From Noviherbaspirillum cavernae (GTDB taxonomy: Bacteria; Pseudomonadota; Gammaproteobacteria; Burkholderiales; Burkholderiaceae_D), in assembly GCF_003590875.1 (NCBI RefSeq), contig NZ_QYUN01000002.1, positions 3,162,001-3,226,000 on the forward strand: 64,000 nt of DNA, read 5' to 3'. Made by a program: the position numbers and the translations under genes. This document shows positions 1 to 64,000 of this stretch, one piece after another (within the stretch, counting starts at the first letter, position 1; each line of letters starts with the position of its first letter). The notes under the pieces were generated by a model that was given only the letters and a program-made list of their open reading frames with translations, did not search any database and was not told the DNA's origin.

Positions 1-2080
1 CCTGTCCCGTCGAAGTCGGGATTCTCTGACCGACCACGCGGAAGACCCAGCAGTCGGCCTTGTATTCAAGACCGAGCAAGCCTTCCGCGACTCTCCGGTC
101 CAGGAGCGAGTAGTTTACACGTGCTGCGCCGTACCAGCGCCTTGCGATCGGCCATTGGCCGGAGACGTCCACCTGCTCAAGCTGCGGGTTCTGGGTCCGA
201 TCAAGACGATATGCAACATTCAACACTTTTTTGGGTGCCGGCTGCCAGCGCACGCCATAGTTGGCGCGGTTCATGATGTTCTGGGTCTGGCTGTATTGAA
301 GATTGCCATCCACGCTGACGGCTTGCGAAATCCGGCCGGTGGCGGACACCAGCATGTCCGAACGGCTGTCGTTGGTCGCGGCGCCGAGCGTCACGCTTTG
401 CGGTTCAAAATAAAAGCGCTGGCCCACGGCAACGCGCATGCGCTCAACGCCGCTCGGTTCGATGTAGCGCGAGACCACAGCACCGGTCAGCTGGTTTGCA
501 TCGCTGATGCGGTCATTGCCGACAAAGCGGTTTTCACTGAACAGTTGCGCAAAACTCAGGTCCGCAATCCCGCTGTCAAATATGGGGAAATCGTTCTGGT
601 TGCGGTAAGGCGTGTACACATAGAACAGCCGCGGCTCCAGCGTCTGCGTCATCGACTGGCCGAAAAACCTGGCATCGCGTTCAAAGACCAGGCCGCTGTC
701 AATAGAGAATGTCGGCAACACGCGCGACAGGTTCGTCGGCTGGCCGGGCACCTGGTTTTGCAGATGGTACTGACTCGCATGCAATGCCAGTTTCGGCGTC
801 AGGAACCCGCCTGGATGTATTAGTGGATAAGAGATTTTCGGATTGACGTAAAGGCGATCGCCTCGCACCAGATTCGGATGCCACCACCGTGTGACGTCCG
901 ATTCCACGGACCAGTCGAAGCCGCCGACATCGAGGCGGCTGGCGGTAAGCATCAATTGCGGCAGGCGATCATATGGACGTCCAATCGGCGCCAGCGGATC
1001 CTGCAGCACCTGGTAATTGGATGCGCGCGCCAATGCGCTCCAGTAAGTGCTGCCGTAGGTCAGCGTCATGTCCCGCAGCAGCAGCCGCTGCGTCACCCCC
1101 GTGATGCTGCGCGCAAAATCGCTCGGATAATCGTCATCCGATGCGGCGTTGATGTTCCAGTTATATGTCCACCCCGGCGCAAACGCATGCGTGTGGATCG
1201 ATGACACGGCCCAGCGGTCGGTCTTGGTGACCTGATCGTTCAGCATCCCTTCGACGGTTGTCTGCCCGGAAAACGTCGGCTCGAGATAGCGGCCTTCGGC
1301 ACCCATGTGCAGGCCGCGCCGCGACATGTATCGCGGGTACAAGGTCAGATCGCGATTGGGTGCGATATTGAAATAGTACGGCGTCGTGACTTCAAAACCG
1401 CCCCGGTTGGTAGAGCCGATGGTCGGCGGCAAAAAGCCCGACTTGCGCTCGCCCGACAGCGGAAACGACATGGCAGGCGTTGCGAGGATCGGCACGCCCT
1501 TGAAGTAGAGCAGGCTTTTATAGGCAACGCCGAGGTCGAGGCCCGAATCGAGCTTCAGCGTGTCGGCCTTGAGATACCAGTCGGGATCGGGGCTTTCGCA
1601 GGTGCTGTAGGTACCCTCGCTGACGAGAGCGCGATCTTCCGCTTCAAAATCGACGCGTTCCGCTTGTCCCTGTCCGTTGTTGGCACCGAGCCGATAGGTA
1701 GGGTTGAGCGCATAGCCTTCGCCCGAATCCATCTTGTACCTGAATTCGTCGGCGGTGTAGGTATCGCCGAAGCGTCGCATGCGCACGTTGCCGACCGCTT
1801 CGACCTCGTCTTCAACGATGCGATAGGTTGCCTTGTCGGAAGTGACAGTCGTCTGTCCCTTGTTGATTTCGACATCCCTTTCCATGAAGACTTCACGGTC
1901 CGGCCGACCGGTCATCTGTTCTGCATTGATGATCGACGGTGCGTTTTTGTCATCTTCCTTGCTGGCACGCGCGCCTGCAGTCTGCGCCGACACCAATGCC
2001 GGCACCGAGGCGGCGGCAACAACTGCAGTCAGAATGCGAAGTGAACGTTGCGAAGGTGGAAAGAGGGGCAGCCGTGTCAT
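1..2080 (-). CDS. lptD: LPS-assembly protein LptD (partial, C-terminus beyond the left edge)
   Basis: Outer-membrane beta-barrel that inserts lipopolysaccharide into the outer leaflet together with LptE. About 693 residues are visible; the family is usually 750-800, so the last strands lie outside the window. A signal peptide (hydrophobic ILTAVVAAASVPALVSA) is followed by the OstA-type periplasmic domain with MERDVEINKG and a cysteine in STCESPDPDW, then a long aromatic-rich barrel. Near the edge YKADCWVF carries the C-terminal cysteine expected to take part in the disulfides that mature LptD. I chose the ATG at 2080. A TTG at 2110 has a better Shine-Dalgarno-like AAGGGA, but it lies almost at the predicted transcription start. 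The gene diverges from amgK. Confidence 0.93.
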   Translation of the reverse strand, partial: MTRLPLFPPSQRSLRILTAVVAAASVPALVSAQTAGARASKEDDKNAPSIINAEQMTGRPDREVFMERDVEINKGQTTVTSDKATYRIVEDEVEAVGNVRMRRFGDTYTADEFRYKMDSGEGYALNPTYRLGANNGQGQAERVDFEAEDRALVSEGTYSTCESPDPDWYLKADTLKLDSGLDLGVAYKSLLYFKGVPILATPAMSFPLSGERKSGFLPPTIGSTNRGGFEVTTPYYFNIAPNRDLTLYPRYMSRRGLHMGAEGRYLEPTFSGQTTVEGMLNDQVTKTDRWAVSSIHTHAFAPGWTYNWNINAASDDDYPSDFARSITGVTQRLLLRDMTLTYGSTYWSALARASNYQVLQDPLAPIGRPYDRLPQLMLTASRLDVGGFDWSVESDVTRWWHPNLVRGDRLYVNPKISYPLIHPGGFLTPKLALHASQYHLQNQVPGQPTNLSRVLPTFSIDSGLVFERDARFFGQSMTQTLEPRLFYVYTPYRNQNDFPIFDSGIADLSFAQLFSENRFVGNDRISDANQLTGAVVSRYIEPSGVERMRVAVGQRFYFEPQSVTLGAATNDSRSDMLVSATGRISQAVSVDGNLQYSQTQNIMNRANYGVRWQPAPKKVLNVAYRLDRTQNPQLEQVDVSGQWPIARRWYGAARVNYSLLDRRVAEGLLGLEYKADCWVFRVVGQRIPTSTGQ

Positions 2081-2159
2081 GAAAAGGAGGGTTGGCAGGC
2101 GATTTTTCAAGTCGAATCCCTTATTATATGGGAACTCATTGCCCTCAACGTATTGCCTC
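2081..2159. promoter_or_regulatory. Divergent lptD/amgK promoter region
   Basis: These 79 bp are all that separates the two divergent genes. On the minus strand a perfect TATAAT lies at 2128-2123, correctly placed for lptD transcription starting near 2116; no convincing -35 box is visible. The same A+T-rich patch (TTATTATATG) must also serve amgK. The assignment rests on sequence inspection only. Confidence 0.4.
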
Positions 2160-3185
2160 ATGTCTTTAGCTTCCCCTACCGATCTCCGTCTCATCCAATT
2201 GAAAGATTGGCTGCATGCATTGCCAGGAACGCCGGTTCTGCCGGATTCCATCAGGCCGGCGTCGTCCGATGCCAGTTTCCGCCGCTATTTCCGCGTGGAT
2301 GACATCCAGGGCGGCACGTTCATCGTGATGGACGCGCCGCCGCCGCAGGAGAATGTGCGCCCTTTCATCCACGTCGCAGAAGTGTTTGCCGAAACCGGCG
2401 TTTCCGTGCCGCACATTGTTGCGCAAGATGTGGAACGCGGATTCCTGCTGCTGTCCGATCTCGGTTCCACCACCTATCTCTCCGTCCTCAATCCGGACAA
2501 TGCGCACAAGCTGTACATGGATGCGATCCACTCCCTGATCCTGATCCAGGCACAGGGTCAGCCGGAGGTCCTGCCGGAATACGACCGCGCACTGCTGCTG
2601 CGCGAACTGATGCTGTTCCCGGATTGGTATATCGGCAAGCATCTGGGCGTCACGCTATCGGATGCGCAGACGCAGGTGCTGAACAAGGTGTTCGATGCCA
2701 TTCTCGCGAACAATCTGGCGCAGCCGCAAGTCTATGTGCATCGCGATTATCATTCGCGCAACCTGATGCTGATGCCGAAAGGCAATCCCGGCATTCTGGA
2801 TTTCCAGGATGCAGTGTTCGGCCCGATCACCTACGATCTGGTGTCCTTGCTGCGCGATGCGTATGTCCAGTGGGACGAGGAGCTGGTGCTCGACTGGGCC
2901 ATTCGCTATTGGGAGCGCGCGAAGAAGGCCGGACTGCCGGTCAATCCGGACATCGATTCCTTCTATCGGGATTTCGAATTCATGGGCGTGCAGCGCCACC
3001 TGAAAGTACTCGGCATTTTCGCGCGGCTCTATCACCGCGACGGCAAGGAGGCTTATCTGAAAGACTTGCCGCTGGTGATGGAATATACCCGCAAGGCTGC
3101 CGGACGTTACCGGGAACTGGTACCGCTGGTACGGCTGATGGATGAGCTGCACGACAGCGCGCCGCAAGTCGGCTACACCTTTTGA
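2160..3185 (+). CDS. amgK: Anomeric N-acetylmuramate/N-acetylglucosamine kinase AmgK
   Basis: Cytoplasmic kinase of the aminoglycoside-phosphotransferase fold that phosphorylates the anomeric hydroxyl of MurNAc or GlcNAc recovered from the cell wall, feeding MurU. It has 341 residues. The catalytic loop HRDYHSRN starts at about residue 194 and the metal-binding ILDFQDAVFGP follows some 20 residues later, both diagnostic of the APH fold. I chose the ATG at 2160 (MSLASPTDLRL); an upstream in-frame extension would run through the lptD promoter and is rejected. murU follows after 64 bp, which supports AmgK rather than a drug kinase. In Pseudomonas this pair bypasses de novo MurNAc synthesis and lowers fosfomycin sensitivity. 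Confidence 0.88.
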   Translation: MSLASPTDLRLIQLKDWLHALPGTPVLPDSIRPASSDASFRRYFRVDDIQGGTFIVMDAPPPQENVRPFIHVAEVFAETGVSVPHIVAQDVERGFLLLSDLGSTTYLSVLNPDNAHKLYMDAIHSLILIQAQGQPEVLPEYDRALLLRELMLFPDWYIGKHLGVTLSDAQTQVLNKVFDAILANNLAQPQVYVHRDYHSRNLMLMPKGNPGILDFQDAVFGPITYDLVSLLRDAYVQWDEELVLDWAIRYWERAKKAGLPVNPDIDSFYRDFEFMGVQRHLKVLGIFARLYHRDGKEAYLKDLPLVMEYTRKAAGRYRELVPLVRLMDELHDSAPQVGYTF

Positions 3186-3249
3186 CAAGCGATCGGATCA
3201 ATTTGATCGCTTGCCGTCCCGACGCATTTGACCGCAGGATGTCACCACC

Positions 3250-3969
3250 ATGAAAGCCATGATTTTCGCCGCCGGGCGCGGCGAGCGCATGCGGCCATTG
3301 ACCGATGACTGCCCCAAGCCGCTGCTGAAAGTGCGCGGCCGGCCATTGATCGTCTGGCACATTCTCAATCTCGTGCGCGCCGGCATTACCGAGATCGTCA
3401 TCAATCACGCGCACCTCGGCCAGATGATCGAAGACGCGCTGGGAGACGGCTCGAAGTTCGGCGCACGCATCGTCTATTCCGCCGAAGGCACGGCACTGGA
3501 GACCGCGGGCGGCATCGCCAAGGCGCGTCCGCTGCTGGGCGAGGAACCATTCGTCGCGGTGGCCGCCGATGTCTATTGCCCGCATTTTGATTTTGAGCAA
3601 GTGAAGACCACGCTCGAAGACAATGACATGTGGGGCAATCCGCATCCCGCCGACAAGCGCGACGTTGCCTGGCTCTACCTCGTGAAGAATCCGCCGCATC
3701 ATCCGAAGGGCGACTTTGCGCTGAACAGTTTTTCCATCGCCAATGAAGGCGAGCCGCGCTACACCTTTTCCGGCATCGGCGTGTACCGGCCGGAAATTTT
3801 CGACGGCATCGAAGCGGGCCAATCCGCGCCGCTTGCGCCCATCCTGCGCAGGTATGCAGATCGCGGCCATGTCGGCGGCGAAGTGGTTCGCGGCAACTGG
3901 ACCGACGTCGGCACGCCGGAACGGCTGGCGCAATTGAACGCTCCCATCCATCAAGGAGTCCGCACATGA
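3250..3969 (+). CDS. murU: N-acetylmuramate alpha-1-phosphate uridylyltransferase MurU
   Basis: Sugar-nucleotidyl transferase that converts MurNAc-1-phosphate and UTP to UDP-MurNAc, the step after AmgK in peptidoglycan recycling. The 239-residue protein opens with the nucleotidyltransferase signature FAAGRGERMRPLTDDCPKP (residues 6-24), with the GxGxRxxP loop and the catalytic lysine region. The C-terminus carries GNWTDVGTPERLAQL, typical of this family. Its stop codon overlaps the pepP start by 4 bp (ATGA), so the two are translationally coupled. Without amgK next door it could be read as a glucose-1-phosphate transferase; the context decides. Confidence 0.88.
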   Translation: MKAMIFAAGRGERMRPLTDDCPKPLLKVRGRPLIVWHILNLVRAGITEIVINHAHLGQMIEDALGDGSKFGARIVYSAEGTALETAGGIAKARPLLGEEPFVAVAADVYCPHFDFEQVKTTLEDNDMWGNPHPADKRDVAWLYLVKNPPHHPKGDFALNSFSIANEGEPRYTFSGIGVYRPEIFDGIEAGQSAPLAPILRRYADRGHVGGEVVRGNWTDVGTPERLAQLNAPIHQGVRT

Positions 3970-5297
3970 AAACCTATGCAGCCAGGCGCGCGGCGCTGAT
4001 CGCACAGATGCAGGCCAGGGGCGGCGGCGTCGCCATCATTCCGACCGCGCCGGAAGTCATGCGCAACCGCGATGCCGACTATCCTTACCGGCACGACAGT
4101 TATTTCTACTATCTGTCCGGCTTCACGGAGCCGGAAGCAGTCATCGTGCTGGTCGCCGGCAAGACGAACCAGTCCATCCTGTTCTGCCGCGAGAAAAATC
4201 TTGAGCGGGAAATCTGGGACGGCTACCGCTACGGGCCGGAAGCGGCGCGCGAGAAATTCGGTTTCGATGCCGCATTTGCCATCGAGGCATTGAACGTCGA
4301 AATGCCGAATCTGATCGCCAACGCACCGTCCCTTTTCTACGCATTGGGCAGCGACCTGCGGCTGGATACGCGGATACAGGAATGGCTGCAGGCCGTGCGC
4401 CTGCAAGCCCGCGCCGGCGTCGCCGCGCCGTCTGCCCTGCATGACGTGCATGTATTGCTGGACGAGATGCGCCTGTTCAAGGATGCGGAAGAAATCGCCA
4501 TCATGAAGCGCGCCGCGGCCATCTCCGCCGAGGCGCACCGGCGCGCGATGCGGGCGACCCGCCCCGGCTTGCGCGAATATCAGATCGAAGCGGAACTGCT
4601 GCATGAATTCCGCCGCCAGGGTTCGCAATTTCCGGCATACGGTTCCATCGTCGCCACCGGCGCGAATGCCTGCGTCTTGCACTACCGCGCCAGCGATGCG
4701 GAAATCAAAAACGGCGATCTCGTGCTGATCGATGCCGGCTGCGAGCTGGACGGCTATGCGTCCGACATCACACGTACCTATCCTGCCAACGGCACGTTCA
4801 GCGCACCGCAGAAGGCGCTGTACGAAATCGTGCTCGCCTCGCAAGCCGCCGCGATTGCCGAAACGCGCCCGGGAAAAGGCTTCATGGAGGGCCATGACGC
4901 CGCCGTTCGCGTGCTCGCCCAAGGCATGCTCGATACCGGCCTGCTCGACCGCAACAAGGTCGGCGCGCTCGACGATGTGATCGAGAAAGGCGCTTACCGC
5001 CAGTTCTACATGCATCGCACCGGGCACTGGCTCGGCATGGATGTCCACGATGTCGGCGAATACCGCGAAGCCGGGGCGGCAGGCGAGGAAAGGCCTTGGC
5101 GCAAGCTGCAGCCGGGCATGGTGCTGACGGTGGAGCCCGGCATCTACGTGCGGCCGGATGCCGATGTGCCGGAGCAGTTCTGGCACATCGGCATCCGCAT
5201 CGAGGACGATGCGCTGGTGACGGAGAACGGCTGCGACATCATCACCCGCGACGCGCCGAAAACCGTGGCCGACATCGAAGCGCTGATGAAGCATTGA
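3966..5297 (+). CDS. pepP: Xaa-Pro aminopeptidase PepP
   Basis: Dinuclear-metal (Mn) cytoplasmic aminopeptidase that removes the N-terminal residue from peptides with proline in position two. It has 443 residues, the same size as E. coli PepP (441). The N-terminal aminopeptidase-P domain (residues 1-130) is followed by the pita-bread metallopeptidase domain. Metal ligands are visible in LIDAGCELDGYASDITRTYP (two Asp), HRTGHWLGMDVHDVGEY (His), VLTVEPGIYV (Glu) and GIRIEDDALVT (Glu). It overlaps murU by 4 bp and ends 10 bp before the UbiH-like gene, matching the conserved pepP-ubiH linkage of proteobacteria. Confidence 0.95.
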   Translation: MKTYAARRAALIAQMQARGGGVAIIPTAPEVMRNRDADYPYRHDSYFYYLSGFTEPEAVIVLVAGKTNQSILFCREKNLEREIWDGYRYGPEAAREKFGFDAAFAIEALNVEMPNLIANAPSLFYALGSDLRLDTRIQEWLQAVRLQARAGVAAPSALHDVHVLLDEMRLFKDAEEIAIMKRAAAISAEAHRRAMRATRPGLREYQIEAELLHEFRRQGSQFPAYGSIVATGANACVLHYRASDAEIKNGDLVLIDAGCELDGYASDITRTYPANGTFSAPQKALYEIVLASQAAAIAETRPGKGFMEGHDAAVRVLAQGMLDTGLLDRNKVGALDDVIEKGAYRQFYMHRTGHWLGMDVHDVGEYREAGAAGEERPWRKLQPGMVLTVEPGIYVRPDADVPEQFWHIGIRIEDDALVTENGCDIITRDAPKTVADIEALMKH

Positions 5298-5307
5298 TCA
5301 TCGAACG

Positions 5308-6444
5308 ATGACAACGGATTTCGATATCGCCATCTGCGGCGCGGGTCCCGTCGGACTGACGCTCGCATTGCTGCTCGTCAGGCGGGGTATGACTGCGGAA
5401 CGCATCGCTCTGCTCGATGCCAAAACCGTCGAGCAAGCCGTCACGGACCCGCGCTCGATCGCCTTGTCCTACGGCAGCCGCCAGATTCTGGAAGACATCG
5501 ACGCATGGCCCTTGACGGCGGATGCGATCCATCAGATCCACGTTTCGCGCCGCGGCCACTTCGGCCGCACGCTGATTGACCGCAGCGATTACGACTTGCC
5601 GGCGCTCGGGTACGTCACGCGCTACGGCGTGCTGGTCAATGCATTGGCAGCGGCCGTCGCGCGCACGCAGATTGCCGTGATCCGTCCCGCGCAAGTCATG
5701 GGCGCGGATGAGCGCGAAGAACATGTGGAACTGCAGCTTGCGGACGAGAAAACGATCAACGCACAAATCATGGTGCAGGCCGAAGGCGGCCTGTTCTCCG
5801 AGCAGAATGCCAAGGCATTGCAGCGCGACTACGGCCAGAACGCCATCGTCGCGCATGTCCGTACCAGCGCGCCGCTCATGCATCGCGCATTCGAACGCTT
5901 CACCGAGGAAGGGCCGCTCGCGCTGCTGCCGCAGGACGATGGCTTTGCGCTCGTGTGGTGCGCGCGTCCGGCAAGCACTGACCGATTGATGGCCTTGCCG
6001 AATGCCGCCTTTCTGACGGAGCTGCAAAACGCTTTCGGCTCGCGCCTGGGCCGCTTCATTTCCGCATCGCCCCGCAATGTCTTTCCGCTCGGCTTGAATG
6101 CGAATCCGGCGACTTCCGCCAGGACAACCGCCATCGGCAATGCGGCGCAAACCCTGCATCCGGTCGCGGGACAGGGGCTCAATCTCGGCTTGCGGGATGC
6201 GGCTGTGCTTGCGCGTCTGCTGGCGCAGGAGGCAACGCCCGCGGCGCTGGAACACTTTGCAATGCGCCGCAAGACCGATCGCAATCTGACCATTCGCTTG
6301 ACCGATACGATGGCGCGCATATTCTCCAGCGCGCCGGATGGTGCGCCATCACAGACTTTGCTCGGCATGTCGCTGGGCCTCATCGATGCGTTCACGCCGG
6401 CAAAGAGACTGCTGGCAGAGCAGATGATGTTCGGACAGCGATAA
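5308..6444 (+). CDS. UbiH/UbiF/VisC-family FAD-dependent hydroxylase
   Basis: Flavoprotein monooxygenase of ubiquinone biosynthesis, adding a ring hydroxyl to a polyprenylated precursor at the membrane. The 378-residue protein starts with the Rossmann FAD site DIAICGAGPVGLTLALLL (GxGxxG). Near the C-terminus it carries the second FAD motif GNAAQTLHPVAGQGLNLGLR, the UbiH/COQ6 hallmark. Position after pepP favours the UbiH role, but beta-proteobacteria use different paralogues (UbiH, UbiF, UbiM and others) for different ring carbons, and which carbon this one attacks cannot be read from the sequence. An intrinsic terminator follows directly. Confidence 0.87.
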   Translation: MTTDFDIAICGAGPVGLTLALLLVRRGMTAERIALLDAKTVEQAVTDPRSIALSYGSRQILEDIDAWPLTADAIHQIHVSRRGHFGRTLIDRSDYDLPALGYVTRYGVLVNALAAAVARTQIAVIRPAQVMGADEREEHVELQLADEKTINAQIMVQAEGGLFSEQNAKALQRDYGQNAIVAHVRTSAPLMHRAFERFTEEGPLALLPQDDGFALVWCARPASTDRLMALPNAAFLTELQNAFGSRLGRFISASPRNVFPLGLNANPATSARTTAIGNAAQTLHPVAGQGLNLGLRDAAVLARLLAQEATPAALEHFAMRRKTDRNLTIRLTDTMARIFSSAPDGAPSQTLLGMSLGLIDAFTPAKRLLAEQMMFGQR

Positions 6445-6446
6445 AA

Positions 6447-6480
6447 AAGCCGCGGGACGGTGCGTTCACGCGGCTTCTTC
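6447..6480 (+). terminator. Intrinsic terminator after the UbiH-like gene
   Basis: AAGCCGCG at 6447-6454 pairs with CGCGGCTT at 6469-6476 and is followed by a pyrimidine tract (CTTCCTTTC). It starts 3 bp after the stop codon and closes the amgK-murU-pepP-ubi operon. Confidence 0.75.
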
Positions 6481-6650
6481 CTTTCGCTTCCTTTGCCTGC
6501 GGGGTGGAGTTCGTAGACGCCCTACTCCACCGCTTTGACCATGTCCGCCGCGAACGCCGGAATCCAGTGTCTTTTGTTGCATAACGTCGCTGTCTCTTCG
6601 TGGAGACAGGCCGGGGGTGGCCCGGCGGCCAGTCACTTTCTTTGCTTCGC
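6481..6650. other. Intergenic remnant between the UbiH-like gene and the IS
   Basis: No gene is recognised here. The stretch holds a hairpin (GGTGGAGT at 6503-6510 with ACTCCACC at 6524-6531). Overlapping its right arm, a 24-bp segment at 6523-6546 matches the 3' end of pntB (18051-18074) at 22 positions. The CTTTCTTTG at 6636-6644 pairs with CAAAGAAAG at 7959-7967 on the far side of the insertion sequence, so the IS appears to have split an older palindromic repeat. Confidence 0.5.
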
Positions 6651-6700
6651 TGTACAGACTCGGGACATGGGTAACAGATGTGCCGGGACATAGGTAACAC
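6651..6700. repeat. Left terminal inverted repeat of the IS481 element
   Basis: 50-bp end with two tandem sub-repeats (CGGGACATGGGTAACA and CGGGACATAGGTAACA). The inner 20 bp TGCCGGGACATAGGTAACAC at 6681-6700 is identical to the inner part of the right end in inverse orientation. Confidence 0.85.
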
Positions 6701-6702
6701 AT

Positions 6703-7851
6703 TTAATCGTCTCCTTTTGTCGTGCGCAAGTCGATCTGGCCGAAGCGATGGTGCGCAAAGTACAGATCGAACACGCCGTCCTGCCGAGGATGCGGACGAG
6801 CCGCAATCGGATGCGTGTGCAAGGCATTGGAGACCCTGAAGCGGCGCCCCTGCACAACGATCTTGCCGTCCCACCCCACTACCTGTACCAGATCGCCATC
6901 GCGGTAATGAATCTCCGGCAATGTCTCCGGATAGACCCGCCGGCTGGGCCGGTAACGCGTCACCGGCGTGGCCAGTCCCAGCGCCTCATGCGGCCGTTCA
7001 TGGTTGTACACTTGCCGCCAGCCATCGAACGCCTCCTGCGCCTCGTCCAGATCACGGAAGCATTGTCCTCGCAGCACTTCGCGCTTCAGGCTGCGATGGA
7101 AGCGTTCGTTCTTGCCATTGGTCTGCGGGTGCGCTGGACGACTATGGCTGATCTGGATGCCCAGCTGGATCAGCCAGATGGTCAGTCTGGTGATGCCGTG
7201 CTCATGTCGTGACGGGCTGCCCCAGGGGGAGCCGTTGTCGGCGTTGATGCGGACCGGCATGCCATGGCGGCGAAACACATCCTGCAGTGCTGCCTGTACG
7301 TGTTCCCGGTTGGGGCGGGCACAGGCTGCAAGCGTCAGGTTGTAGCGCGAGTGGTCGTCAATGACGGTCAGCGGATGGCAGGTAGCCGAGGCCGTCTCGA
7401 AGCAGCCCTTGAAGTCCATTTGCCACAGATCGTTGGGTGCGGCATGCTCGAAACGTGTCCATGGCGTACTGTCTTCACTGGCCTGCGGATCGACCAGATG
7501 GTGCCGGTGCAGGATGCGAGTGATGGTGCTGGGTGTCGGGATGCCTTGATGGCCCAGATCGCGCAAGCGCCGCTGCAGCTTGCGTGCACCCCAGGCCGGA
7601 TGTTCCTTGCGCAGTCCGACCACCAGCTCCTCGACGTCGGCATCCGTGCGCTGCGGGCTGTGCAATGGCCGGCGCGAGCGGTCAGCCATTCCGGCCAATC
7701 CCTCTTCGGCCACGCGGGCCAATAGCCTGTAGCCGGTCTTGCGGCTGATGCCGAACTGCGCACATAGCGCACTCATGTTCACTCCCTCCTGACGGGCCAA
7801 TGAGAGAAATTCCTGACGCAGAGTCATCGTGTCTATCGCTTTCCAGGACAT
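6703..7851 (-). CDS. IS481-family DDE transposase
   Basis: 382-residue integrase-fold transposase that cuts and joins the ends of its own element. An N-terminal helix-turn-helix (LCAQFGISRKTGYRLLARV, residues 29-47) is followed by a second winged-helix region and an rve catalytic core. DDE residues can be placed in LWQMDFKG (Asp), INADNGSPW (Asp) and NGKNERFHRSLKRE (Glu). The frame is complete and runs almost from end to end of the IS, starting 39 bp inside the right inverted repeat. No frameshift or stop was seen. Confidence 0.95.
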   Translation of the reverse strand: MSWKAIDTMTLRQEFLSLARQEGVNMSALCAQFGISRKTGYRLLARVAEEGLAGMADRSRRPLHSPQRTDADVEELVVGLRKEHPAWGARKLQRRLRDLGHQGIPTPSTITRILHRHHLVDPQASEDSTPWTRFEHAAPNDLWQMDFKGCFETASATCHPLTVIDDHSRYNLTLAACARPNREHVQAALQDVFRRHGMPVRINADNGSPWGSPSRHEHGITRLTIWLIQLGIQISHSRPAHPQTNGKNERFHRSLKREVLRGQCFRDLDEAQEAFDGWRQVYNHERPHEALGLATPVTRYRPSRRVYPETLPEIHYRDGDLVQVVGWDGKIVVQGRRFRVSNALHTHPIAARPHPRQDGVFDLYFAHHRFGQIDLRTTKGDD

Positions 7852-7889
7852 GGGTGGATGATCCTTCCGGCATCTTTGGGATACCGAAA

Positions 7890-7939
7890 GTGTTACCTAT
7901 GTCCCGGCACAAGTGTCACCTATGTCTCCGGTCTATACA
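7890..7939. repeat. Right terminal inverted repeat of the IS481 element
   Basis: Inverse of 6651-6700 with eight mismatches, all in the outer 30 bp. The inner 20 bp, GTGTTACCTATGTCCCGGCA at 7890-7909, match the left end perfectly. Confidence 0.85.
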
Positions 7940-8131
7940 TCTCGCCAAGAAAAGTAACCAAAGAAAGGCGACCGCACAGCCGCTGCCCCTGCGGGGTTCC
8001 CGAAAAGACGCGTGCCAAAGTGGGAAGCGAAACAAACTCGCCCTCGCTGCGCGAGGACTCAGACAAGTTTCGCTTCTTTATCCACTTTGACACGCGCCTT
8101 TTCGGCAGCGTCCAAGCGGAGCTGCAAAAAG
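7940..8131. repeat. Palindromic intergenic repeat right of the IS
   Basis: Noncoding. After the separated half of the split repeat (CAAAGAAAG at 7959-7967) there is a long inverted repeat. The arm at 8002-8033 (GAAAAGACGCGTGCCAAAGT onward) pairs with 8067-8103 (ending ACACGCGCCTTTTC). The arms agree over about 32 positions except three substitutions and a small insertion, with a loop of roughly 33 nt that itself contains GCGAGG/CCTCGC-type pairing. Confidence 0.7.
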
Positions 8132-8169
8132 CCCGTACACGATCACTCGCAGGAGAAATCGTGTACGGG
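8132..8169 (-). terminator. Intrinsic terminator of hutU1
   Basis: A perfect 12-bp stem (CCCGTACACGAT at 8132-8143 with ATCGTGTACGGG at 8158-8169) is followed, on the minus strand, by CTTTTTG. It lies 8 bp after the hutU1 stop codon and ends the catabolic run. Confidence 0.85.
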
Positions 8170-8177
8170 TGTATTAC

Positions 8178-9905
8178 TTACTTCAGCATCGGCAAATTCA
8201 AGCCATTGCGCTTGGCACATGCAATCGCCGTCTCGTAGCCGGCATCGGCATGGCGCATCACGCCCGAGCCGCAGTCGTTGACCAGCACCCGGCCCAGACG
8301 CTTGGCGGCGGCCTCGGTGCCGTCGGCCACGATCACCACGCCGGAGTGCTGCGAGTAACCCATGCCGACGCCACCGCCGTGGTGCAGGCTGACCCAGGTC
8401 GCGCCGCCGGCGGTGTTCAAGAGGGCGTTCAACAGCGGCCAGTCGGAGACGGCGTCGGTGCCGTCCTTCATGCTTTCGGTTTCGCGGTTCGGGCTGGCGA
8501 CCGAGCCGGTGTCGAGGTGGTCGCGGCCGATGACGATCGGGGCTTTCAGTTCGCCGTTCTTGACCATTTCATTGAAGGCGAGACCGGCGATGTGGCGTTC
8601 ACCGAGGCCGAGCCAGCAGATGCGTGCCGGCAAGCCCTGGAAGGCGATGCGGTCGCGTGCCATGTCGAGCCAGTTGTGCACGTGCTTGTTGTCGGGGAAC
8701 AGTTCCTTGATCTTGGCGTCGGTCTTGTAGATGTCTTCGGGGTCGCCGGACAGGGCCACCCAGCGGAACGGGCCCTTGCCTTCGCAGAACAGCGGACGGA
8801 TGTAGGCGGGGACGAAGCCGGGGAAGTCGAACGCGTTCTTGACGCCTTGATCCAGCGCGACCTGACGGATGTTGTTGCCGTAGTCGACCACGTAGCTGCC
8901 GAGCGCCTGGAAGTCGAGCATGGCTTGCACGTGGATGGCGCAAGACTTGGCGGCGGCATCGCTCAATTTGGCGTGCTGGCCTTGGTCTTGCTGCGCGGCT
9001 TTCCATTGCGCCACGCTCCAGCCGGCCGGCAGGTAGCCGTTGATGAGGTCGTGCGCCGAGGTCTGGTCGGTGACGAGGTCGGGCTTGATGCCGCCGGCCT
9101 TGGCGCGCTTGACCAGTTCCGGCAGGATTTCGGCGGCGTTGCCGAGCAGGCCGATGGAGACGGTTTCCTTGCGTTCGGTGTGGTATTTGATCAGGGCGAT
9201 GGCGTCGTCGATGTCTTTCGCCTGCTTGTCGAGGTAGCGGGTGCGCAGGCGGAAGTCGATGCTGGATTGCTGGCATTCGATGTTGAGCGAGACGGCACCG
9301 GCCAGGGTGGCGGCCAGCGGCTGCGCGCCGCCCATGCCGCCGAGGCCGGCGGTCAGGATCCAGCGGCCGGCGAGGCTGCCGCCGAAGTGCTGGCGGCCGG
9401 CTTCGCCGAAGGTTTCATAGGTGCCTTGCACGATGCCCTGGCTGCCGATGTAGATCCAGGAGCCGGCGGTCATCTGGCCGTACATGAACAGGCCCTTGCG
9501 GTCGAGTTCGTTGAAGTGCTCCCAGTTGCCCCATTTCGGCACGAGGTTGGAGTTGGCGAGCAAGACGCGCGGGGCGTCGGGATGGGTCTGGAACACGCCG
9601 ACCGGCTTGCCGGATTGCACCAAGAGCGATTCGTCGTCGTTCAGGTTCTTCAGGACGTCGAGGATCCTGTCGTAGCATTCCCAGTTGCGCGCGGCGCGGC
9701 CGATGCCGCCGTATACCACGAGGTGCTTCGGGTTCTCGGCCACTTCCGGGTCGAGGTTGTTTTGCAGCATGCGGTAGGCCGCTTCGGTTTGCCAGCTCTT
9801 GCAGACCTTCTCGCTGCCGCGCGGCGCGCGGATCTCGCGGGATGCATCCCAGCGCGGGTCGTTGGTCAGGTTGTTCAGTTGGGTGTTCTCGGTGATGCTG
9901 TTCAT
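8178..9905 (-). CDS. hutU: Urocanate hydratase (canonical copy)
   Basis: NAD-dependent cytoplasmic enzyme adding water to urocanate to give 4-imidazolone-5-propionate, step two of histidine degradation. It has 575 residues, normal for the family. Conserved blocks are [60 protein letters not shown] and [12 protein letters not shown] with the NAD-binding catalytic cysteine. The ATG at 9905 is set by GGAGAG 6 nt upstream; the frame stays open further but has no start signal. Every motif I recall from characterised HutU is kept, so this copy is probably the true urocanase. hutH, hutI and hutG/F are absent from the window. It is last in a seven-gene minus-strand run and close to the IS. Confidence 0.95.
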
Positions 9906-10082
9906 GGTGTTCTCTCCAATCAGATGTTGAGTTGAGTGAATGACGTTTATTGCTTTACAGAAGACAAGACGTCCCCCTGCCGGCCGATTGCGTCGGCAGC
10001 ATTTGTTGCAAGTGATGCGGAAGGTTTGCGCCGCCGGCACGGTCGGCAGCCGCCCCGTCAGGCGGCGCCGGTCGTGCGGGCT
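9906..10082. other. Spacer between quinone oxidoreductase and hutU1
   Basis: 177 bp without a gene. Just beyond the oxidoreductase stop, an imperfect GC-rich hairpin (arms near 10030-10050 and 10060-10076) could act as a weak attenuator or RNA-stabilising structure. The rest includes the A+T-richer leader of hutU1. hutU1 may therefore have its own promoter, but none is clear. Confidence 0.4.
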
Positions 10083-11054
10083 TCAGTCGGATCCGGCGAT
10101 GTCGAGGATCAGCTTGCCGACGGTTTTGCGTGATGCCAGATCGTCGAGCGCGCTGTTCAGTTTCTCCATCGGATAACGCGATCCGATGTCGACCGTCAGC
10201 TTGCCTGCTTCGATCTGCTTGCCGATGTCGTCGACCGCGCGGCGGATCAGATCGAGGTCGCGCTCGTGGCTCCAGTACACGCCGACCGCCGATGCATTCT
10301 TGAGCAGCAGGCGGTTGCTCTTGATCTCGGCGATGCGCCCGCCGGCAAAGCCGACGATGCACAGGCGGCCGCGATAGGCGAGGCACTTCATGCTGCCGTC
10401 GGTGATGTCGCCGCCGACCGGATCGATGATGACGTCCGCGCCCTTCTTGCCGGTGATGTCGAGCACCTGCTGCAGCCAGTCGGAGGTGCGGTAGTTGATC
10501 ACGTGGGTGGCACCGCGCTCGCGGCACAGTTCCAGCTTGTCGTCGCTGCCGGCGGTGGCGATCACGGTTGCGCCGGCATTGACGGCCAGCTGTATCGCGG
10601 CCAGGCCGACGCCGCCTGCGGCCGCGTGGATCAGCACCGTTTCACCGGCACGCACGGCAGCGCGATCATGCAATGCAATCCATGCGGTCGGCCACACCAC
10701 CGGCAAGGCGGCGGCGCGCGCCAGCGGCAAGCCCTTCGGCACGCGAATCAGTTTCTCTTCATCGACGATGGCGTATTCGCCGAACGCGCCCCACACCACC
10801 TTGGCCGCGATCAGGTCGCCCGGCTTGAATGCGCTGCCGTAAGGCGCACGTTCGATGTGGCCGCTGACTTCCTGCCCCGGCACGAAGGGCAGCGGCGGCT
10901 TGATCTGGTACGCGCCCTGCGTCATCAGCACGTCGGAAAAATTGAGCGCCGCGTGGCTCACGCGCACCAGCACCTGTCCCTGCTGCGGTTCGGGGACCGG
11001 CTGCTCCACGAGCTGCGGTGCTCCCTGCAGATCCTGAACGATCCATGCCTTCAT
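10083..11054 (-). CDS. Zinc-independent NADPH:quinone oxidoreductase-family reductase
   Basis: Medium-chain dehydrogenase/reductase of the QOR branch, 323 residues. The N-terminal GroES-like domain carries the family block VPGQEVSGHIE, and the Rossmann motif AAAGGVGLAAIQLA starts at about residue 144. The cysteine pattern of zinc alcohol dehydrogenases is missing, as expected for quinone/enone reductases. Its start overlaps the CoA-transferase stop by 4 bp (ATGA), so the two are coupled. In this setting it may reduce an enoyl- or acrylate-type intermediate of the pathway; the substrate is unknown. Confidence 0.85.
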   Translation of the reverse strand: MKAWIVQDLQGAPQLVEQPVPEPQQGQVLVRVSHAALNFSDVLMTQGAYQIKPPLPFVPGQEVSGHIERAPYGSAFKPGDLIAAKVVWGAFGEYAIVDEEKLIRVPKGLPLARAAALPVVWPTAWIALHDRAAVRAGETVLIHAAAGGVGLAAIQLAVNAGATVIATAGSDDKLELCRERGATHVINYRTSDWLQQVLDITGKKGADVIIDPVGGDITDGSMKCLAYRGRLCIVGFAGGRIAEIKSNRLLLKNASAVGVYWSHERDLDLIRRAVDDIGKQIEAGKLTVDIGSRYPMEKLNSALDDLASRKTVGKLILDIAGSD

Positions 11055-12223
11055 ATTGCCTGCCTCTGTTTGAGTTGTTCGATGTCCGCGTCGTTCATGC
11101 CGAGTCCCTTCAGCACTTCGACGGTATGCTCGCCCAGCATCGGGTCGCGCTGCGCTTCATTCGGCGCGTCGGAGAAGCGCGCCGGCTGCTGCATGAACTG
11201 CATCGGACCGCACAGCGGGTGGGCCATCGCATGCAGCATGTGCGTGCTCTGTTCCTGCAATTGCCGATGCGCCGTTGCCAGATCCCACACCGGACCGGCG
11301 GGGATATCGGCTTCGCGGCAGTCACTCAGGACTTCCTCGACCGTGTGCGTACGCGTCCATGCGGAAATGATTGCCTTCAGTTCATCCACGTTCGCGCTGC
11401 GCACCGTCTTGTTGCAGAAGCGCGGATCGTCATTCAGTTCAGGTTTGCCGATCATGGCGGCGAACTTGCGGAATGCGCCGTCATGGCTAACCACCGCCAC
11501 CACGTGTCCGTCGCGCGCCGGGAAACTGTCCACCGGCGTCGTCATCGGATGACGATTGCCGACCCGCATCGGCGCCTTGCCGTCGGCCAGCAGGCGGCTG
11601 AACGCCGTCACCTGCAAGGCCAGCATGGCGTCGAACATCGCGAGGTCGATGTAGCGGCCGGGGCCGCCGCGCTCGCGCGACAGCAATGCCGCGAGAATCG
11701 ACCACGAGCCGAACAGGCCGGTCCACATGTCGGCGATCGATTCGCCGACGCAGGTCGGATCGCCGTCGGGCGTGCCGGTGATGTGCATCAGGCCCGACAT
11801 CGCCTGGATCACGAGGTCGTAGGCCGGCTGCTCGCGCAGATTGCCGCTCTGGCCGAAGCCGGAGATGCTGAGATAGACCAGACGCGGATTGATGGCGGAG
11901 AGACTCTCGTAATCGACACCGAGACGTTTCGCCACGCCGGGCCGGAAGTTCTCCACCACCACGTCGGCATCGGCCACCAGCTTGCGCAAGACCTCGCAAG
12001 CCTCGGGCTGCTTCAAGTTGAGCGTGATGCTTTTCTTGTTGCGGTTGAGCTGCGCGAAGTACACGCTGTAATCATTGACATGGGGACCAAAGTGCCGCGA
12101 ATCGTCGCCGCTGCCGGGCGTCTCGATCTTGATCACTTCCGCGCCCATGTCAGCCAGCAAGGCGGTGCAGTACGGGCCGGACATGACCCGCGACAAATCC
12201 ACCACCTTGATACCGGAAAGCAT
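11051..12223 (-). CDS. CaiB/BaiF family (class III) CoA transferase
   Basis: 390-residue class III CoA transferase, moving CoA from one carboxylic acid to another without a free acid intermediate bound covalently in the class I manner. The family start MLSGIKVVDLSRVMSGPYCT is followed by LADMGAEVIKIE (the IE block), then NRNKKSITLNLK, and FRPGVAKRLGVDYESL; the Asp of GESIADMWTGLFG is a good candidate for the catalytic aspartate that forms the acyl anhydride. The ATG at 12223 matches the family N-terminus; the frame continues upstream into a repeat and is not used. Coupled to the reductase downstream. The acid it activates is unknown. Confidence 0.88.
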   Translation of the reverse strand: MLSGIKVVDLSRVMSGPYCTALLADMGAEVIKIETPGSGDDSRHFGPHVNDYSVYFAQLNRNKKSITLNLKQPEACEVLRKLVADADVVVENFRPGVAKRLGVDYESLSAINPRLVYLSISGFGQSGNLREQPAYDLVIQAMSGLMHITGTPDGDPTCVGESIADMWTGLFGSWSILAALLSRERGGPGRYIDLAMFDAMLALQVTAFSRLLADGKAPMRVGNRHPMTTPVDSFPARDGHVVAVVSHDGAFRKFAAMIGKPELNDDPRFCNKTVRSANVDELKAIISAWTRTHTVEEVLSDCREADIPAGPVWDLATAHRQLQEQSTHMLHAMAHPLCGPMQFMQQPARFSDAPNEAQRDPMLGEHTVEVLKGLGMNDADIEQLKQRQAI

Positions 12224-12245
12224 ACCCACTGTTTTCTCCTGATGT

Positions 12246-12436
12246 AGAGCGTCTGACAAAATAAAGCGAAGCGGTTCTGAGTAGAGTGAAGCAGGGAATT
12301 CGGGCAGCATGCTGCCCGCCTGCACAACGGCACAGGCATGCAAGCCTGTGCGCACCCTGCAAGGGCGCCGTCGCAGACAGTACGGCTGTACGGCAAGACG
12401 GCGCAACGCCCTCAGAATGATTTTGTTTGACGCTCT
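12246..12436. repeat. Palindromic repeat element, copy 1 (with internal extra DNA)
   Basis: 191-bp element with ends AGAGCGTC (12246-12253) and GACGCTCT (12429-12436). The left end reads AGAGCGTCTGACAAAATAAA, the inverse right end AGAGCGTCAAACAAAATCAT. Next to each end are GCGAAGCGGTTCTGAG and the complementary CTCAGA. It shares ends and the interior CGCAGACAGTACG...GTACGGCAAG block with 54128-54241. Compared with that copy it holds about 75 extra bp containing two clean palindromes (GGGCAGCATGCTGCCC and CACAGGC...GCCTGTG). Its first bases overlap the ATPase stop codon. Confidence 0.8.
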
Positions 12437-13230
12437 CAGCCAAACAACAAGGCGTCGTCCTCAATCTGCTCATGGCAGGATTCGGAGAACAGGCGCAGCA
12501 GATCAGGCACGTCGAACTTGCTGCGCTTCTCGCCTTGCACATCGAATGCGATGTTCCCCTTGTGGAACATCACGGTGCGATCGCCGTAATCGAGCGCCTG
12601 CCGCATGCTGTGCGTGACCATCATCACGGTCAGCTTCTTTTCGCGCACGAGGCCGTCGGTCAGCTGCATCACGAAATCGGCGGTCTTCGGATCGAGCGCG
12701 GCGGTGTGTTCGTCCAGCAGCAGCACCTTGGTTTCCGCCAGCGTCGCCATCAACAGGCTGACCGCCTGGCGCTGGCCGCCCGACAGCAGGCCCATCTGGT
12801 CGTGCAGGCGGTTTTCCAGCCCGAGGCCCAGACGCGACAGCGATTCGCGGAAGCGGTCGCGGTACTCGGCGCGCAGCGCATTCGACAGGCCGCGCGGCGT
12901 GGTGCGCTTCAACGCAAGCGCCATGTTTTCCTCGATCGTCAGCTGCTCGCAGGTGCCCGCCAGCGGGTCCTGGAACACCCGCGACAGCAGGCGCGCGCGT
13001 TCGCGCACCGGCCAGCGCGTGATGTCCTGTCCGGCCACCGTCAGCTTGCCTTCGCTGACCGGGATCACGCCCGCCAGCACGTTGAGGAACGTCGACTTGC
13101 CCGCGCCGTTGGTGCCGATCACGGTCACGAACTGGCCTGCCGGGATCGAGAGCGAAGCACCTTGCAGCGCATGGTTTTCCAGCACGGTGCCCGGCTTGAA
13201 CACCACATGAATGTTTTTCGCTTCAATCAT
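12436..13230 (-). CDS. ABC transporter ATP-binding protein
   Basis: 264-residue cytoplasmic ATPase driving the adjacent permease. Walker A GTNGAGKST lies at about residues 39-47, the ABC signature is LLSGGQRQA, and Walker B is VLLLDEHTAALDP; the H-loop follows in MMVTHSMRQ. The ATG at 13230 (MIEAKNIHVVF) overlaps the permease stop by 4 bp. An open frame continues far upstream but only as an out-of-frame shadow of the permease. This ATPase type belongs with PF04392-type binding proteins (TrpXYZ-like uptake systems). Solute: unknown, possibly the compound handled by the two hydratases. Confidence 0.9.
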   Translation of the reverse strand: MIEAKNIHVVFKPGTVLENHALQGASLSIPAGQFVTVIGTNGAGKSTFLNVLAGVIPVSEGKLTVAGQDITRWPVRERARLLSRVFQDPLAGTCEQLTIEENMALALKRTTPRGLSNALRAEYRDRFRESLSRLGLGLENRLHDQMGLLSGGQRQAVSLLMATLAETKVLLLDEHTAALDPKTADFVMQLTDGLVREKKLTVMMVTHSMRQALDYGDRTVMFHKGNIAFDVQGEKRSKFDVPDLLRLFSESCHEQIEDDALLFG

Positions 13231-14132
13231 GACTGCACCTTCTTCAAAGCGGTGCGGCTGCGGCCGCGTTTGAACAGTTTCGTATCCGGTGCGACCAGGG
13301 CGAAGGCCACCAGCAGCGCCGTGACGATGTTGAGATCGGACGGCGTGATGCCGAAGCCGTCGAAACTCAGCGCCAGCGACACGATCAGCTTGTAGACCAC
13401 GGCGCCGATCACTGCGGAGATCAGCGCCAGCAGCATGGTGCGCTGAGGCATCAGCGCCGCGCCGCCGATCACGGCGGCAAAGCCGATCACGATCACGCCC
13501 ACGCCCATGTTCACGTCGGCCGCTCCCTGCGTCTGCGCAAACAGCGCACCGCCAACCGCGACCAGCGCATTGCCCAATGCCAGGCCGAGCCATTTCATGC
13601 GATCCGTGTTGACGCCGTTGGCGGCGGCCATCCGCTCGTTGGCGCCGGTGGCGCGCATCGCCAGACCCACCTCCGATTGCAGGAAGCGGTTCAGCAGCAG
13701 CACCAGCACGGTCATGCCCACCAGCAGCGCGACCGGCACTGCCCATTCGCTCGGCAGCGGCAGGTGCGACAGGAAGCTGAACACGGTGTCCTGCCCGAGC
13801 AGCGGCGTATTGGGACGCCCCATCACGCGCAGGTTGACCGAGTACAGCGCGACTGACACCAGGATGCCGGCGAGGATGTGCAGGATGCGCAGGCGCACGT
13901 TCATGTAGATGGTGATGCTGCCCGCCGCCGCACCCGCCAGGGCGGCACAGCCGGTGGCCACGAAGGGGTTGATGTCATGCGAAATCAGCGTCGCCGCGAC
14001 TGCGGCACCAAGGGGAAAGCTGCCTTCGACCGTAATGTCCGGAAAGTTCAGGATCCGGAAGGTCAACAGAGTCCCCAGCGCAACCAGGCCGAACAACAGT
14101 CCGGACTCCAGCGCGCCAAGAAAGGAATACAT
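13227..14132 (-). CDS. ABC transporter permease (BPD_transp_2 type)
   Basis: 301-residue integral membrane protein with about eight to nine hydrophobic segments, beginning MYSFLGALESGLLFGLVALG. NFPDITVEGSFPLGAAVAA is the conserved cytoplasmic/pore block of the permeases that pair with PF04392 binding proteins. The ATG at 14132 has GGAGGAG about 12 nt upstream. It lies 49 bp after the binding-protein gene and overlaps the ATPase gene by 4 bp, so one operon encodes a complete importer with a homodimeric permease. Confidence 0.88.
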   Translation of the reverse strand: MYSFLGALESGLLFGLVALGTLLTFRILNFPDITVEGSFPLGAAVAATLISHDINPFVATGCAALAGAAAGSITIYMNVRLRILHILAGILVSVALYSVNLRVMGRPNTPLLGQDTVFSFLSHLPLPSEWAVPVALLVGMTVLVLLLNRFLQSEVGLAMRATGANERMAAANGVNTDRMKWLGLALGNALVAVGGALFAQTQGAADVNMGVGVIVIGFAAVIGGAALMPQRTMLLALISAVIGAVVYKLIVSLALSFDGFGITPSDLNIVTALLVAFALVAPDTKLFKRGRSRTALKKVQS

Positions 14133-14181
14133 ATTCACGTCGTCTCCTCCGCCCGCCGAAGCGGGCACATGCAAATTGCTG

Positions 14182-15138
14182 TTACTTGTTTACGAATTCC
14201 GCCTTGGCCTGGACCGATGCCGGTACCTGCAAGCCGGTCGCCTGCACCGCGCGCTGGTTGACGACGGTGCGGAAGGCGTTGGGGATGGCCACATCGATCT
14301 CGCCAGGCTTTGTACCGGACAGGATTTGCGCAACCTGCTTTGCCGCAGTCTGCCCGACCGCGGTGTAGTCGAAGCCGATGGAGGCGATCGCGCCGCGCTC
14401 GACCGAGCGGGTCTCGCCGGTGAACAGCGGAATCTTCTTTTCCTGCGCGACCTTGGCGATTGCCTCGAGCGCAGCGTAGACCGTCACGTCGTTGGGAATC
14501 CAGACCGAATCGACCTTGCCGACCAGCGAGCGCATCGAGGCGATGGCATCGTTGGAGTTGGGTACCGGCGACTCGACGAGCGTGATGCCGGCCGAACCGG
14601 CCACCTTCTTCATCACTTCCAGCTGATAGCGCGAACCGTCCAGACCCGGGTTGAACAGCACGCCCAGCCGCTTCAGGTTCGGCACGAACTGCTGCATCAG
14701 GCGTACCTGCAGGTTGATCGGTGCCAGATCGGACACGCCGGTGGCATTGGCACCCGGCTTGTCGAAACGCGACACGACCTTGGCACCGACCGGATCGGTG
14801 ACCACCGTGAACACGATCGGCACTTCCTTGGTCGCGGACATGGCCGCCTGCGCCATCGGCGTGGTGATCGTCACGATGACGTCGGGACGATCACCCACAT
14901 ACTTGCGCACGATCTGCGCCGCGGTGCCCATGTTGCCCTGCGCGGTCTGGTATTCGAGCTTCAGATTCTTGCCTTCTTCATAGCCCGCCGCCTTCAAGCC
15001 TTGCACCAGACCCGCCTTCACTTCCAGCAACTGCGGAATGTCGATCATGTTGGCGATTGCCACTGTTTTTTGTTGTGCCATCGCCCCCTGTGCCACGAGT
15101 GCCAATACACATGCCATTGCTTTCAATCGAAACTTCAT
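14182..15138 (-). CDS. ABC transporter substrate-binding protein (PF04392 type)
   Basis: Periplasmic solute receptor of 318 residues. Signal peptide MKFRLKAMACVLALVAQGAMA is cleaved before QQKTVAIANM. The mature part shows the two-lobed type with VPIVFTVVTDPVGAKVV and NPGLDGSRYQLEVMKK, as in TrpX-like receptors of small aromatic or amino-acid solutes. The ATG at 15138 has a GGAGACAC ribosome site. It lies 26 bp after hutU2, which ties uptake to hydratase expression. The solute is not identifiable from sequence; an imidazole- or indole-ring acid is an inference from context. Confidence 0.87.
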   Translation of the reverse strand: MKFRLKAMACVLALVAQGAMAQQKTVAIANMIDIPQLLEVKAGLVQGLKAAGYEEGKNLKLEYQTAQGNMGTAAQIVRKYVGDRPDVIVTITTPMAQAAMSATKEVPIVFTVVTDPVGAKVVSRFDKPGANATGVSDLAPINLQVRLMQQFVPNLKRLGVLFNPGLDGSRYQLEVMKKVAGSAGITLVESPVPNSNDAIASMRSLVGKVDSVWIPNDVTVYAALEAIAKVAQEKKIPLFTGETRSVERGAIASIGFDYTAVGQTAAKQVAQILSGTKPGEIDVAIPNAFRTVVNQRAVQATGLQVPASVQAKAEFVNK

Positions 15139-15164
15139 TTGTGTCTCCTCCAAAGGTTGAAGCG

Positions 15165-16829
15165 TTAGTCAACGAAAGGTAATTTCACCTGATGCTCTTT
15201 TGCCGTCTCCAGCGCAATGTCGTAGCCCGCATCGGCGTGGCGCACCACGCCGCTGGCCGGGTCGTTCCACAGCAGACGCTTGATGCGCTCGTCGGCATCG
15301 GCGCTGCCATCGGCCACCACTGCCATGCCGGAGTGAATCGAGTAGCCCATGCCCACGCCGCCGCCGTGATGCAGGCTGACCCAGTCGGCGCCGCCGGCGG
15401 TGTTCAGCATCGCGTTGAGCAGCGGCCAGTCAGCCACCGCGTCGGAGCCGTCCAGCATGCCTTCGGTTTCGCGGTTGGGGCTGGCGACCGAGCCGGAATC
15501 CATGTGGTCGCGACTGATGGCGACCGGCGCGCTCAGTTCGCCATTCCTGACCATCTCGTTGATCGCCAAGCCCGCCAGATGACGCTCGCCCAGACCGAGC
15601 CAGCAGATGCGCGCAGGCAAGCCCTGGAAGCGCACGCATTCGCGCGCAAGATCGAGCCAGCGGTGCAGCATCTTGTCGCCGGAGAAAAGCTGGCGCAATT
15701 TTGCGTCGGTCTTGTAGATGTCTTCCGGATCGCCGGACAGCGCGACCCAGCGGAACGGCCCCTTGCCGCGGCAGAACAGCGGACGCACATAGGCCACGAC
15801 GAACGAGGGGAAATCGAAGGCGTTGACCACGCCTTCTTCGTAGGCGACCTGGCGGATGTTGTTGCCATAGTCGAATACGACTGCGCCGCGCTTGCGGAAT
15901 TCGAGCATCGCATTGACGTGCTCGGTGATGGATTTGCGCGCCGCGGCGACGATGGAATCGGGATTGCTCTTCTGCGCGTCCTGCCACTGGCTGACGGTCC
16001 AGCCTGCCGGCAGATAGCCGTACACCAGATCATGCGCGGCAGTCTGGTCGGTCACCGCATCCGGGCACAGGCCGCGCCGCGCGATTTCCGGCAGCACTTC
16101 GGCCGCATTGCCGAGCAGACCGACCGACAGGCCCTTGCCTTCCTTGCGCGCCCGTTCGATCAGGTGCAGCGCATCGTCGAGGCTGGTCGCCTGGCAATCC
16201 AGATAGCCGGTACGCAGACGCATGTCGATCCGCGCCTGCTGGCATTCGACCACGAGGATCGCCGCGCCAGCCATGCGACCAGCCAGGGGCTGCGAACCGC
16301 CCATGCCGCCCAGGCCAGAAGTCAGGATCCAGCGGCCGGCCATGTTGCCGTTGAAATGCTGGTGCGCGACTTCGCAGTAGGTTTCGAAGGTGCCTTGCAC
16401 CGTGCCTTGGCTGCCGATATAGAACCACGAACCGGCGGTCATCTGGCCGTACATCATCAGGCCGAGGCTGTCGAGCTTGTGGAAATGCTCGGGCGTCGCC
16501 CACTTCGGCACGAGGTTGGAGTTGGCGATCAGGACGCGCGGCGCGCCGGCATGGGTCTTCAAGACTGCCACCGGCTTGCCGGACTGCACCATCAGCGTTT
16601 CATCTTCCTGCAAATTCTTCAAAGCCTCGACGATCTGCTCAAACGCGCGCCAGTTGCGCGCCGCCTTGCCCAGCCCGCCATACACGATCAGCTCGGATGG
16701 ATTTTCCGCCACGTCCGGATCGAGATTGTTCATCAGCATGCGCAACGGACCTTCGATGCGCCAGTTGCGTGTATTCAGCTCCGTCCCCCGGGGTGCCCGT
16801 ACCGTGCGGGACACGCTTTCCTTCGTCAT
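15165..16829 (-). CDS. Urocanate hydratase paralogue, diverged
   Basis: 554-residue NAD-dependent hydratase of the HutU family, first gene of the run. It keeps the core ([44 protein letters not shown] with the catalytic cysteine). It departs from the canonical copy at normally fixed places: [17 protein letters not shown] for [34 protein letters not shown] for [31 protein letters not shown] for [14 protein letters not shown], and ISRDHMD for IGRDHLD. Start at 16829 is supported by GAGGAG. A related but different substrate is plausible (thiourocanate of ergothioneine breakdown is one known example of a HutU-family alternative), but this is inference. The name hutU is avoided for that reason. 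Confidence 0.85.
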
Positions 16830-16964
16830 TCTAATCTCCTCAAGGCTTGCTTATCCATGTGTATTGCACATATACATTCACATGGGCTTGAACTAGACTA
16901 TCCGCTCGGCCAGATGAGAAAACAAACGATTTATCCGAATAGGTATGCATGAGTAAAACTCATC
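16830..16964. promoter_or_regulatory. Divergent control region with two LysR-type boxes
   Basis: 135 bp between hutU2 and the lysR gene. Two palindromes fit the T-N11-A rule for LysR-type regulators: ATGTGTATTGCACAT at 16857-16871, 28 bp before the hutU2 start, and ATGAGTAAAACTCAT at 16949-16963, ending 1 bp before the lysR start. The second covers the lysR ribosome site, as expected for autorepression. The sequence is markedly A+T-richer than its surroundings. Confidence 0.6.
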
Positions 16965-17897
16965 ATGAAACGTTACACACCATCTCTTTCCTGCCTACAA
17001 GCTTTTGAAGCGGCCGGCCGCTATCTGAGCTTCACGCGCGCCGCGCAGGAGCTCTACGTAACCCAGGGCGCGGTCAGCCGCTTGATCCAGACGCTGGAAA
17101 ATCAGCTCGGCGTGCTGCTGTTCGTGCGCCAGAACAAATATCTGACGCTGACCTCGGCCGGGGAAGCCTATTTGCGAAAAATTCAACCCTGCCTTGCACG
17201 ACTGGAAGCGGCGACGCAGGAATTGCAGGCGGGACACAGCGGCGGTGCGCGCCTGAACCTGTCCGTGCTGCCGACCTTTTCCGCCAAGTGGCTGATGCCG
17301 CGCTTCCCCGCCTTCGCCGCCGCCCATCCGAACATTCTCATCAATATTTCGACCCGCATCGCCCCCTTCAGCTTCGGCAAGGAAGACATCGACGCGGCGA
17401 TTCATTTCGGCGAGCCGGTGTGGCCGGAGCCGGCGAAATTCGATTTCCTGTTGAGCGAGAGCGTGATACCCGTGTGCAGTCCCGACTTCATGAAGCGCCA
17501 CGGACCGTTCAAGGAGCCGCGCGACCTGACCCGCTGCACACTGCTGCATCTGGCGTCGCGCGCCAACTCGTGGCAGAACTGGCTTGAAAAGGCCGGCGCC
17601 GAACTGGAGGAAAGAGTCGGCGGACCGATGTTCGAGCACTATCTGATGATCTTCCAGGCTGCGGTGGCCGGACTGGGGATCGGCCTCGTGCCACCGTTCC
17701 TGATCGCCGATGAATTGAATTCCGGCAAGCTGATCGCGCCCTTCGACATCCTGCTGTCGGAAACCGCCGCCTACTACCTGGTCTATCCGGAAGACCGCGC
17801 GCACTACTCGCCGCTGAAGCTGTTCAGGGAATGGCTGTTGCAGGAAATCAGGCAGGTGCACCAGGTGCATCACGCCGCGCCGCGTGAGCCCGCATGA
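16965..17897 (+). CDS. LysR-family regulator of the hutU2 operon (GcvA-like)
   Basis: 310-residue DNA-binding regulator. The N-terminal winged helix-turn-helix covers residues 5-64 (FTRAAQELYVTQGAVSRLIQ and NQLGVLLFVR), and a two-lobed periplasmic-binding-like effector domain follows. It resembles GcvA-type regulators in the N-terminus SLSCLQAFEAAGRYLSFTRA. It is divergent from hutU2 with 135 bp between the start codons, the classical arrangement for a LysR regulator that controls the neighbouring operon and itself. The inducer is likely the imported compound or a product of it. Confidence 0.9.
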   Translation: MKRYTPSLSCLQAFEAAGRYLSFTRAAQELYVTQGAVSRLIQTLENQLGVLLFVRQNKYLTLTSAGEAYLRKIQPCLARLEAATQELQAGHSGGARLNLSVLPTFSAKWLMPRFPAFAAAHPNILINISTRIAPFSFGKEDIDAAIHFGEPVWPEPAKFDFLLSESVIPVCSPDFMKRHGPFKEPRDLTRCTLLHLASRANSWQNWLEKAGAELEERVGGPMFEHYLMIFQAAVAGLGIGLVPPFLIADELNSGKLIAPFDILLSETAAYYLVYPEDRAHYSPLKLFREWLLQEIRQVHQVHHAAPREPA

Positions 17898-17967
17898 ACA
17901 CGCCTCGGCGCGATGCCGAAGCTGGCGCGAACCGGATTGCTTGATATTTGAGCCGCGATAAAAAACA

Positions 17968-17999
17968 AAGGCCGCGTGGGTGTATGCACGCGGCCTTGT
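17968..17999. terminator. Bidirectional terminator between lysR and pntB
   Basis: AAGGCCGCGT at 17968-17977 pairs perfectly with ACGCGGCCTT at 17988-17997. An A-run precedes it and TTGTTCTTT follows, so it can serve both converging genes. Confidence 0.8.
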
Positions 18000-18036
18000 T
18001 CTTTGCATTCGCCGCCTGCACAAGCAGGCGCGGATG

Positions 18037-18062
18037 TTACTCCACCGCCTTACTCCACCGCC
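18037..18062. repeat. 13-bp tandem duplication at the pntB stop codon
   Basis: TTACTCCACCGCC occurs twice head to tail (18037-18049 and 18050-18062). The second copy contains the pntB stop codon and last residues (AVE-stop); the first lies just downstream. The unit is not a multiple of three, so it adds nothing to the protein. Confidence 0.8.
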
Positions 18063-19489
18063 TTGACCATATCCTCGATGACCTTCTTGGCGTCGCCGAA
18101 CACCATCATGGTCTTGTCCATGTAGAACAACTCGTTGTCCAAGCCCGCGTAACCCGCCGCCATCGAGCGCTTGTTGACGATCACGGTCTTCGCCTTGTAC
18201 GCCTCCAGGATCGGCATGCCGGCAATCGGCGATTTCGGGTCCTTGGCCGCCGGGTTCACGACGTCGTTGGCGCCCAGCACCAGCACCACGTCGGCCTGGC
18301 CGAACTCGCCGTTGATGTCTTCCATCTCGAACACCTGGTCGTACGGCACTTCCGCTTCAGCCAGCAGCACATTCATGTGGCCCGGCATGCGCCCGGCCAC
18401 CGGGTGGATCGCGAACTTCACGATCACGCCCTTGTGCGTGAGCTTCTCGGCCAGCTCCATCAGCGCATGCTGTGCGCGCGCCACCGCCAGACCGTAGCCC
18501 GGCACGATGATCACGGTCTCGGCATTGCCCATCAGGAACGAGGCGTCGTCGGCCGAGCCGGACTTGACGTTGCGCTGGGCTTGTCCGCCGCTCTGGGCCG
18601 CCGCCGCATCGCCGCCGAAGCCGCCGAGGATGACGTTGAAGAAGGAGCGGTTCATGGCCTTGCACATGATGTAGGACAGAATCGCGCCGCTGGACCCCAC
18701 CAATGACCCCGCGATGATGAGCATCGAGTTGTTGAGCGAGAAGCCGATGCCGGCCGCTGCCCAGCCGGAGTAGCTGTTCAGCATCGACACCACCACCGGC
18801 ATGTCGGCGCCGCCGATCGGGATGATGATCAAGACGCCCAGCACGAAGGCGAGCACCGTCATCAGCACGAACGGCAGCCACGCCTGGGTCAGGCAGAAGA
18901 TGATGCCGAAGCCGATCATGGCCACCGCCAGCACCAGATTGAGGAAGTGCTGGCCCTTGAAGACGACTGGCGCGCCCTGGAACAGGCGGAATTTGTACTT
19001 GCCGGCCAGCTTGCCGAACGCGATCACCGAACCGGAGAAGGTGATGGCACCGACGAAGGTACCGATGAACAGTTCGAGCTTGTTGCCAAGCGGGATGACA
19101 TCGCCCTTGGCGGGGACGATGTTGAAGGCCCACGGTTCAGCCACTGCCGCCACCGCGATGCAGACTGCGGCCAGACCGATCAGCGAGTGCATGGCGGCGA
19201 CCAGTTCGGGCATCTTGGTCATTTCGACCCGTTTGGCGAGAATCGCGCCGATGCTGCCGCCGACCGCGATGCCGAGGATGACGAGCGGGAAACCGAGGCC
19301 GCCGCTGCCGGCGGCTTCGGCGCGCAGCTTGAAGATCAGGGCGATGGTGGTGGCCACCGCAATGGCCATGCCGCTCATGCCGAACACGTTGCCGCGCCGT
19401 GCGGTGGAAGGATGCGACAGGCCCTTCAGAGCCTGGATAAAGCAGACCGAGGCGATCAGGTACAGCAGGGTGACGAGGTTCATGCTCAT
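18050..19489 (-). CDS. pntB: NAD(P) transhydrogenase subunit beta
   Basis: Membrane subunit of the proton-translocating transhydrogenase that makes NADPH from NADH using the proton gradient. It has 479 residues: roughly nine membrane segments in the first 270 residues, then the NADP(H)-binding dIII domain with [34 protein letters not shown] and [14 protein letters not shown]. Start ATG at 19489 ([10 protein letters not shown]) overlaps the pntAB stop by 4 bp. The dIII domain and the subunit order identify it beyond doubt. Confidence 0.96.
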
Positions 19490-19812
19490 GGCTTGGCTCC
19501 CTCGATGGCCTTGGGTGCGGCCTTCGGCTCCTTCTTCCGGAACATCTCCAGCATGCGCTGCGTCACCAGGAAGCCGCCGAACACGTTGACCGCCGCCAGC
19601 GCCACCGCGACCGTGCCCATCGCCTGGCCCAGCAGGCCTTCGGTCAGGCCCGCCGCCAGCATCGCGCCGACGATGATGATGGCCGAGATCGCGTTCGTCA
19701 CCGCCATCAGCGGCGTGTGCAGGGCCGGCGTCACCGTCCACACGACGTGGTAGCCGACGTAGATCGCCAGCACGAAGATGATCAGGTTGGTGATGGTGTG
19801 GCTGACTTCCAT
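19486..19812 (-). CDS. pntAB: NAD(P) transhydrogenase subunit alpha part 2
   Basis: 108-residue membrane piece of the split alpha subunit (E. coli PntA is one chain; many other bacteria split it). Three to four hydrophobic segments span residues 8-92, with the family block [24 protein letters not shown]. Coupled to pntB by a 4-bp overlap. It is separated from pntAA by the panD gene, which is unusual for this operon. Confidence 0.93.
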
Positions 19813-19880
19813 GTTGTCCCCTTCTTGTTTGTCGGAAGCGAAAGCGGGCGAGGCGGCAATCTGCCCGCCCGGTCTGCCGG

Positions 19881-20240
19881 CTATTTCTTCAGGCCGGTGA
19901 TCTGGTTCTTGTCATCGACGAAGACGATCTTCGGCGTATAGGTTTCGACTTCCGCTTCGGTCATCGGCGCGAAGGTGCAGATGATCAGCAGATCGCCCAG
20001 ATGTGCCTTGCGTGCTGCCGCACCGTTGAGCGAAATCTCGCCGCTGCCGCGCTTGCCCTTGATGGCATACGTGGCAAAGCGTTCTCCGTTGTTGACGTTG
20101 TACAGCTCGATGTATTCGAATTCCTTGATGTCCGCCGCGTCCAGCAGGTCTTCGTCGATCCCGCATGAGCCTTCGTAGTTCAAGTCGCACTGGGTGACGG
20201 AGACGCGATGGATCTTGGAGCGGAGCATGTTTCGTTGCAT
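19881..20240 (-). CDS. panD: Aspartate 1-decarboxylase proenzyme
   Basis: Makes beta-alanine from L-aspartate for pantothenate and CoA synthesis. It has 119 residues. The self-cleavage site is YEGSCGID with Gly24-Ser25, exactly the E. coli position; cleavage turns Ser25 into the pyruvoyl cofactor. [17 protein letters not shown] (about residues 71-87) is the second conserved block. The gene lies 12 bp after pntAA and 68 bp before pntAB in the same direction, so it is probably cotranscribed with the transhydrogenase. No zymogen-processing partner is near. Confidence 0.95.
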
Positions 20241-20252
20241 TTCAGTATTTCC

Positions 20253-21368
20253 TTATTTACGTAGAACTTCGCCACCAGAACACAGCAGCGTGGCTGCGAC
20301 GATTTCGTCGTCGCGGTTGAGGATGAAGTTGCCTTCCTGGTCGAACACCAGCTTGAGGAAGTCGAGCACGTTGCGCGAATATAGCGCCGAGGCATCGGCC
20401 GCCACCAGCGCCGCCAGGTTCGGCTCGCCGATGAGGTGCACGCCGTGCCTGGTGACGGTCTTGCCCAGTTCGGTCAGCGGGCAGTTGCCGCCCTGCTCGA
20501 TCGCCATGTCGACGATCACCGAGCCGGGCTTCATGGCTTTCACCGTGTCTTCGCCGATCAGGATCGGCGCCTTGCGGCCCGGGATCAGCGCGGTGGTGAT
20601 GATGATGTCGGCCTGCCTGGCGCGCTCGTGCACCAGTTCGGCTTGCCTTCGCATCCAGTCGGCCGGCATCGGCCGCGCGTAGCCGCCCGTGCCTTGCGCG
20701 ATTTCGCGTTCCTCGTCGGTCAGGAAGGGGACGTCAATGAATTTCGCGCCGAGCGACTCCACCTGTTCCTTGACCGGCGGGCGCACGTCGGAGGCTTCGA
20801 TCACGGCGCCGAGGCGCTTGGCGGTGGCAATGGCCTGCAGACCGGCCACGCCGACGCCCATGATCAAGACGCGTGCAGCTTTCACCGTGCCGGCGGCGGT
20901 CATCAGCATCGGCATGAAGCGCTGGTAGGTGTTGGCGGCCAGCATCACGGCCTTGTAGCCGGCGATGTTGGCTTGCGAGGACAAGACATCCATCGATTGC
21001 GCGCGCGTGATGCGCGGCGCGGCTTCCAGCGCGAACGCGGTCAGCCCGGTGCTCGCCATGGCGGCGGTGTTGTCGGCGTCGAAGGGATTCAACATGCCGA
21101 TCACGACCGTGCCGGATTTCAATTGGGCACGTTCCTCGGCGGAGGGCGCGCGCACCTTCAGCACCATGTCCGCTGCGAAAGCGTCGGCGGCAGTGCCCAG
21201 CTGCGCGCCGGCGGCGGCATAGGCGTCATCGGTGATGCTCGAGGAGATGCCGGCACCCGATTGCACGATCACGTCGTGCCTGGCTGCGACAAGTTTTTTC
21301 ACCGTTTCCGGCGTCGCCGCGACGCGGGTCTCGCCCTGCCGCGTTTCGGCGGGTATGCCGATTCTCAT
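20253..21368 (-). CDS. pntAA: NAD(P) transhydrogenase subunit alpha part 1
   Basis: Cytoplasmic NAD(H)-binding dI domain of the transhydrogenase, 371 residues. It is related to alanine dehydrogenase: N-terminal GIPAETRQGETRVAATPETV, Rossmann site VLIMGVGVAGLQAIATAKRLG at about residue 165, then ASDVRPPVKEQVESLGAKF. The ligand loop GGYARPMPADWMRRQAELV is present. First gene of pntAA-panD-pntAB-pntB. Confidence 0.95.
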   Translation of the reverse strand: MRIGIPAETRQGETRVAATPETVKKLVAARHDVIVQSGAGISSSITDDAYAAAGAQLGTAADAFAADMVLKVRAPSAEERAQLKSGTVVIGMLNPFDADNTAAMASTGLTAFALEAAPRITRAQSMDVLSSQANIAGYKAVMLAANTYQRFMPMLMTAAGTVKAARVLIMGVGVAGLQAIATAKRLGAVIEASDVRPPVKEQVESLGAKFIDVPFLTDEEREIAQGTGGYARPMPADWMRRQAELVHERARQADIIITTALIPGRKAPILIGEDTVKAMKPGSVIVDMAIEQGGNCPLTELGKTVTRHGVHLIGEPNLAALVAADASALYSRNVLDFLKLVFDQEGNFILNRDDEIVAATLLCSGGEVLRK

Positions 21369-21702
21369 GAGCTTCTCCAGATTATTGAAATTCTTGCGTG
21401 AATCTTACACGGACTCGCAAAATTAGCACAACCGTTCTTTTTTAAGAATGCAAGCTGATTTTGTCGAAATGGCATGTTTCAAACTCAGTAGAATAGCCAA
21501 GCGTGAAATTGCCGAAAAAGAAATCTCCCATGCTTTTGAAACATTGCCAAATCATTGAGCATCAAAAGTTACGAAATATCAATCATTTTCGGTCTTTTTG
21601 GAGCAATCCTTTCTTTCTAACCATTATCTTGCGCGCCAGCGAACCGCATCGGGCATGTGCTGTGCATGCACGGTAGAATGGCGTCCTCTCTCAAGGGATA
21701 CT
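21369..21702. promoter_or_regulatory. A+T-rich divergent region between pntAA and nudJ
   Basis: 334 bp without a credible gene, clearly richer in A+T than the flanks. Two TAGAAT hexamers on the plus strand (21491-21496 and 21674-21679) are candidate -10 boxes, the second placed well for nudJ. The short plus-strand frame opening at 21598 merges into nudJ but lacks family similarity before residue 36, so I treat it as leader. The pntAA promoter must lie near 21380-21450; no perfect box was found. Confidence 0.4.
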
Positions 21703-22224
21703 ATGTCTGACGTTTGGAAACCTTCTGTCACGGTTGCTGCCATCATTGAACGTGATGGCCGTTTTCTGCTGGTTGAAGAAGAAACCAGCGATGGCATTCG
21801 TTTCAATCAGCCGGCCGGCCACCTCGATCCGGGCGAGTCGCTGCCACAGGCGGTGACGCGCGAGACGCTGGAGGAAGCCGCGCATGATTTTTCGCCCACG
21901 GCGCTGGTCGGCATGTACATGGCGCGTTACCTGTCGTCGCGCACCGGACTGGAAGTCACGTATCTGCGCTTTGCGTTCGCCGGCGAGCTGGGCGCGGAGC
22001 ATGACCTCCCGCTCGACGAAGGCATCCTGCGCACGGTCTGGATGACACGCGAGGAATTGGTGGCATGCGAAGACAAGCATCGCAGCCCGCTGGTTCTGCG
22101 CTGCATCGATGATTACCTGGCAGGTCAGCGCGCCCCCTTGTCCCTCATGTACACCCACCCGGATGCGATCGGCGAGCTGCCAATTTCCAGCGCCCGACCG
22201 CTCCTGAAAATCGTTTCAAAATGA
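21703..22224 (+). CDS. nudJ: NUDIX hydrolase, NudJ-type phosphatase
   Basis: 173-residue Nudix pyrophosphohydrolase. The Nudix box starts at [20 protein letters not shown] (GX5EX7REUXEE) and ends AAHDF, so the usual Gly near its end is Ala. E. coli NudJ acts on nucleoside tri- and diphosphates and on HMP-pyrophosphate. The gene overlaps mnmA by 4 bp, the same nudJ-mnmA pair as in E. coli, which supports the name. AAGGGA 4 nt before the ATG at 21703 decides the start. Confidence 0.88.
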
Positions 22225-23342
22225 GTTCAAGAAAAAGAGTCGTCATCGGCATGTCCGGCGGCGTCGATTCCTCCGTGTCGGCGTGGCTGTTGAAGGAACA
22301 GGGATACGAAGTCATCGGCCTGTTCATGAAGAACTGGGAAGACGATGACGATTCGGAATACTGCTCGACGCGCCAGGACTGGATCGATGCGGCGAGCGTC
22401 GCCGATGTGGTCGGCGTCGATATCGAGGCGGTGAATTTCGCCGCCGAATACAAGGATCGCGTGTTCGCCGAATTCCTGCGGGAATACCAGGCCGGACGTA
22501 CGCCCAACCCCGATGTCTTGTGCAATGCCGAGATCAAGTTCAAGGCCTTCCTCGACCATGCGATGAAGCTCGGCGCGGACCTGATCGCCACCGGGCATTA
22601 CGCACGCGTGCGTGAAGTGAAGTCGGGCGCGAACGCCAGCCGTTTCGAGCTGCTCAAGGCCGTCGATGCAAGCAAGGATCAAAGCTACTTCCTGCACCGG
22701 CTGAATCAGACCCAACTGTCGAAGACCCTGTTCCCGCTTGGCGATATCCACAAGACGGAAGTGCGCAAGATCGCCGAAAAGATCGGCCTGCCGAATGCGA
22801 AGAAAAAGGATTCGACCGGCATCTGCTTCATCGGCGAACGCCCTTTCCGCGAATTCCTGAACCGCTACCTGTCCTACCAACCGGGGCCGATGAAGACCCC
22901 GGACGGCACCACCGTCGGCACGCACGTTGGCCTGAGCTTTTACACGCTGGGCCAGCGCAAGGGAATCGGCCTGGGCGGCATCAAGTCCTACCAGAACAGC
23001 GAAGGCACCAACGATGCATGGTATGTCGCCCGCAAGGATGTCGAGAACAACACGCTCTACGTGGTGCAAGGCCACGACCATCCCTGGCTGCTCTCTTCCT
23101 CCCTGACGGCACATCAGACGAGCTGGATTTCCGGACAAGCGCCCGACGTGGCGGAACTGTCCGCCAAGACCCGCTACCGGCAGGCAGATGTCGCATGCGC
23201 ACTCCATGACGCGGATCCCGACGAGTTCACGCTGACGTTTTCAACGCCGCAATGGGCGGTCACGCCCGGCCAGTCCGCCGTCCTGTATCAAGGCGACGTC
23301 TGTCTCGGCGGCGGCATCATCCACTCCGCAGCCGCTCCCTGA
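22221..23342 (+). CDS. mnmA: tRNA-specific 2-thiouridylase MnmA
   Basis: Adds sulfur to U34 of tRNA-Lys, -Glu and -Gln in the cytoplasm, using sulfur relayed from IscS via Tus proteins. It has 373 residues. The PP-loop is [15 protein letters not shown] (10-24); the nucleophilic Cys101 lies in [12 protein letters not shown] and the persulfide-carrying Cys202 in [18 protein letters not shown] and SKDQSYFL (about 151-158) are also typical. Followed 8 bp later by a perfect palindrome. Confidence 0.97.
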
Positions 23343-23350
23343 AGAAAAAC

Positions 23351-23374
23351 GAAGGCGCCTTGCAAGGCGCCTTC
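23351..23374 (+). terminator. Hairpin after mnmA
   Basis: GAAGGCGCCTTG and CAAGGCGCCTTC form a perfect 24-bp palindrome. It is followed by C-rich rather than T-rich sequence, so it is a weaker terminator. A second stem (CCCGTCA at about 23403-23409 with TGACGGG near 23424-23430) follows. Confidence 0.6.
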
Positions 23375-23502
23375 GACCCCCCCTCATTGATCAAAATGCA
23401 TCCCGTCACTGCATCGCAGCGATGACGGGACCGGCCGCGCATCGACCGGCAACAACTTGACGAAAAACCCTTGCATTCCTCCTTGAAATGCCAAATAATC
23501 TA

Positions 23503-23521
23503 AATAAGAATTATTCGCATT
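23503..23521 (+). promoter_or_regulatory. Fur box upstream of hemP
   Basis: AATAAGAATTATTCGCATT (19 bp) agrees with the Fur consensus built on GATAATGATAATCATTATC, in an A+T-rich stretch (AAATAATCTAAATAAG). It lies 16 bp before the hemP start codon, so Fur with iron would block transcription of the hemP group. Confidence 0.7.
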
Positions 23522-23537
23522 TACAAAAAGGCCAGAT

Positions 23538-23735
23538 ATGCTGCAAACCTCTCCGATGGAAGCGCAATGCGAAGCCGCTGCCGCGCCGCATGAAGCGGTG
23601 GCGGCCGCTTCTCCTCTTATACGGATCAAGAGCGAGGAACTGCTTCAGCGGTCACGCGAGATAGAAATCGACCACCATGGCCGCATCTATCGCTTGCGGG
23701 TAACGCAGTTGAACAAGCTGATCCTGACCGCATGA
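23538..23735 (+). CDS. hemP: Hemin uptake protein HemP/HmuP
   Basis: Small protein (65 residues) of the HemP family, needed for heme-receptor expression or heme use in several proteobacteria. The conserved C-terminal half is SEELLQRSREIEI and HGRIYRLRVTQLNKLILTA, ending as the family does (LILTk/A). The first 25 residues are variable and alanine-rich. It is preceded by a Fur box; its stop overlaps the next small frame by 4 bp. No heme receptor or heme ABC system is in the window, so its regulatory target is elsewhere. Confidence 0.88.
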   Translation: MLQTSPMEAQCEAAAAPHEAVAAASPLIRIKSEELLQRSREIEIDHHGRIYRLRVTQLNKLILTA

Positions 23736-23827
23736 AAACGCGAATCTTGCGCATGTCCGGTCATGGCGTGGCAGTCCACGCCAATCCACGCGAGATTCAC
23801 TACTTCCCCTCCTGCGGCAGCCGGTGA
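23732..23827 (+). CDS. Possible 31-residue small protein
   Basis: An ATG overlapping the hemP stop (ATGA) opens a 31-codon frame, MKTRILRMSGHGVAVHANPR and then EIHYFPSCGSR, which closes in turn by overlapping the GTG of the following frame. The nested overlaps suggest translational coupling. No family is recognised, and it could equally be a spacer. Confidence 0.3.
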   Translation: MKTRILRMSGHGVAVHANPREIHYFPSCGSR

Positions 23828-23847
23828 AACCCGAGAAGGCGCAATTG

Positions 23848-24198
23848 ATGGCTAACGATGACATGTATCCGGAACCGCTTGAAGCGGACAGTGCACCGGC
23901 AAGGCCCGAGATGCTGGTTTCCTCGGTGCTGCACCTGATGTCGCACTACAGCGCTGCCAGTCAGGAAGCCAATTGCGCCGGGCTGGCACCGGCGATCGAA
24001 CGCCATTTGAAGGCGCTGGCCGAGCTGTCCGATCTGGCGCCGGTGCTCAGGGCAACATGCCGGCAGCTGTCGGAGCATTGGGCCAGCGTGGTGGCGCAAT
24101 CAATGCCGCGGCCGGAACGCTCCAGCCTGTTCGCCAGACTCGTCGCCGGGGCTGGCAGAAATACCGGCAAGCCATTTGAACTTGATCAATTTCTTTAG
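23848..24198 (+). CDS. Conserved hypothetical protein of the hemP-bfd region
   Basis: 116 residues, cytoplasmic, no membrane segment. Mostly helical with MLVSSVLHLMSHYSAASQ near residues 22-39 and PAIERHLKALAEL, LAPVLRATCRQLSEHW following; two cysteines. ATG at 23848 has GAGAAGG 8 nt upstream; a GTG at 23824 would add eight residues. I recall similar proteins between hemP and bfd in related beta-proteobacteria, but no function. Position between hemP and bfd and behind a Fur box points to iron or heme metabolism (inference). Confidence 0.65.
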   Translation: MANDDMYPEPLEADSAPARPEMLVSSVLHLMSHYSAASQEANCAGLAPAIERHLKALAELSDLAPVLRATCRQLSEHWASVVAQSMPRPERSSLFARLVAGAGRNTGKPFELDQFL

Positions 24199-24227
24199 CA
24201 TCATTCGCAACAACAAGGTCCACTTTC

Positions 24228-24458
24228 ATGATCGTCTGTATCTGCAACAACGTCTCTGAACGCAAAATCCGTCAAGCTGTCGATGGCGGGATGACGTCCA
24301 TGCCGCAATTGCGCGACTGCCTGAGCGTCGGAACCTGCTGCGGCAAATGCCATCCGCATGCAAAGCAAGTGCTGCGGGAATGCGTTGCAGACATCAAGCA
24401 GAAAACCTGTGCGCAGGAACAGCCATTGGTATTCCACTGCAACGCGCTCGCCGCCTGA
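24228..24458 (+). CDS. bfd: Bacterioferritin-associated ferredoxin Bfd
   Basis: 76-residue [2Fe-2S] protein that docks on bacterioferritin and reduces its heme to release stored iron. Cluster ligands are Cys4, Cys6 (VCIC), Cys38 and Cys41 (GTCCGKC), the same positions as in E. coli Bfd. A tail of about 12 residues beyond the domain contains another two cysteines. Lies just upstream of bfr, its partner. Confidence 0.95.
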   Translation: MIVCICNNVSERKIRQAVDGGMTSMPQLRDCLSVGTCCGKCHPHAKQVLRECVADIKQKTCAQEQPLVFHCNALAA

Positions 24459-24543
24459 GGAAGGCAAACAACGACATGCAAGCCCCTCGCCTCCTGTAAA
24501 AACGCCTCCAATGCATTGCTGTCCTGCACGTATCCCTGCTGCG

Positions 24544-24563
24544 GAAATGCGAATGATTCCAGC
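24544..24563 (+). promoter_or_regulatory. Possible second Fur-type box before bfr
   Basis: GAAATGCGAATGATTCCAGC resembles the inverse of the hemP Fur box (AATGCGAATAATTC), with one clear difference in the central part. It lies 121 bp before the bfr start. Weak evidence on its own. Confidence 0.35.
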
Positions 24564-24684
24564 TAACGAAATGAGCCCGGGATAATGGCAAACGCCGCGT
24601 CGTGAGCTATGATGAGTCATGCCACGTTTGCCAATCGGCGCAACCGGCAAACGCCTGTTTCCCATCCAAGACACCGAGGCTGCC

Positions 24685-25155
24685 ATGAAGGGCGATCCCA
24701 ACATCATCAAGCTGTTGAACAGCCAGCTCACCAACGAACTCACCGCGATCAACCAGTACTTCCTCCATGCGCGCATGTACCAGCATTGGGGGCTCTCAAA
24801 ACTCGGCAAGAAGGAATACGAGGAATCCATCGACGAGATGAAGCATGCGGACAAGCTCGTCAACCGCATCCTGATGCTCGACGGATTGCCGAATCTGCAG
24901 GCATTGCACAAACTGATGGTCGGCGAGTCGGCACCTGAAATGCTGAAGGCGGATTTGAAGCTGGAGCACATGTCTCACCAAACGCTGAAAGACGGGATCA
25001 CGGCATGCGAGGCGGCCGGCGATTATGTGTCGCGCGACCTCCTGACCGAGATACTCGACGATACGGAAGAACACATCGAATGGATCGAGACGCAGATTGA
25101 ACTAATCGACAAGGTCGGCTTGCAGAACTACCTGCAGACGCAGATGGAAGCCTGA
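24685..25155 (+). CDS. bfr: Bacterioferritin
   Basis: Heme-containing iron-storage ferritin (24-mer), 156 residues. The start MKGDPNIIKLLN gives E. coli-like numbering: ferroxidase ligands Glu18, Glu51, His54, Glu94, His130 and heme ligand Met52 are all in place. At position 127, where E. coli has the bridging Glu, the sequence reads DDTEEH, placing Thr at 127 and Glu at 128. An in-frame start 66 bp upstream is rejected because the family begins at MKGD. Confidence 0.95.
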   Translation: MKGDPNIIKLLNSQLTNELTAINQYFLHARMYQHWGLSKLGKKEYEESIDEMKHADKLVNRILMLDGLPNLQALHKLMVGESAPEMLKADLKLEHMSHQTLKDGITACEAAGDYVSRDLLTEILDDTEEHIEWIETQIELIDKVGLQNYLQTQMEA

Positions 25156-25175
25156 TTCGGCGTTGCGCAAAAATC

Positions 25176-25214
25176 AAAGGGCCGTCGGGCATAACGCTCG
25201 ACGGCCCTTTGCAT
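25176..25214. terminator. Bidirectional terminator between bfr and GST
   Basis: AAAGGGCCGTCG at 25176-25187 pairs perfectly with CGACGGCCCTTT at 25199-25210. A- and T-rich flanks on each side let it serve both converging genes. Confidence 0.85.
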
Positions 25215-25229
25215 TTGCGACAGCGCGCC

Positions 25230-25838
25230 TTATTGCGGCACGGTGTCCTTGAACGATGCGCGCTCGGACAACTTGTCGAACAGCTTGACGAGATTCGGAT
25301 AGTCGCCGCGCCAATCGATTTCAGGAAAACGGAACGACAGCCAGCCGAGTGCGCAGCCGACTGCCACGTCCGCCAGCGAGTAATGCGTGCCGGCGCAGAA
25401 CGGCTTGTCCTTCAGGCCGGTCGACATGGCCTTCAGGCCGGCATGCACCTTGAGCATCTGACGCTCGATCCATTCCGCGCTTTGCTGCGCTTCGGGACGC
25501 CTGGTTCTTTCCAGACGGACCAGCACGCCGGCATCGAGCACGCCATCGGCCAGCGCTTCCCAGCACTTCACTTCGGCGCGCTCGCGGCCGTTGGGCGGAA
25601 TCAGCTTGCACACCGGCGTCATGGTATCGAGATATTCAACAATGACGCGCGAATCAAACATCGCGCCACCGTCTTCCATGACCAGGCAGGGCACTTTACC
25701 CAGCGGATTGGATTGATGAATCCGGGTATCGGCGGCCCATACATCGTCCAGAATCAGCGCGTAGTCGAGCTTCTTCTCCGCCATGACAACGCGGACTTTG
25801 CGGACATAGGGGCTGGCGATGGAACCGACGAGTTTCAT
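25230..25838 (-). CDS. Glutathione S-transferase family protein
   Basis: 202 residues. N-terminal thioredoxin-like domain MKLVGSIASPYVRKVRVVMAEKK with the catalytic-type SPYVRKV (Ser in place of the usual Cys/Tyr), NPLGKVPCLVMEDG (cis-Pro) and FDSRVIVEYLD (Glu/Asp-Ser glutathione site). All-helical C-terminal domain with SLADVAVGCALGW. It is close to the YibF/stringent-starvation-type GSTs. Start ATG at 25838 matches the family; the frame stays open for 660 bp upstream, which is a composition effect. Substrate unknown. Confidence 0.88.
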   Translation of the reverse strand: MKLVGSIASPYVRKVRVVMAEKKLDYALILDDVWAADTRIHQSNPLGKVPCLVMEDGGAMFDSRVIVEYLDTMTPVCKLIPPNGRERAEVKCWEALADGVLDAGVLVRLERTRRPEAQQSAEWIERQMLKVHAGLKAMSTGLKDKPFCAGTHYSLADVAVGCALGWLSFRFPEIDWRGDYPNLVKLFDKLSERASFKDTVPQ

Positions 25839-25955
25839 AGATGCACAGTGTAAGAAATGGCGGCGATTATAACATTGAGGTACGTCACGATATTGCTCCC
25901 GCGCCTCGCCAGCCATGCGCCGGGCGCGGCTTTTTGGCGCAAGCGCGGGTGGTAA

Positions 25956-27392
<1,437 letters not shown>

Positions 27393-27409
27393 TAATGGTT
27401 TGACATTTG

Positions 27410-27467
27410 ATTTCGCTGCATGCGTTGCGGCCGGGAAACCGGCCGCTGCAGCAGCGAAATTTTTTTG
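27410..27467 (+). terminator. Terminator of purB
   Basis: Long stem: ATTTCGCTGC (27410-27419) pairs with GCAGCGAAAT (27451-27460), and inside it GCGGCCGG (27427-27434) pairs with CCGGCCGC (27439-27446) around a GAAA tetraloop. Seven T residues follow. Confidence 0.9.
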
Positions 27468-27545
27468 CTATATTAGTCCTACCTCAAACTAATTAATTAC
27501 AAGAAACATTGGCACTTCCAGTGTCATTCGACCGGAGATCCCGCA

Positions 27546-28070
27546 ATGCAACGCTACACGATTCCCGCGATTGTCCTGCATTGGCTGACGGCCTTGCTGA
27601 TCGTGTCCGCCTTCGCACTGGGGGTGACCATGGTCGACATTCCGGGGCTGACGCCGACGAAACTCAAATATTATTCATGGCACAAGTGGCTGGGCGTGAC
27701 CGTGCTGGGATTGGCCTGCCTGCGAATCCTGTGGCGGCTGACCCATGCAGCGCCAGCCTATCCCGGCAACATGCCCGGCTGGCAGCAGAAAGCGGCGCAT
27801 GCGCTGCACGGCTTGCTGTATCTACTGATTTTCGCGATCCCGCTATCGGGCTATTTCTACAGCCTCGCCGCCGGCGTGCCGGTGGTATATCTCGGCGTCG
27901 TGCCCCTGCCGGTCTTCATCGATGCCGATCCGGAATTGAAGGCCGTGCTCAAGCAGGTCCATTACGCATTCAACATGCTGCTGTTGAGCGCCATTGCCTT
28001 GCACCTGCTGGCGGCGCTCAAGCATCATTTCATCGACAAGGACGGCGTGCTCAAACGCATGCTGCCCTGA
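27546..28070 (+). CDS. Cytochrome b561 family protein
   Basis: 174-residue di-heme inner-membrane protein with four membrane segments that moves electrons between quinol and other carriers. Heme-ligand candidates are His12 (VLHW), His46 (SWHKW), His85/His88 (AAHALHG), His139 (QVHYAFN) and His153 (ALHLL). The YceI gene follows 30 bp later, and a second YceI after it, a frequent combination in proteobacteria. Confidence 0.9.
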   Translation: MQRYTIPAIVLHWLTALLIVSAFALGVTMVDIPGLTPTKLKYYSWHKWLGVTVLGLACLRILWRLTHAAPAYPGNMPGWQQKAAHALHGLLYLLIFAIPLSGYFYSLAAGVPVVYLGVVPLPVFIDADPELKAVLKQVHYAFNMLLLSAIALHLLAALKHHFIDKDGVLKRMLP

Positions 28071-28100
28071 CCTTTCACCCTCTCCACACAGGACGCGCCC

Positions 28101-28664
28101 ATGCTGAACCGTTCCATTCTGCGCCGCACCGCTGCCGCCGTTGCGCTTGCACTCACATTGCCGGCCATTGCCGCCGCGCTCAAGACCGACCCATCCAGAA
28201 GCGCGGTGTCCGCCGTGTTCAAGCAAATGAATGTGCCGGTCGAAGGAAAGTTCAAGAAGTTCAACGCGCAGATCGACTTCGACAGCGCCAGGCCAGAGGC
28301 ATCGAAAGCCAGCATGGAAATCGACATCGGCAGCTTCGACCTTGGCGACCCCGAATTCAACAAGGAAGCGCAGAAAAAGGAATGGTTCAACGGCGCGCAA
28401 TATGCGAAAGCAAGCTTCGTCTCAAGCGCACTCAAGCCGGGCGCGGGCGGCAAGCTCGATGTCGCGGGCAAGCTCACCATCAAGGGCAAGACGGCCGACG
28501 TCAGCTTTCCGCTCACCGTGAAGAAGGAAGGCGCCAATCAGGTTTTTGAAGGCGCGCTGCCGATCAAGCGGCTGACCTTCAACATCGGAGAAGGCGAATG
28601 GAAGGACACCAGCATGGTCGCCGATGAAGTCGTCATCAAGTTCCGCGTCGTCACGGCGCAGTAG
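28101..28664 (+). CDS. YceI family periplasmic protein (first copy)
   Basis: 187 residues with a signal peptide (to about residue 26, LPAIAAALK). YceI proteins are lipocalin-like barrels that bind polyisoprenoid or quinone chains in the periplasm. Typical blocks are SAVSAVFKQMNVPVEGKF, LDVAGKLTIKGKTADVSFPL and FNIGEGEWKDTSMVADEV. Probably cotranscribed with cytochrome b561 upstream and the second YceI downstream. Confidence 0.9.
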   Translation: MLNRSILRRTAAAVALALTLPAIAAALKTDPSRSAVSAVFKQMNVPVEGKFKKFNAQIDFDSARPEASKASMEIDIGSFDLGDPEFNKEAQKKEWFNGAQYAKASFVSSALKPGAGGKLDVAGKLTIKGKTADVSFPLTVKKEGANQVFEGALPIKRLTFNIGEGEWKDTSMVADEVVIKFRVVTAQ

Positions 28665-28699
28665 TCAGCAAGAAAACCCTCTCTCTCCAAGGAAGCCAA

Positions 28700-29266
28700 A
28701 TGAAACTGAAGCACATCGCCGCCGCCCTGCTGGCAGTCAGCGCCACCTCCGCCTTTGCCGATGTCTACAACATCGAGCCGAACCATACGTACCCGAGCTT
28801 TGAAGCGGACCACCTGGGCATCTCGGTTTGGCGCGGCAAATTCACCAAAACCAGCGGCAAGATCAGTCTCGACCGTGCGGCGAAGACCGGTACCGTGGAC
28901 ATCGCGATCGAGGCCAATTCTCTCGATTTCGGCCACACCAAGATGAACGATCATGCCAAGTCCAAGGACATGTTCAATGTCGAGCAGTTCCCGACCATCA
29001 CCTATAAGGGCAAGGCAATCAAGTTCGACGGCGACAAGCCGGTCGCGGTGGAAGGCGACCTGACGATGCTCGGCGTGACAAAACCCGTCACGCTCGCCAT
29101 CGGCAAGTTCAAATGCATCCAGCATCCGATGTTCAAGCGCGAAGTGTGCGGAGCGGACGCCACCGCGGAGTTCAAGCGCACCGACTTCGGCCTGAATTAC
29201 GGCACGCCGAGATTTGCATCTGAAGTGAAGCTCGCGATTCAGGTAGAAGCCATCAAGGCCGACTGA
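28700..29266 (+). CDS. yceI: YceI family periplasmic protein (second copy)
   Basis: 188 residues, signal peptide MKLKHIAAALLAVSATSAFA. Shows the classical YceI pattern: VYNIEPNHTYPSFEADHLG, FGHTKMNDHAKSKDMFNVEQ, FPTITYKGK and LTMLGVTKPVTLAI. It is nearer to E. coli YceI than the first copy. It also has two cysteines in FKCIQHPMFKREVCGADA that the first copy lacks, as seen in many YceI proteins. AAGGAAG ribosome site 7 nt before the start. Confidence 0.92.
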   Translation: MKLKHIAAALLAVSATSAFADVYNIEPNHTYPSFEADHLGISVWRGKFTKTSGKISLDRAAKTGTVDIAIEANSLDFGHTKMNDHAKSKDMFNVEQFPTITYKGKAIKFDGDKPVAVEGDLTMLGVTKPVTLAIGKFKCIQHPMFKREVCGADATAEFKRTDFGLNYGTPRFASEVKLAIQVEAIKAD

Positions 29267-29283
29267 TCGACCAGGCTCCATGC

Positions 29284-29312
29284 AAGCCGGTGACATGCGC
29301 ACCGGCTTTTTT
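29284..29312 (+). terminator. Terminator after the second yceI
   Basis: AAGCCGGTG (29284-29292) pairs with CACCGGCTT (29300-29308), followed by TTTTCTTTCT. Ends the b561-yceI-yceI operon; the MarR start lies 28 bp beyond. Confidence 0.85.
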
Positions 29313-29339
29313 CTTTCTCGTCTTCCAATCGTCCACACC

Positions 29340-29783
29340 ATGAAAGAGCGATTCCTGCGCAGCATCCGCCTGCTCGCCGAGTGCTATCACGCGTTCGAGC
29401 ACATCTCCTCCATGCACGTGCGTTCGCTCAATCTCACACCTGCACAGTTCGACATCATCGCCACGCTCGGCAATACATCCGGCATGTCATTCAAGGAACT
29501 GGGCGAAAGGACGCTGATTACCAAGGGTACGCTGACCGGCGTCGTTGCGCGACTGGAAGGCAAGGGGCTGGTCGAACGCAGCACCAAACCCGAAGACCGG
29601 CGCAGCATGATCGTGCGGCTTACGGCAAAGGGACAGCACGAATTCGAGTGCGCCTTCGCCGAACACATGCAGTACTGCAGACAGCTTTTTGTGCAATACA
29701 GCGATGAGGAATTCTCCGCTCTGGAACGAGAGCTTGCGACACTGAAACAGCGGCTGGCAGCAGGCAATCCGACCAGTCAGTAA
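29340..29783 (+). CDS. MarR family transcriptional regulator
   Basis: 147-residue winged-helix repressor. The recognition region is MSFKELGERTLITKGTLTGVVARLEGKGLVERS, then the wing KPEDRRSMIVRLTAKG with the conserved DxRS. The start ATG at 29340 avoids an upstream frame that would pass through the terminator. The last residues (TSQ-stop) lie in a 15-bp tandem repeat. Target genes unknown; the b561-yceI operon in front is a candidate. Confidence 0.88.
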   Translation: MKERFLRSIRLLAECYHAFEHISSMHVRSLNLTPAQFDIIATLGNTSGMSFKELGERTLITKGTLTGVVARLEGKGLVERSTKPEDRRSMIVRLTAKGQHEFECAFAEHMQYCRQLFVQYSDEEFSALERELATLKQRLAAGNPTSQ

Positions 29784-29804
29784 AAAGTAAGTCAGTAAAA
29801 AGTA
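29775..29804. repeat. 15-bp tandem repeat at the marR stop codon
   Basis: AGTCAGTAAAAAGTA occurs twice (29775-29789, 29790-29804). Because the unit is 15 bp, each copy puts a TAA in the marR frame, giving two in-frame stops. Confidence 0.75.
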
Positions 29805-29807
29805 AAA

Positions 29808-29834
29808 AAACCGGTTCGAAGACCGGCTTTTTTA
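29808..29834. terminator. Bidirectional terminator between marR and secF
   Basis: CCGGT (29811-29815) pairs with ACCGG (29822-29826), flanked by seven A on the left and CTTTTTT on the right. It serves both converging genes; the GC stem is short. Confidence 0.7.
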
Positions 29835-29852
29835 CGGGACAGGTATTGCGCG

Positions 29853-30791
29853 TCACACGACAGCGCCATCCGTTTCGTCCTTTTCCTTGACCGGCTTGAT
29901 CAAATCCTCCCGCTTGATGCCCAGCCACATGGCCACGGCGGCCGCAACGAACACCGACGAGTAGATGCCGAACAGAATGCCGATGGTCAGGGCCAGAGCG
30001 AAGTTATGCAGGGTCGGGCCGCCGAACAAGAGCATCGACAGCACCATCATCTGGGTGCAGCCGTGCGTGATGATGGTACGGGAAATCGTGCTGGTGATCG
30101 CATTGTCGATCACTTCGATGACGGAAGCCTTGCGCAGCTTGCGGAAGTTTTCGCGAATCCGGTCGAAGATCACGACCGATTCGTTGACCGAATAGCCGAG
30201 CACCGCCAGTACGCCGGCCAGCACCGAGAGCGAGAACTCCCACTGGAAGAAGGCGAAGAAACCGAGGATGATCACCACGTCGTGCAGGTTGGCGATGATG
30301 GCGGAGACCGCGTACTTCCATTCGAAGCGGAGCGCGAGATAAATCATCACGCCGGCCACCACCATCACCAGCGCCATCAAGCCATCATGCGTGAGTTCCT
30401 CGCCGACCTGCGGCCCGACGAATTCGACCCGTTGCAGCTTCACGTCCGGGTCTTGCGCCTTCAGTGTGGAGATCACCTTCTCGCTTTGCTGCGCCGACGT
30501 GAGGCCCTTGATGAGCGGCATGCGGATCATCACGTCCTGCGCCGTGCCGAAGCTCTGCACTTGCGTGTCGGCAAATCCCAGACCTTCGATGGATTTGCGA
30601 ATGCCTTCGATGTTCGCCGGCTTCGAATAGGTGACTTCCATCACCGTGCCGCCGGTAAATTCGACCGACAGATGCAGGCCCTTTTGCCAAAGGAAGAACA
30701 CCGCCGCAACGAACGTGAGCAGAGAGATCACGTTGAAGAGCAGCGCATTGCGCATGAAGGGGATGTCTCTTTTGATGCGGAAAAATTCCAT
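29853..30791 (-). CDS. secF: Protein translocase subunit SecF
   Basis: Inner-membrane RND-type component that with SecD pulls secreted proteins through SecYEG using the proton gradient. 312 residues: N-terminal membrane segment, periplasmic domain with LHLSVEFTGGTVMEV, and five further membrane segments with GYSVNESVVIFDRIREN and TIITHGCTQMMVLSMLLFGG. 31 bp after secD; it ends at the shared terminator. Confidence 0.97.
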   Translation of the reverse strand: MEFFRIKRDIPFMRNALLFNVISLLTFVAAVFFLWQKGLHLSVEFTGGTVMEVTYSKPANIEGIRKSIEGLGFADTQVQSFGTAQDVMIRMPLIKGLTSAQQSEKVISTLKAQDPDVKLQRVEFVGPQVGEELTHDGLMALVMVVAGVMIYLALRFEWKYAVSAIIANLHDVVIILGFFAFFQWEFSLSVLAGVLAVLGYSVNESVVIFDRIRENFRKLRKASVIEVIDNAITSTISRTIITHGCTQMMVLSMLLFGGPTLHNFALALTIGILFGIYSSVFVAAAVAMWLGIKREDLIKPVKEKDETDGAVV

Positions 30792-30822
30792 GTTGAATCC
30801 TGTTATCCAATGACGCTTTGCG

Positions 30823-32682
30823 CTATGCCTGACCGGGTTTCCAGATCTGGCCGATCGAGATCGAGGTGAGCTTCTTCTTGCGGCCGTACCACAGGTTGAC
30901 CACGCCGCGCGACACGAACACCGCCGAGAAAATCGAGGTGAGAATCCCGAGACTGTGCACGACCGCGAAGCCGCGCACCGGGCCCGAACCGAAAATCAGC
31001 AGCGCAAGGCCGACAATCAGGGTCGTCACGTTGGAATCCAGAATCGTCGCCCACGCGCGGTCGAAACCGATGGCAATGGCAGCCTGCGGCGAATTGCCGG
31101 CACGTAGCTCTTCGCGAATGCGTTCATTGATCAGCACGTTGGCATCGATTGCCATGCCGAGCGCAAGCGCAATCGCCGCGATACCCGGGAGCGACAGCGT
31201 CGCCTGCAGCAGGGACAGCAGCGCGATCAGCAGGAACACGTTCACCGCCAGCGCCAGCACGCTGAAGAAGCCGAACAGATGGTAGTACAGCATCATGAAG
31301 ACAGCGATCGCGAGGAAGCCGTACAGGGTTGACTTGAAGCCTTTCTCGATGTTGTCCGCGCCAAGCTGCGGGCCGATGGTGCGTTCCTCGATGATTTCCA
31401 TCGGTGCCGCCAGCGAACCGGCGCGCAGCAGCAGCGCGAGGTCGGACGCCGCCTCGGACGAACCCATGCCGGTGATCTGGAAGCGCGAACCCAGCTCGTC
31501 GCGAATGGTGGCAACTGTCAGCACCTCGCCCTTGTTCTTTTCGAACAGCACGATCGCCATCGACTTGCCGACCTTCTCGCGCGTCGCGTCGCGCATCTTG
31601 CGGCCGCCGTCGCCGTTCAGATCGATGCTGACCGAGGGTTGCTGGTTCTGGTCGAAGCTGGCCGAGGCGTTGGAAATATAGTCGCCGGTGATCACAGGAT
31701 CCCTGTACAGCACCACCGGCGCGCCCTTGCCGACCTTGAACAGCTCGGAGCCGAACGGCACTGTCGCCGTTTCCTCCGTGCCGCGCGTGACCGACTCATC
31801 GACCATGCGCACTTCCAGTGTCGCGGTGCGACCGATGATATCCTTCGCCCGCGAGACGTCCTGCACGCCCGGCAATTGCACCACGATGCGGTCCGCGCCC
31901 TGGCGCTGGATCAGCGGCTCGGCCACGCCGAGCTCGTTGACGCGCTTGGACAGGGTGGTAATGTTTTGCTGCACGGCGTTTTCAACCGTCTGCTTCAAGG
32001 CTTCCGGCTTCAACGCGGCGGTCAGCGTGAAGTCGGCATCGGCCGCTTCGGTCAGGGCCAGTTCCGGCAGTTGAGAGGCGATGACGTCCTTGGCCCTGGC
32101 GCGGGTTTCCGGCTCGCGGAACTTGATTTCGATGGCGTCGCCGCTGCGATTGATGCCGGCGTGACGCACATTCTTGTCGCGCAACACGCTGCGCACGCTG
32201 GACTGCAAGCCTTGCACGCGCTTGTTCATGACCGCCTTGATATCGACTTGCATCAGGAAGTGCACGCCGCCGCGCAGATCGAGGCCCAGCGACATCGGCA
32301 GGGCATGCAACGATTGCAGCCATGCCGGCGTATTCGACAGCAGATTGAAGGCGACGAGGTAGGTCGGATCGGCCGGATCGGCGTTCAACTCTTTCTCAAG
32401 CAGTGCCTTGGCCTTGAATTGCGTATCGGTATCGGCAAAGCGGGCGCGCACCGAACCGTGCGTGCCGCTGATGTCGTACATCACGCCCTCCGGCTTGAGG
32501 TCGGCCTTTTGCAGCGCCTGCTCGACGCGCGCCATCATCGCGCTGTCGACCTTCACGGTGGCCTTCGCGCTGCTGATCTGCACTGCGGGCGATTCGCCGA
32601 AGAAGTTGGGAATCGTGTACAGCGCGCCGAAGATCAGCGCGATGACGATGACAATGTATTTCCAGAGTGGATAGCGATTCAT
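30823..32682 (-). CDS. secD: Protein translocase subunit SecD
   Basis: Partner of SecF, 619 residues. One N-terminal membrane helix (MNRYPLWKYIVIVIALIFGA), a large periplasmic P1 head with LGLDLRGGVHFLMQVD and the QLPGVQDVSRAKDIIGRTA block, then five C-terminal membrane segments with the conserved GMAIDANVLINERIREE. Preceded by yajC in the standard yajC-secD-secF order. Confidence 0.97.
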   Translation of the reverse strand: MNRYPLWKYIVIVIALIFGALYTIPNFFGESPAVQISSAKATVKVDSAMMARVEQALQKADLKPEGVMYDISGTHGSVRARFADTDTQFKAKALLEKELNADPADPTYLVAFNLLSNTPAWLQSLHALPMSLGLDLRGGVHFLMQVDIKAVMNKRVQGLQSSVRSVLRDKNVRHAGINRSGDAIEIKFREPETRARAKDVIASQLPELALTEAADADFTLTAALKPEALKQTVENAVQQNITTLSKRVNELGVAEPLIQRQGADRIVVQLPGVQDVSRAKDIIGRTATLEVRMVDESVTRGTEETATVPFGSELFKVGKGAPVVLYRDPVITGDYISNASASFDQNQQPSVSIDLNGDGGRKMRDATREKVGKSMAIVLFEKNKGEVLTVATIRDELGSRFQITGMGSSEAASDLALLLRAGSLAAPMEIIEERTIGPQLGADNIEKGFKSTLYGFLAIAVFMMLYYHLFGFFSVLALAVNVFLLIALLSLLQATLSLPGIAAIALALGMAIDANVLINERIREELRAGNSPQAAIAIGFDRAWATILDSNVTTLIVGLALLIFGSGPVRGFAVVHSLGILTSIFSAVFVSRGVVNLWYGRKKKLTSISIGQIWKPGQA

Positions 32683-32757
32683 AGTGGTTCAGCGTTGAAA
32701 GTCGAGCACCGATGGCACTGGCGGCACCGATGCAACCGGTGCCGCACGTCAATCCGA

Positions 32758-33078
32758 TTACAGCGATTTGATGGTGCCCTTGGGCAGCAGCGTTGCCACT
32801 GAGGCTTTTTGCGCGACGACTTCGGTGCCGTCGGCGATTTCGAGCGTGACGTAGGCATCGGTCACCTTGACGACCTTGCCGAGGATGCCGCCGGCGGTGA
32901 CAACTTCATCGCCCTTGGCGAGCGCTTCCATCATGGACTTCTGTTCCTTCTGGCGCTTCATCTGCGGACGAATCATCAGGAAGTACAACACCACGAACAT
33001 CAGGATGATTGGCAAAAAGCTCATCATGCTGCTTTCGGCGCCGGCCGGGGTTTGTGCAAATGCGTTGGAAATGAACAC
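32758..33078 (-). CDS. yajC: Sec translocon accessory protein YajC
   Basis: Small single-span membrane protein associated with SecDF, 106 residues. FLPIILMFVVLYFLMIRPQMKRQKEQ contains the membrane helix and RPQ motif, followed by LAKGDEVVTAGGILGKVVKV. The GTG at 33078 (VFISNAFAQ) is chosen because GGAG lies 7 nt upstream and the family starts with (M)FISNAFAQ; a TTG four codons earlier overlaps that ribosome site. Confidence 0.93.
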   Translation of the reverse strand: MFISNAFAQTPAGAESSMMSFLPIILMFVVLYFLMIRPQMKRQKEQKSMMEALAKGDEVVTAGGILGKVVKVTDAYVTLEIADGTEVVAQKASVATLLPKGTIKSL

Positions 33079-33155
33079 GTTACGCTCCAAGTTGTTGTAA
33101 TGAATAAACCCCGCATTCTAGCATCGGGGCGTCGTTTTCTTGATCGGGAATCCAC

Positions 33156-35299
<2,144 letters not shown>

Positions 35300-35463
35300 G
35301 CTACAGGCGTTGAGGATGTCGGGCGACGCGAAGACCTGCTATGGTTGCGTCATTTGCAAATTTGCAGCCATTGCATCGGCAATATGGCGGACGCGGCGGA
35401 ATGCCGCAATCAAACCCGCTATTTTACGCCCTGCCAGCCCGTTACCGCTCTTACATACGTGAT

Positions 35464-37533
35464 ATGCCCGCCACCAAGGGAAAGCGCCCCGCATCAGAAA
35501 AAAGCAAGGTGAACACCGGCGCGGCCAGACTCGCCAAACTCGGCCTGCGCTCGGACATGGACCTGGTGCTGCATCTGCCGCTGCGTTACGAGGATGAAAC
35601 GAAGGTCGTGCCGATTCGCGAAGCGGACTTCATGGCCGGCAGCGCGCCGCAGGTGGAAGGCATCGTTACCTCCTGCGAAATTCAATACCGGCCGCGCCGG
35701 CAATTGGTGGTGACGGTCGCGGACGAGACCAGCCAGCTGGTGATGCGCTTTCTCAATTTCTACGGCAGCCAGGTCAAGCAGTTGGCGCAAGGCGTGCGCG
35801 TGCGTGCGCGAGGAGAAGTGCGTCACGGTTTTTTCGGCGCGGAGATGGTGCATCCGACGTACAAGATCGTGCAGGAAGGTGATCCGCTGCCGACTGCGTT
35901 GACGCCTGTCTATCCCTCGGGAGAAGGCTTGTCGCAAGCCTATCTGCGCAAGGCGATCGCCAATGCCATGACTCGCATCGACTGGCGCGACACGCTGTCG
36001 CCGGCGCTGCTGTCGTCCTTGCAGCTGGGTTCGTTCGACGCAGCCGTGAAATTGCTGCACAACCCGCCGCCCGCGGTGGACGAGCATGCACTGGCAGACC
36101 GCTCTCACCCGGCATGGACGCGCATGAAGTTCGACGAATTGCTGGCGCAGCAGTTGTCGCTCAAGCGTGCGCAGGCAGCACGGCGCGCCAGGAGCGCCGC
36201 CGTACTGCCTGTCGTCGGCGGCTTGTCGAACTCCTTCCTCGCCGCCCTGCCCTTCACATTGACTGCCGCGCAGCAGCGCGTGCTGGCAGAAATCCGCGCC
36301 GATCTGGTGGAACCGTTCCCGATGCAGCGCCTGTTGCAGGGCGATGTCGGCAGCGGCAAGACCGTGGTCGCGGCACTGGCGGCGGCGCAAGCCATCGACA
36401 GCGGCTATCAGGCTGCGCTGATGGCGCCGACCGAGATTCTGGCTGAACAGCATTTCCGCAAGATCGCGCAGTGGATGGAGCCGCTCGGTGTGCGCGTGGC
36501 GTGGCTGACCGGCAGTTTGAAGAAGAAGGAAAAAAACGAGGCGCAGGCGCTGATCGAATCCGGCGCAGCGCAACTCGTGATCGGCACGCATGCGCTGATC
36601 CAGGAGGGCGTCGAGTTCGCCAGGCTCGGTCTCGTGATCGTGGACGAGCAGCATCGCTTCGGCGTCGGCCAGCGTCTCGCGTTGCGCAACAAGGGGGCCA
36701 GCGGGCAGAGCGTGCCGCATCAATTGATGATGTCGGCCACGCCGATTCCGCGCACGCTGGCGATGACCTACTACGCCGATCTTGAAGTGTCGGTGATCGA
36801 CGAATTGCCGCCGGGACGCACGCCGATCGTCACGCGCGTGCTCGACCAGAACCGGCGCGAGGAAGTGATCGCGCGCATCCACGCCGCCGCGCTCGAAGGC
36901 CGGCAGGTGTACTGGGTGTGCCCGCTGATCGAGGAATCCGAAGCGCTGCAATTGCAGACCGCGACCGACACGCACGCCACGCTGGCGGAAGCCTTGCCCG
37001 ACTTGCGGGTGGGGCTGGTGCACGGGCGCATGAAACCGGTCGAAAAGCAGATGGTGATGGATGCCTTCATTCGCGGCGACACGCATGTGCTGGTCGCCAC
37101 CACCGTGATCGAAGTCGGGGTCGATGTGCCGAATGCCTCGCTGATGGTGATCGAGCATGCGGAACGCTTCGGCCTGTCGCAGCTGCATCAGCTGCGCGGG
37201 CGTGTCGGGCGCGGCACGGCGGCGAGCGTGTGCCTGCTGCTGTACCAGAGCCCGCTCGGCCCGACCGCAAAGCAGCGGTTGGCGACCATGCGCGAGACGA
37301 CCGACGGCTTCGAGATCGCGCGGCGCGACCTCGAGATTCGCGGACCGGGTGAATTCCTTGGCGCACGGCAATCCGGCGAGGCGATGCTGCGCTTTGCCGA
37401 TCTGCAAACCGATCAATGGCTGGTGGACAAGGCGCGCAATGTTGCACAGATGCTCTTGCGCGACGACCCGGCAACCGTGGATGCGCATCTGGCGCGCTGG
37501 TTGGGCGGGCGCGAGGAGTTCCTGAAGGTGTAG
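35464..37533 (+). CDS. recG: ATP-dependent DNA helicase RecG
   Basis: Branch-migrating helicase that remodels stalled forks and Holliday junctions. 689 residues (E. coli 693). N-terminal wedge domain with LPLRYEDETKVVPI; Walker A GDVGSGKTVVAALA at about residue 294; DEQHRFGVGQR for motif II; motif III MSATPIPRTLAM; then the TRG-type block LHQLRGRVGRG. I start at the ATG at 35464 (MPATKGKRP), giving the usual length; a longer frame starts at 35341 without support. oxyR follows, a conserved pair in beta-proteobacteria. Confidence 0.96.
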   Translation: MPATKGKRPASEKSKVNTGAARLAKLGLRSDMDLVLHLPLRYEDETKVVPIREADFMAGSAPQVEGIVTSCEIQYRPRRQLVVTVADETSQLVMRFLNFYGSQVKQLAQGVRVRARGEVRHGFFGAEMVHPTYKIVQEGDPLPTALTPVYPSGEGLSQAYLRKAIANAMTRIDWRDTLSPALLSSLQLGSFDAAVKLLHNPPPAVDEHALADRSHPAWTRMKFDELLAQQLSLKRAQAARRARSAAVLPVVGGLSNSFLAALPFTLTAAQQRVLAEIRADLVEPFPMQRLLQGDVGSGKTVVAALAAAQAIDSGYQAALMAPTEILAEQHFRKIAQWMEPLGVRVAWLTGSLKKKEKNEAQALIESGAAQLVIGTHALIQEGVEFARLGLVIVDEQHRFGVGQRLALRNKGASGQSVPHQLMMSATPIPRTLAMTYYADLEVSVIDELPPGRTPIVTRVLDQNRREEVIARIHAAALEGRQVYWVCPLIEESEALQLQTATDTHATLAEALPDLRVGLVHGRMKPVEKQMVMDAFIRGDTHVLVATTVIEVGVDVPNASLMVIEHAERFGLSQLHQLRGRVGRGTAASVCLLLYQSPLGPTAKQRLATMRETTDGFEIARRDLEIRGPGEFLGARQSGEAMLRFADLQTDQWLVDKARNVAQMLLRDDPATVDAHLARWLGGREEFLKV

Positions 37534-37554
37534 ACAGTGCGGGGCTTGCCGGCC

Positions 37555-37636
37555 TGTCATTCCGAGTGCAGTGAAGAACCTCACGCGATCGTGGTTGCAT
37601 TGCGGTTTGAGATTCCTCATTACATTCGGAATGACA
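37555..37636. repeat. Palindromic REP-like element between recG and oxyR
   Basis: Arms TGTCATTCCGAGTGCAGTGA... (37555-37582) and its inverse (37609-37636) agree at 23 of 28 positions around a 26-nt loop. The TCATTCCGA core is common in dispersed intergenic repeats of proteobacteria. It sits 22 bp after the recG stop and may also act as a transcription stop. Confidence 0.7.
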
Positions 37637-37786
37637 GCAGGACGCCATCTTGCCGGCGCCATCAAACTCATGAGCGGTCGCAGCGCGATTTGCACATCGC
37701 GATTTATACTAAGCACTCCACGCCATGGCATTACCGTAACAAATTACCTCAACCAATCGCGCGGCTGATTTCCTCCAAGTACATTC

Positions 37787-38737
37787 ATGACCCTGACTGA
37801 ACTGAAATACATTGTTGCCGTCGCCCGTGAAAGGCATTTCGGTCATGCGGCCGAAGCCTGCTTCGTGGCCCAGCCGACCTTGTCGGTCGCCATCAAGAAG
37901 CTGGAAGACGAACTCGGCGTCGTCATCTTCGAACGCGGCGGCTCCGAAATTTCGATGACGCCGCTCGGTGCGCAAATCGTGGCGCAGGCCGAACGCGTGC
38001 TGGAGCAAACGGCGGCCATCAAGGAAATTGCCAAGCAGAACAAGGATCCGCTGGCCGGGCCGTTGCGACTGGGCGTGATCTACACCGTCGCGCCCTACCT
38101 GCTGCCGCCGCTGGTCAAGATCATGATCGAGCGCGTGCCGCAGATGCCGCTGGTGCTGCAGGAAAACTTCACCGTGCGCCTGATCGAGTTGCTGCGCCAA
38201 GGCGAACTGGATGCGGCCATCATGGCTCTGCCATTCGCCGATCAGGGATTGATGGTGCAGCCGCTGTACGATGAACCCTTCGTGGTCGCGGTGCCGAAGA
38301 ATCATGCATGGGCGCAGCGTCATGCCATCAACGCGCAAGAACTGAAATCGGAAACCATGCTGCTTCTGGGCAATGGCCATTGCTTCCGCGACCAGGTGCT
38401 GGAAGTCTGTCCTGAAATGTCGCGCTTCTCGACGTCGGGCGACGGCATCGCGCGCACGTTTGAAGGTTCGTCGCTGGAAACGATACGTCACATGGTGGCA
38501 TCCGGCATCGGCATCACCGTGCTGCCGAGGGCGTCGGTGCCCGACATGCATACCAGAGACGGCATGCTGCGCTACATTCCCTTCAACGAGCCTGCGCCGT
38601 CGCGCCGCGTGGTGATCGCCTGGCGCAAGAGCTTCACGCGGCTCGCCGCGATTGAAGCCGTGCGCGATGCGGTGCTGTCCTGCGATCTGCACGGCGCGAC
38701 GATGCTGAACGGGGCGGAAACGGCCGAGGCGGCATAG
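37787..38737 (+). CDS. oxyR: Hydrogen peroxide-responsive regulator OxyR
   Basis: LysR-family activator of peroxide defences, 316 residues. The N-terminal helix-turn-helix is in FGHAAEACFVAQPTLSVAIKK. The redox pair is Cys199 and Cys208 in GHCFRDQVLEVC, the exact spacing and numbering of E. coli OxyR, which separates it from other LysR proteins. recG lies upstream (recG-oxyR linkage is known in Burkholderia). The spacer holds an inverted repeat (CGCGATTTGCACATCGCG) that could be an operator. Confidence 0.95.
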   Translation: MTLTELKYIVAVARERHFGHAAEACFVAQPTLSVAIKKLEDELGVVIFERGGSEISMTPLGAQIVAQAERVLEQTAAIKEIAKQNKDPLAGPLRLGVIYTVAPYLLPPLVKIMIERVPQMPLVLQENFTVRLIELLRQGELDAAIMALPFADQGLMVQPLYDEPFVVAVPKNHAWAQRHAINAQELKSETMLLLGNGHCFRDQVLEVCPEMSRFSTSGDGIARTFEGSSLETIRHMVASGIGITVLPRASVPDMHTRDGMLRYIPFNEPAPSRRVVIAWRKSFTRLAAIEAVRDAVLSCDLHGATMLNGAETAEAA

Positions 38738-38801
38738 CTCTGCTGCCATGTCGACATCGTTGCAGTCGACAACCCCGTGACCATCATCCGAGTGGTCTTC
38801 G

Positions 38802-40013
38802 TCAGTGATCGGAAAGGATGTCGTTGACCTCGTCGAGCAAAGGCGATGGCGTAGTGAGGAGACTTTGAACTCGCTGACGATCCAACAATAGCCAGTTGTC
38901 GATATTGTCGCGTTCCAGCTTTACACCGAAGTTGCGCTGATCACCAAACACGCGGGCGATGACAAGATCACCGAGTTCCTTCTTGAAGTGCCCAGCCTCC
39001 CAATAGTGGGCGAGATGGGTTTTTCGATCACCCTTTATCGGGATCGCTTCACGTGTTTCCGGTGCGACGCCACTGAAATCCCACACTTCGACGCTATTGC
39101 CGCGGGAGCGCTGACTTTCCGCAACAGCAAATACGAGTCGCTTCCAATCCGAGAACAGCCCCCCCATCCCCAAACGTTCGATCATCATGCGAATTTGCGC
39201 ATGGTAGGGATAGATGATGATGTGGGTCTTGGCACCGGCTTGCGCAAGCGTATCGAGAATGGCCTTCACCGCTTGCTCATCGTCAGACACACCGCCATCA
39301 GTAGGGCGCAAGCGTAACGGCTTGTGCGTCCATTTGCGAAAGTTCTCTTCTGCTCGTTGTCGGAACAGAACGTATTGGCCGCTTTGCTCCACTTCCGGGA
39401 TGTAGTGGTACAAGGGGTTGAACCCGCGTTCAGTCAGAGTGGCTGGATAGCGCGATCGCTGGAGAAATAGCGTCGCGAGTGAATCGCGAACACCTGTGAT
39501 GGAGAAGACGGATTCGGCAAAGAAGCGGACATCCAGCCGCGGCGCCGGGTCTGTTCGCAGCGTTGGTAGCGGGCGTGATGATGTCCCACCCAGAAAATCA
39601 AAAAACTCGACTCCCAGAATAATTTTCATGGGAAGACAATTAGCCGCTTGCAACCAAAGAATCTGCCGATAGCTGGTCGTCGCGGACGTGCCTGGAATGG
39701 CATGGTTGTATGCAGACAGTCCCTGTGTTGCCAGCGCGATGCTCTCCGGGTCAAATCCAATTTCAGCACGTGAATTGCCGAAGATGCCAACGTCCGAACA
39801 AAGATGTCGGGCGCTTGCGTAGCGGACAAATTCGCGGTGATGATCCGGGTAGGGTTTGATGGCACTGATCCCGGCAATGCGCGGCGAGGAAAACACGCCG
39901 AGAGGATCGATGAAAACATTGAACACACCGACCACCACTATCGTGACAGCGGTCGTGGCAAGCATCCATCGAAGGTATTTTGTCCAATTTTGGACGGAAG
40001 GGGACTTTTGCAT
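38802..40013 (-). CDS. SGNH-hydrolase-like membrane-anchored protein (AlgJ/DltD-type partner of MBOAT)
   Basis: 403 residues. An N-terminal membrane anchor (about 14-36, WMLATTAVTIVVVGVFNVF) precedes an exported domain. The SGNH-like block FGNSRAEIGFDP (GNSR, about 77-80) supplies a candidate nucleophile Ser, and KGDRKTHLAHYWEAGHF near residue 340 supplies Asp/His candidates for the C-terminal D-x-x-H block. It starts on the last base of the MBOAT stop (TGATG), so the two are coupled and likely act together in O-acetylating a surface polysaccharide. Neither the polymer nor the exact family is evident. Base composition is A+T-richer than neighbours. Confidence 0.7.
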   Translation of the reverse strand: MQKSPSVQNWTKYLRWMLATTAVTIVVVGVFNVFIDPLGVFSSPRIAGISAIKPYPDHHREFVRYASARHLCSDVGIFGNSRAEIGFDPESIALATQGLSAYNHAIPGTSATTSYRQILWLQAANCLPMKIILGVEFFDFLGGTSSRPLPTLRTDPAPRLDVRFFAESVFSITGVRDSLATLFLQRSRYPATLTERGFNPLYHYIPEVEQSGQYVLFRQRAEENFRKWTHKPLRLRPTDGGVSDDEQAVKAILDTLAQAGAKTHIIIYPYHAQIRMMIERLGMGGLFSDWKRLVFAVAESQRSRGNSVEVWDFSGVAPETREAIPIKGDRKTHLAHYWEAGHFKKELGDLVIARVFGDQRNFGVKLERDNIDNWLLLDRQRVQSLLTTPSPLLDEVNDILSDH

Positions 40014-41557
40014 CAGAATTGAAAATAGAGAAATTCCGTGGGACGGCTAAGTGCCAATACGCCAAGTGCGAACAACAATCCGACAACCATCGCGCTGCGT
40101 CTTTGCGGCATCCATGCAAGGCGATGGCCCCGCTCAAAACCGACGTGGCTTTCGTCGGGTAATGCAGGCTCGAAACGTCTCATGATTTCTTGCGTGTTGG
40201 GTGTAAGGAATGCAATCAACGCGCTAACGACGATCCAGCACCATGTTTCAAAAAACGTTGCACCACCGCCCAGATAGCTCTTGATGCCGACATGGTCGAG
40301 CGCCTGTGCGAGCGGGCCAAGCCGCGTCACCATGGCGTCCGGCAACGCAGCTCCTGCGCTCCCTGCCATGCCCATGATGATGCGGTTAGCGGTCGCAACG
40401 TCGGGGGCACGAAAATACACCCAAGCGACAACCACGCTCAAAAACGTCAACATCACGCTAAAAACACCGGCATACCGTGGCGGCAAACGGAATGGGGTTC
40501 GACGGCATATGGATTTCCAATGTTGATTGACCACCAAAAAACCTCCGTGGAGCAGCCCCCAAATGGCAAAATTCCACCCCGCGCCATGCCATAGTCCGCC
40601 AAGAACCATCGTCGTCATCAGGTTGATTTGGCGACGCGTCGCGCCGTGGCGATTGCCGCCAAGCGGGATGTAAAGGTAGTCGCGCAGGAAACGCGACAGC
40701 GTCATATGCCAGCGACGCCAGAACTCGGCGATATTGTGCGATTTGTATGGCGAATTGAAATTGAGCGGTAAGCGCACGCCAAACAACCTGGAAAGACCAA
40801 TGGCCATATCCGAGTAACCGGAAAAATCAAAGTAAAGCTGGAACGTGTACGTCAATGCGCCGCCCCACGCCAGAAAGAACGAGGGAGTGCTTGCCTGGGC
40901 GGAAAAAATGGGATTGGCATACGTGGACAAGTTGTCTGCAATCAGAACCTTCTTTGCGAGCCCTATCGCAAAAATCGTCAGCCCAATGGCAAAATTTTCG
41001 GCTCGCGCATAGTAATTACGACCATCATCGAACTGGGGCATCATCTCCTTGTGATGTAACACCGGGCCAGCAACAAGGTGGGGGAAGTAAGTAACAAACA
41101 GCACGTAATTGACGAATCGGTATTCCCTCACCTTTCCGGCCCAGGCATCGACAAGAAAGGCAATCTGGGTAAACGTAAAGAAGGAAATGCCTATCGGAAG
41201 AATAACGCCCAGAACCGGCCAATTTGTTTCAAATACGGCATTTGCGCTTGTCACGAAAAAGTCGGCGTACTTGTAGTAGCCCAAGAGCAGCACATTCGCA
41301 GCGATCGCGACGATCAGTGCCGTGCGTGCCTTTATTTTCCCTGCATGAGAGGCGATGTAACTGCCGGCAAGATAATTGACGCAGATGGACCCAAGCAGCA
41401 AGGCAATGTATCGGGAATCCCACCATGCATAAAAAAACAATGAACATGCGGCGAGCCAGTTGGCGCCGACACTCTTGCCAAAACGTCCCAATAGGAAAAA
41501 GCCAAGAAGGGAAAGCGGTAGGAAGACCAGCAGAAAAAAGTAGGAATTAAATAGCAT
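40013..41557 (-). CDS. MBOAT-family O-acyltransferase (AlgI-like)
   Basis: 514-residue polytopic membrane enzyme (about ten or more segments) moving acetyl groups across the inner membrane onto an exopolysaccharide or wall polymer. The MBOAT core includes YFDFSGYSDMAIGLSRLFG, NFNSPYKSHNIAEFWRRWHM and LRDYLYIPLGGNRHG. The invariant His is at about residue 324 in LWHGAGWNF. Its partner follows immediately. No glycosyltransferase or polymerase is nearby, so the acceptor is made elsewhere. Confidence 0.9.
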   Translation of the reverse strand: MLFNSYFFLLVFLPLSLLGFFLLGRFGKSVGANWLAACSLFFYAWWDSRYIALLLGSICVNYLAGSYIASHAGKIKARTALIVAIAANVLLLGYYKYADFFVTSANAVFETNWPVLGVILPIGISFFTFTQIAFLVDAWAGKVREYRFVNYVLFVTYFPHLVAGPVLHHKEMMPQFDDGRNYYARAENFAIGLTIFAIGLAKKVLIADNLSTYANPIFSAQASTPSFFLAWGGALTYTFQLYFDFSGYSDMAIGLSRLFGVRLPLNFNSPYKSHNIAEFWRRWHMTLSRFLRDYLYIPLGGNRHGATRRQINLMTTMVLGGLWHGAGWNFAIWGLLHGGFLVVNQHWKSICRRTPFRLPPRYAGVFSVMLTFLSVVVAWVYFRAPDVATANRIIMGMAGSAGAALPDAMVTRLGPLAQALDHVGIKSYLGGGATFFETWCWIVVSALIAFLTPNTQEIMRRFEPALPDESHVGFERGHRLAWMPQRRSAMVVGLLFALGVLALSRPTEFLYFQF

Positions 41558-41797
41558 TTCTTGACGAAGCCATGCGGGAGCTCAAGGGAGTCGCGCTGAC
41601 CGCAACATCTTGCATTGATGCAAAATATGCATTTTATCGTCAATTCGTACTCAATCTTCCTATCGGGAACGATTCAGATGCGTAAATGTCCGCAATTGCA
41701 AGGAACGCATGCAGCGGCCTGTCGAACCCTGGCAAGGTGCGTTTTTTCAGGAATGGGGGCCAGACGCCAATCGATGCGACGTACGATATCCGGCGCT

Positions 41798-41803
41798 TAT
41801 AAT
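41798..41803 (+). promoter_or_regulatory. Candidate -10 box of ubiA
   Basis: Perfect TATAAT, 31 bp before the ubiA start codon. The hexamer 17 bp upstream (TGCGAC) is a poor -35 match. Confidence 0.45.
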
Positions 41804-41834
41804 CCAATCCAACTTTGTCGCCCTATCCCAGCCC

Positions 41835-42689
41835 ATGAACCGACTCAAACTCTACGTCCAGCTGGTACGACTGGACAAACCCATCGGCATCTTGCTCCTA
41901 TTGTGGCCTACCCTGATCGCCTTGTGGCTGGCATCCGACGGCAGGCCCGACTGGAGGCTGGTCGTCATCTTCACGCTGGGCACGGTGCTGATGCGTTCGG
42001 CCGGCTGCGCGATCAACGACTATGCCGACCGCGATTTCGACCGGCACGTGAAGCGCACCGCGCAGCGCCCGCTCACCAGCGGCAGAATCGCCGCATGGGA
42101 GGCGGTCGCGGTGGCGGCGGTGCTGGCGCTGATCGCGTTCGCGCTGATCCTGCCGCTCAATGCGCTGACCAAGCAATTGTCGGTGGCGGCAGTGCTGATC
42201 GCGGCCAGCTATCCGTACTTCAAGCGCTTCTTCGCGATCCCGCAGGCCTATCTCGGCATCGCGTTCGGCTTCGGCATCCCGATGGCGTTTGCCGCCGTGC
42301 TCGGCACCGTGCCGCCGGCAGGCTGGCTGCTATTGATCGGCAATATCTTCTGGGCGGTTGCCTACGATACGGAATATGCGATGGTGGACCGCGACGACGA
42401 CCTGAAGATCGGCATCAAGACCTCCGCGATCACCTTCGGGCGCTTCGATGTGGCAGCGGTGATGCTGTGCTACGCGATGACGTTTGCCATCACGCTGGTG
42501 GTGGGTTGGCAATACGGCCTGCGCATCTGGTTCCTCGGCGGATTGTTGCTGGCGGCGGGATGCGCGGCCTATCACTACACGCTCATTCGCGATCGCGACC
42601 GCCTGCGCTGCTTCGCCGCCTTCCGTCACAATAACTGGCTGGGTGCTGCGGTGTTTGCCGGCGTTGCACTGGATTATGCATTGCGCTGA
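41835..42689 (+). CDS. ubiA: 4-hydroxybenzoate octaprenyltransferase
   Basis: Membrane prenyltransferase that joins the polyprenyl tail to 4-hydroxybenzoate in ubiquinone synthesis. 284 residues, about eight membrane segments. The two Asp-rich metal sites are NDYADRDFD and [14 protein letters not shown] start at ATG 41835 ([18 protein letters not shown]), the usual family start, though the frame opens earlier. It stands alone, not next to ubiC. Confidence 0.95.
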
Positions 42690-42799
42690 CTAGCCTTCGC
42701 ATGGCGCAGGTGACTGACATAGTTTGACACCGCGCAAAGTGACAGCGCGACCGTTCCCTACACTCGAACAGGGACTTTTTCAACCAGACGGGACATGCC

Positions 42800-43117
42800 A
42801 TGAACAACTCAGAGAAACTCTCCGAGAGCCGGGAAAAATTGATCAACGACATGAAGTCGATGAAAGAGAATGCCGAGGAAATGCTGGAGAGTGCCGGCGA
42901 GCAAGCCAGTTCGAAATACGAGTCGGCACGCGCACGTTTTCGTTCCACCATGCACGATGCCAAGGGTAATTTCAACGCGGCACAAGAGCGGCTGGTTACC
43001 GGGTCAAAGGATGCGATGGACACGGCGGATCAGTATGTGCATGAAAAACCGTGGCAGGCGGTTGGCATTGGCGCCATCGCCGGATTGCTCGTGGGTCTAT
43101 TGCTCCACCGTAAATAG
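42800..43117 (+). CDS. DUF883 (ElaB/YqjD-type) membrane-anchored protein
   Basis: 105 residues: a long charged helical region (1-80, with KSMKENAEEMLESAGEQASS) followed by a glycine-rich C-terminal membrane span VGIGAIAGLLVGLLLHRK. E. coli relatives bind stationary-phase ribosomes and tether them to the inner membrane; HEKPWQAVGI before the span is the DUF883 hallmark. Single gene. Confidence 0.88.
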   Translation: MNNSEKLSESREKLINDMKSMKENAEEMLESAGEQASSKYESARARFRSTMHDAKGNFNAAQERLVTGSKDAMDTADQYVHEKPWQAVGIGAIAGLLVGLLLHRK

Positions 43118-43168
43118 CACGACGGAGATCGAAATCAGCGGCGCACCGGGAGGCGCCGCTGACCATCA

Positions 43169-43993
43169 TCAATCCTTCCCGAACTCCTCACCCAGTTCGC
43201 GGCCGCGCGCCGCAGCAGCCTTCACCGCAAGCACGATCGCGTCCTTCACGCCGCTCGCTTCCATGCTGGTGAGTGCGGCATAGGTCGTGCCACCCTTCGA
43301 CGTCACGCGCTCGCGCAAGAGCGAAACCGGCTCGGACGATTGTGCCGCCAGTTGCGATGCGCCTGTGAATGTGGCGATCGCCAGCTGCACGCCCTGCTCC
43401 GCCGTCAAACCCATCTCCTGCGCCGCCTGCTGCATGGCCTCGATGAAATAGAACACGTAGGCGGGGCCGCTGCCGGATACCGCCGTGACGGGATCGATCA
43501 GCGCTTCGTCATCGAGCCAGACCGTCTGGCCGACCGCGCGCATGATCGCGTCCGCCGCATCGCGCTGCGCCGGCGAGACGCCCGCCAACGCGACCATGCC
43601 GGTGATGCCCTGGCCGATCAGGGCCGGGGTGTTGGGCATGGCACGCACGATCGCGGCATGGCCGTTCAGCCAGCGCGACAAATCCGCCGTGCGAATGCCC
43701 GCGGCAATCGACAGCACCAGTTGCGCCGAGACGAATGGCTGCAACTGTCGGACCACGTCTTTCATCTGCTGCGGCTTGATCGCCAGCACGATCACGTCGC
43801 ATTGCCCGAGCGCGTCGCCGATTTGCGGCGCGCCTGCAACGCCGAACTTCCGTTCCAGTTTCTGCAGCGCTTCGGCATTGGGATCGACGACGTGGATGTT
43901 GCCGGCCGCCGTGAGTTTTCCGACCAGCCCGCCGATCAATGCGGTCGCCATGTTGCCGCCGCCGATAAAACCGATCTTCAAATCATTTTGCAT
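43169..43993 (-). CDS. proC: Pyrroline-5-carboxylate reductase
   Basis: Last step of proline synthesis, NAD(P)H-dependent. 274 residues. Rossmann site IGFIGGGNMATALIGGL (7-23); signature IVRAMPNTPALIGQGITGM; C-terminal TAVSGSGPAYVFYFIEAM and LRERVTSKGGTTYAAL. I start at the ATG 43993 (MQNDLKIGF), which overlaps yggS by 11 bp; the usual yggS-proC pair. Confidence 0.96.
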   Translation of the reverse strand: MQNDLKIGFIGGGNMATALIGGLVGKLTAAGNIHVVDPNAEALQKLERKFGVAGAPQIGDALGQCDVIVLAIKPQQMKDVVRQLQPFVSAQLVLSIAAGIRTADLSRWLNGHAAIVRAMPNTPALIGQGITGMVALAGVSPAQRDAADAIMRAVGQTVWLDDEALIDPVTAVSGSGPAYVFYFIEAMQQAAQEMGLTAEQGVQLAIATFTGASQLAAQSSEPVSLLRERVTSKGGTTYAALTSMEASGVKDAIVLAVKAAAARGRELGEEFGKD

Positions 43994-44687
43994 AGTGTCT
44001 CTGTCCAAAAATTGCTGTTCCAATTCTTACCATCGTCGCGCCCTCGGCAATGGCCGCATCGAGATCGGCCGACATGCCCATCGATAGCGTATCGAGTGCG
44101 AAGCCCTGCTCGCGGAGTTGCTCATACAACTGGCGCACGCGGCGCAAGGGTGCGCGCTGCTTTTCAAATTCCTGTTCCGGCTCCGGGATCGCCATCAGGC
44201 CGCGCAGCTTCAGGCGCGGCATGGCCGCAACGGCGCGCGCCAGTGGCGCGACCTCGTCCGGCGCCGCGCCACTCTTGCTCGCCTCGCCGCTGATGTTGAC
44301 CTGCAGGCAGACATTCAGTGGCGGCAGATGCGCGGGTCGCTGGTCGGACAGACGCTGCGCGATCTTCTCGCGCTCGACCGAATGCACCCAGTCGAAGTGC
44401 TCGGCAATCGGCCGCGTCTTGTTGCTCTGGATCGGCCCGATGAAGTGCCATTCCAGCAACAGATCCGGCCGCAGCACCTTCACCGCGTCCATCTTGTCCA
44501 GCGCTTCCTGCAGATAGTTTTCTCCGAACGCTCTCTGCCCTGCCTGCGCAGCCGCAATCACCGCCTCCGCGTCGAAGGTCTTGGATACGGACAGCAAGAC
44601 AATGTCTTGCGGATCGCGCAACGCCAGACGCGCCGCTGTGGCAATCCGGTCGTGCACGGCTTGCAAGTTGTGAGAGATTGAGGACAT
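43983..44687 (-). CDS. yggS: PLP homeostasis protein YggS/PLPBP
   Basis: Alanine-racemase-like single-barrel protein that binds PLP and buffers vitamin B6 and amino-acid pools. 234 residues. The PLP lysine is in VLLSVSKTFDAEAVIAA; HFIGPIQSNKTR, MGMSADLDAAIAEGATMVRIG and GTAIFG are family blocks. ATG 44687 preferred over an upstream TTG. Diverges from pilT, the standard proteobacterial neighbourhood. Confidence 0.95.
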   Translation of the reverse strand: MSSISHNLQAVHDRIATAARLALRDPQDIVLLSVSKTFDAEAVIAAAQAGQRAFGENYLQEALDKMDAVKVLRPDLLLEWHFIGPIQSNKTRPIAEHFDWVHSVEREKIAQRLSDQRPAHLPPLNVCLQVNISGEASKSGAAPDEVAPLARAVAAMPRLKLRGLMAIPEPEQEFEKQRAPLRRVRQLYEQLREQGFALDTLSMGMSADLDAAIAEGATMVRIGTAIFGQRHYAK

Positions 44688-44788
44688 AATCAATTTGCTT
44701 CAGGCAACATTTTTGTTGTGTTGCCGACATCATCGCAGCATACAGGTCGCCGAATCGTCGCGACAGAGCGTCAGCCCAAGGATTATAA

Positions 44789-45832
44789 ATGGACATCTCC
44801 GAACTCCTCGCCTTTGCGGTCAAGAACAAGGCATCCGACCTGCATCTGTCGGCCGGCCTGCCGCCCATGATCCGCGTGCATGGCGACGTGCGCCGCATCA
44901 ACCTGCCGCCGCTGGAGCATCAGGATGTGCACGGCATGATCTACGACATCATGAACGACGGTCAGCGCAAGGCGTATGAAGAAATTCTCGAATGCGACTT
45001 CTCGTTCGCGATTCCCGGCCTCGCGCGCTTCCGCGTCAATGCCTTCAACCAAGATCGCGGCGCGGCCGCCGTGCTGCGTACCATTCCATCGAAAGTCTTG
45101 ACGCTGGAGCAACTGAACGCGCCGAAGATTTTCGCCGAACTCGCCCTGAAGCCGCGCGGCCTCGTGCTCGTCACCGGCCCGACCGGTTCCGGCAAATCGA
45201 CCACGCTGGCGGCAATGGTCAATCACCTGAACGAAACCGAGTACGCGCATATCCTGACCGTGGAAGATCCGATCGAGTTCGTGCACGAATCGAAGAAATG
45301 CCTGATCAACCAGCGCGAAGTCGGTCCGCACACGATGTCCTTCAACAATGCGCTGCGCTCCGCGTTGCGTGAAGACCCGGACGCGATCCTGGTCGGCGAG
45401 TTGCGCGATCTGGAAACGATCCGCCTCGCGCTGACCGCCGCCGAAACCGGCCACCTCGTGTTCGGCACGCTGCACACCTCGTCCGCCGCGAAAACCATCG
45501 ACCGTATCATCGACGTCTTTCCGGCGGAAGAAAAGGAAATGGTGCGCGCCATGCTGTCGGAATCGCTGCAGGCGGTCATCTCGCAAACCCTGCTCAAGAC
45601 CAAGGACGGCACCAGCCGCGTCGCCGCGCACGAAATCATGCTCGGCACACCTGCGATCCGCAACCTGATCCGCGAAGGCAAGGTTGCACAGATGTACTCC
45701 GCGATCCAGACCGGCAGCAACGTCGGCATGCAGACGCTCGACCAGAACCTGACCGAACTCGTGCGCCGCAACGTCATCTCGCTTGGCACGGCGCGCGCGG
45801 CGGCGAAGACACCGGATAACTTCCCTGGATGA
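44789..45832 (+). CDS. pilT: Type IV pilus retraction ATPase PilT
   Basis: Hexameric motor that depolymerises type IV pili for twitching motility. 347 residues. Walker A GPTGSGKSTTLAAMV at about 130-144; Asp box VEDPIEFVH; Walker B LVGELRDLETIRLAL; His box TGHLVFGTLHTSSA; and AIRNLIREGKVAQMYSAIQTG, the C-terminal PilT helix needed for retraction. AAGGAT ribosome site before the ATG. Confidence 0.97.
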   Translation: MDISELLAFAVKNKASDLHLSAGLPPMIRVHGDVRRINLPPLEHQDVHGMIYDIMNDGQRKAYEEILECDFSFAIPGLARFRVNAFNQDRGAAAVLRTIPSKVLTLEQLNAPKIFAELALKPRGLVLVTGPTGSGKSTTLAAMVNHLNETEYAHILTVEDPIEFVHESKKCLINQREVGPHTMSFNNALRSALREDPDAILVGELRDLETIRLALTAAETGHLVFGTLHTSSAAKTIDRIIDVFPAEEKEMVRAMLSESLQAVISQTLLKTKDGTSRVAAHEIMLGTPAIRNLIREGKVAQMYSAIQTGSNVGMQTLDQNLTELVRRNVISLGTARAAAKTPDNFPG

Positions 45833-45833
45833 G

Positions 45834-45869
45834 GGCGGGATTTCGCAAAGCATGCTTTGCGCCGCCCGA
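45834..45869. repeat. Hairpin between pilT and pilU
   Basis: A perfect GCAAAGCATGCTTTGC palindrome is enclosed by GGGCGG/GCCGCCC arms, just after the pilT stop; a second small stem (GCGGCCTGCAAGCCGC) follows. There is no T-run, so it may tune pilU expression rather than stop transcription. Confidence 0.5.
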
Positions 45870-45959
45870 ATCCGAGCGGCCTGCAAGCCGCGAGGTGGCG
45901 GTGGTGCACTGAGAGATTCCTTCCTTTAAAAAGAGGAATAACAGAAAAGGAAAACCAAT

Positions 45960-47096
45960 ATGGAACGGGAACAGGCCACCAAATTCATGCACGACTTGCT
46001 GCGGCTGATGCTCGGCAAGAACGGCTCCGATCTCTTCATCACCGCCGACTTTCCGCCGGCCTTCAAGATCGACGGCAAGATGACGCCGGTCTCGAACCAG
46101 CCGTTGACGCCGACGCACACGGTCGAGCTGGCGCGCGCCATCATGAACGACAAGCAGGCGGCGGAATTCGAGGCGACCAAGGAATGCAACTTCGCGATCA
46201 GCCCGAGCGGCCTCGGACGCTTCCGCGTATCCGCGTTCGTGCAGCAGGGCCGCGTCGGCATGGTGTTGCGCACGATCACCACCGCGATCCCCAAGCTGGA
46301 AGATCTGGGCGTGCCCGACGTGCTGAAGGACGTCTCGATGACCAAGCGCGGCCTTGTCATCATGGTCGGCGCGACCGGCTCGGGCAAGTCCACCACGCTG
46401 GCCGGCATGATCGGCTACCGCAATGAAAACAGCTACGGCCACATCATCACCATCGAAGACCCGGTCGAATACATTCACCCGCACAAGAACTGCATCGTCA
46501 CGCAGCGCGAAGTCGGCGTCGATACCGCCGACTGGGGCGCGGCATTGAAGAACACATTGCGCCAGGCGCCGGACGTGATCCTGATCGGCGAAATTCGCGA
46601 CCGCGAGACGATGGACTTCGCCATTGCCTTTGCCGAAACCGGCCACCTGTGTCTTGCCACGATGCACGCCAACAGCGCGAACCAGGCGCTGGACCGCATC
46701 ATCAACTTCTTCCCCGAAGAGCGCCGCGCGCAACTGTTGATGGATTTGTCGCTGAATCTGAAGGCGATGGTCTCGCAACGCCTGATCCCGCTGCGCGATA
46801 CCAAGGGACGCTGCGCGGCGGTGGAAGTGATGCTGAATTCGCCGCTGATTTCCGACCTCATCTTCAAGGGCGACGTGCACGAGATCAAGGAGATCATGAA
46901 GAAGTCACGCGAACTCGGCATGCAGACCTTCGATCAGGCCTTGTTCGATCTCTACGAAGGGGACAGAATCTCTTATGAAGACGCCTTGCGCAACGCCGAC
47001 TCGGTGAACGACCTGCGTCTTTCCATCAAGTTGCACGGCAAGGACGCCAAGGGGCGTGACCTGAGCCGGGGCACCGAACATCTGGGGATTGTGTAA
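45960..47096 (+). CDS. pilU: PilT-like ATPase PilU
   Basis: Accessory retraction ATPase that helps PilT. 378 residues. Walker A GATGSGKSTTLAGMI, Asp box IEDPVEYIHP, Walker B LIGEIRDRETMDFAI and His box TGHLCLATMHANSANQ. The C-terminus has a serine/lysine-rich tail typical of PilU rather than PilT. AAAGGAAA ribosome site. Lies 127 bp after pilT. Confidence 0.96.
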   Translation: MEREQATKFMHDLLRLMLGKNGSDLFITADFPPAFKIDGKMTPVSNQPLTPTHTVELARAIMNDKQAAEFEATKECNFAISPSGLGRFRVSAFVQQGRVGMVLRTITTAIPKLEDLGVPDVLKDVSMTKRGLVIMVGATGSGKSTTLAGMIGYRNENSYGHIITIEDPVEYIHPHKNCIVTQREVGVDTADWGAALKNTLRQAPDVILIGEIRDRETMDFAIAFAETGHLCLATMHANSANQALDRIINFFPEERRAQLLMDLSLNLKAMVSQRLIPLRDTKGRCAAVEVMLNSPLISDLIFKGDVHEIKEIMKKSRELGMQTFDQALFDLYEGDRISYEDALRNADSVNDLRLSIKLHGKDAKGRDLSRGTEHLGIV

Positions 47097-47104
47097 ACAT
47101 CGAT

Positions 47105-47590
47105 ATGGCCACCATTCACGACTTCAAGGCAGACAGCCTCGCCGGCACACCGGTCGATCTCGCCCAGTATCGCGGCAAGGTCGTGCTGATCGTCAACACC
47201 GCCAGCAATTGCGGCTTCACGCCGCAATACAAGGGGCTGGAGGAAATCCATCAAGAGTTCAAGGACAAGGGCGTCGAGGTGCTCGGCTTCCCCTGCAACC
47301 AGTTCGGCAAGCAGGAGCCGGGCAATGCGGACGAGATCGGCGCATTCTGCGAAAAGAACTACGGCGTCAGCTTCCCGCTGTTCGCCAAGATCGACGTCAA
47401 CGGCGACAACGCGCATCCGCTGTACAAGCATCTGAAAAGCGAGAAACCGGGCGTGCTCGGCACGGAAGCCATCAAGTGGAACTTCACCAAGTTCCTGATC
47501 AGGAAGGACGGCACGGTGTACAAGCGTTACGCGCCGCAAACCGCGCCGCAGGAATTGACGGAAGATATCGAGAAGCTGCTGGCGGAATAG
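47105..47590 (+). CDS. Glutathione peroxidase (cysteine type)
   Basis: 161-residue thioredoxin-fold peroxidase (BtuE/GPx family) reducing peroxides, in bacteria often with thioredoxin. Active-site Cys36 in NTASNCGFTPQYKGLE (cysteine, not selenocysteine), Gln in FPCNQFGKQEPG, Trp/Asn in IKWNFTKFLI. 8 bp after pilU; cotranscription is possible but function is unrelated. Confidence 0.93.
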   Translation: MATIHDFKADSLAGTPVDLAQYRGKVVLIVNTASNCGFTPQYKGLEEIHQEFKDKGVEVLGFPCNQFGKQEPGNADEIGAFCEKNYGVSFPLFAKIDVNGDNAHPLYKHLKSEKPGVLGTEAIKWNFTKFLIRKDGTVYKRYAPQTAPQELTEDIEKLLAE

Positions 47591-47812
47591 CGCAGTTACA
47601 GAAAGTGCAGCCGTCGATTGCCGCCGCATTCTGTTATTCCTGGCGCAGCAGGCAGACGTTTCGCGGACACTGCTCACGCCTGCGCCCAATGTCTGCTTGC
47701 AAACATGCGTCCGGCCAGGAAGGAATCTTGCAGTGTCAGCGCACCCGCCATGCCAGTGCGTCCTCCAGTGCGTCCGGAATGCCATCACAAGCGGATGCGC
47801 GATCAACTTGCA

Positions 47813-48523
47813 CTAACGCGCCGCCTTCTCCTTGCAGCTCGGATAACGCTTCCCGCCAACCTCCAGCAGCGCCTCGTTGCCCTTGTTCCAGAACAAGACA
47901 TCATCCTTCTGATACCGCGCGCCGGACGCCGACACGACCTGCGGCAGCACCACTTCCCGATCCGGCAGTTTCAGCGTCACGCCCCCCTGCGTGAAGCGCG
48001 CCGTGACATCGAAGCCCTCGCATGCGAACGTGAACACGCGCCCTGCCGCGCTCGGCGGCGCACCCGTGGCGCTATCCGGCCCACGCACCTGCTGCAGCAT
48101 GATGTCCGCATGGTTGGGATTGCCCTGCGTAATCACGCCGTAGTGTTGCGTCGTCGTCCACATCAGACGTCCCTCGGCATTCGAGATCGTCGCCCGCACG
48201 GCATAGCGATTGGCCGCATTGATGAGCGCGGGATCGTAGGGCAGCGAGAACGGAATCGGCACCTGACGCTCGGGCCGGATCGTCTGCTCGGCAATCAGTC
48301 TGGACGCCGCATCGGCGCGGCTCACATCCTCCAGCGTCACGCGTACCACCGCCCCCAGCGGCAGCGCGATGCGCTCGCGGTAGGACGCGTTACCGGTCAC
48401 CACTTCCGGCATGCGCGCTGCCGGCGCGGCGCTGCTCTTGTCCGGCGCTGGCGGGGTCGCGCATCCGCCGACGGCAATCGCCGCCGCAACCAGCGCAATG
48501 ACATGCTGCATCGGGTTCCACAT
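47813..48523 (-). CDS. Lipoprotein with YbaY-type and MliC-type domains
   Basis: 236-residue exported lipoprotein, lipobox AVGGC at about residues 17-21. The first half (SYRERIALPLGAVVRVTLED ... IPFSLPYDPALI ... YAVRATI) fits the YbaY/YscW-like family (PF09619). The C-terminal 75 residues (FTFACEGFDVTARF, LPQVVSASGARYQ, FWNKGNEALLEVGG, and a final Cys) match MliC, the membrane-bound inhibitor of C-type lysozyme. Two cysteines are placed for the MliC disulfide. ATG at 48523 has AGGAG. It would protect the wall from lysozyme at the outer membrane (inference). Confidence 0.82.
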   Translation of the reverse strand: MWNPMQHVIALVAAAIAVGGCATPPAPDKSSAAPAARMPEVVTGNASYRERIALPLGAVVRVTLEDVSRADAASRLIAEQTIRPERQVPIPFSLPYDPALINAANRYAVRATISNAEGRLMWTTTQHYGVITQGNPNHADIMLQQVRGPDSATGAPPSAAGRVFTFACEGFDVTARFTQGGVTLKLPDREVVLPQVVSASGARYQKDDVLFWNKGNEALLEVGGKRYPSCKEKAAR

Positions 48524-48684
48524 TGTCGATCTCCTGAACGAGCGGCAAAGGCCGCGAAACAACCGTTACGATACAGAAGATCAAGCGCGGCGGCTTTGAT
48601 CGGCGCGAAGCCGCCGATCCGGTGTCGCGGCAAGGCAATCAATGACGATGCCTGTTCCCGCAGGCAATCATGGCGCGGCGCAAC

Positions 48685-49386
48685 TCACTCGAACCAGCGG
48701 CCGCAACCGCGATACTCCCGACCATCCATCCGCACCGTCACCGTCGCCTCAAACTGCGCGCCGCTCATGGTGTCGAAGCACACCTCCCGCTCGACAATCG
48801 CCTCCAGCACATGCGCTGTCGTCCTGGTGCGGTACACCGTGCGCCCATCCTCGACCGCCGGCACCGGCAGCGGAGCCGACACCGTCGTGTTTCCGTAATC
48901 GCCGGTGAACCTGATCCACTGTCTCGCCCCGATTTCCAGCAACCATCCCGGCTCGTTGCCGACGCCGCGAAAACGCGCGCCGCGCAAGCGCGCATCCTCC
49001 GTCACCGAACGCGCATGATCAACCTTGCACCCGTCGTACCGGCGTGCGCCGACCTCCAGACTTGCGTCCTCACCCTTGTTCCAGAAAACAATATCGTGAT
49101 CCTGAAATTTCGTGCCGGATGCCGCCCGCACCTGCGACAGGACGACGTAACGGTCCGGCAGATACAAGGCCAGCTCTCCCGGCCCCGTGCGGATGGTGAA
49201 AGCCAAGCCGTCGCAATCGAATGCGAACGTGCGCCCCGGCTGCACGGGCTGCATGCTTTCCGCATCGTCCGATGCGCGTGGCGCGCTGTTTTCCGGCGAT
49301 GGCGCGGTGGCGCAGCCGCCGATGACGAGAAGCGGAAGGAAAGGCGCAAGCAAACGACGCGCCATCCGGCACAGCGAATTCCCCAT
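48685..49386 (-). CDS. Lipoprotein with MliC-type and COG3650-type domains
   Basis: 233-residue lipoprotein, lipobox VIGGCATAP near residues 22-30. An MliC-like domain comes first here (FAFDCDGLAFTIRT, VVLSQVRAASGTKF, FWNKGEDASLEVGARRYDGC), followed by a C-terminal domain FRGVGNEPGWLLEI ... EREVCFDTMSGAQF ... YRGCGRWFE that I recognise as COG3650-type, of unknown function. GAGGAG fixes the start near 49386. Same orientation as 47813-48523, 161 bp away; the shared MliC domain suggests duplication with domain shuffling. Confidence 0.78.
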   Translation of the reverse strand: MGNSLCRMARRLLAPFLPLLVIGGCATAPSPENSAPRASDDAESMQPVQPGRTFAFDCDGLAFTIRTGPGELALYLPDRYVVLSQVRAASGTKFQDHDIVFWNKGEDASLEVGARRYDGCKVDHARSVTEDARLRGARFRGVGNEPGWLLEIGARQWIRFTGDYGNTTVSAPLPVPAVEDGRTVYRTRTTAHVLEAIVEREVCFDTMSGAQFEATVTVRMDGREYRGCGRWFE

Positions 49387-49455
49387 GACCATCTCCTCGG
49401 GATGACATCGGAAATCAATGGCCGCCATGCACGCCAGTCAGCGCATGACGGAAAA

Positions 49456-49785
49456 TCAATCCACAATGAACAGCTTCGCGCCCACTGAGGTGGAGGACCG
49501 ATGCGGCTCGGCATTGTCCGCAACCTGATAGCTCATGCCGGGCTTGAGCACGAAGGTGCGGCCATCCTCCAGCTCGGTATGCAGCTCGCCTTCCACGCAG
49601 AGCAGGATGTGTCCCTTCGAACACCAGTGGTCCGCCAGATAACCCGGCGAATATTCCACCATCCGCACGCGGATATCGCCGAAGCGCTGCGTGCGCCAAT
49701 ACGCCACACCGGTGTCTCCCTTGTGCTCGGTAATTTCAATGGCGGACCAGTCTGTGGTCCCGAAGGGGGTGTCGGTGATTTTCAT
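49456..49785 (-). CDS. Cupin-fold protein (DHCW-motif type)
   Basis: 109-residue single-domain cupin. The metal-site strand is SPGYLADHWCSKGHILLCVEGEL and the second cupin block LKPGMSYQVADNAEPHRSST. DHWC in place of the usual HxH fits the DHCW-motif cupin group. Role unknown; metal-dependent small-molecule binding is plausible. Confidence 0.8.
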   Translation of the reverse strand: MKITDTPFGTTDWSAIEITEHKGDTGVAYWRTQRFGDIRVRMVEYSPGYLADHWCSKGHILLCVEGELHTELEDGRTFVLKPGMSYQVADNAEPHRSSTSVGAKLFIVD

Positions 49786-49971
49786 GGAAACGCTTCGCTG
49801 ATGCAGGGTTGGAATGCACGCCCGACAACATCGGGCGTGGATGACATCCGTTAGCGTAACGCATGGAGAAATTCCTTGCCGGGGGCGATGGCAAGGATGG
49901 ATTGCCGATAGCAGAAAGTGCCGTGTCGGATTGGCGGAACCGCCGGACAGATCAGTGAATTCGCGACCGGT

Positions 49972-50340
49972 TCATGTGCCAATGCCCAGCTGCCGCACCT
50001 GCGAGGCTGAATCGCGTGCACCCCAGCGGTGCTTGATCTTGTCACGTTCGATTTAGAACCACTCCATCGCGACGAGTTGGTATGACTTGCCGGTAGGCTG
50101 ATGGCCGAACGCGGGCCGCGTGAACGTGCCCGATTCGATGTACCGCGTCGCGACGATGTTGCCTTCCGCGATCAGATCCTGAATGGCGAGCTGGATGCCA
50201 TAGCCCTCGATCAGCTGACGCCATGCGAGTTCGATCTTCTCGAAGATACCTTGCCCCATGACGCACTGAATCTCGGCATCGTCGGCGAGCAGGGACTTCA
50301 GCGCGTGCCGGTCGCCGCGGTTGAAGGCTTCTCCCTCATG
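49972..50340 (-). pseudogene. SnoaL-like (NTF2-fold) gene with in-frame stop
   Basis: The reading frame gives EAFNRGDRHALKSLLADDAE, IEKIELAWRQ-type sequence, VATRYIESGTFTRP and YQLVAMEWF, clearly of the SnoaL-like polyketide-cyclase/ester-cyclase fold. A TAA at 50055-50053 interrupts it; beyond the stop the same frame goes on with the expected C-terminus (RDKIKHRWGARDSASQVRQL) to a TGA at 49974-49972. At the N-terminal end there is no ATG after an upstream TAG near 50340, so the start is also lost. The product would be two fragments at best. Confidence 0.75.
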
Positions 50341-50426
50341 CCATCCCTATCGGTCAGTTTCTCGTACTTTGGAGGGAGTCCATATACAACCAGTTAGGCG
50401 GCGGAGAGACGAGTTAAATGACGAAT

Positions 50427-50699
50427 TCACGATGTTGCCTTACTGCGAAGAAGTTGAACCAGAAAGATGAGCGCGAGAACCTGCAAGAAGATCGTTATTC
50501 CCGCACCGACAAGGTAGGCCCCTTCGGTTCCGGTAATGGCGACTACGATCATGCCGCCTGGCCAAGCCAAAAGTAGGAAAGGGAAAGTGAGCACGATGCC
50601 CAGCATCGTAAGTCCACCCCCGATGAAATTGGTTAAAGGGAAGATGAGCGCATAGATGGCAGCGCAAACTACATGAACCCTTGTTAATCGATTATGCAT
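50427..50699 (-). CDS. Small membrane protein, unknown
   Basis: 90 residues with about three hydrophobic segments (IYALIFPLTNFIGGG, MLGIVLTFPFLLLAWPGG, LVGAGITIFLQVLALIFLVQLL). No family recognised. A+T-richer than the surrounding genome. Flanked by an inverse repeat-rich spacer, and 64 bp from another orphan membrane gene in the same direction. Confidence 0.6.
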   Translation of the reverse strand: MHNRLTRVHVVCAAIYALIFPLTNFIGGGLTMLGIVLTFPFLLLAWPGGMIVVAITGTEGAYLVGAGITIFLQVLALIFLVQLLRSKATS

Positions 50700-50763
50700 A
50701 GCTGTTGAACCTAACTCCGCAATAATGGGCGCGTAGCATCCCGATTTACTAGCAAGTTAAGAG

Positions 50764-51144
50764 CTAGCACCTAGCACGTTCTTTCCTTGTAAAGTAATGG
50801 TAGGCATAGACTGCGCACAAACCAAGAATCCACACGGGAATATAAAACACCCACACCAGCCCCGACTCTCGGCCTGAAACAAAGAACCAGACCCAGCATT
50901 GGAACAGACCCAGTATTACGTTCAAAACAACCAAGGTGACCTGCAGTACCGAACGCGGCATTGAGCCAAAGACGCTTGCCCATAGCATGAGTAAATGTGG
51001 CGCGGCCATATAAAAGTAATTTCCAACAAACCACCGGGACAAATACTCTGCTGTGAAATCGCCATGCCTATAAACGCTTACGCAGTAAACGAGCGCAGGA
51101 ACCAGCAACAGCAGTATCACTGATAGGACCGTTCGTAGCGCCAT
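50764..51144 (-). CDS. Membrane protein, unknown
   Basis: 126 residues with about four hydrophobic segments, starting MALRTVLSVILLLLVPALVY. Many aromatic residues (YFYMAAPHLLML, CWVWFFVSG). No recognised family. A+T-rich like its neighbour, so possibly acquired DNA. Confidence 0.6.
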   Translation of the reverse strand: MALRTVLSVILLLLVPALVYCVSVYRHGDFTAEYLSRWFVGNYFYMAAPHLLMLWASVFGSMPRSVLQVTLVVLNVILGLFQCWVWFFVSGRESGLVWVFYIPVWILGLCAVYAYHYFTRKERARC

Positions 51145-51455
51145 GGCTTTTGTACTCTTAGTCTGATTTAGATGTCACATCCTGCCGTACAACTTGACTC
51201 CATGACATCTAACCTGGGAAGCCGAACGGGCGAAAACCACTGTCACATGGTCGTTTTACACACGCACTGAACAAAAGCACAGTACTAAATAACCATGAAA
51301 AACGTCACCCAGTGTATCCCGATGATTACGGCGCGGACAAGAGCGCCGCCGCTCCGGTCTTCTCATTGAAACGATGGTGGCATGTCGGCTAATCACGCCC
51401 ATCCGTAGTCACGGCATGACTGCACGTGGCGCATTCCGAATGCCAGGTGTCCGCA
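51145..51455. other. Gene-free A+T-richer spacer with an inverted repeat
   Basis: 311 bp. TTAGATGTCA (51170-51179) and TGACATCTAA (about 51207-51216) form a perfect 10-bp inverted repeat about 27 bp apart, between the start of the orphan membrane gene and further noncoding DNA. No coding frame with a family match is seen. Confidence 0.45.
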
Positions 51456-51749
51456 TCACTTCCGACGCGCTCTGCCAAACAACTCACACAATTCATCCTT
51501 GGCCTGCTCAAGCCGTTCACGCTGCGCGGCGTCGAGGTCCTTGCCTGCCCGATTAACATAGAAAGTCAGCATCGACATCGCGGAGCGGAACGGGTCGGTC
51601 TTGCGGCGATGGCTGCATTCCGCGGAGCGCTTCAGCGATTCGGCAATGCGGCGCGGATCGTCGAGCGTGAATACGCCGGGTTCGAGGTCGAGCGCGTTGC
51701 TTTCTCTGGTGACGCGCTGCGACCATTTCTCTTGATTGCTTGAGGCCAT
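51456..51749 (-). CDS. DUF3175 protein
   Basis: 97-residue basic protein. The family pattern is plain: EKWSQRVTRESNALDLEPGVFTLDDPRRIAESLKRSAE, then DPFRSAMSMLTFYVNRAGK and ERLEQAKDELCELFGR. Small, lysine/arginine-rich, without signal peptide; function unknown. 52 bp downstream is the end of glcF in the same direction. Confidence 0.85.
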   Translation of the reverse strand: MASSNQEKWSQRVTRESNALDLEPGVFTLDDPRRIAESLKRSAECSHRRKTDPFRSAMSMLTFYVNRAGKDLDAAQRERLEQAKDELCELFGRARRK

Positions 51750-51801
51750 TTTCCCTGGACCTCCAGATCACTGCGTGGGCATTGCATGCCCATCCTATCG
51801 C

Positions 51802-53037
51802 TCAACCGGTCGCCGACATCAGCGCACTGTCCACCAGTTCGATCCAGTGCTTGACCGGCGTCTGCGTGCCCGATTGCAGGTGCGTGAGGCAGCCGATGTT
51901 GGCCGAGACGATCATGTCGGGATTGGTCGCCTGCAGGCTGGCGAGCTTGTTGTCGCGCAGTTGATAGGACAGTTCCGGTTGCAGCACCGAGTACGTCCCG
52001 GCCGAGCCGCAGCAGAGGTGGCTGTCGGCGCAGAGCTGCACATCGACGCCGGCGGCGCGCAGCACGCCTTCGACCTTGCCGCGTATCTGCTGGCCGTGCT
52101 GCAGGGTGCAGGGCGGGTGCCAGGCGACGCGCCTGGCGATTTTGCCGTGCAGTTTCTTCAGCAGGTCTTCTTCGAAGTCGGGCAGGATTTCGCTCACGTC
52201 CTTCGTCAGTTCGGCAATGCGTTTTGCCTTTTCCGCATACGCTGCATCGTGCGCGAGCAGGTGGCCGTAGTCCTTGACCATCACGCCGCAGCCGGAGGCG
52301 TTCATCACGATCGCTTCCGCGCCTGCTTCGACATGGGGCCACCAGGCGTCGATGTTGCGGCGTGCGTCATCCATGCCGCCGTCGTGGTCGTTCAGGTGAT
52401 AGCGGATCGCGCCGCAGCAGCCGGCCTTGGGCGCGATGATCAGTTGCACGCCCAGCGCGTCAAATACGCGGGCGGTGGCGGTGTTGATGTTGGGGGCCAT
52501 CGATGGCTGCACGCAGCCGTCGAGGAGCAGCATCTTGCGCGCATGTTCGGTCGTCGGCCACGCGCCGGCGTCCTGTCGTGCGGGCACCTTGTTCTTCAAT
52601 GCTTGCGGCAGCAACGGCCGCACCATCTGCCCCAGTTTCATCGCGGGCGCGAACAGCGATTTGCGCGGCAGCGTCTCCTTCAGTGTGTCGCGCACGATGC
52701 GTTGCGATAGCGGGCGCGGCACCTGGTCGTCAACGATCTTGCGGCCAATGTCGACCAGACGGCCGTATTGCACGCCCGAGGGGCAGGTCGTCTCGCAATT
52801 GCGGCAGGTGAGGCAGCGGTCGAGGTGCAGTTGCGTCTTGGCGGTTGCCTCCTTGCCTTCCAGCACCTGCTTCATCAGGTAGATGCGGCCGCGCGGGCCG
52901 TCGAGTTCGTCGCCGAGCAGTTGGTAGGTCGGACAGGTCGCGGTGCAGAAGCCGCAGTGCACACACTTGCGCAGGATCGCGTCGGCTTCCCTGCCCTCGG
53001 GCGTGTCCTTGATGAAATCAGCGAGGTTGGTTTGCAT
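51802..53037 (-). CDS. glcF: Glycolate oxidase iron-sulfur subunit
   Basis: Electron-transfer subunit of membrane-associated glycolate dehydrogenase. 411 residues. Two [4Fe-4S] motifs: CVHCGFCTATCP (about 25-36) and CLTCRNCETTCP (about 75-86), then the CCG-type blocks GCCGAIRYHLND and LCCGSAGTYSVLQPEL with further cysteines. Start ATG 53037 (MQTNLADFIKDTPEG) is 2 bp after the glcE stop. The frame runs on upstream inside glcE, without meaning. Confidence 0.95.
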   Translation of the reverse strand: MQTNLADFIKDTPEGREADAILRKCVHCGFCTATCPTYQLLGDELDGPRGRIYLMKQVLEGKEATAKTQLHLDRCLTCRNCETTCPSGVQYGRLVDIGRKIVDDQVPRPLSQRIVRDTLKETLPRKSLFAPAMKLGQMVRPLLPQALKNKVPARQDAGAWPTTEHARKMLLLDGCVQPSMAPNINTATARVFDALGVQLIIAPKAGCCGAIRYHLNDHDGGMDDARRNIDAWWPHVEAGAEAIVMNASGCGVMVKDYGHLLAHDAAYAEKAKRIAELTKDVSEILPDFEEDLLKKLHGKIARRVAWHPPCTLQHGQQIRGKVEGVLRAAGVDVQLCADSHLCCGSAGTYSVLQPELSYQLRDNKLASLQATNPDMIVSANIGCLTHLQSGTQTPVKHWIELVDSALMSATG

Positions 53038-53039
53038 GT

Positions 53040-54116
53040 TCAGAAGTCGTTGTACATCCGCCCCGGATTGAAGATGCCGGACGGATCGAATGTGCTTTTC
53101 AGGTTGCGATGAATTTTCGCGACGGCGGGGGCGAGCGGGTGGAACACGCCGATGTTCTTGTCGCTGCCCTTGAACAGAGTGGCGTGGCCGCCGGCCTCCT
53201 GCGCGATGGCGCGAATCGCAGCCGCAGCGGCGGCATCCATCCCGGTCTTGAGCCAGCGTTGTGCGCCGCCCCATTCGATCAGCGATTCGCCGTCGAGCGC
53301 GAGCGGTGGCACGTGCGACGGCACCGACAGGCGCCACAATGCGGCGGCGGGCGTCATCGACGTAAACCAGGCGTTGCTTTGTTCGCGCAGTGCGGTCCAG
53401 AAGGCACCGGCCTCATTCATTTCCTCGCCGCCCATGCCCTGTTTCGCCGCCTTGACTGCCGCCTGTGCGCCGGACAGGCGCACGAGCAGCACGCCGCCGT
53501 GCCACGCGCTGGCCGAGATCGGCAGCGGCTGGCCGCCCCATTCGTTGAGTTTTTGAATCGCGTCAGCTTCGTGCATCTCGAAGCGCAGCGTCATTTCGCA
53601 CACCGGTTTCGGCAAGACCTTGAGCGACACCTGCGTGATCAATCCGAGCGTGCCGAGCGAGCCGGCCAGCAGACGCGACACGTCGTAGCCCGCGACGTTC
53701 TTCATCACCTGTCCACCGAAATGCAGCACGTCGCCCTTGCCGTCCATCAGTACCGCGCCCAGCACGAAATCGCGCACCGCGCCAACCGCCTGGCGGCGCG
53801 GGCCGGACAGGCCGCTGGCGACGATGCCGCCGATGGTTGCGCCTTCGCCGAAGTACGGCGGCTCGAAGGCGAGCATCTGGTTCTCCGCCGCCAGCACCCG
53901 CTCGATCTCGGCCAGCGGCGTGCCGCAGCGCGCGGTGATGACGAGTTCGGTCGACTCGTAATCGACGATGCCTCGGTATCCGCGCGTATCCAGCACTTCG
54001 CCCTGCAGCGACTGGCCGTACCAATCCTTGCTGCCGCCGCCGCGTATGCGCAGCGGGGTCTTGTCCATCGTCGCCGCGATGATGCGTTGCTTGAATTCCT
54101 GCAATTGCTGTTCCAT
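53040..54116 (-). CDS. glcE: Glycolate oxidase FAD-binding subunit GlcE
   Basis: Smaller flavin-binding subunit, 358 residues. The PCMH-type FAD domain has TPLRIRGGGSKDWYG, LAFEPPYFGEGATIGGIVASGLSG and VMKNVAGYDVSRLLAGSLGTLGLITQ. C-terminal IFNPGRMY is the family end. GAGG lies 8 nt before the ATG at 54116. Middle gene of glcDEF. Confidence 0.95.
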   Translation of the reverse strand: MEQQLQEFKQRIIAATMDKTPLRIRGGGSKDWYGQSLQGEVLDTRGYRGIVDYESTELVITARCGTPLAEIERVLAAENQMLAFEPPYFGEGATIGGIVASGLSGPRRQAVGAVRDFVLGAVLMDGKGDVLHFGGQVMKNVAGYDVSRLLAGSLGTLGLITQVSLKVLPKPVCEMTLRFEMHEADAIQKLNEWGGQPLPISASAWHGGVLLVRLSGAQAAVKAAKQGMGGEEMNEAGAFWTALREQSNAWFTSMTPAAALWRLSVPSHVPPLALDGESLIEWGGAQRWLKTGMDAAAAAAIRAIAQEAGGHATLFKGSDKNIGVFHPLAPAVAKIHRNLKSTFDPSGIFNPGRMYNDF

Positions 54117-54127
54117 CGTTTGCCTCA

Positions 54128-54241
54128 AGAGCGTCTAACAAAATGAGCGAAGCGGTCTCTGGCCAGGCGCGCCGATGCAGACAGTACGAGTGGTACGGCA
54201 AGTCGGTGCAACAACGCCAGAGACATTTTGCTGGACGCTCT
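54128..54241. repeat. Palindromic repeat element, copy 2
   Basis: 114-bp element between glcE and glcD with ends AGAGCGTC and GACGCTCT. It shares with 12246-12436 the left AGAGCGTCTrACAAAATrAr, GCGAAGCGGT, the interior GCAGACAGTACG and GTACGGCAAGxCGGxGCAAC, and the right ATTTTGxxxGACGCTCT. Its last bases overlap the glcD stop codon, as copy 1 does with the ATPase gene. Confidence 0.82.
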
Positions 54242-55727
54242 AAAAACGCGGCAGATCCGCGAACTTCATTTCGCCGCGCTTCACATGCATCTTGCCGTAC
54301 TCGGCGCAGCGATGCAGCGTCGGGATTGCCTTGTCGGGATTGAGCAGGAAGGCGGTGTCGAAAGCGCGCTTGACGGCGAAGAACGCGTCGCGTTCCTGCG
54401 GCGCGAACTGCACGCACATCGAATTGATCTTCTCGATGCCGACGCCGTGCTCGCCGGTGATGGTGCCGCCGACCTCGACGCAGAGTTCGAGGATGTCGGC
54501 ACCGAACTGTTCGGCGCGGTGGAATTCCCCCTCCTGGTTGGCGTCGAACAGGATCAGCGGATGCAGGTTGCCGTCGCCGGCGTGGAACACGTTGGCGCAG
54601 CGCAGGCCGTACTTGCTTTCCATCTGCGTGATGCGCGTCAGCACCTCGGCGAGATACTTGCGCGGAATGGTGCCGTCCATGCAGTAGTAGTCGGGCGAGA
54701 TGCGGCCCGCCGCCGGGAAGGCGTTCTTGCGGCCGGACCAGAATTTCTGGCGTTCGGCTTCGTTGCATGACACGGCGATGGCGGTCGCGCCGGAGTCCTT
54801 CAGCACTTCGCTCATGCGGGCGATTTCTTCCTCGACTTCATCCGGCGTGCCGTCCGATTCGCACAGCAGGATCGCTTCGGCATCGGTGTCGTAGCCGGCC
54901 TTCACGAAGGGCTCCACCATGCGCGAGGACGTCTTGTCCATCATCTCCAGGCCGGCCGGAATGATGCCCGCCGCGATCACGTTGGCAACTGCATTGCCGC
55001 CCTTCACCACATCGTCGAAGGACGCCATGATCACGCGCGCGACCTGCGGCTTGGGCACCAGCTTCACGGTCACTTCGGTGACCACGCCGAGCATGCCTTC
55101 GGAACCGATGAAAACCGCCAACAGATCGAGGCCGGGCGCATCGAGCGCGCCGCTGCCGAGTTCGACGACCTCGCCTTCGATCGTCACCATGCGCACGCGC
55201 AGCACGTTGTGCACCGTGAGGCCGTACTTCAGGCAATGCACGCCGCCGGAGTTTTCCGCGACGTTGCCGCCGATGGTGCAGGCGATCTGCGAGGACGGAT
55301 CGGGCGCGTAGTACAGGCCGTGCGGATGCGCCGCCTCGGAGATCGCGAGGTTGCGCACGCCCGGCTGCACGACGGCGGTGCGAGAGTATGGGTCGAGCTT
55401 CAGTATCTTGTTGAGCCTGGCGGTGGACAGCACCACGCCGTCGGCGATCGGCATCGCGCCGCCGGACAGGCCGGTGCCCGCACCGCGCGGCACGATGGGC
55501 ACGGCGAGCCGGCGGCAGGTCTGCAGGACGGCCGCGACCTGCACCTCGTTTTCCGGCAAGGCAACGACCATCGGCAGCTGGCGATAGGCCGCCAGGCCGT
55601 CGCATTCGTAGGGGCGGGTGTCTTCTTCGCTGTACAGCACGCAGCCTTCCGGCAGCAGCTTGCGCAGCGCCGCGACGACTTCGCGCTGGCGCTCCGGCGT
55701 GAATTGAAAGGTTGTGGGGGCATTCAT
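54240..55727 (-). CDS. glcD: Glycolate oxidase subunit GlcD
   Basis: Catalytic FAD subunit oxidising glycolate to glyoxylate, electrons passing via GlcF to quinone. 495 residues, close to E. coli GlcD (499). FAD blocks: VPIVPRGAGTGLSGGAMPIA, YYAPDPSSQIACTIGGNVAENSGG, FIGSEGMLGVVTEVTVKL; catalytic CANVFHAGDGNLHPLILFD and GEHGVGIEKIN. ATG at 55727 fits family length; an in-frame ATG at 55766 would add 13 residues. Start choice uncertain. First gene of glcDEF. Confidence 0.95.
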   Translation of the reverse strand: MNAPTTFQFTPERQREVVAALRKLLPEGCVLYSEEDTRPYECDGLAAYRQLPMVVALPENEVQVAAVLQTCRRLAVPIVPRGAGTGLSGGAMPIADGVVLSTARLNKILKLDPYSRTAVVQPGVRNLAISEAAHPHGLYYAPDPSSQIACTIGGNVAENSGGVHCLKYGLTVHNVLRVRMVTIEGEVVELGSGALDAPGLDLLAVFIGSEGMLGVVTEVTVKLVPKPQVARVIMASFDDVVKGGNAVANVIAAGIIPAGLEMMDKTSSRMVEPFVKAGYDTDAEAILLCESDGTPDEVEEEIARMSEVLKDSGATAIAVSCNEAERQKFWSGRKNAFPAAGRISPDYYCMDGTIPRKYLAEVLTRITQMESKYGLRCANVFHAGDGNLHPLILFDANQEGEFHRAEQFGADILELCVEVGGTITGEHGVGIEKINSMCVQFAPQERDAFFAVKRAFDTAFLLNPDKAIPTLHRCAEYGKMHVKRGEMKFADLPRF

Positions 55728-55966
55728 CGGAAAATTCTGTTGCGCGTTCGGGCGACGCAAAGACATGGCATGTCCCGAGTGTAGCGAAAACGCGGCGCAC
55801 TGAGGCGGGATTGAGCGCCTGCGCCGGCTGAAATAACTGAAGTCAGCCGGTGAATTCTTTTCACCCCAGGCACCGGCCTGGCATTACCTGCCGCGACATT
55901 AAATGAATACCAACATTTTCATTGGAGATCGGCAAGTTATATCCCATAATCATGGGAGTCAAATCG

Positions 55967-56824
55967 ATGACAAACCGCCATCAAATGAAGCGGCGCGGTC
56001 ATTGCGGCATCCATGGCAATCGGGGCACACACGTGTTGGACAAACTTCGAAAACATCGCGCGGCATCGCTTGCGGCACTGGCGCTGGCGGGAGCGGCGCA
56101 ACCCGCCAGCGCCGTGACGCAATTGCGCACCGCCGCCCAGGAAGGCACCGATCCCAAGTACATCGCCGCCGCACCGGGCGGCAGCGCGATCACCGGCCTG
56201 TGCATCGACATACTGCGCGCCATCGAGCGGGTCGAGCCCGACGTGAAATTCGTCGGCGACCAGAACTGGATGCCGCTGGCGCGCATCGAGGCGGAGCTGG
56301 CTGCCGGCGCGCAGGATGCGGCTCCCTGCCTCGTGAAGAATCCGGAGCGGGACGCCCGGCTGGTGTTCATCGAGCCGCCGCTGTACCAGATCAGCTTCGT
56401 GCTGGCGGCACGCGCAAATGACCCGATTCAGGTGAGCGGCTGGCCGGACGTGCGCAATCTCGGACCGGACGGCGTCGTGCTTGTCATGAAAAGCAGCGGC
56501 GCAATCAATCGCGTCAACAAGGATGGCACCGGCATCCTCTTCGACGCCGAGGCCAAGACGCCCGAACTCAACCTGCGCAAGCTTGCCGCCGGCAGAGGCC
56601 GCTTCTTTTACCACCGCACGCCGGGCCTGAAGCGGGAAATCAGCCGCGCCGGACTGGACGGCAAAATCCGCATTCTTGCTCCGGCAATGGAAGTGACGCC
56701 CGCATATCTGGTGCTCGGCAGGCATGTGTCCAAAGAGGTGACGGACAAGGTGCGGCGCGCCGTCTCGCAGCTGCACGCATCAGGCGAACTGGCGCGCATC
56801 TTTCAGAAATGGGATGGCGAATAG
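55967..56824 (+). CDS. Solute-binding protein, SBP_bac_3-like
   Basis: 285 residues from ATG 55967; an extended polar stretch precedes the hydrophobic AASLAALALAGAAQPASA, so the true start may be a GTG at 56033. The mature part resembles amino-acid-type periplasmic receptors: ITGLCIDILRAIERVEPDVKF, WMPLARIEAELAAGAQDAA and VLGRHVSKEVTDKVRRAVSQ. There is no permease or ATPase beside it, so it may be a lone sensor or an orphan receptor. Transcribed away from glcD. Confidence 0.75.
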   Translation: MTNRHQMKRRGHCGIHGNRGTHVLDKLRKHRAASLAALALAGAAQPASAVTQLRTAAQEGTDPKYIAAAPGGSAITGLCIDILRAIERVEPDVKFVGDQNWMPLARIEAELAAGAQDAAPCLVKNPERDARLVFIEPPLYQISFVLAARANDPIQVSGWPDVRNLGPDGVVLVMKSSGAINRVNKDGTGILFDAEAKTPELNLRKLAAGRGRFFYHRTPGLKREISRAGLDGKIRILAPAMEVTPAYLVLGRHVSKEVTDKVRRAVSQLHASGELARIFQKWDGE

Positions 56825-56872
56825 GCGCGCCCCGGCGATCGGGTGCGGTCACACGCGCAGTCACACGCGCAG

Positions 56873-57760
56873 TCACACGTTTTGGAACGCCGCCATCAAC
56901 CAGTCAAGGAACAGCCGGACCTCAGGCCGCTCGCGCGGCGGCTCTTCATAGACGACGTAATATGCGTGCGGCGGTGTCGCCAGACAAACGTCGAACAATT
57001 GCACCACTTCACCGGATGCGATCATTTCCTGCGCAAAATGCTTGCGCGTCAGGCCGACGCCATGACCATGGCGGATGGCTTCGAGCAGCAGGCCGAGGTC
57101 ATCGAGCCGCAAACCGCTTGACGGTTCGGGCCAATCGAGGCCGGCCACCTCGAACCAGGGTTGCCACGGCTCCAGCGCAGAGCGCAGCAGCGTCGCCTTC
57201 TGCAGATCGGAAGGCGTCTTCAGCCCGCCGATCTGCTCCAGATAGCGCGGGCTTGCCACCGCAAAGGCCGGTTCGTTGAATAATTTCTTCGTCTGGATAT
57301 CCGGGTAGTTGCCGGCGCCGAAGCGCACTTCCAGATCGCTCTCGGACAGGCTCAAGTCATACAGCGGCACGGACAGAAAAATCTCCACCGAAATATCGGG
57401 ATGCAGGGCGGTGAACCCGGACAGGCGCGGCACCAGCAAGTAACGTGCGAAGGTCGGCGGCACCGTGACCTTGACCCGCGGCTGCACCGGCGCATTGCGA
57501 TGCGGCAGCGGAAAGTCCGTCAGGGTGCGCAAGGCGGCGCGCACGACGTCGAGATAACGCCGGCCGAATTCCGACACCGTGACGGTCCGCCCGTCGCGAA
57601 TGAACAGGCGTTCGCCGACGAATTCCTCCAGCAGCCGGATCCGGTGCGACAGCGCGGAAGGCGTGATGCACAACTCCTCCGCCGCAATGGCAAACGAGCC
57701 GTGACGGGCGGCCGCCTCAAAGGCGGATAGTGCGTGAACCGGGGGGAGTCGTGTTGCCAT
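56873..57760 (-). CDS. LysR-family regulator (GcvA-like)
   Basis: 295 residues. N-terminal winged helix MATRLPPVHALSAFEAAARHG, SFAIAAEELCITPSALSHRI, then a substrate-binding-like effector domain. GcvA-type regulator start (LPPVHALSAFEAAARHGSF). ATG at 57760. It lies between a solute-binding protein and a lactate-type flavoprotein; the regulated gene is not obvious. Confidence 0.88.
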   Translation of the reverse strand: MATRLPPVHALSAFEAAARHGSFAIAAEELCITPSALSHRIRLLEEFVGERLFIRDGRTVTVSEFGRRYLDVVRAALRTLTDFPLPHRNAPVQPRVKVTVPPTFARYLLVPRLSGFTALHPDISVEIFLSVPLYDLSLSESDLEVRFGAGNYPDIQTKKLFNEPAFAVASPRYLEQIGGLKTPSDLQKATLLRSALEPWQPWFEVAGLDWPEPSSGLRLDDLGLLLEAIRHGHGVGLTRKHFAQEMIASGEVVQLFDVCLATPPHAYYVVYEEPPRERPEVRLFLDWLMAAFQNV

Positions 57761-57803
57761 GAAAAATAGAGTCAAAAATCATCTGATGCGCCTCGGAGTT
57801 GGT

Positions 57804-57976
57804 GTTCAAACCGTAGCGAGCGCCTCAAGGTCGGGCCGGGAAGCGGAACCGGCGTAGCTGGGAATTCGGATAGCCTGCTATCTGCCAGCGAAGCGGTTTG
57901 CGCTTGCAAGCGCAAACTCCCTCACTGGACAACGAGCATCACAGGCCCGAGATTGAGGCGCGCAGCAGGTTTGAAC
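57804..57976. repeat. Long inverted repeat between the LysR gene and the FAD oxidase
   Basis: Arms 57804-57837 (GTTCAAACCGTAGCGAGCGC onward) and 57944-57976 (inverse GTTCAAACCTGCTGCGCGCC) match over most of 33 positions. The loop contains smaller palindromes, GATAGCCTGCTATC and GTTTGCGCTTGCAAGCGCAA. Noncoding. Confidence 0.65.
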
Positions 57977-57986
57977 GCCAACTCCC

Positions 57987-59396
57987 CTACCACTGGATAA
58001 TCTTGCCGGGATTCAAAATATTCTTCGGGTCCAGTGCATGCTTGATGCGGCGCATCGTTTCAATCGCTTCCACGCCATGCTCCTGCACCAGAAATTCCAT
58101 CTTGTGCATGCCGACGCCATGCTCGCCAGTGCAGGTGCCATCCATCTCGATGGCGCGCGCCACCATGCGTGCATTCACGCCTTCGGCTCTCGCGACATCG
58201 GCGGGATCATGCGGATCGACCATCATCAGCACGTGGAAGTTGCCGTCGCCGACATGGCCGATGATGGAATGAATGATGCCGTTCTTTTCGCAATCGGCCT
58301 TGGTATCGAGGATGCATTCGGCGAGGCGCGAAATCGGCACGCAGCAATCGGTGGAAATGGCGCGCGCGCCCGGGCGCATCTGCAGCATCGCGAAGTAGGC
58401 GTTGTGACGCGCAGTCCACAGGCGCGAACGATCTTCCGGGCGCGTTGCCCATTCGAAACCGATGGCGTTGTATTCCGCCGCGATCTGCTGCACCGTCTCG
58501 GCCTGCTCCTTGACACCGTGTTCGCTGCCGTGGAATTCGAACAGCAGCAGGGGTTGTTCCGGCAGAGTGAGCTTGTCGTGCGCGTTGATGCAGCGCACGC
58601 TGTTCTCATCGAGGAATTCGACGCGCGCGACCGGCACGCCCATCTGGATGGTCTGGATCACGGCGTTGACGGCGTCGGCTGCCGTCGGAAACGAGCAGAC
58701 TGCAGCGGAGATCGCTTCCGGCTGCGGATAGAGCCTGACAGTGACTTCGGTGATGATGCCGAGCGTGCCTTCGCTGCCGACGAAGACGCGCGTCAGATCG
58801 TAGCCGGCGGAGGATTTTCTGGCGCGCGTGCCGGTCTTGATGATGCGCCCATCGGCCGTCACGACCGTCAGCGCCAGCGTGTTTTCGCGCATGGTGCCGT
58901 AGCGCACGGCATTGGTGCCGGAAGCGCGCGTTGCCGCCATACCGCCCAGTGAGGCATCCGCACCCGGATCGATGGGGAAGAACAGGCCGGTGTCGCGGAT
59001 CTCCTGGTTCAGCTGCTTGCGCGTGACGCCGGCCTGCACCGTCGCGGTCAGGTCTTCGGCATGGATTGCGACCACCTGATTCATGTGCGACAGGTCGATC
59101 GTGACCCCGCCCTGCAGCGCCAGCACATGGCCTTCAAGCGAGGTGCCGGTGCCGTAGGGAATGACCGGCACTGCGTGCTTGCTGCACAGTTTCACCGCAG
59201 CGGCGACTTCCTCGGTGGATTGGGCGAATACGACCGCGTCGGGCAGCATCGGATCATAGGACGATTCGTCGCGGCCATGATGTTCGCGCACGGCATGCGC
59301 GGTGGACAGACGATCGTCAAACAGCAATTTGAGCTCGGCCAGCAAGGCGTCGGATAGCGGCTTCCTGAGTGCCGCCGGTTGGACAGGTTGGTTCAT
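57987..59396 (-). CDS. FAD-binding oxidase, D-lactate dehydrogenase (cytochrome) type
   Basis: 469 residues, GlcD/DLD superfamily flavoprotein. PCMH-type FAD blocks: VIPYGTGTSLEGHVLALQGG, FFPIDPGADASLGGMAATRASG, FVGSEGTLGIITEVTVRLYPQ, and catalytic HSIIGHVGDGNFHVLMMVDP and GEHGVGMHKMEF. Compared with GlcD it lacks glcE/glcF partners, so cytochrome-linked D-lactate or D-2-hydroxy-acid oxidation is most likely. The long inverted repeat lies just after its stop codon. Confidence 0.88.
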   Translation of the reverse strand: MNQPVQPAALRKPLSDALLAELKLLFDDRLSTAHAVREHHGRDESSYDPMLPDAVVFAQSTEEVAAAVKLCSKHAVPVIPYGTGTSLEGHVLALQGGVTIDLSHMNQVVAIHAEDLTATVQAGVTRKQLNQEIRDTGLFFPIDPGADASLGGMAATRASGTNAVRYGTMRENTLALTVVTADGRIIKTGTRARKSSAGYDLTRVFVGSEGTLGIITEVTVRLYPQPEAISAAVCSFPTAADAVNAVIQTIQMGVPVARVEFLDENSVRCINAHDKLTLPEQPLLLFEFHGSEHGVKEQAETVQQIAAEYNAIGFEWATRPEDRSRLWTARHNAYFAMLQMRPGARAISTDCCVPISRLAECILDTKADCEKNGIIHSIIGHVGDGNFHVLMMVDPHDPADVARAEGVNARMVARAIEMDGTCTGEHGVGMHKMEFLVQEHGVEAIETMRRIKHALDPKNILNPGKIIQW

Positions 59397-59515
59397 GTTT
59401 ACCTCCGGGTTGAGCGATTTTACCCCCGCAAAAGATGTGGTGCTGAGTTCGGTTTGCCGATGCGCCAGGCGCGCCTTTTTGCCGTATCCTCACCCTGTTT
59501 TCCACCTTACTTCCA

Positions 59516-60073
59516 ATGATCATGGGCAACCGACTTTCGAAAATTGCAACCCGCACCGGCGACAACGGCACCACCGGACTGGGCGATGGCAGCCGCACCG
59601 GCAAGGACAGCGTGCGCGTGCACGCGATAGGCGAGGTGGATGAGCTGAATTCGCACATCGGCCTGCTGCTGTGCGAAGACCTGCCCGCCGCGTTGCGCGA
59701 GGAATTGATCTCGATCCAGCACGACCTGTTCGACCTCGGCGGCGAACTGTGCATCCCCGGTTACACGCTGATCACCGAACCCCACGTGGTACGGCTCGAT
59801 GCCTTGCTGGAGAAATACAATGCCGACCTGCCGCCCCTGAAGGATTTCATCCTCCCGGCAGGATCGCGCGCGGCGGCGCAGTCGCATGTCTGCCGCACCG
59901 TGTGCCGGCGCGCGGAACGCAGCATCGTCGGCCTCGGCAACAGCGAGACGATCAACGACAAGCCGCGGCAGTATGTGAACCGATTGTCGGATTTATTGTT
60001 TGTCTTGTCGCGGGTGCTGAATCGCCATGCGGGTGGCAGCGATGTGCTGTGGGAGAAGGATCGGGAGCGCTAG
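59516..60073 (+). CDS. ATP:cob(I)alamin adenosyltransferase, PduO type
   Basis: 185 residues. Makes adenosylcobalamin from cob(I)alamin and ATP. Family blocks: ATRTGDNGTTGLGDGSRTGK (ATP loop), AIGEVDELNSHIGLLL, ILPAGSRAAAQSHVCRTVCRRAER and YVNRLSDLLFVLSRVLNR. A second ATG at 59522 (MGNRLSK) is an alternative start. Standalone; no vitamin-B12-dependent enzyme is nearby. Confidence 0.93.
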   Translation: MIMGNRLSKIATRTGDNGTTGLGDGSRTGKDSVRVHAIGEVDELNSHIGLLLCEDLPAALREELISIQHDLFDLGGELCIPGYTLITEPHVVRLDALLEKYNADLPPLKDFILPAGSRAAAQSHVCRTVCRRAERSIVGLGNSETINDKPRQYVNRLSDLLFVLSRVLNRHAGGSDVLWEKDRER

Positions 60074-60191
60074 GCGCGACCGAAGGATTCGATACTGGTC
60101 CACCGTGCCCGGCTCAGCCTCCATGAAACTGACCCGCGTGTACCGGACCATGGGTCTGCATGCACACAGGCTGAATCCACTCAGCAGAATG

Positions 60192-60221
60192 AAAAAAGCG
60201 ACGTCATCGCGTCGCTTTTTT
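60192..60221. terminator. Bidirectional terminator between the adenosyltransferase and dxs
   Basis: AAAAAAGCGACG (60192-60203) pairs perfectly with CGTCGCTTTTTT (60210-60221). It is symmetrical with A- and T-runs, so it works for both converging genes. The 118 bp before it hold no gene. Confidence 0.9.
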
Positions 60222-60240
60222 CATTCCTTGATGTGAACGA

Positions 60241-62112
60241 TCAATTGTTGACCACCAGCCGCGGCTCGCCCTTGCCGAAGCGCTGACTGATCGCCGCGGC
60301 GATGCCTTTCGCGTCCAGTCCGCATGCGGCCAGCAACTGGTTCGCATCGCCGTGGTCGATGAACCTGTCCGGCAGGCCCAGATGCAGAATCGGCTTGACG
60401 ATGCCCGCTTCGGCCAGTGCCTCGGCCACTGCGGCTCCGGCTCCGCCCATGATGGAGCCCTCCTCCACCGTGACCAGCGCCTCGTGCGTCTGCGCCAGCT
60501 GCTTGAGCAGTTCGACGTCGAGTGGCTTGACGAAGCGCATGTTCGCGACCGTGGCATTCAATTCATTCGCTGCCTCGAGCGCAGGCGCGACCATGGTGCC
60601 GAAGGCGAGAATCGCGACATGCTGTCCTTCGCGCCTGATCTCGCCCTTGCCCAGCGGGATGGTGTCGAGGTCCTTCTCGACCTGCGCGCCGATGCCCGCG
60701 CCGCGCGGATAGCGCACCGATGCCGGACCCTTGTACTGATAGGCGGTGGACAGCATGCGGCGGCACTCGTTTTCATCAGACGCCGCCATCACCACCATGT
60801 TGGGGATGCAGCGCAGGTAGGCGATGTCGTAGTTGCCGGCATGGGTCGCGCCATCGGCACCGACCAGGCCGGAGCGGTCGAGCGCGAAAGTCACGTCGAG
60901 GTTTTGCAGAGCAACATCGTGGATCAGCTGGTCGTAAGCGCGCTGCAGGAAGGTCGAGTAGATCGCGACCACCGGTTTCAGATCTTCGCATGCCATGCCG
61001 GCGGCAAACGTCACCGCGTGCTGCTCCGCGATGCCGACGTCGTAATAGCGATCGGGGAAGCGCTGCTCGAACTGCACCATGCCGGAACCTTCGCGCATCG
61101 CGGGCGTGATGCCGATCAGCTTTCTGTCATGCGCCGCCATGTCGCACAGCCAGTCGCCGAAGACCTGCGTGTACGTCACCTTGCCAGACGTCGCCGGCTT
61201 GATGCCTTCGGCCGGATTGAACTTGCCGGGACCGTGATACAGCACGGGATCGGCCTCGGCCAGCTTGTAGCCCTGCCCTTTTTTCGTGACCACGTGCAGG
61301 AATTGCGGGCCCTTCAGGTTCTTCAGATTCTGCAGAGTCGGAACCAGCGATTCCAGATCATGGCCGTCGATCGGTCCGATGTAGTTGAAGCCGAATTCCT
61401 CGAACATGGTGGCGGGAACAACCATGCCCTTCGCGTGTTCTTCCAGGCGTTTCGCCAGTTCCAGCATCGGCGCCGGCAGCACTGACTTGCCGACGTTCTT
61501 GGCCGTCGCATAGAACTTGCCAGACATCAGCCGCGCCAGATAGCGGTTCAATGCGCCGACCGGCGGCGAGATCGACATGTCGTTGTCGTTCAGGATCACG
61601 AGCAGGTTGATGTCGTCATGCACGCCGGCATTGTTCAATGCCTCGAACGCCATGCCGGCAGTCATCGCACCGTCGCCGATCACGGCAATCGCGTGGCGGT
61701 TCTCGCCCTTGGTCTTCGCCGCCAGCGCCATGCCGAGCGCGGCGGAAATCGAAGTCGAGGAATGCGCGGTGCCGAAGGTGTCGTATTCGCTCTCGCTGCG
61801 GCGCGGGAAGCCGGAGATGCCATTCAATTGTCGCAAGGTCGGCATCTGGTCGCGGCGTCCGGTCAGGATCTTGTGCGGATAGGTCTGATGACCGACATCC
61901 CACACGATCCGGTCTTCCGGCGTGTTGAACACGTAATGCAGCGCGATCGTCAGCTCCACCGTGCCGAGGTTGGACGACAGATGTCCGCCGGTCTTCGATA
62001 CCGAATCGAGCACGAAGGCGCGCAACTCATCCGCCAGCGGCTTCAACTGCGTGCGTGGCAGCTTGCGCAGATCCTCGGGGCGGTCAATTTTCTTCAGTAA
62101 ATCCATACTCAT
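60241..62112 (-). CDS. dxs: 1-deoxy-D-xylulose-5-phosphate synthase
   Basis: Thiamine-diphosphate enzyme condensing pyruvate and glyceraldehyde-3-phosphate, first step of the MEP isoprenoid route. 623 residues. ThDP motif [18 protein letters not shown]...[31 protein letters not shown] transketolase core with [15 protein letters not shown]; catalytic His in [11 protein letters not shown]. 1 bp after ispA; supplies the C5 units that IspA elongates. Confidence 0.97.
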
Positions 62113-62113
62113 A

Positions 62114-63016
62114 CTAAGCTTTCCGCTGCACGATCAAGTCAGCCAGTTCGCGCAAGCGCTGCGCCTTGTCTCCGAACGAAGCAAGCGCCCGATGGGCGTC
62201 GTTCCGCAATTTTTCCGCCAGCTGCCGCGACTCATCCAGTCCGAGAATCGAGACATACGTGGGCTTGTTGTCGGCGGCATCCTTGCCCGCCGTCTTGCCC
62301 AGCGTGGTCGAATCCGCCGTCGCATCCAGCACGTCGTCCACTACCTGAAACGCGAGGCCGATCGCCTTCGCATACGCATCGAGCGCCGACTCTTCCGCCG
62401 CGGAGAGCGCCTTGCCGCTCAATGCGCCCAGCAGCACCGATGCGCGCAGCAAGGCACCCGTCTTCAGCTGATGCATGCGCTCCAGTTCGCCCAGCGACAG
62501 CGTGACGCCGACACTCGCCAGATCGATGGCCTGCCCGCCGCACATGCCGACCGACCCGGCGGCGTGCGCGAGCAGGCGGATCATCGCGAGCTTGCGCGCG
62601 GCATCCACGTCAGTGTCCGTGTCATCGGACAGCACGAGGAAGGCCTGCGCCTGCAGCGAATCGCCGACCAGCAAGGCCGTGGCATCGTCGTATTTCACAT
62701 GCACGGTGGGCTTGCCGCGCCGCAGCGCGTCGTCGTCCATGCATGGCATGTCGTCATGCACCAGCGAATAGGCGTGAATCATTTCCACCGCAGCAGCAGC
62801 GCGCTCCAGCGCACCCTGCTGCGCATCGAACAGTTCGCCGGCCGCGAATACCAGCAGCGGCCGCACCCGCTTGCCGCCATCGAGCGCTGCGTAGCGCATC
62901 GCCTCGTGCAGCCGTGCCGGCAATTCCCGTTCGCCGGGAAGAAAAGACGCCAGCGCATCTTCCATCGTCGACTGGACGCGCTTCATCCAGTCCGCAAAGA
63001 CCTGCGGGGCCGTCAT
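62114..63016 (-). CDS. ispA: Farnesyl diphosphate synthase (geranyltranstransferase)
   Basis: 300-residue prenyltransferase building C15 from C5 units. The two Asp-rich Mg sites are [14 protein letters not shown] and [19 protein letters not shown] and [11 protein letters not shown] are typical. Start ATG 63016 overlaps xseB by 4 bp (ATGA). The frame upstream of that runs inside xseB. Standard xseB-ispA-dxs operon. Confidence 0.96.
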
Positions 63017-63267
63017 TCGTCCGCCTCGGCCACGCCATCGGCGGCAAACGGCTTGAGCATTTCGCCCTCCAGCACCTTGACCTGGTTCTCGACCTTGTCG
63101 AGTTGGCCTGCACAAAATTTAACCAGTTCCGAACCGCGCTTGTAGGCAGCCACGGATGTTTCCAGCGGCAACTCGCCCGCCTCCATCTGGGCAACCAGTT
63201 GTTCCAGCTCCGCCATCGCTTCTTCGAACGATGCGGGCTGATCGGTGGATGGGGATTTTTTTGGCAT
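63013..63267 (-). CDS. xseB: Exodeoxyribonuclease VII small subunit
   Basis: 84-residue helical subunit of the single-strand DNA exonuclease. SFEEAMAELEQLVAQMEAGELPLE and AYKRGSELVKFCAGQLDKVE are the family blocks. First in xseB-ispA-dxs; overlaps ispA by 4 bp. The large subunit is elsewhere. Confidence 0.96.
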   Translation of the reverse strand: MPKKSPSTDQPASFEEAMAELEQLVAQMEAGELPLETSVAAYKRGSELVKFCAGQLDKVENQVKVLEGEMLKPFAADGVAEADE

Positions 63268-63655
63268 AGACGCTGGATATGAAGTTCAGCCCGATATTTT
63301 AGAGCAAACCGACTGATCAAGGGCTGAATCACAGGATGGAGCGGGCTTGCCCGCCCGCAGCAAAAATTGCAATTCACGCAACGGAAGGAGTCGATGCCGG
63401 TGCAACCCTCAACGCATTGCGGTGTCTGAGAAGGGGCGCAGACACGCCACATCTGCGCATTGCAATTTTGCAATCGTTCGTGAAAGGAAGGTGCACGAAG
63501 ACATGCGGCCGCGCCCTTGGCCGGGCAAGCCTGATCGCAAGTTGCCAGGGTATAATCGCTGGTTCTGTCCAAAATTTCCGTTTCATCTTTTTTGAATACT
63601 GGTTTTTGCGGATTCTTTCTCTCTTAGGTTGGTGCAAATTAATTTGGGGGTGGGG
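63268..63655. promoter_or_regulatory. Divergent region between xseB and the Rieske gene, with nested palindromes
   Basis: 388 bp without a gene. GCGGGC-TT-GCCCGC at 63341-63354; then GCAAAAATTGCAAT (63360-63373) pairs with ATTGCAATTTTGC (63459-63471); in between GTGTCTG (63422-63428) pairs with CAGACAC (63439-63445). TATAAT at 63551-63556 is a perfect -10 box for the Rieske gene, with a leader of about 95 nt. The xseB promoter is probably next to its start codon. Confidence 0.5.
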
Positions 63656-64000
63656 ATGTCCGATCTGGCTAATATCGCCAAGCTCGCGCGATCCAACGCG
63701 CAACTTCCTGTCAACGTCTATTTCGACGAAACGCTGTTGCAACAGGAAATCACACAACTTTTCCAGCAAGGTCCTCGTTACGCCGGCCATGAATTGATGG
63801 TTCCGAACGCGGGCGACTACGCCACGCTGGCGTGGGAAAACGAAGGCCGCATGCTGGTGCGCAACACGCAAGGCATTCAACTGCTGTCCAACGTGTGCCG
63901 CCACCGGCAGGCAAAAATGCTCGACGGCCGCGGCAATACGAACAACATCGTGTGCCCGCTGCATCGCTGGACCTACGATCTCAAGGGTGAATTGATCGGC
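63656..64000 (+). CDS. Rieske [2Fe-2S] aromatic-ring-hydroxylating-type oxygenase (partial, 3' end missing)
   Basis: 115 residues from ATG 63656 (MSDLANIAKLARSNAQLPVN), running off the right edge. The Rieske cluster is complete: VCRHRQAKM (Cys-x-His) and CPLHRWTYDLKG (Cys-x2-His), 18 residues between the pairs. LPVNVYFDETLLQQE and YAGHELMVPNAGDYATLAW fit the N-terminus of the alpha-subunit family. A catalytic iron domain should follow outside the window. Substrate unknown; it may also be a demethylase-type member. Confidence 0.88.
   Translation, partial: MSDLANIAKLARSNAQLPVNVYFDETLLQQEITQLFQQGPRYAGHELMVPNAGDYATLAWENEGRMLVRNTQGIQLLSNVCRHRQAKMLDGRGNTNNIVCPLHRWTYDLKGELIG

Follow-up and report, generated by a model that had tools for sequence, protein, structure and literature searches.

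The closest described system to the locus reported here is the hut operon (HutH, HutU, HutI, and HutG). Some relatives of its urocanase are specialized, with the known members acting on thiourocanate (thiourocanate hydratase, 7ned) and S-methylthiourocanate (S-methylthiourocanate hydratase, 8q9v). In the work of Coote and Hassall, Pseudomonas testosteroni reportedly grows on imidazolylpropionate through urocanate.

The cluster that we analyzed in Noviherbaspirillum cavernae resembles the hut operon in its urocanase chemistry. One of its two hydratases is close to the genome's own HutU, and the downstream hut genes are present elsewhere in the genome. However, it lacks HutH, HutI, and HutG and instead carries a CaiB-type coenzyme A (CoA) transferase, an enzyme of the MDR superfamily, and a PF04392-type transporter. 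Judging from sequence, the probable role of this extra cluster is to import an imidazole acid similar to histidine, process it via CoA, and pass it to a specialized relative of urocanase.

Gene content of the cluster

Within the window (the whole 64,000-nt stretch of DNA that was analyzed), the open reading frames, their order and strand, and their Pfam domains bore out the initial annotation of seven same-strand genes with a divergent LysR gene. The run lies on the minus strand, and its first gene encodes a divergent urocanate hydratase homolog that we call UroA (15165 to 16829; previously hutU2). It is followed by genes for an ABC substrate-binding protein of the PF04392 type (14182 to 15153, with an alternative ATG start near 15138), an ABC permease of the PF02653 type (13227 to 14174, with an alternative ATG start near 14132), and an ABC ATPase (PF00005; 12436 to 13230). 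Next come a CaiB-type (family III) CoA transferase (11051 to 12229, starting at GTG 12229 or ATG 12223), a quinone-oxidoreductase-like MDR reductase with ADH_N and ADH_zinc_N domains (10083 to 11054), and a second urocanate hydratase, UroB (8178 to 9905; previously hutU1). On the plus strand, the divergent gene (16965 to 17897) encodes a GcvA-like LysR-family regulator, as identified by Pfam and by PRK11139 (305.1 bits; cut-off, 288).

The permease gene overlaps the ATPase gene, and there is a 4-base overlap between the CaiB and reductase genes. Internal promoters could fit into the gaps upstream of CaiB (roughly 200 bases) and upstream of UroB (177 bases). A consensus scan returned one promoter-like site, upstream of UroA, with 1.2 expected by chance. 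Pfam and NCBIfam profiles detected no HutH, HutI, HutG, or HutF inside the cluster, which is thus not a canonical hut operon. The earlier statement that the other hut genes are absent therefore holds for the cluster but not for the genome, in which a third urocanase belongs to a complete hut operon located about 167 kb from the cluster, with HutC, HutH, HutG, and HutI all exceeding NCBIfam cut-offs.

UroA belongs to a separate clade of urocanases

The N, Rossmann, and C domains of urocanase are present in both UroA and UroB (Pfam). UroA is 65 to 66% identical to UroB and to the genome's HutU, and 66 to 67% identical to the ordinary urocanase of Pseudomonas putida. It scored 902.5 bits against the urocanate hydratase profile TIGR01228 (cut-off, 375). 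Because this profile also accepts a thiourocanate hydratase (702.8 bits), passing it does not fix the substrate. UroA might, like thiourocanate hydratase and S-methylthiourocanate hydratase, be a specialized urocanase relative, but it is only 51% and 49% identical to these enzymes, respectively, compared with its 66 to 67% identity to the P. putida enzyme. It also falls below the cut-offs of the families for thiourocanate hydratase (NF058530, 735.8 bits; cut-off, 930) and S-methylthiourocanate hydratase (NF058531, 720 bits; cut-off, 880), which rules out its assignment to either. Three further members of its clade that we tested were likewise under both cut-offs.

That clade was separate from ordinary urocanases in a tree of 255 rows (202 of them ordinary, with a few loci entered twice), from which we excluded stretches shorter than 500 residues, stretches with stops, and own-genome duplicates. 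Its members come from Variovorax and from metagenomes. No others were found in two samples of 399 genomes, and none were seen in genus-directed searches in which Variovorax was sought (55 genomes in all); the loci retrieved from one of these samples and three of the searches were ordinary urocanases with adjoining hutH. Among plasmids there was no record at 80% or above, the best among the matches listed being 68.4%. Viral contigs contained no CaiB relative; of urocanases they held three stretches, each at least as close to the ordinary enzymes as to the UroA clade.

Eleven positions that are near-invariant in ordinary urocanases (alignment columns with conservation of 98.5% or more among the ordinary rows) are changed across the whole UroA clade. 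Eight of the 11 also differ in the one thiourocanate hydratase compared, versus 76 of 258 overall (P = 0.003). The clade-wide changes fit, without proving, a substrate other than plain urocanate. The predicted model of UroA matches urocanases in structure comparison; its mean pLDDT is 82.2, with values below 50 in several stretches, including residues 123 to 139 and 443 to 453.

It is possible, if rather unlikely, that the substrate carries a modified ring, as an N-methylated imidazole propionate or acrylate would, and that UroA is its specialized hydratase, in the manner of the (S-methyl)thiourocanate hydratases. The 11 changed positions, the overlap of eight of them with thiourocanate hydratase, and the scores of UroA and its three relatives below both specialized families are in keeping with such a substrate. 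Moreover, Rieske-type oxygenase genes accompany some related CaiB sets, and their products could act on N-methyl groups. Yet none of the cluster's genes was recognized by Pfam or NCBIfam profiles as a lyase, a demethylase, or a ring-modifying enzyme, and the overlap, based on one such hydratase, could mark positions that tolerate change.

The CoA transferase family is statistically linked to the UroA clade

Like family III CoA transferases (e.g., the formyl-CoA, succinate-glutarate, and carnitine enzymes), CaiB has the PF02515 fold (424.7 bits; cut-off, 23.3) and a PAYD motif, the aspartate of which we take to be catalytic. It differs from them in scoring below the cut-offs for all named NCBIfam members reported, and on these scores we rejected its assignment to the carnitine, oxalate, formyl-CoA, mesaconate, and succinate-glutarate transferases.

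Linkage was assessed by equal size of source contigs, using the best 120 of each protein list. A contig equal in size to that of a CaiB relative was found for 12 of 51 UroA-clade members, compared with 0 of 68 ordinary urocanases. A size-shift control gave 0.2 such matches on average and 3 at maximum, and the two partners shared a source database in all 12 cases. Relatives of the substrate-binding protein had contigs equal in size to those of UroA-clade members in 5 of 51 cases.

We also inspected 14 related CaiB genes. Eleven adjoin hut, histidine-lyase-like, or thiourocanate-hydratase genes; two have no hut gene nearby, and one was ambiguous. The CaiB of the cluster is 42 to 50% identical to the hut-linked CaiB proteins and tentatively groups with them (supports of 0.69 and 0.81, with four generic outgroups only) in a tree of all 120 listed proteins and 22 from the inspected loci, including one whose gene is cut. 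The contig matches and the hut context support the view that CaiB is not a chance neighbor of UroA.

It is improbable that the role of UroA is that of a plain isoenzyme of urocanase acting on imported urocanate, with the CoA transferase and the reductase devoted to some unrelated acid. Both UroA and UroB exceed the urocanate hydratase cut-off, and the identity of UroA to the P. putida enzyme would suit such a role. Against it stand the linkage of the UroA clade to the CaiB family, the location of related CaiB genes beside hut genes, and the clade-wide residue changes.

Related CaiB sets occur in other bacteria. CaiB and an acyl-CoA dehydrogenase lie inside hut operons in Paracoccus alcaliphilus, Paracoccus aminophilus (pAMI6), Thioclava, Pseudorhodobacter, and Microvirga, and in a Burkholderiales genome the pair adjoins a hut operon with a LysR gene. 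In the literature searched, we found no published description of hut operons with these two genes. Like our cluster, they combine a urocanase with a CaiB, and the CaiB proteins of both tentatively fall into one broad group. In the cluster, however, an MDR reductase is present and an acyl-CoA dehydrogenase is missing, and CaiB identity is limited to the range given above. On pAMI4 of P. aminophilus, CaiB and two dehydrogenases adjoin a thiourocanate hydratase that scores above its family cut-off. In Rhizobium, Agrobacterium, Neorhizobium, and Sodalis, a related CaiB (48 to 51% identical to a UroA-linked CaiB) is found with a histidine-lyase-like gene, a hydroxyacyl-CoA dehydrogenase, and an enoyl-CoA hydratase. 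Although these last sets would suit shortening of the acid's side chain by beta-oxidation at the CoA level, such a route is very improbable here. Neither the window nor two own-genome stretches contained a match to either of the two enzymes, the hydroxyacyl-CoA dehydrogenase and the hydratase, and the route would face competition from a urocanase-type hydratase.

A candidate route for imidazolepropionate-type acids

The substrate-binding protein fell under the TrpX cut-off (NF041285, 250.8 of 390). Among solved structures, it is closest to 3lkv, 6hni, and 3lft, of a family that binds aromatic amino acids. The MDR reductase reached no NCBIfam cut-off (best, TIGR02824, 249.5 of 296.8) and was far under those for the acrylyl-CoA reductases AcuI and YhdH (NF051456, 76.8 of 440; TIGR02823, 110.5 of 297.25). 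No acyl-CoA dehydrogenase was found in the window or in the two own-genome stretches tested; in the cluster, the MDR enzyme follows CaiB instead. Of 27 candidates for a dedicated acyl-CoA dehydrogenase in the genome, 4 were scored; the best matched at only 40% and was rejected.

We tentatively favor a reading in which an imidazolepropionate-type (dihydrourocanate-type) acid is taken up and channeled into histidine breakdown via a CoA-level side-chain step and UroA. The ABC system would import the acid, and CaiB would transfer CoA onto it, in exchange, from the unsaturated product. Oxidation or another adjustment of the side chain would follow at the CoA level, with either the MDR enzyme or a general acyl-CoA dehydrogenase from elsewhere in the genome as the catalyst. 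UroA would then hydrate the freed urocanate-type acid, with UroB providing extra plain urocanase capacity, and the hydrated product would pass to HutI and HutG of the hut operon. LysR would sense the substrate. For this scheme, we infer the substrate, the CoA chemistry, the role of the MDR enzyme, the direction of flow, and the regulation.

The imidazolepropionate reading is supported by the linkage between the UroA clade and CaiB, by the hut operons containing CaiB and acyl-CoA dehydrogenase, and by the pAMI4 set, as well as by the genome's own hut operon, which can take the product, and by the solved relatives of the binding protein. It is weakened by the missing acyl-CoA dehydrogenase in the window and the 40% best match in the genome, by the CaiB identities, tree supports, and few outgroups, by the two CaiB relatives without hut genes, and by the clade-wide changes in UroA, which point away from plain urocanate and toward a substrate with a modified ring. 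Two points of general biochemistry also count against it: reduction is the known activity of the MDR family, and oxidation of an acyl-CoA with NADP is energetically uphill.

With some reserve, we suggest that the UroA-CaiB-reductase cluster and the hut-operon sets of CaiB and acyl-CoA dehydrogenase may represent an undescribed CoA-dependent route for consuming imidazolepropionate or a relative of it with a modified ring; the UroA clade would be a new subfamily of hydratases dedicated to this route. No published description of such a pathway was found in the literature searched, which covers only a minority of subscription journals. The UroA clade would then add a branch to the urocanase family, and the CoA-transferase sets that recur beside histidine-breakdown genes would be candidate enzymes for removing imidazole propionate. 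This compound, formed by urocanate reduction in the colon, is termed non-metabolizable in a 2025 review (PMC11872695) and is linked to diabetes (PMC7676231).

UroB and the genome's hut operon

UroB appears to be an ordinary urocanase. It scored 945 bits against TIGR01228 (cut-off, 375) and fell below the specialized families (NF058530, 677.1 of 930; NF058531, 697 of 880). Compared with the HutU of the hut operon, it has 54 synonymous and 10 amino acid differences in 573 aligned codons, along with one short indel, and the genes are about 96% identical in 100-base windows. As a near copy of the genome's HutU, UroB is ruled out as a second specialized hydratase, and there was no sign that it processes a special late intermediate, as had been suggested. 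As to the wider proposal of an imidazole-acrylate-like acid funneled through CoA esters, a substrate other than urocanate fits the residue changes in UroA, and the CoA esters may either convey the carbon further or take part in a side-chain step alone.

The similarity to the hut operon extends beyond the gene. DNA homologous to the hutU-hutH spacer occurs at about 6550 to 6650 and 7942 to 8178, and within it lies an IS481-family transposase gene (6703 to 7851, minus strand; NF033577, 296.2 bits; cut-off, 224), at which the homology is broken.

Composition of the cluster and its surroundings

We classify the cluster as a variant of hut-type catabolism with a putative substrate, previously undescribed in the literature searched. 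The eight genes reported in the initial annotation, seven on the reverse strand (8178..16829) and a divergent LysR gene, all lie where it placed them and carry the expected domains. The block is flanked on one side by Xaa-Pro aminopeptidase and UbiH-type hydroxylase genes (3966-6444) and on the other by a transhydrogenase subunit beta gene (from 18050). The host genome (4.66 Mb, 4 contigs) encodes a third urocanase in an operon with HutC, HutH, HutG, and HutI, each scoring over its cut-off. This complete hut operon also includes ABC-transporter genes and a further gene that we took for HutD, which no NCBIfam model matched. Among the named hut loci compared, that of Collimonas silvisoli was the closest by DNA (82%), which suggests that the host is Oxalobacteraceae-like.

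Among 195 genomes from the family of the host, only the host itself yielded the binding protein of the cluster at E ≤ 1e-85. A related set of binding protein, permease, and ATPase occurs in Variovorax paradoxus VAI-C (locus L131, 11989-14687), with an alpha-hydroxy-acid oxidase gene on one side and 4-hydroxyphenylpyruvate/homogentisate genes on the other. These neighbors fit aromatic-acid uptake by this transporter family.

An ordinary and a divergent urocanate hydratase

The last gene of the run, UroB (8178-9905), named hutU1 in the initial annotation, differs from the host's own hutU by 54 synonymous and 10 amino-acid codon changes over 573 aligned codons, plus a short indel. Silent changes outnumber amino-acid ones, which indicates that function has been kept. 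The DNA 3' of UroB (6550-8178) is approximately 83 to 85% like the host's hutU-hutH spacer. This likeness is interrupted at about 6651-7941, where an IS481-family element lies (transposase, 6703-7851), with homology resuming at 6550-6650. Judged by sequence, UroB is an additional ordinary HutU that originated by duplication or by receipt from a near relative.

UroA (15165-16829), the first gene of the run and named hutU2 in the initial annotation, shares 65 to 66% identity with both ordinary host copies. We scored up to three candidates per genome in two possibly overlapping samples of 399 genomes each. Matches at E ≤ 1e-200 were found in 73 genomes of the order, the best besides UroA itself reaching 69%, and at E ≤ 1e-264 in six of the Polaromonas family (69 to 70%), where the loci were ordinary urocanases. 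Relatives at 71 to 90% were present among the matches listed from the protein database, several of them named Variovorax. Phylogenetic analysis of 255 urocanases placed UroA inside a 20-member clade (support, 0.995), which was nested in a weakly supported 52-member clade (0.62) apart from 202 ordinary sequences.

Ordinary urocanases have 258 positions with a conservation of at least 98.5%, of which 11 are altered across the 52-member clade; the changes include I138F, I145T, G344S, and P347V (P. putida numbering, taken as UroA + 2). At eight of these 11, the thiourocanate hydratase of Paracoccus aminophilus differs as well, versus 76 of 258 overall (P = 0.003). These residue changes fit an altered substrate recognition, although they could alternatively mark sites that tolerate change.

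Linkage of the divergent clade with CaiB

We tested linkage by comparing the lengths of the longest contig per protein cluster. At least 12 of the 51 other UroA-clade members shared this length with a listed relative of the window's family III CoA transferase, CaiB (11051..12229), a lower bound because the best 120 of each list were compared. Within the same best 120, five of 51 matched a listed binding-protein relative, and none of 68 ordinary urocanases matched a relative of either kind. Controls with lengths shifted by 1 to 20 gave 0.2 matches on average (maximum, 3). The two partners had a source database in common in all 12 CaiB matches.

Using a CaiB protein length-linked to a UroA-clade member (P0261) as a query, we retrieved the best 27 of 1,224 plasmid records (45 to 54% identity), below which there was no sharp drop. 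Hut, histidine-lyase-like, or thiourocanate-hydratase genes accompany CaiB in 11 of the 14 regions inspected among these 27. Acyl-CoA dehydrogenase is present in six of the 11, namely those from Mesorhizobium, P. alcaliphilus, Thioclava, Pseudorhodobacter, and two P. aminophilus plasmids. The other five, from Sodalis, Agrobacterium, Neorhizobium, Rhizobium sp. BT04, and R. beringeri, have a hydroxyacyl-CoA dehydrogenase with an enoyl-CoA hydratase. Sinorhizobium chiapasense is an ambiguous case that has CaiB, a dehydrogenase, and a hut-type binding protein, with no urocanase found there; the remaining two regions, in Paracoccus yeei and Gemmobacter, had no nearby hut gene. Hut genes were also absent from three lower-ranked CaiB regions, where CaiB lay among ordinary beta-oxidation genes (Pseudomonas and Variovorax) or in a CaiB-dehydrogenase pair (Leisingera).

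Of 80 named hut loci, one, in Microvirga massiliensis, adjoins CaiB. In one Burkholderiales genome (locus L193, 146-14172), hutI-hutD-hutU-hutH-hutC is followed by LysR, CaiB (56%), and acyl-CoA dehydrogenase (58%) genes; in another, CaiB and the dehydrogenase are distant from hut. A tree of 142 CaiB proteins, with four generic outgroups only, united the window's family with related proteins and with those linked to hut or lyase genes (support, 0.69); its closer grouping was with those bearing a dehydrogenase (0.81).

Proposed chemistry and variant gene sets

On the simplest reading of the sets that combine CaiB, acyl-CoA dehydrogenase, and urocanase, imidazolepropionate would be converted to its CoA ester, the ester to urocanyl-CoA, and this to urocanate, which would enter the Hut pathway. 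In the window, by contrast, an MDR-type reductase (10083..11054) occupies the place of the dehydrogenase, and the best match to the latter in the host genome reaches 40%. Therefore, a general dehydrogenase must fill this role, or else the cluster works on another substrate or in another direction. Because this redox step is the weakest link, our confidence in the proposed mechanism is less than even. We found no description of such a cluster in a literature search covering mostly listings and abstract openings, or in passages of PMC13320830 and PMC11872695.

Other bacteria carry variant sets. On P. aminophilus plasmid pAMI4 (L155, 1070-10364), a thiourocanate hydratase (1,033 bits versus a cut-off of 930) occurs with hydrolase genes and, beyond a LysR gene, CaiB and two acyl-CoA dehydrogenase genes, hinting at a CoA branch of ergothioneine breakdown. 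Five loci on Rhizobium, Agrobacterium, Neorhizobium, and Sodalis plasmids (L142, L143, L157, L158, and L159) combine an ABC transporter, annotated as osmoprotectant type in Neorhizobium, with a histidine-lyase-like gene, CaiB, hydroxyacyl-CoA dehydrogenase, and enoyl-CoA hydratase; these sets possibly serve histidine betaine uptake and side-chain oxidation. In Gemmobacter and Mesorhizobium (L151 and L152), CaiB and acyl-CoA dehydrogenase adjoin aminotransferase and FAD oxidoreductase genes and a pair of ring-hydroxylating oxygenase genes, with hutC near the Mesorhizobium locus.
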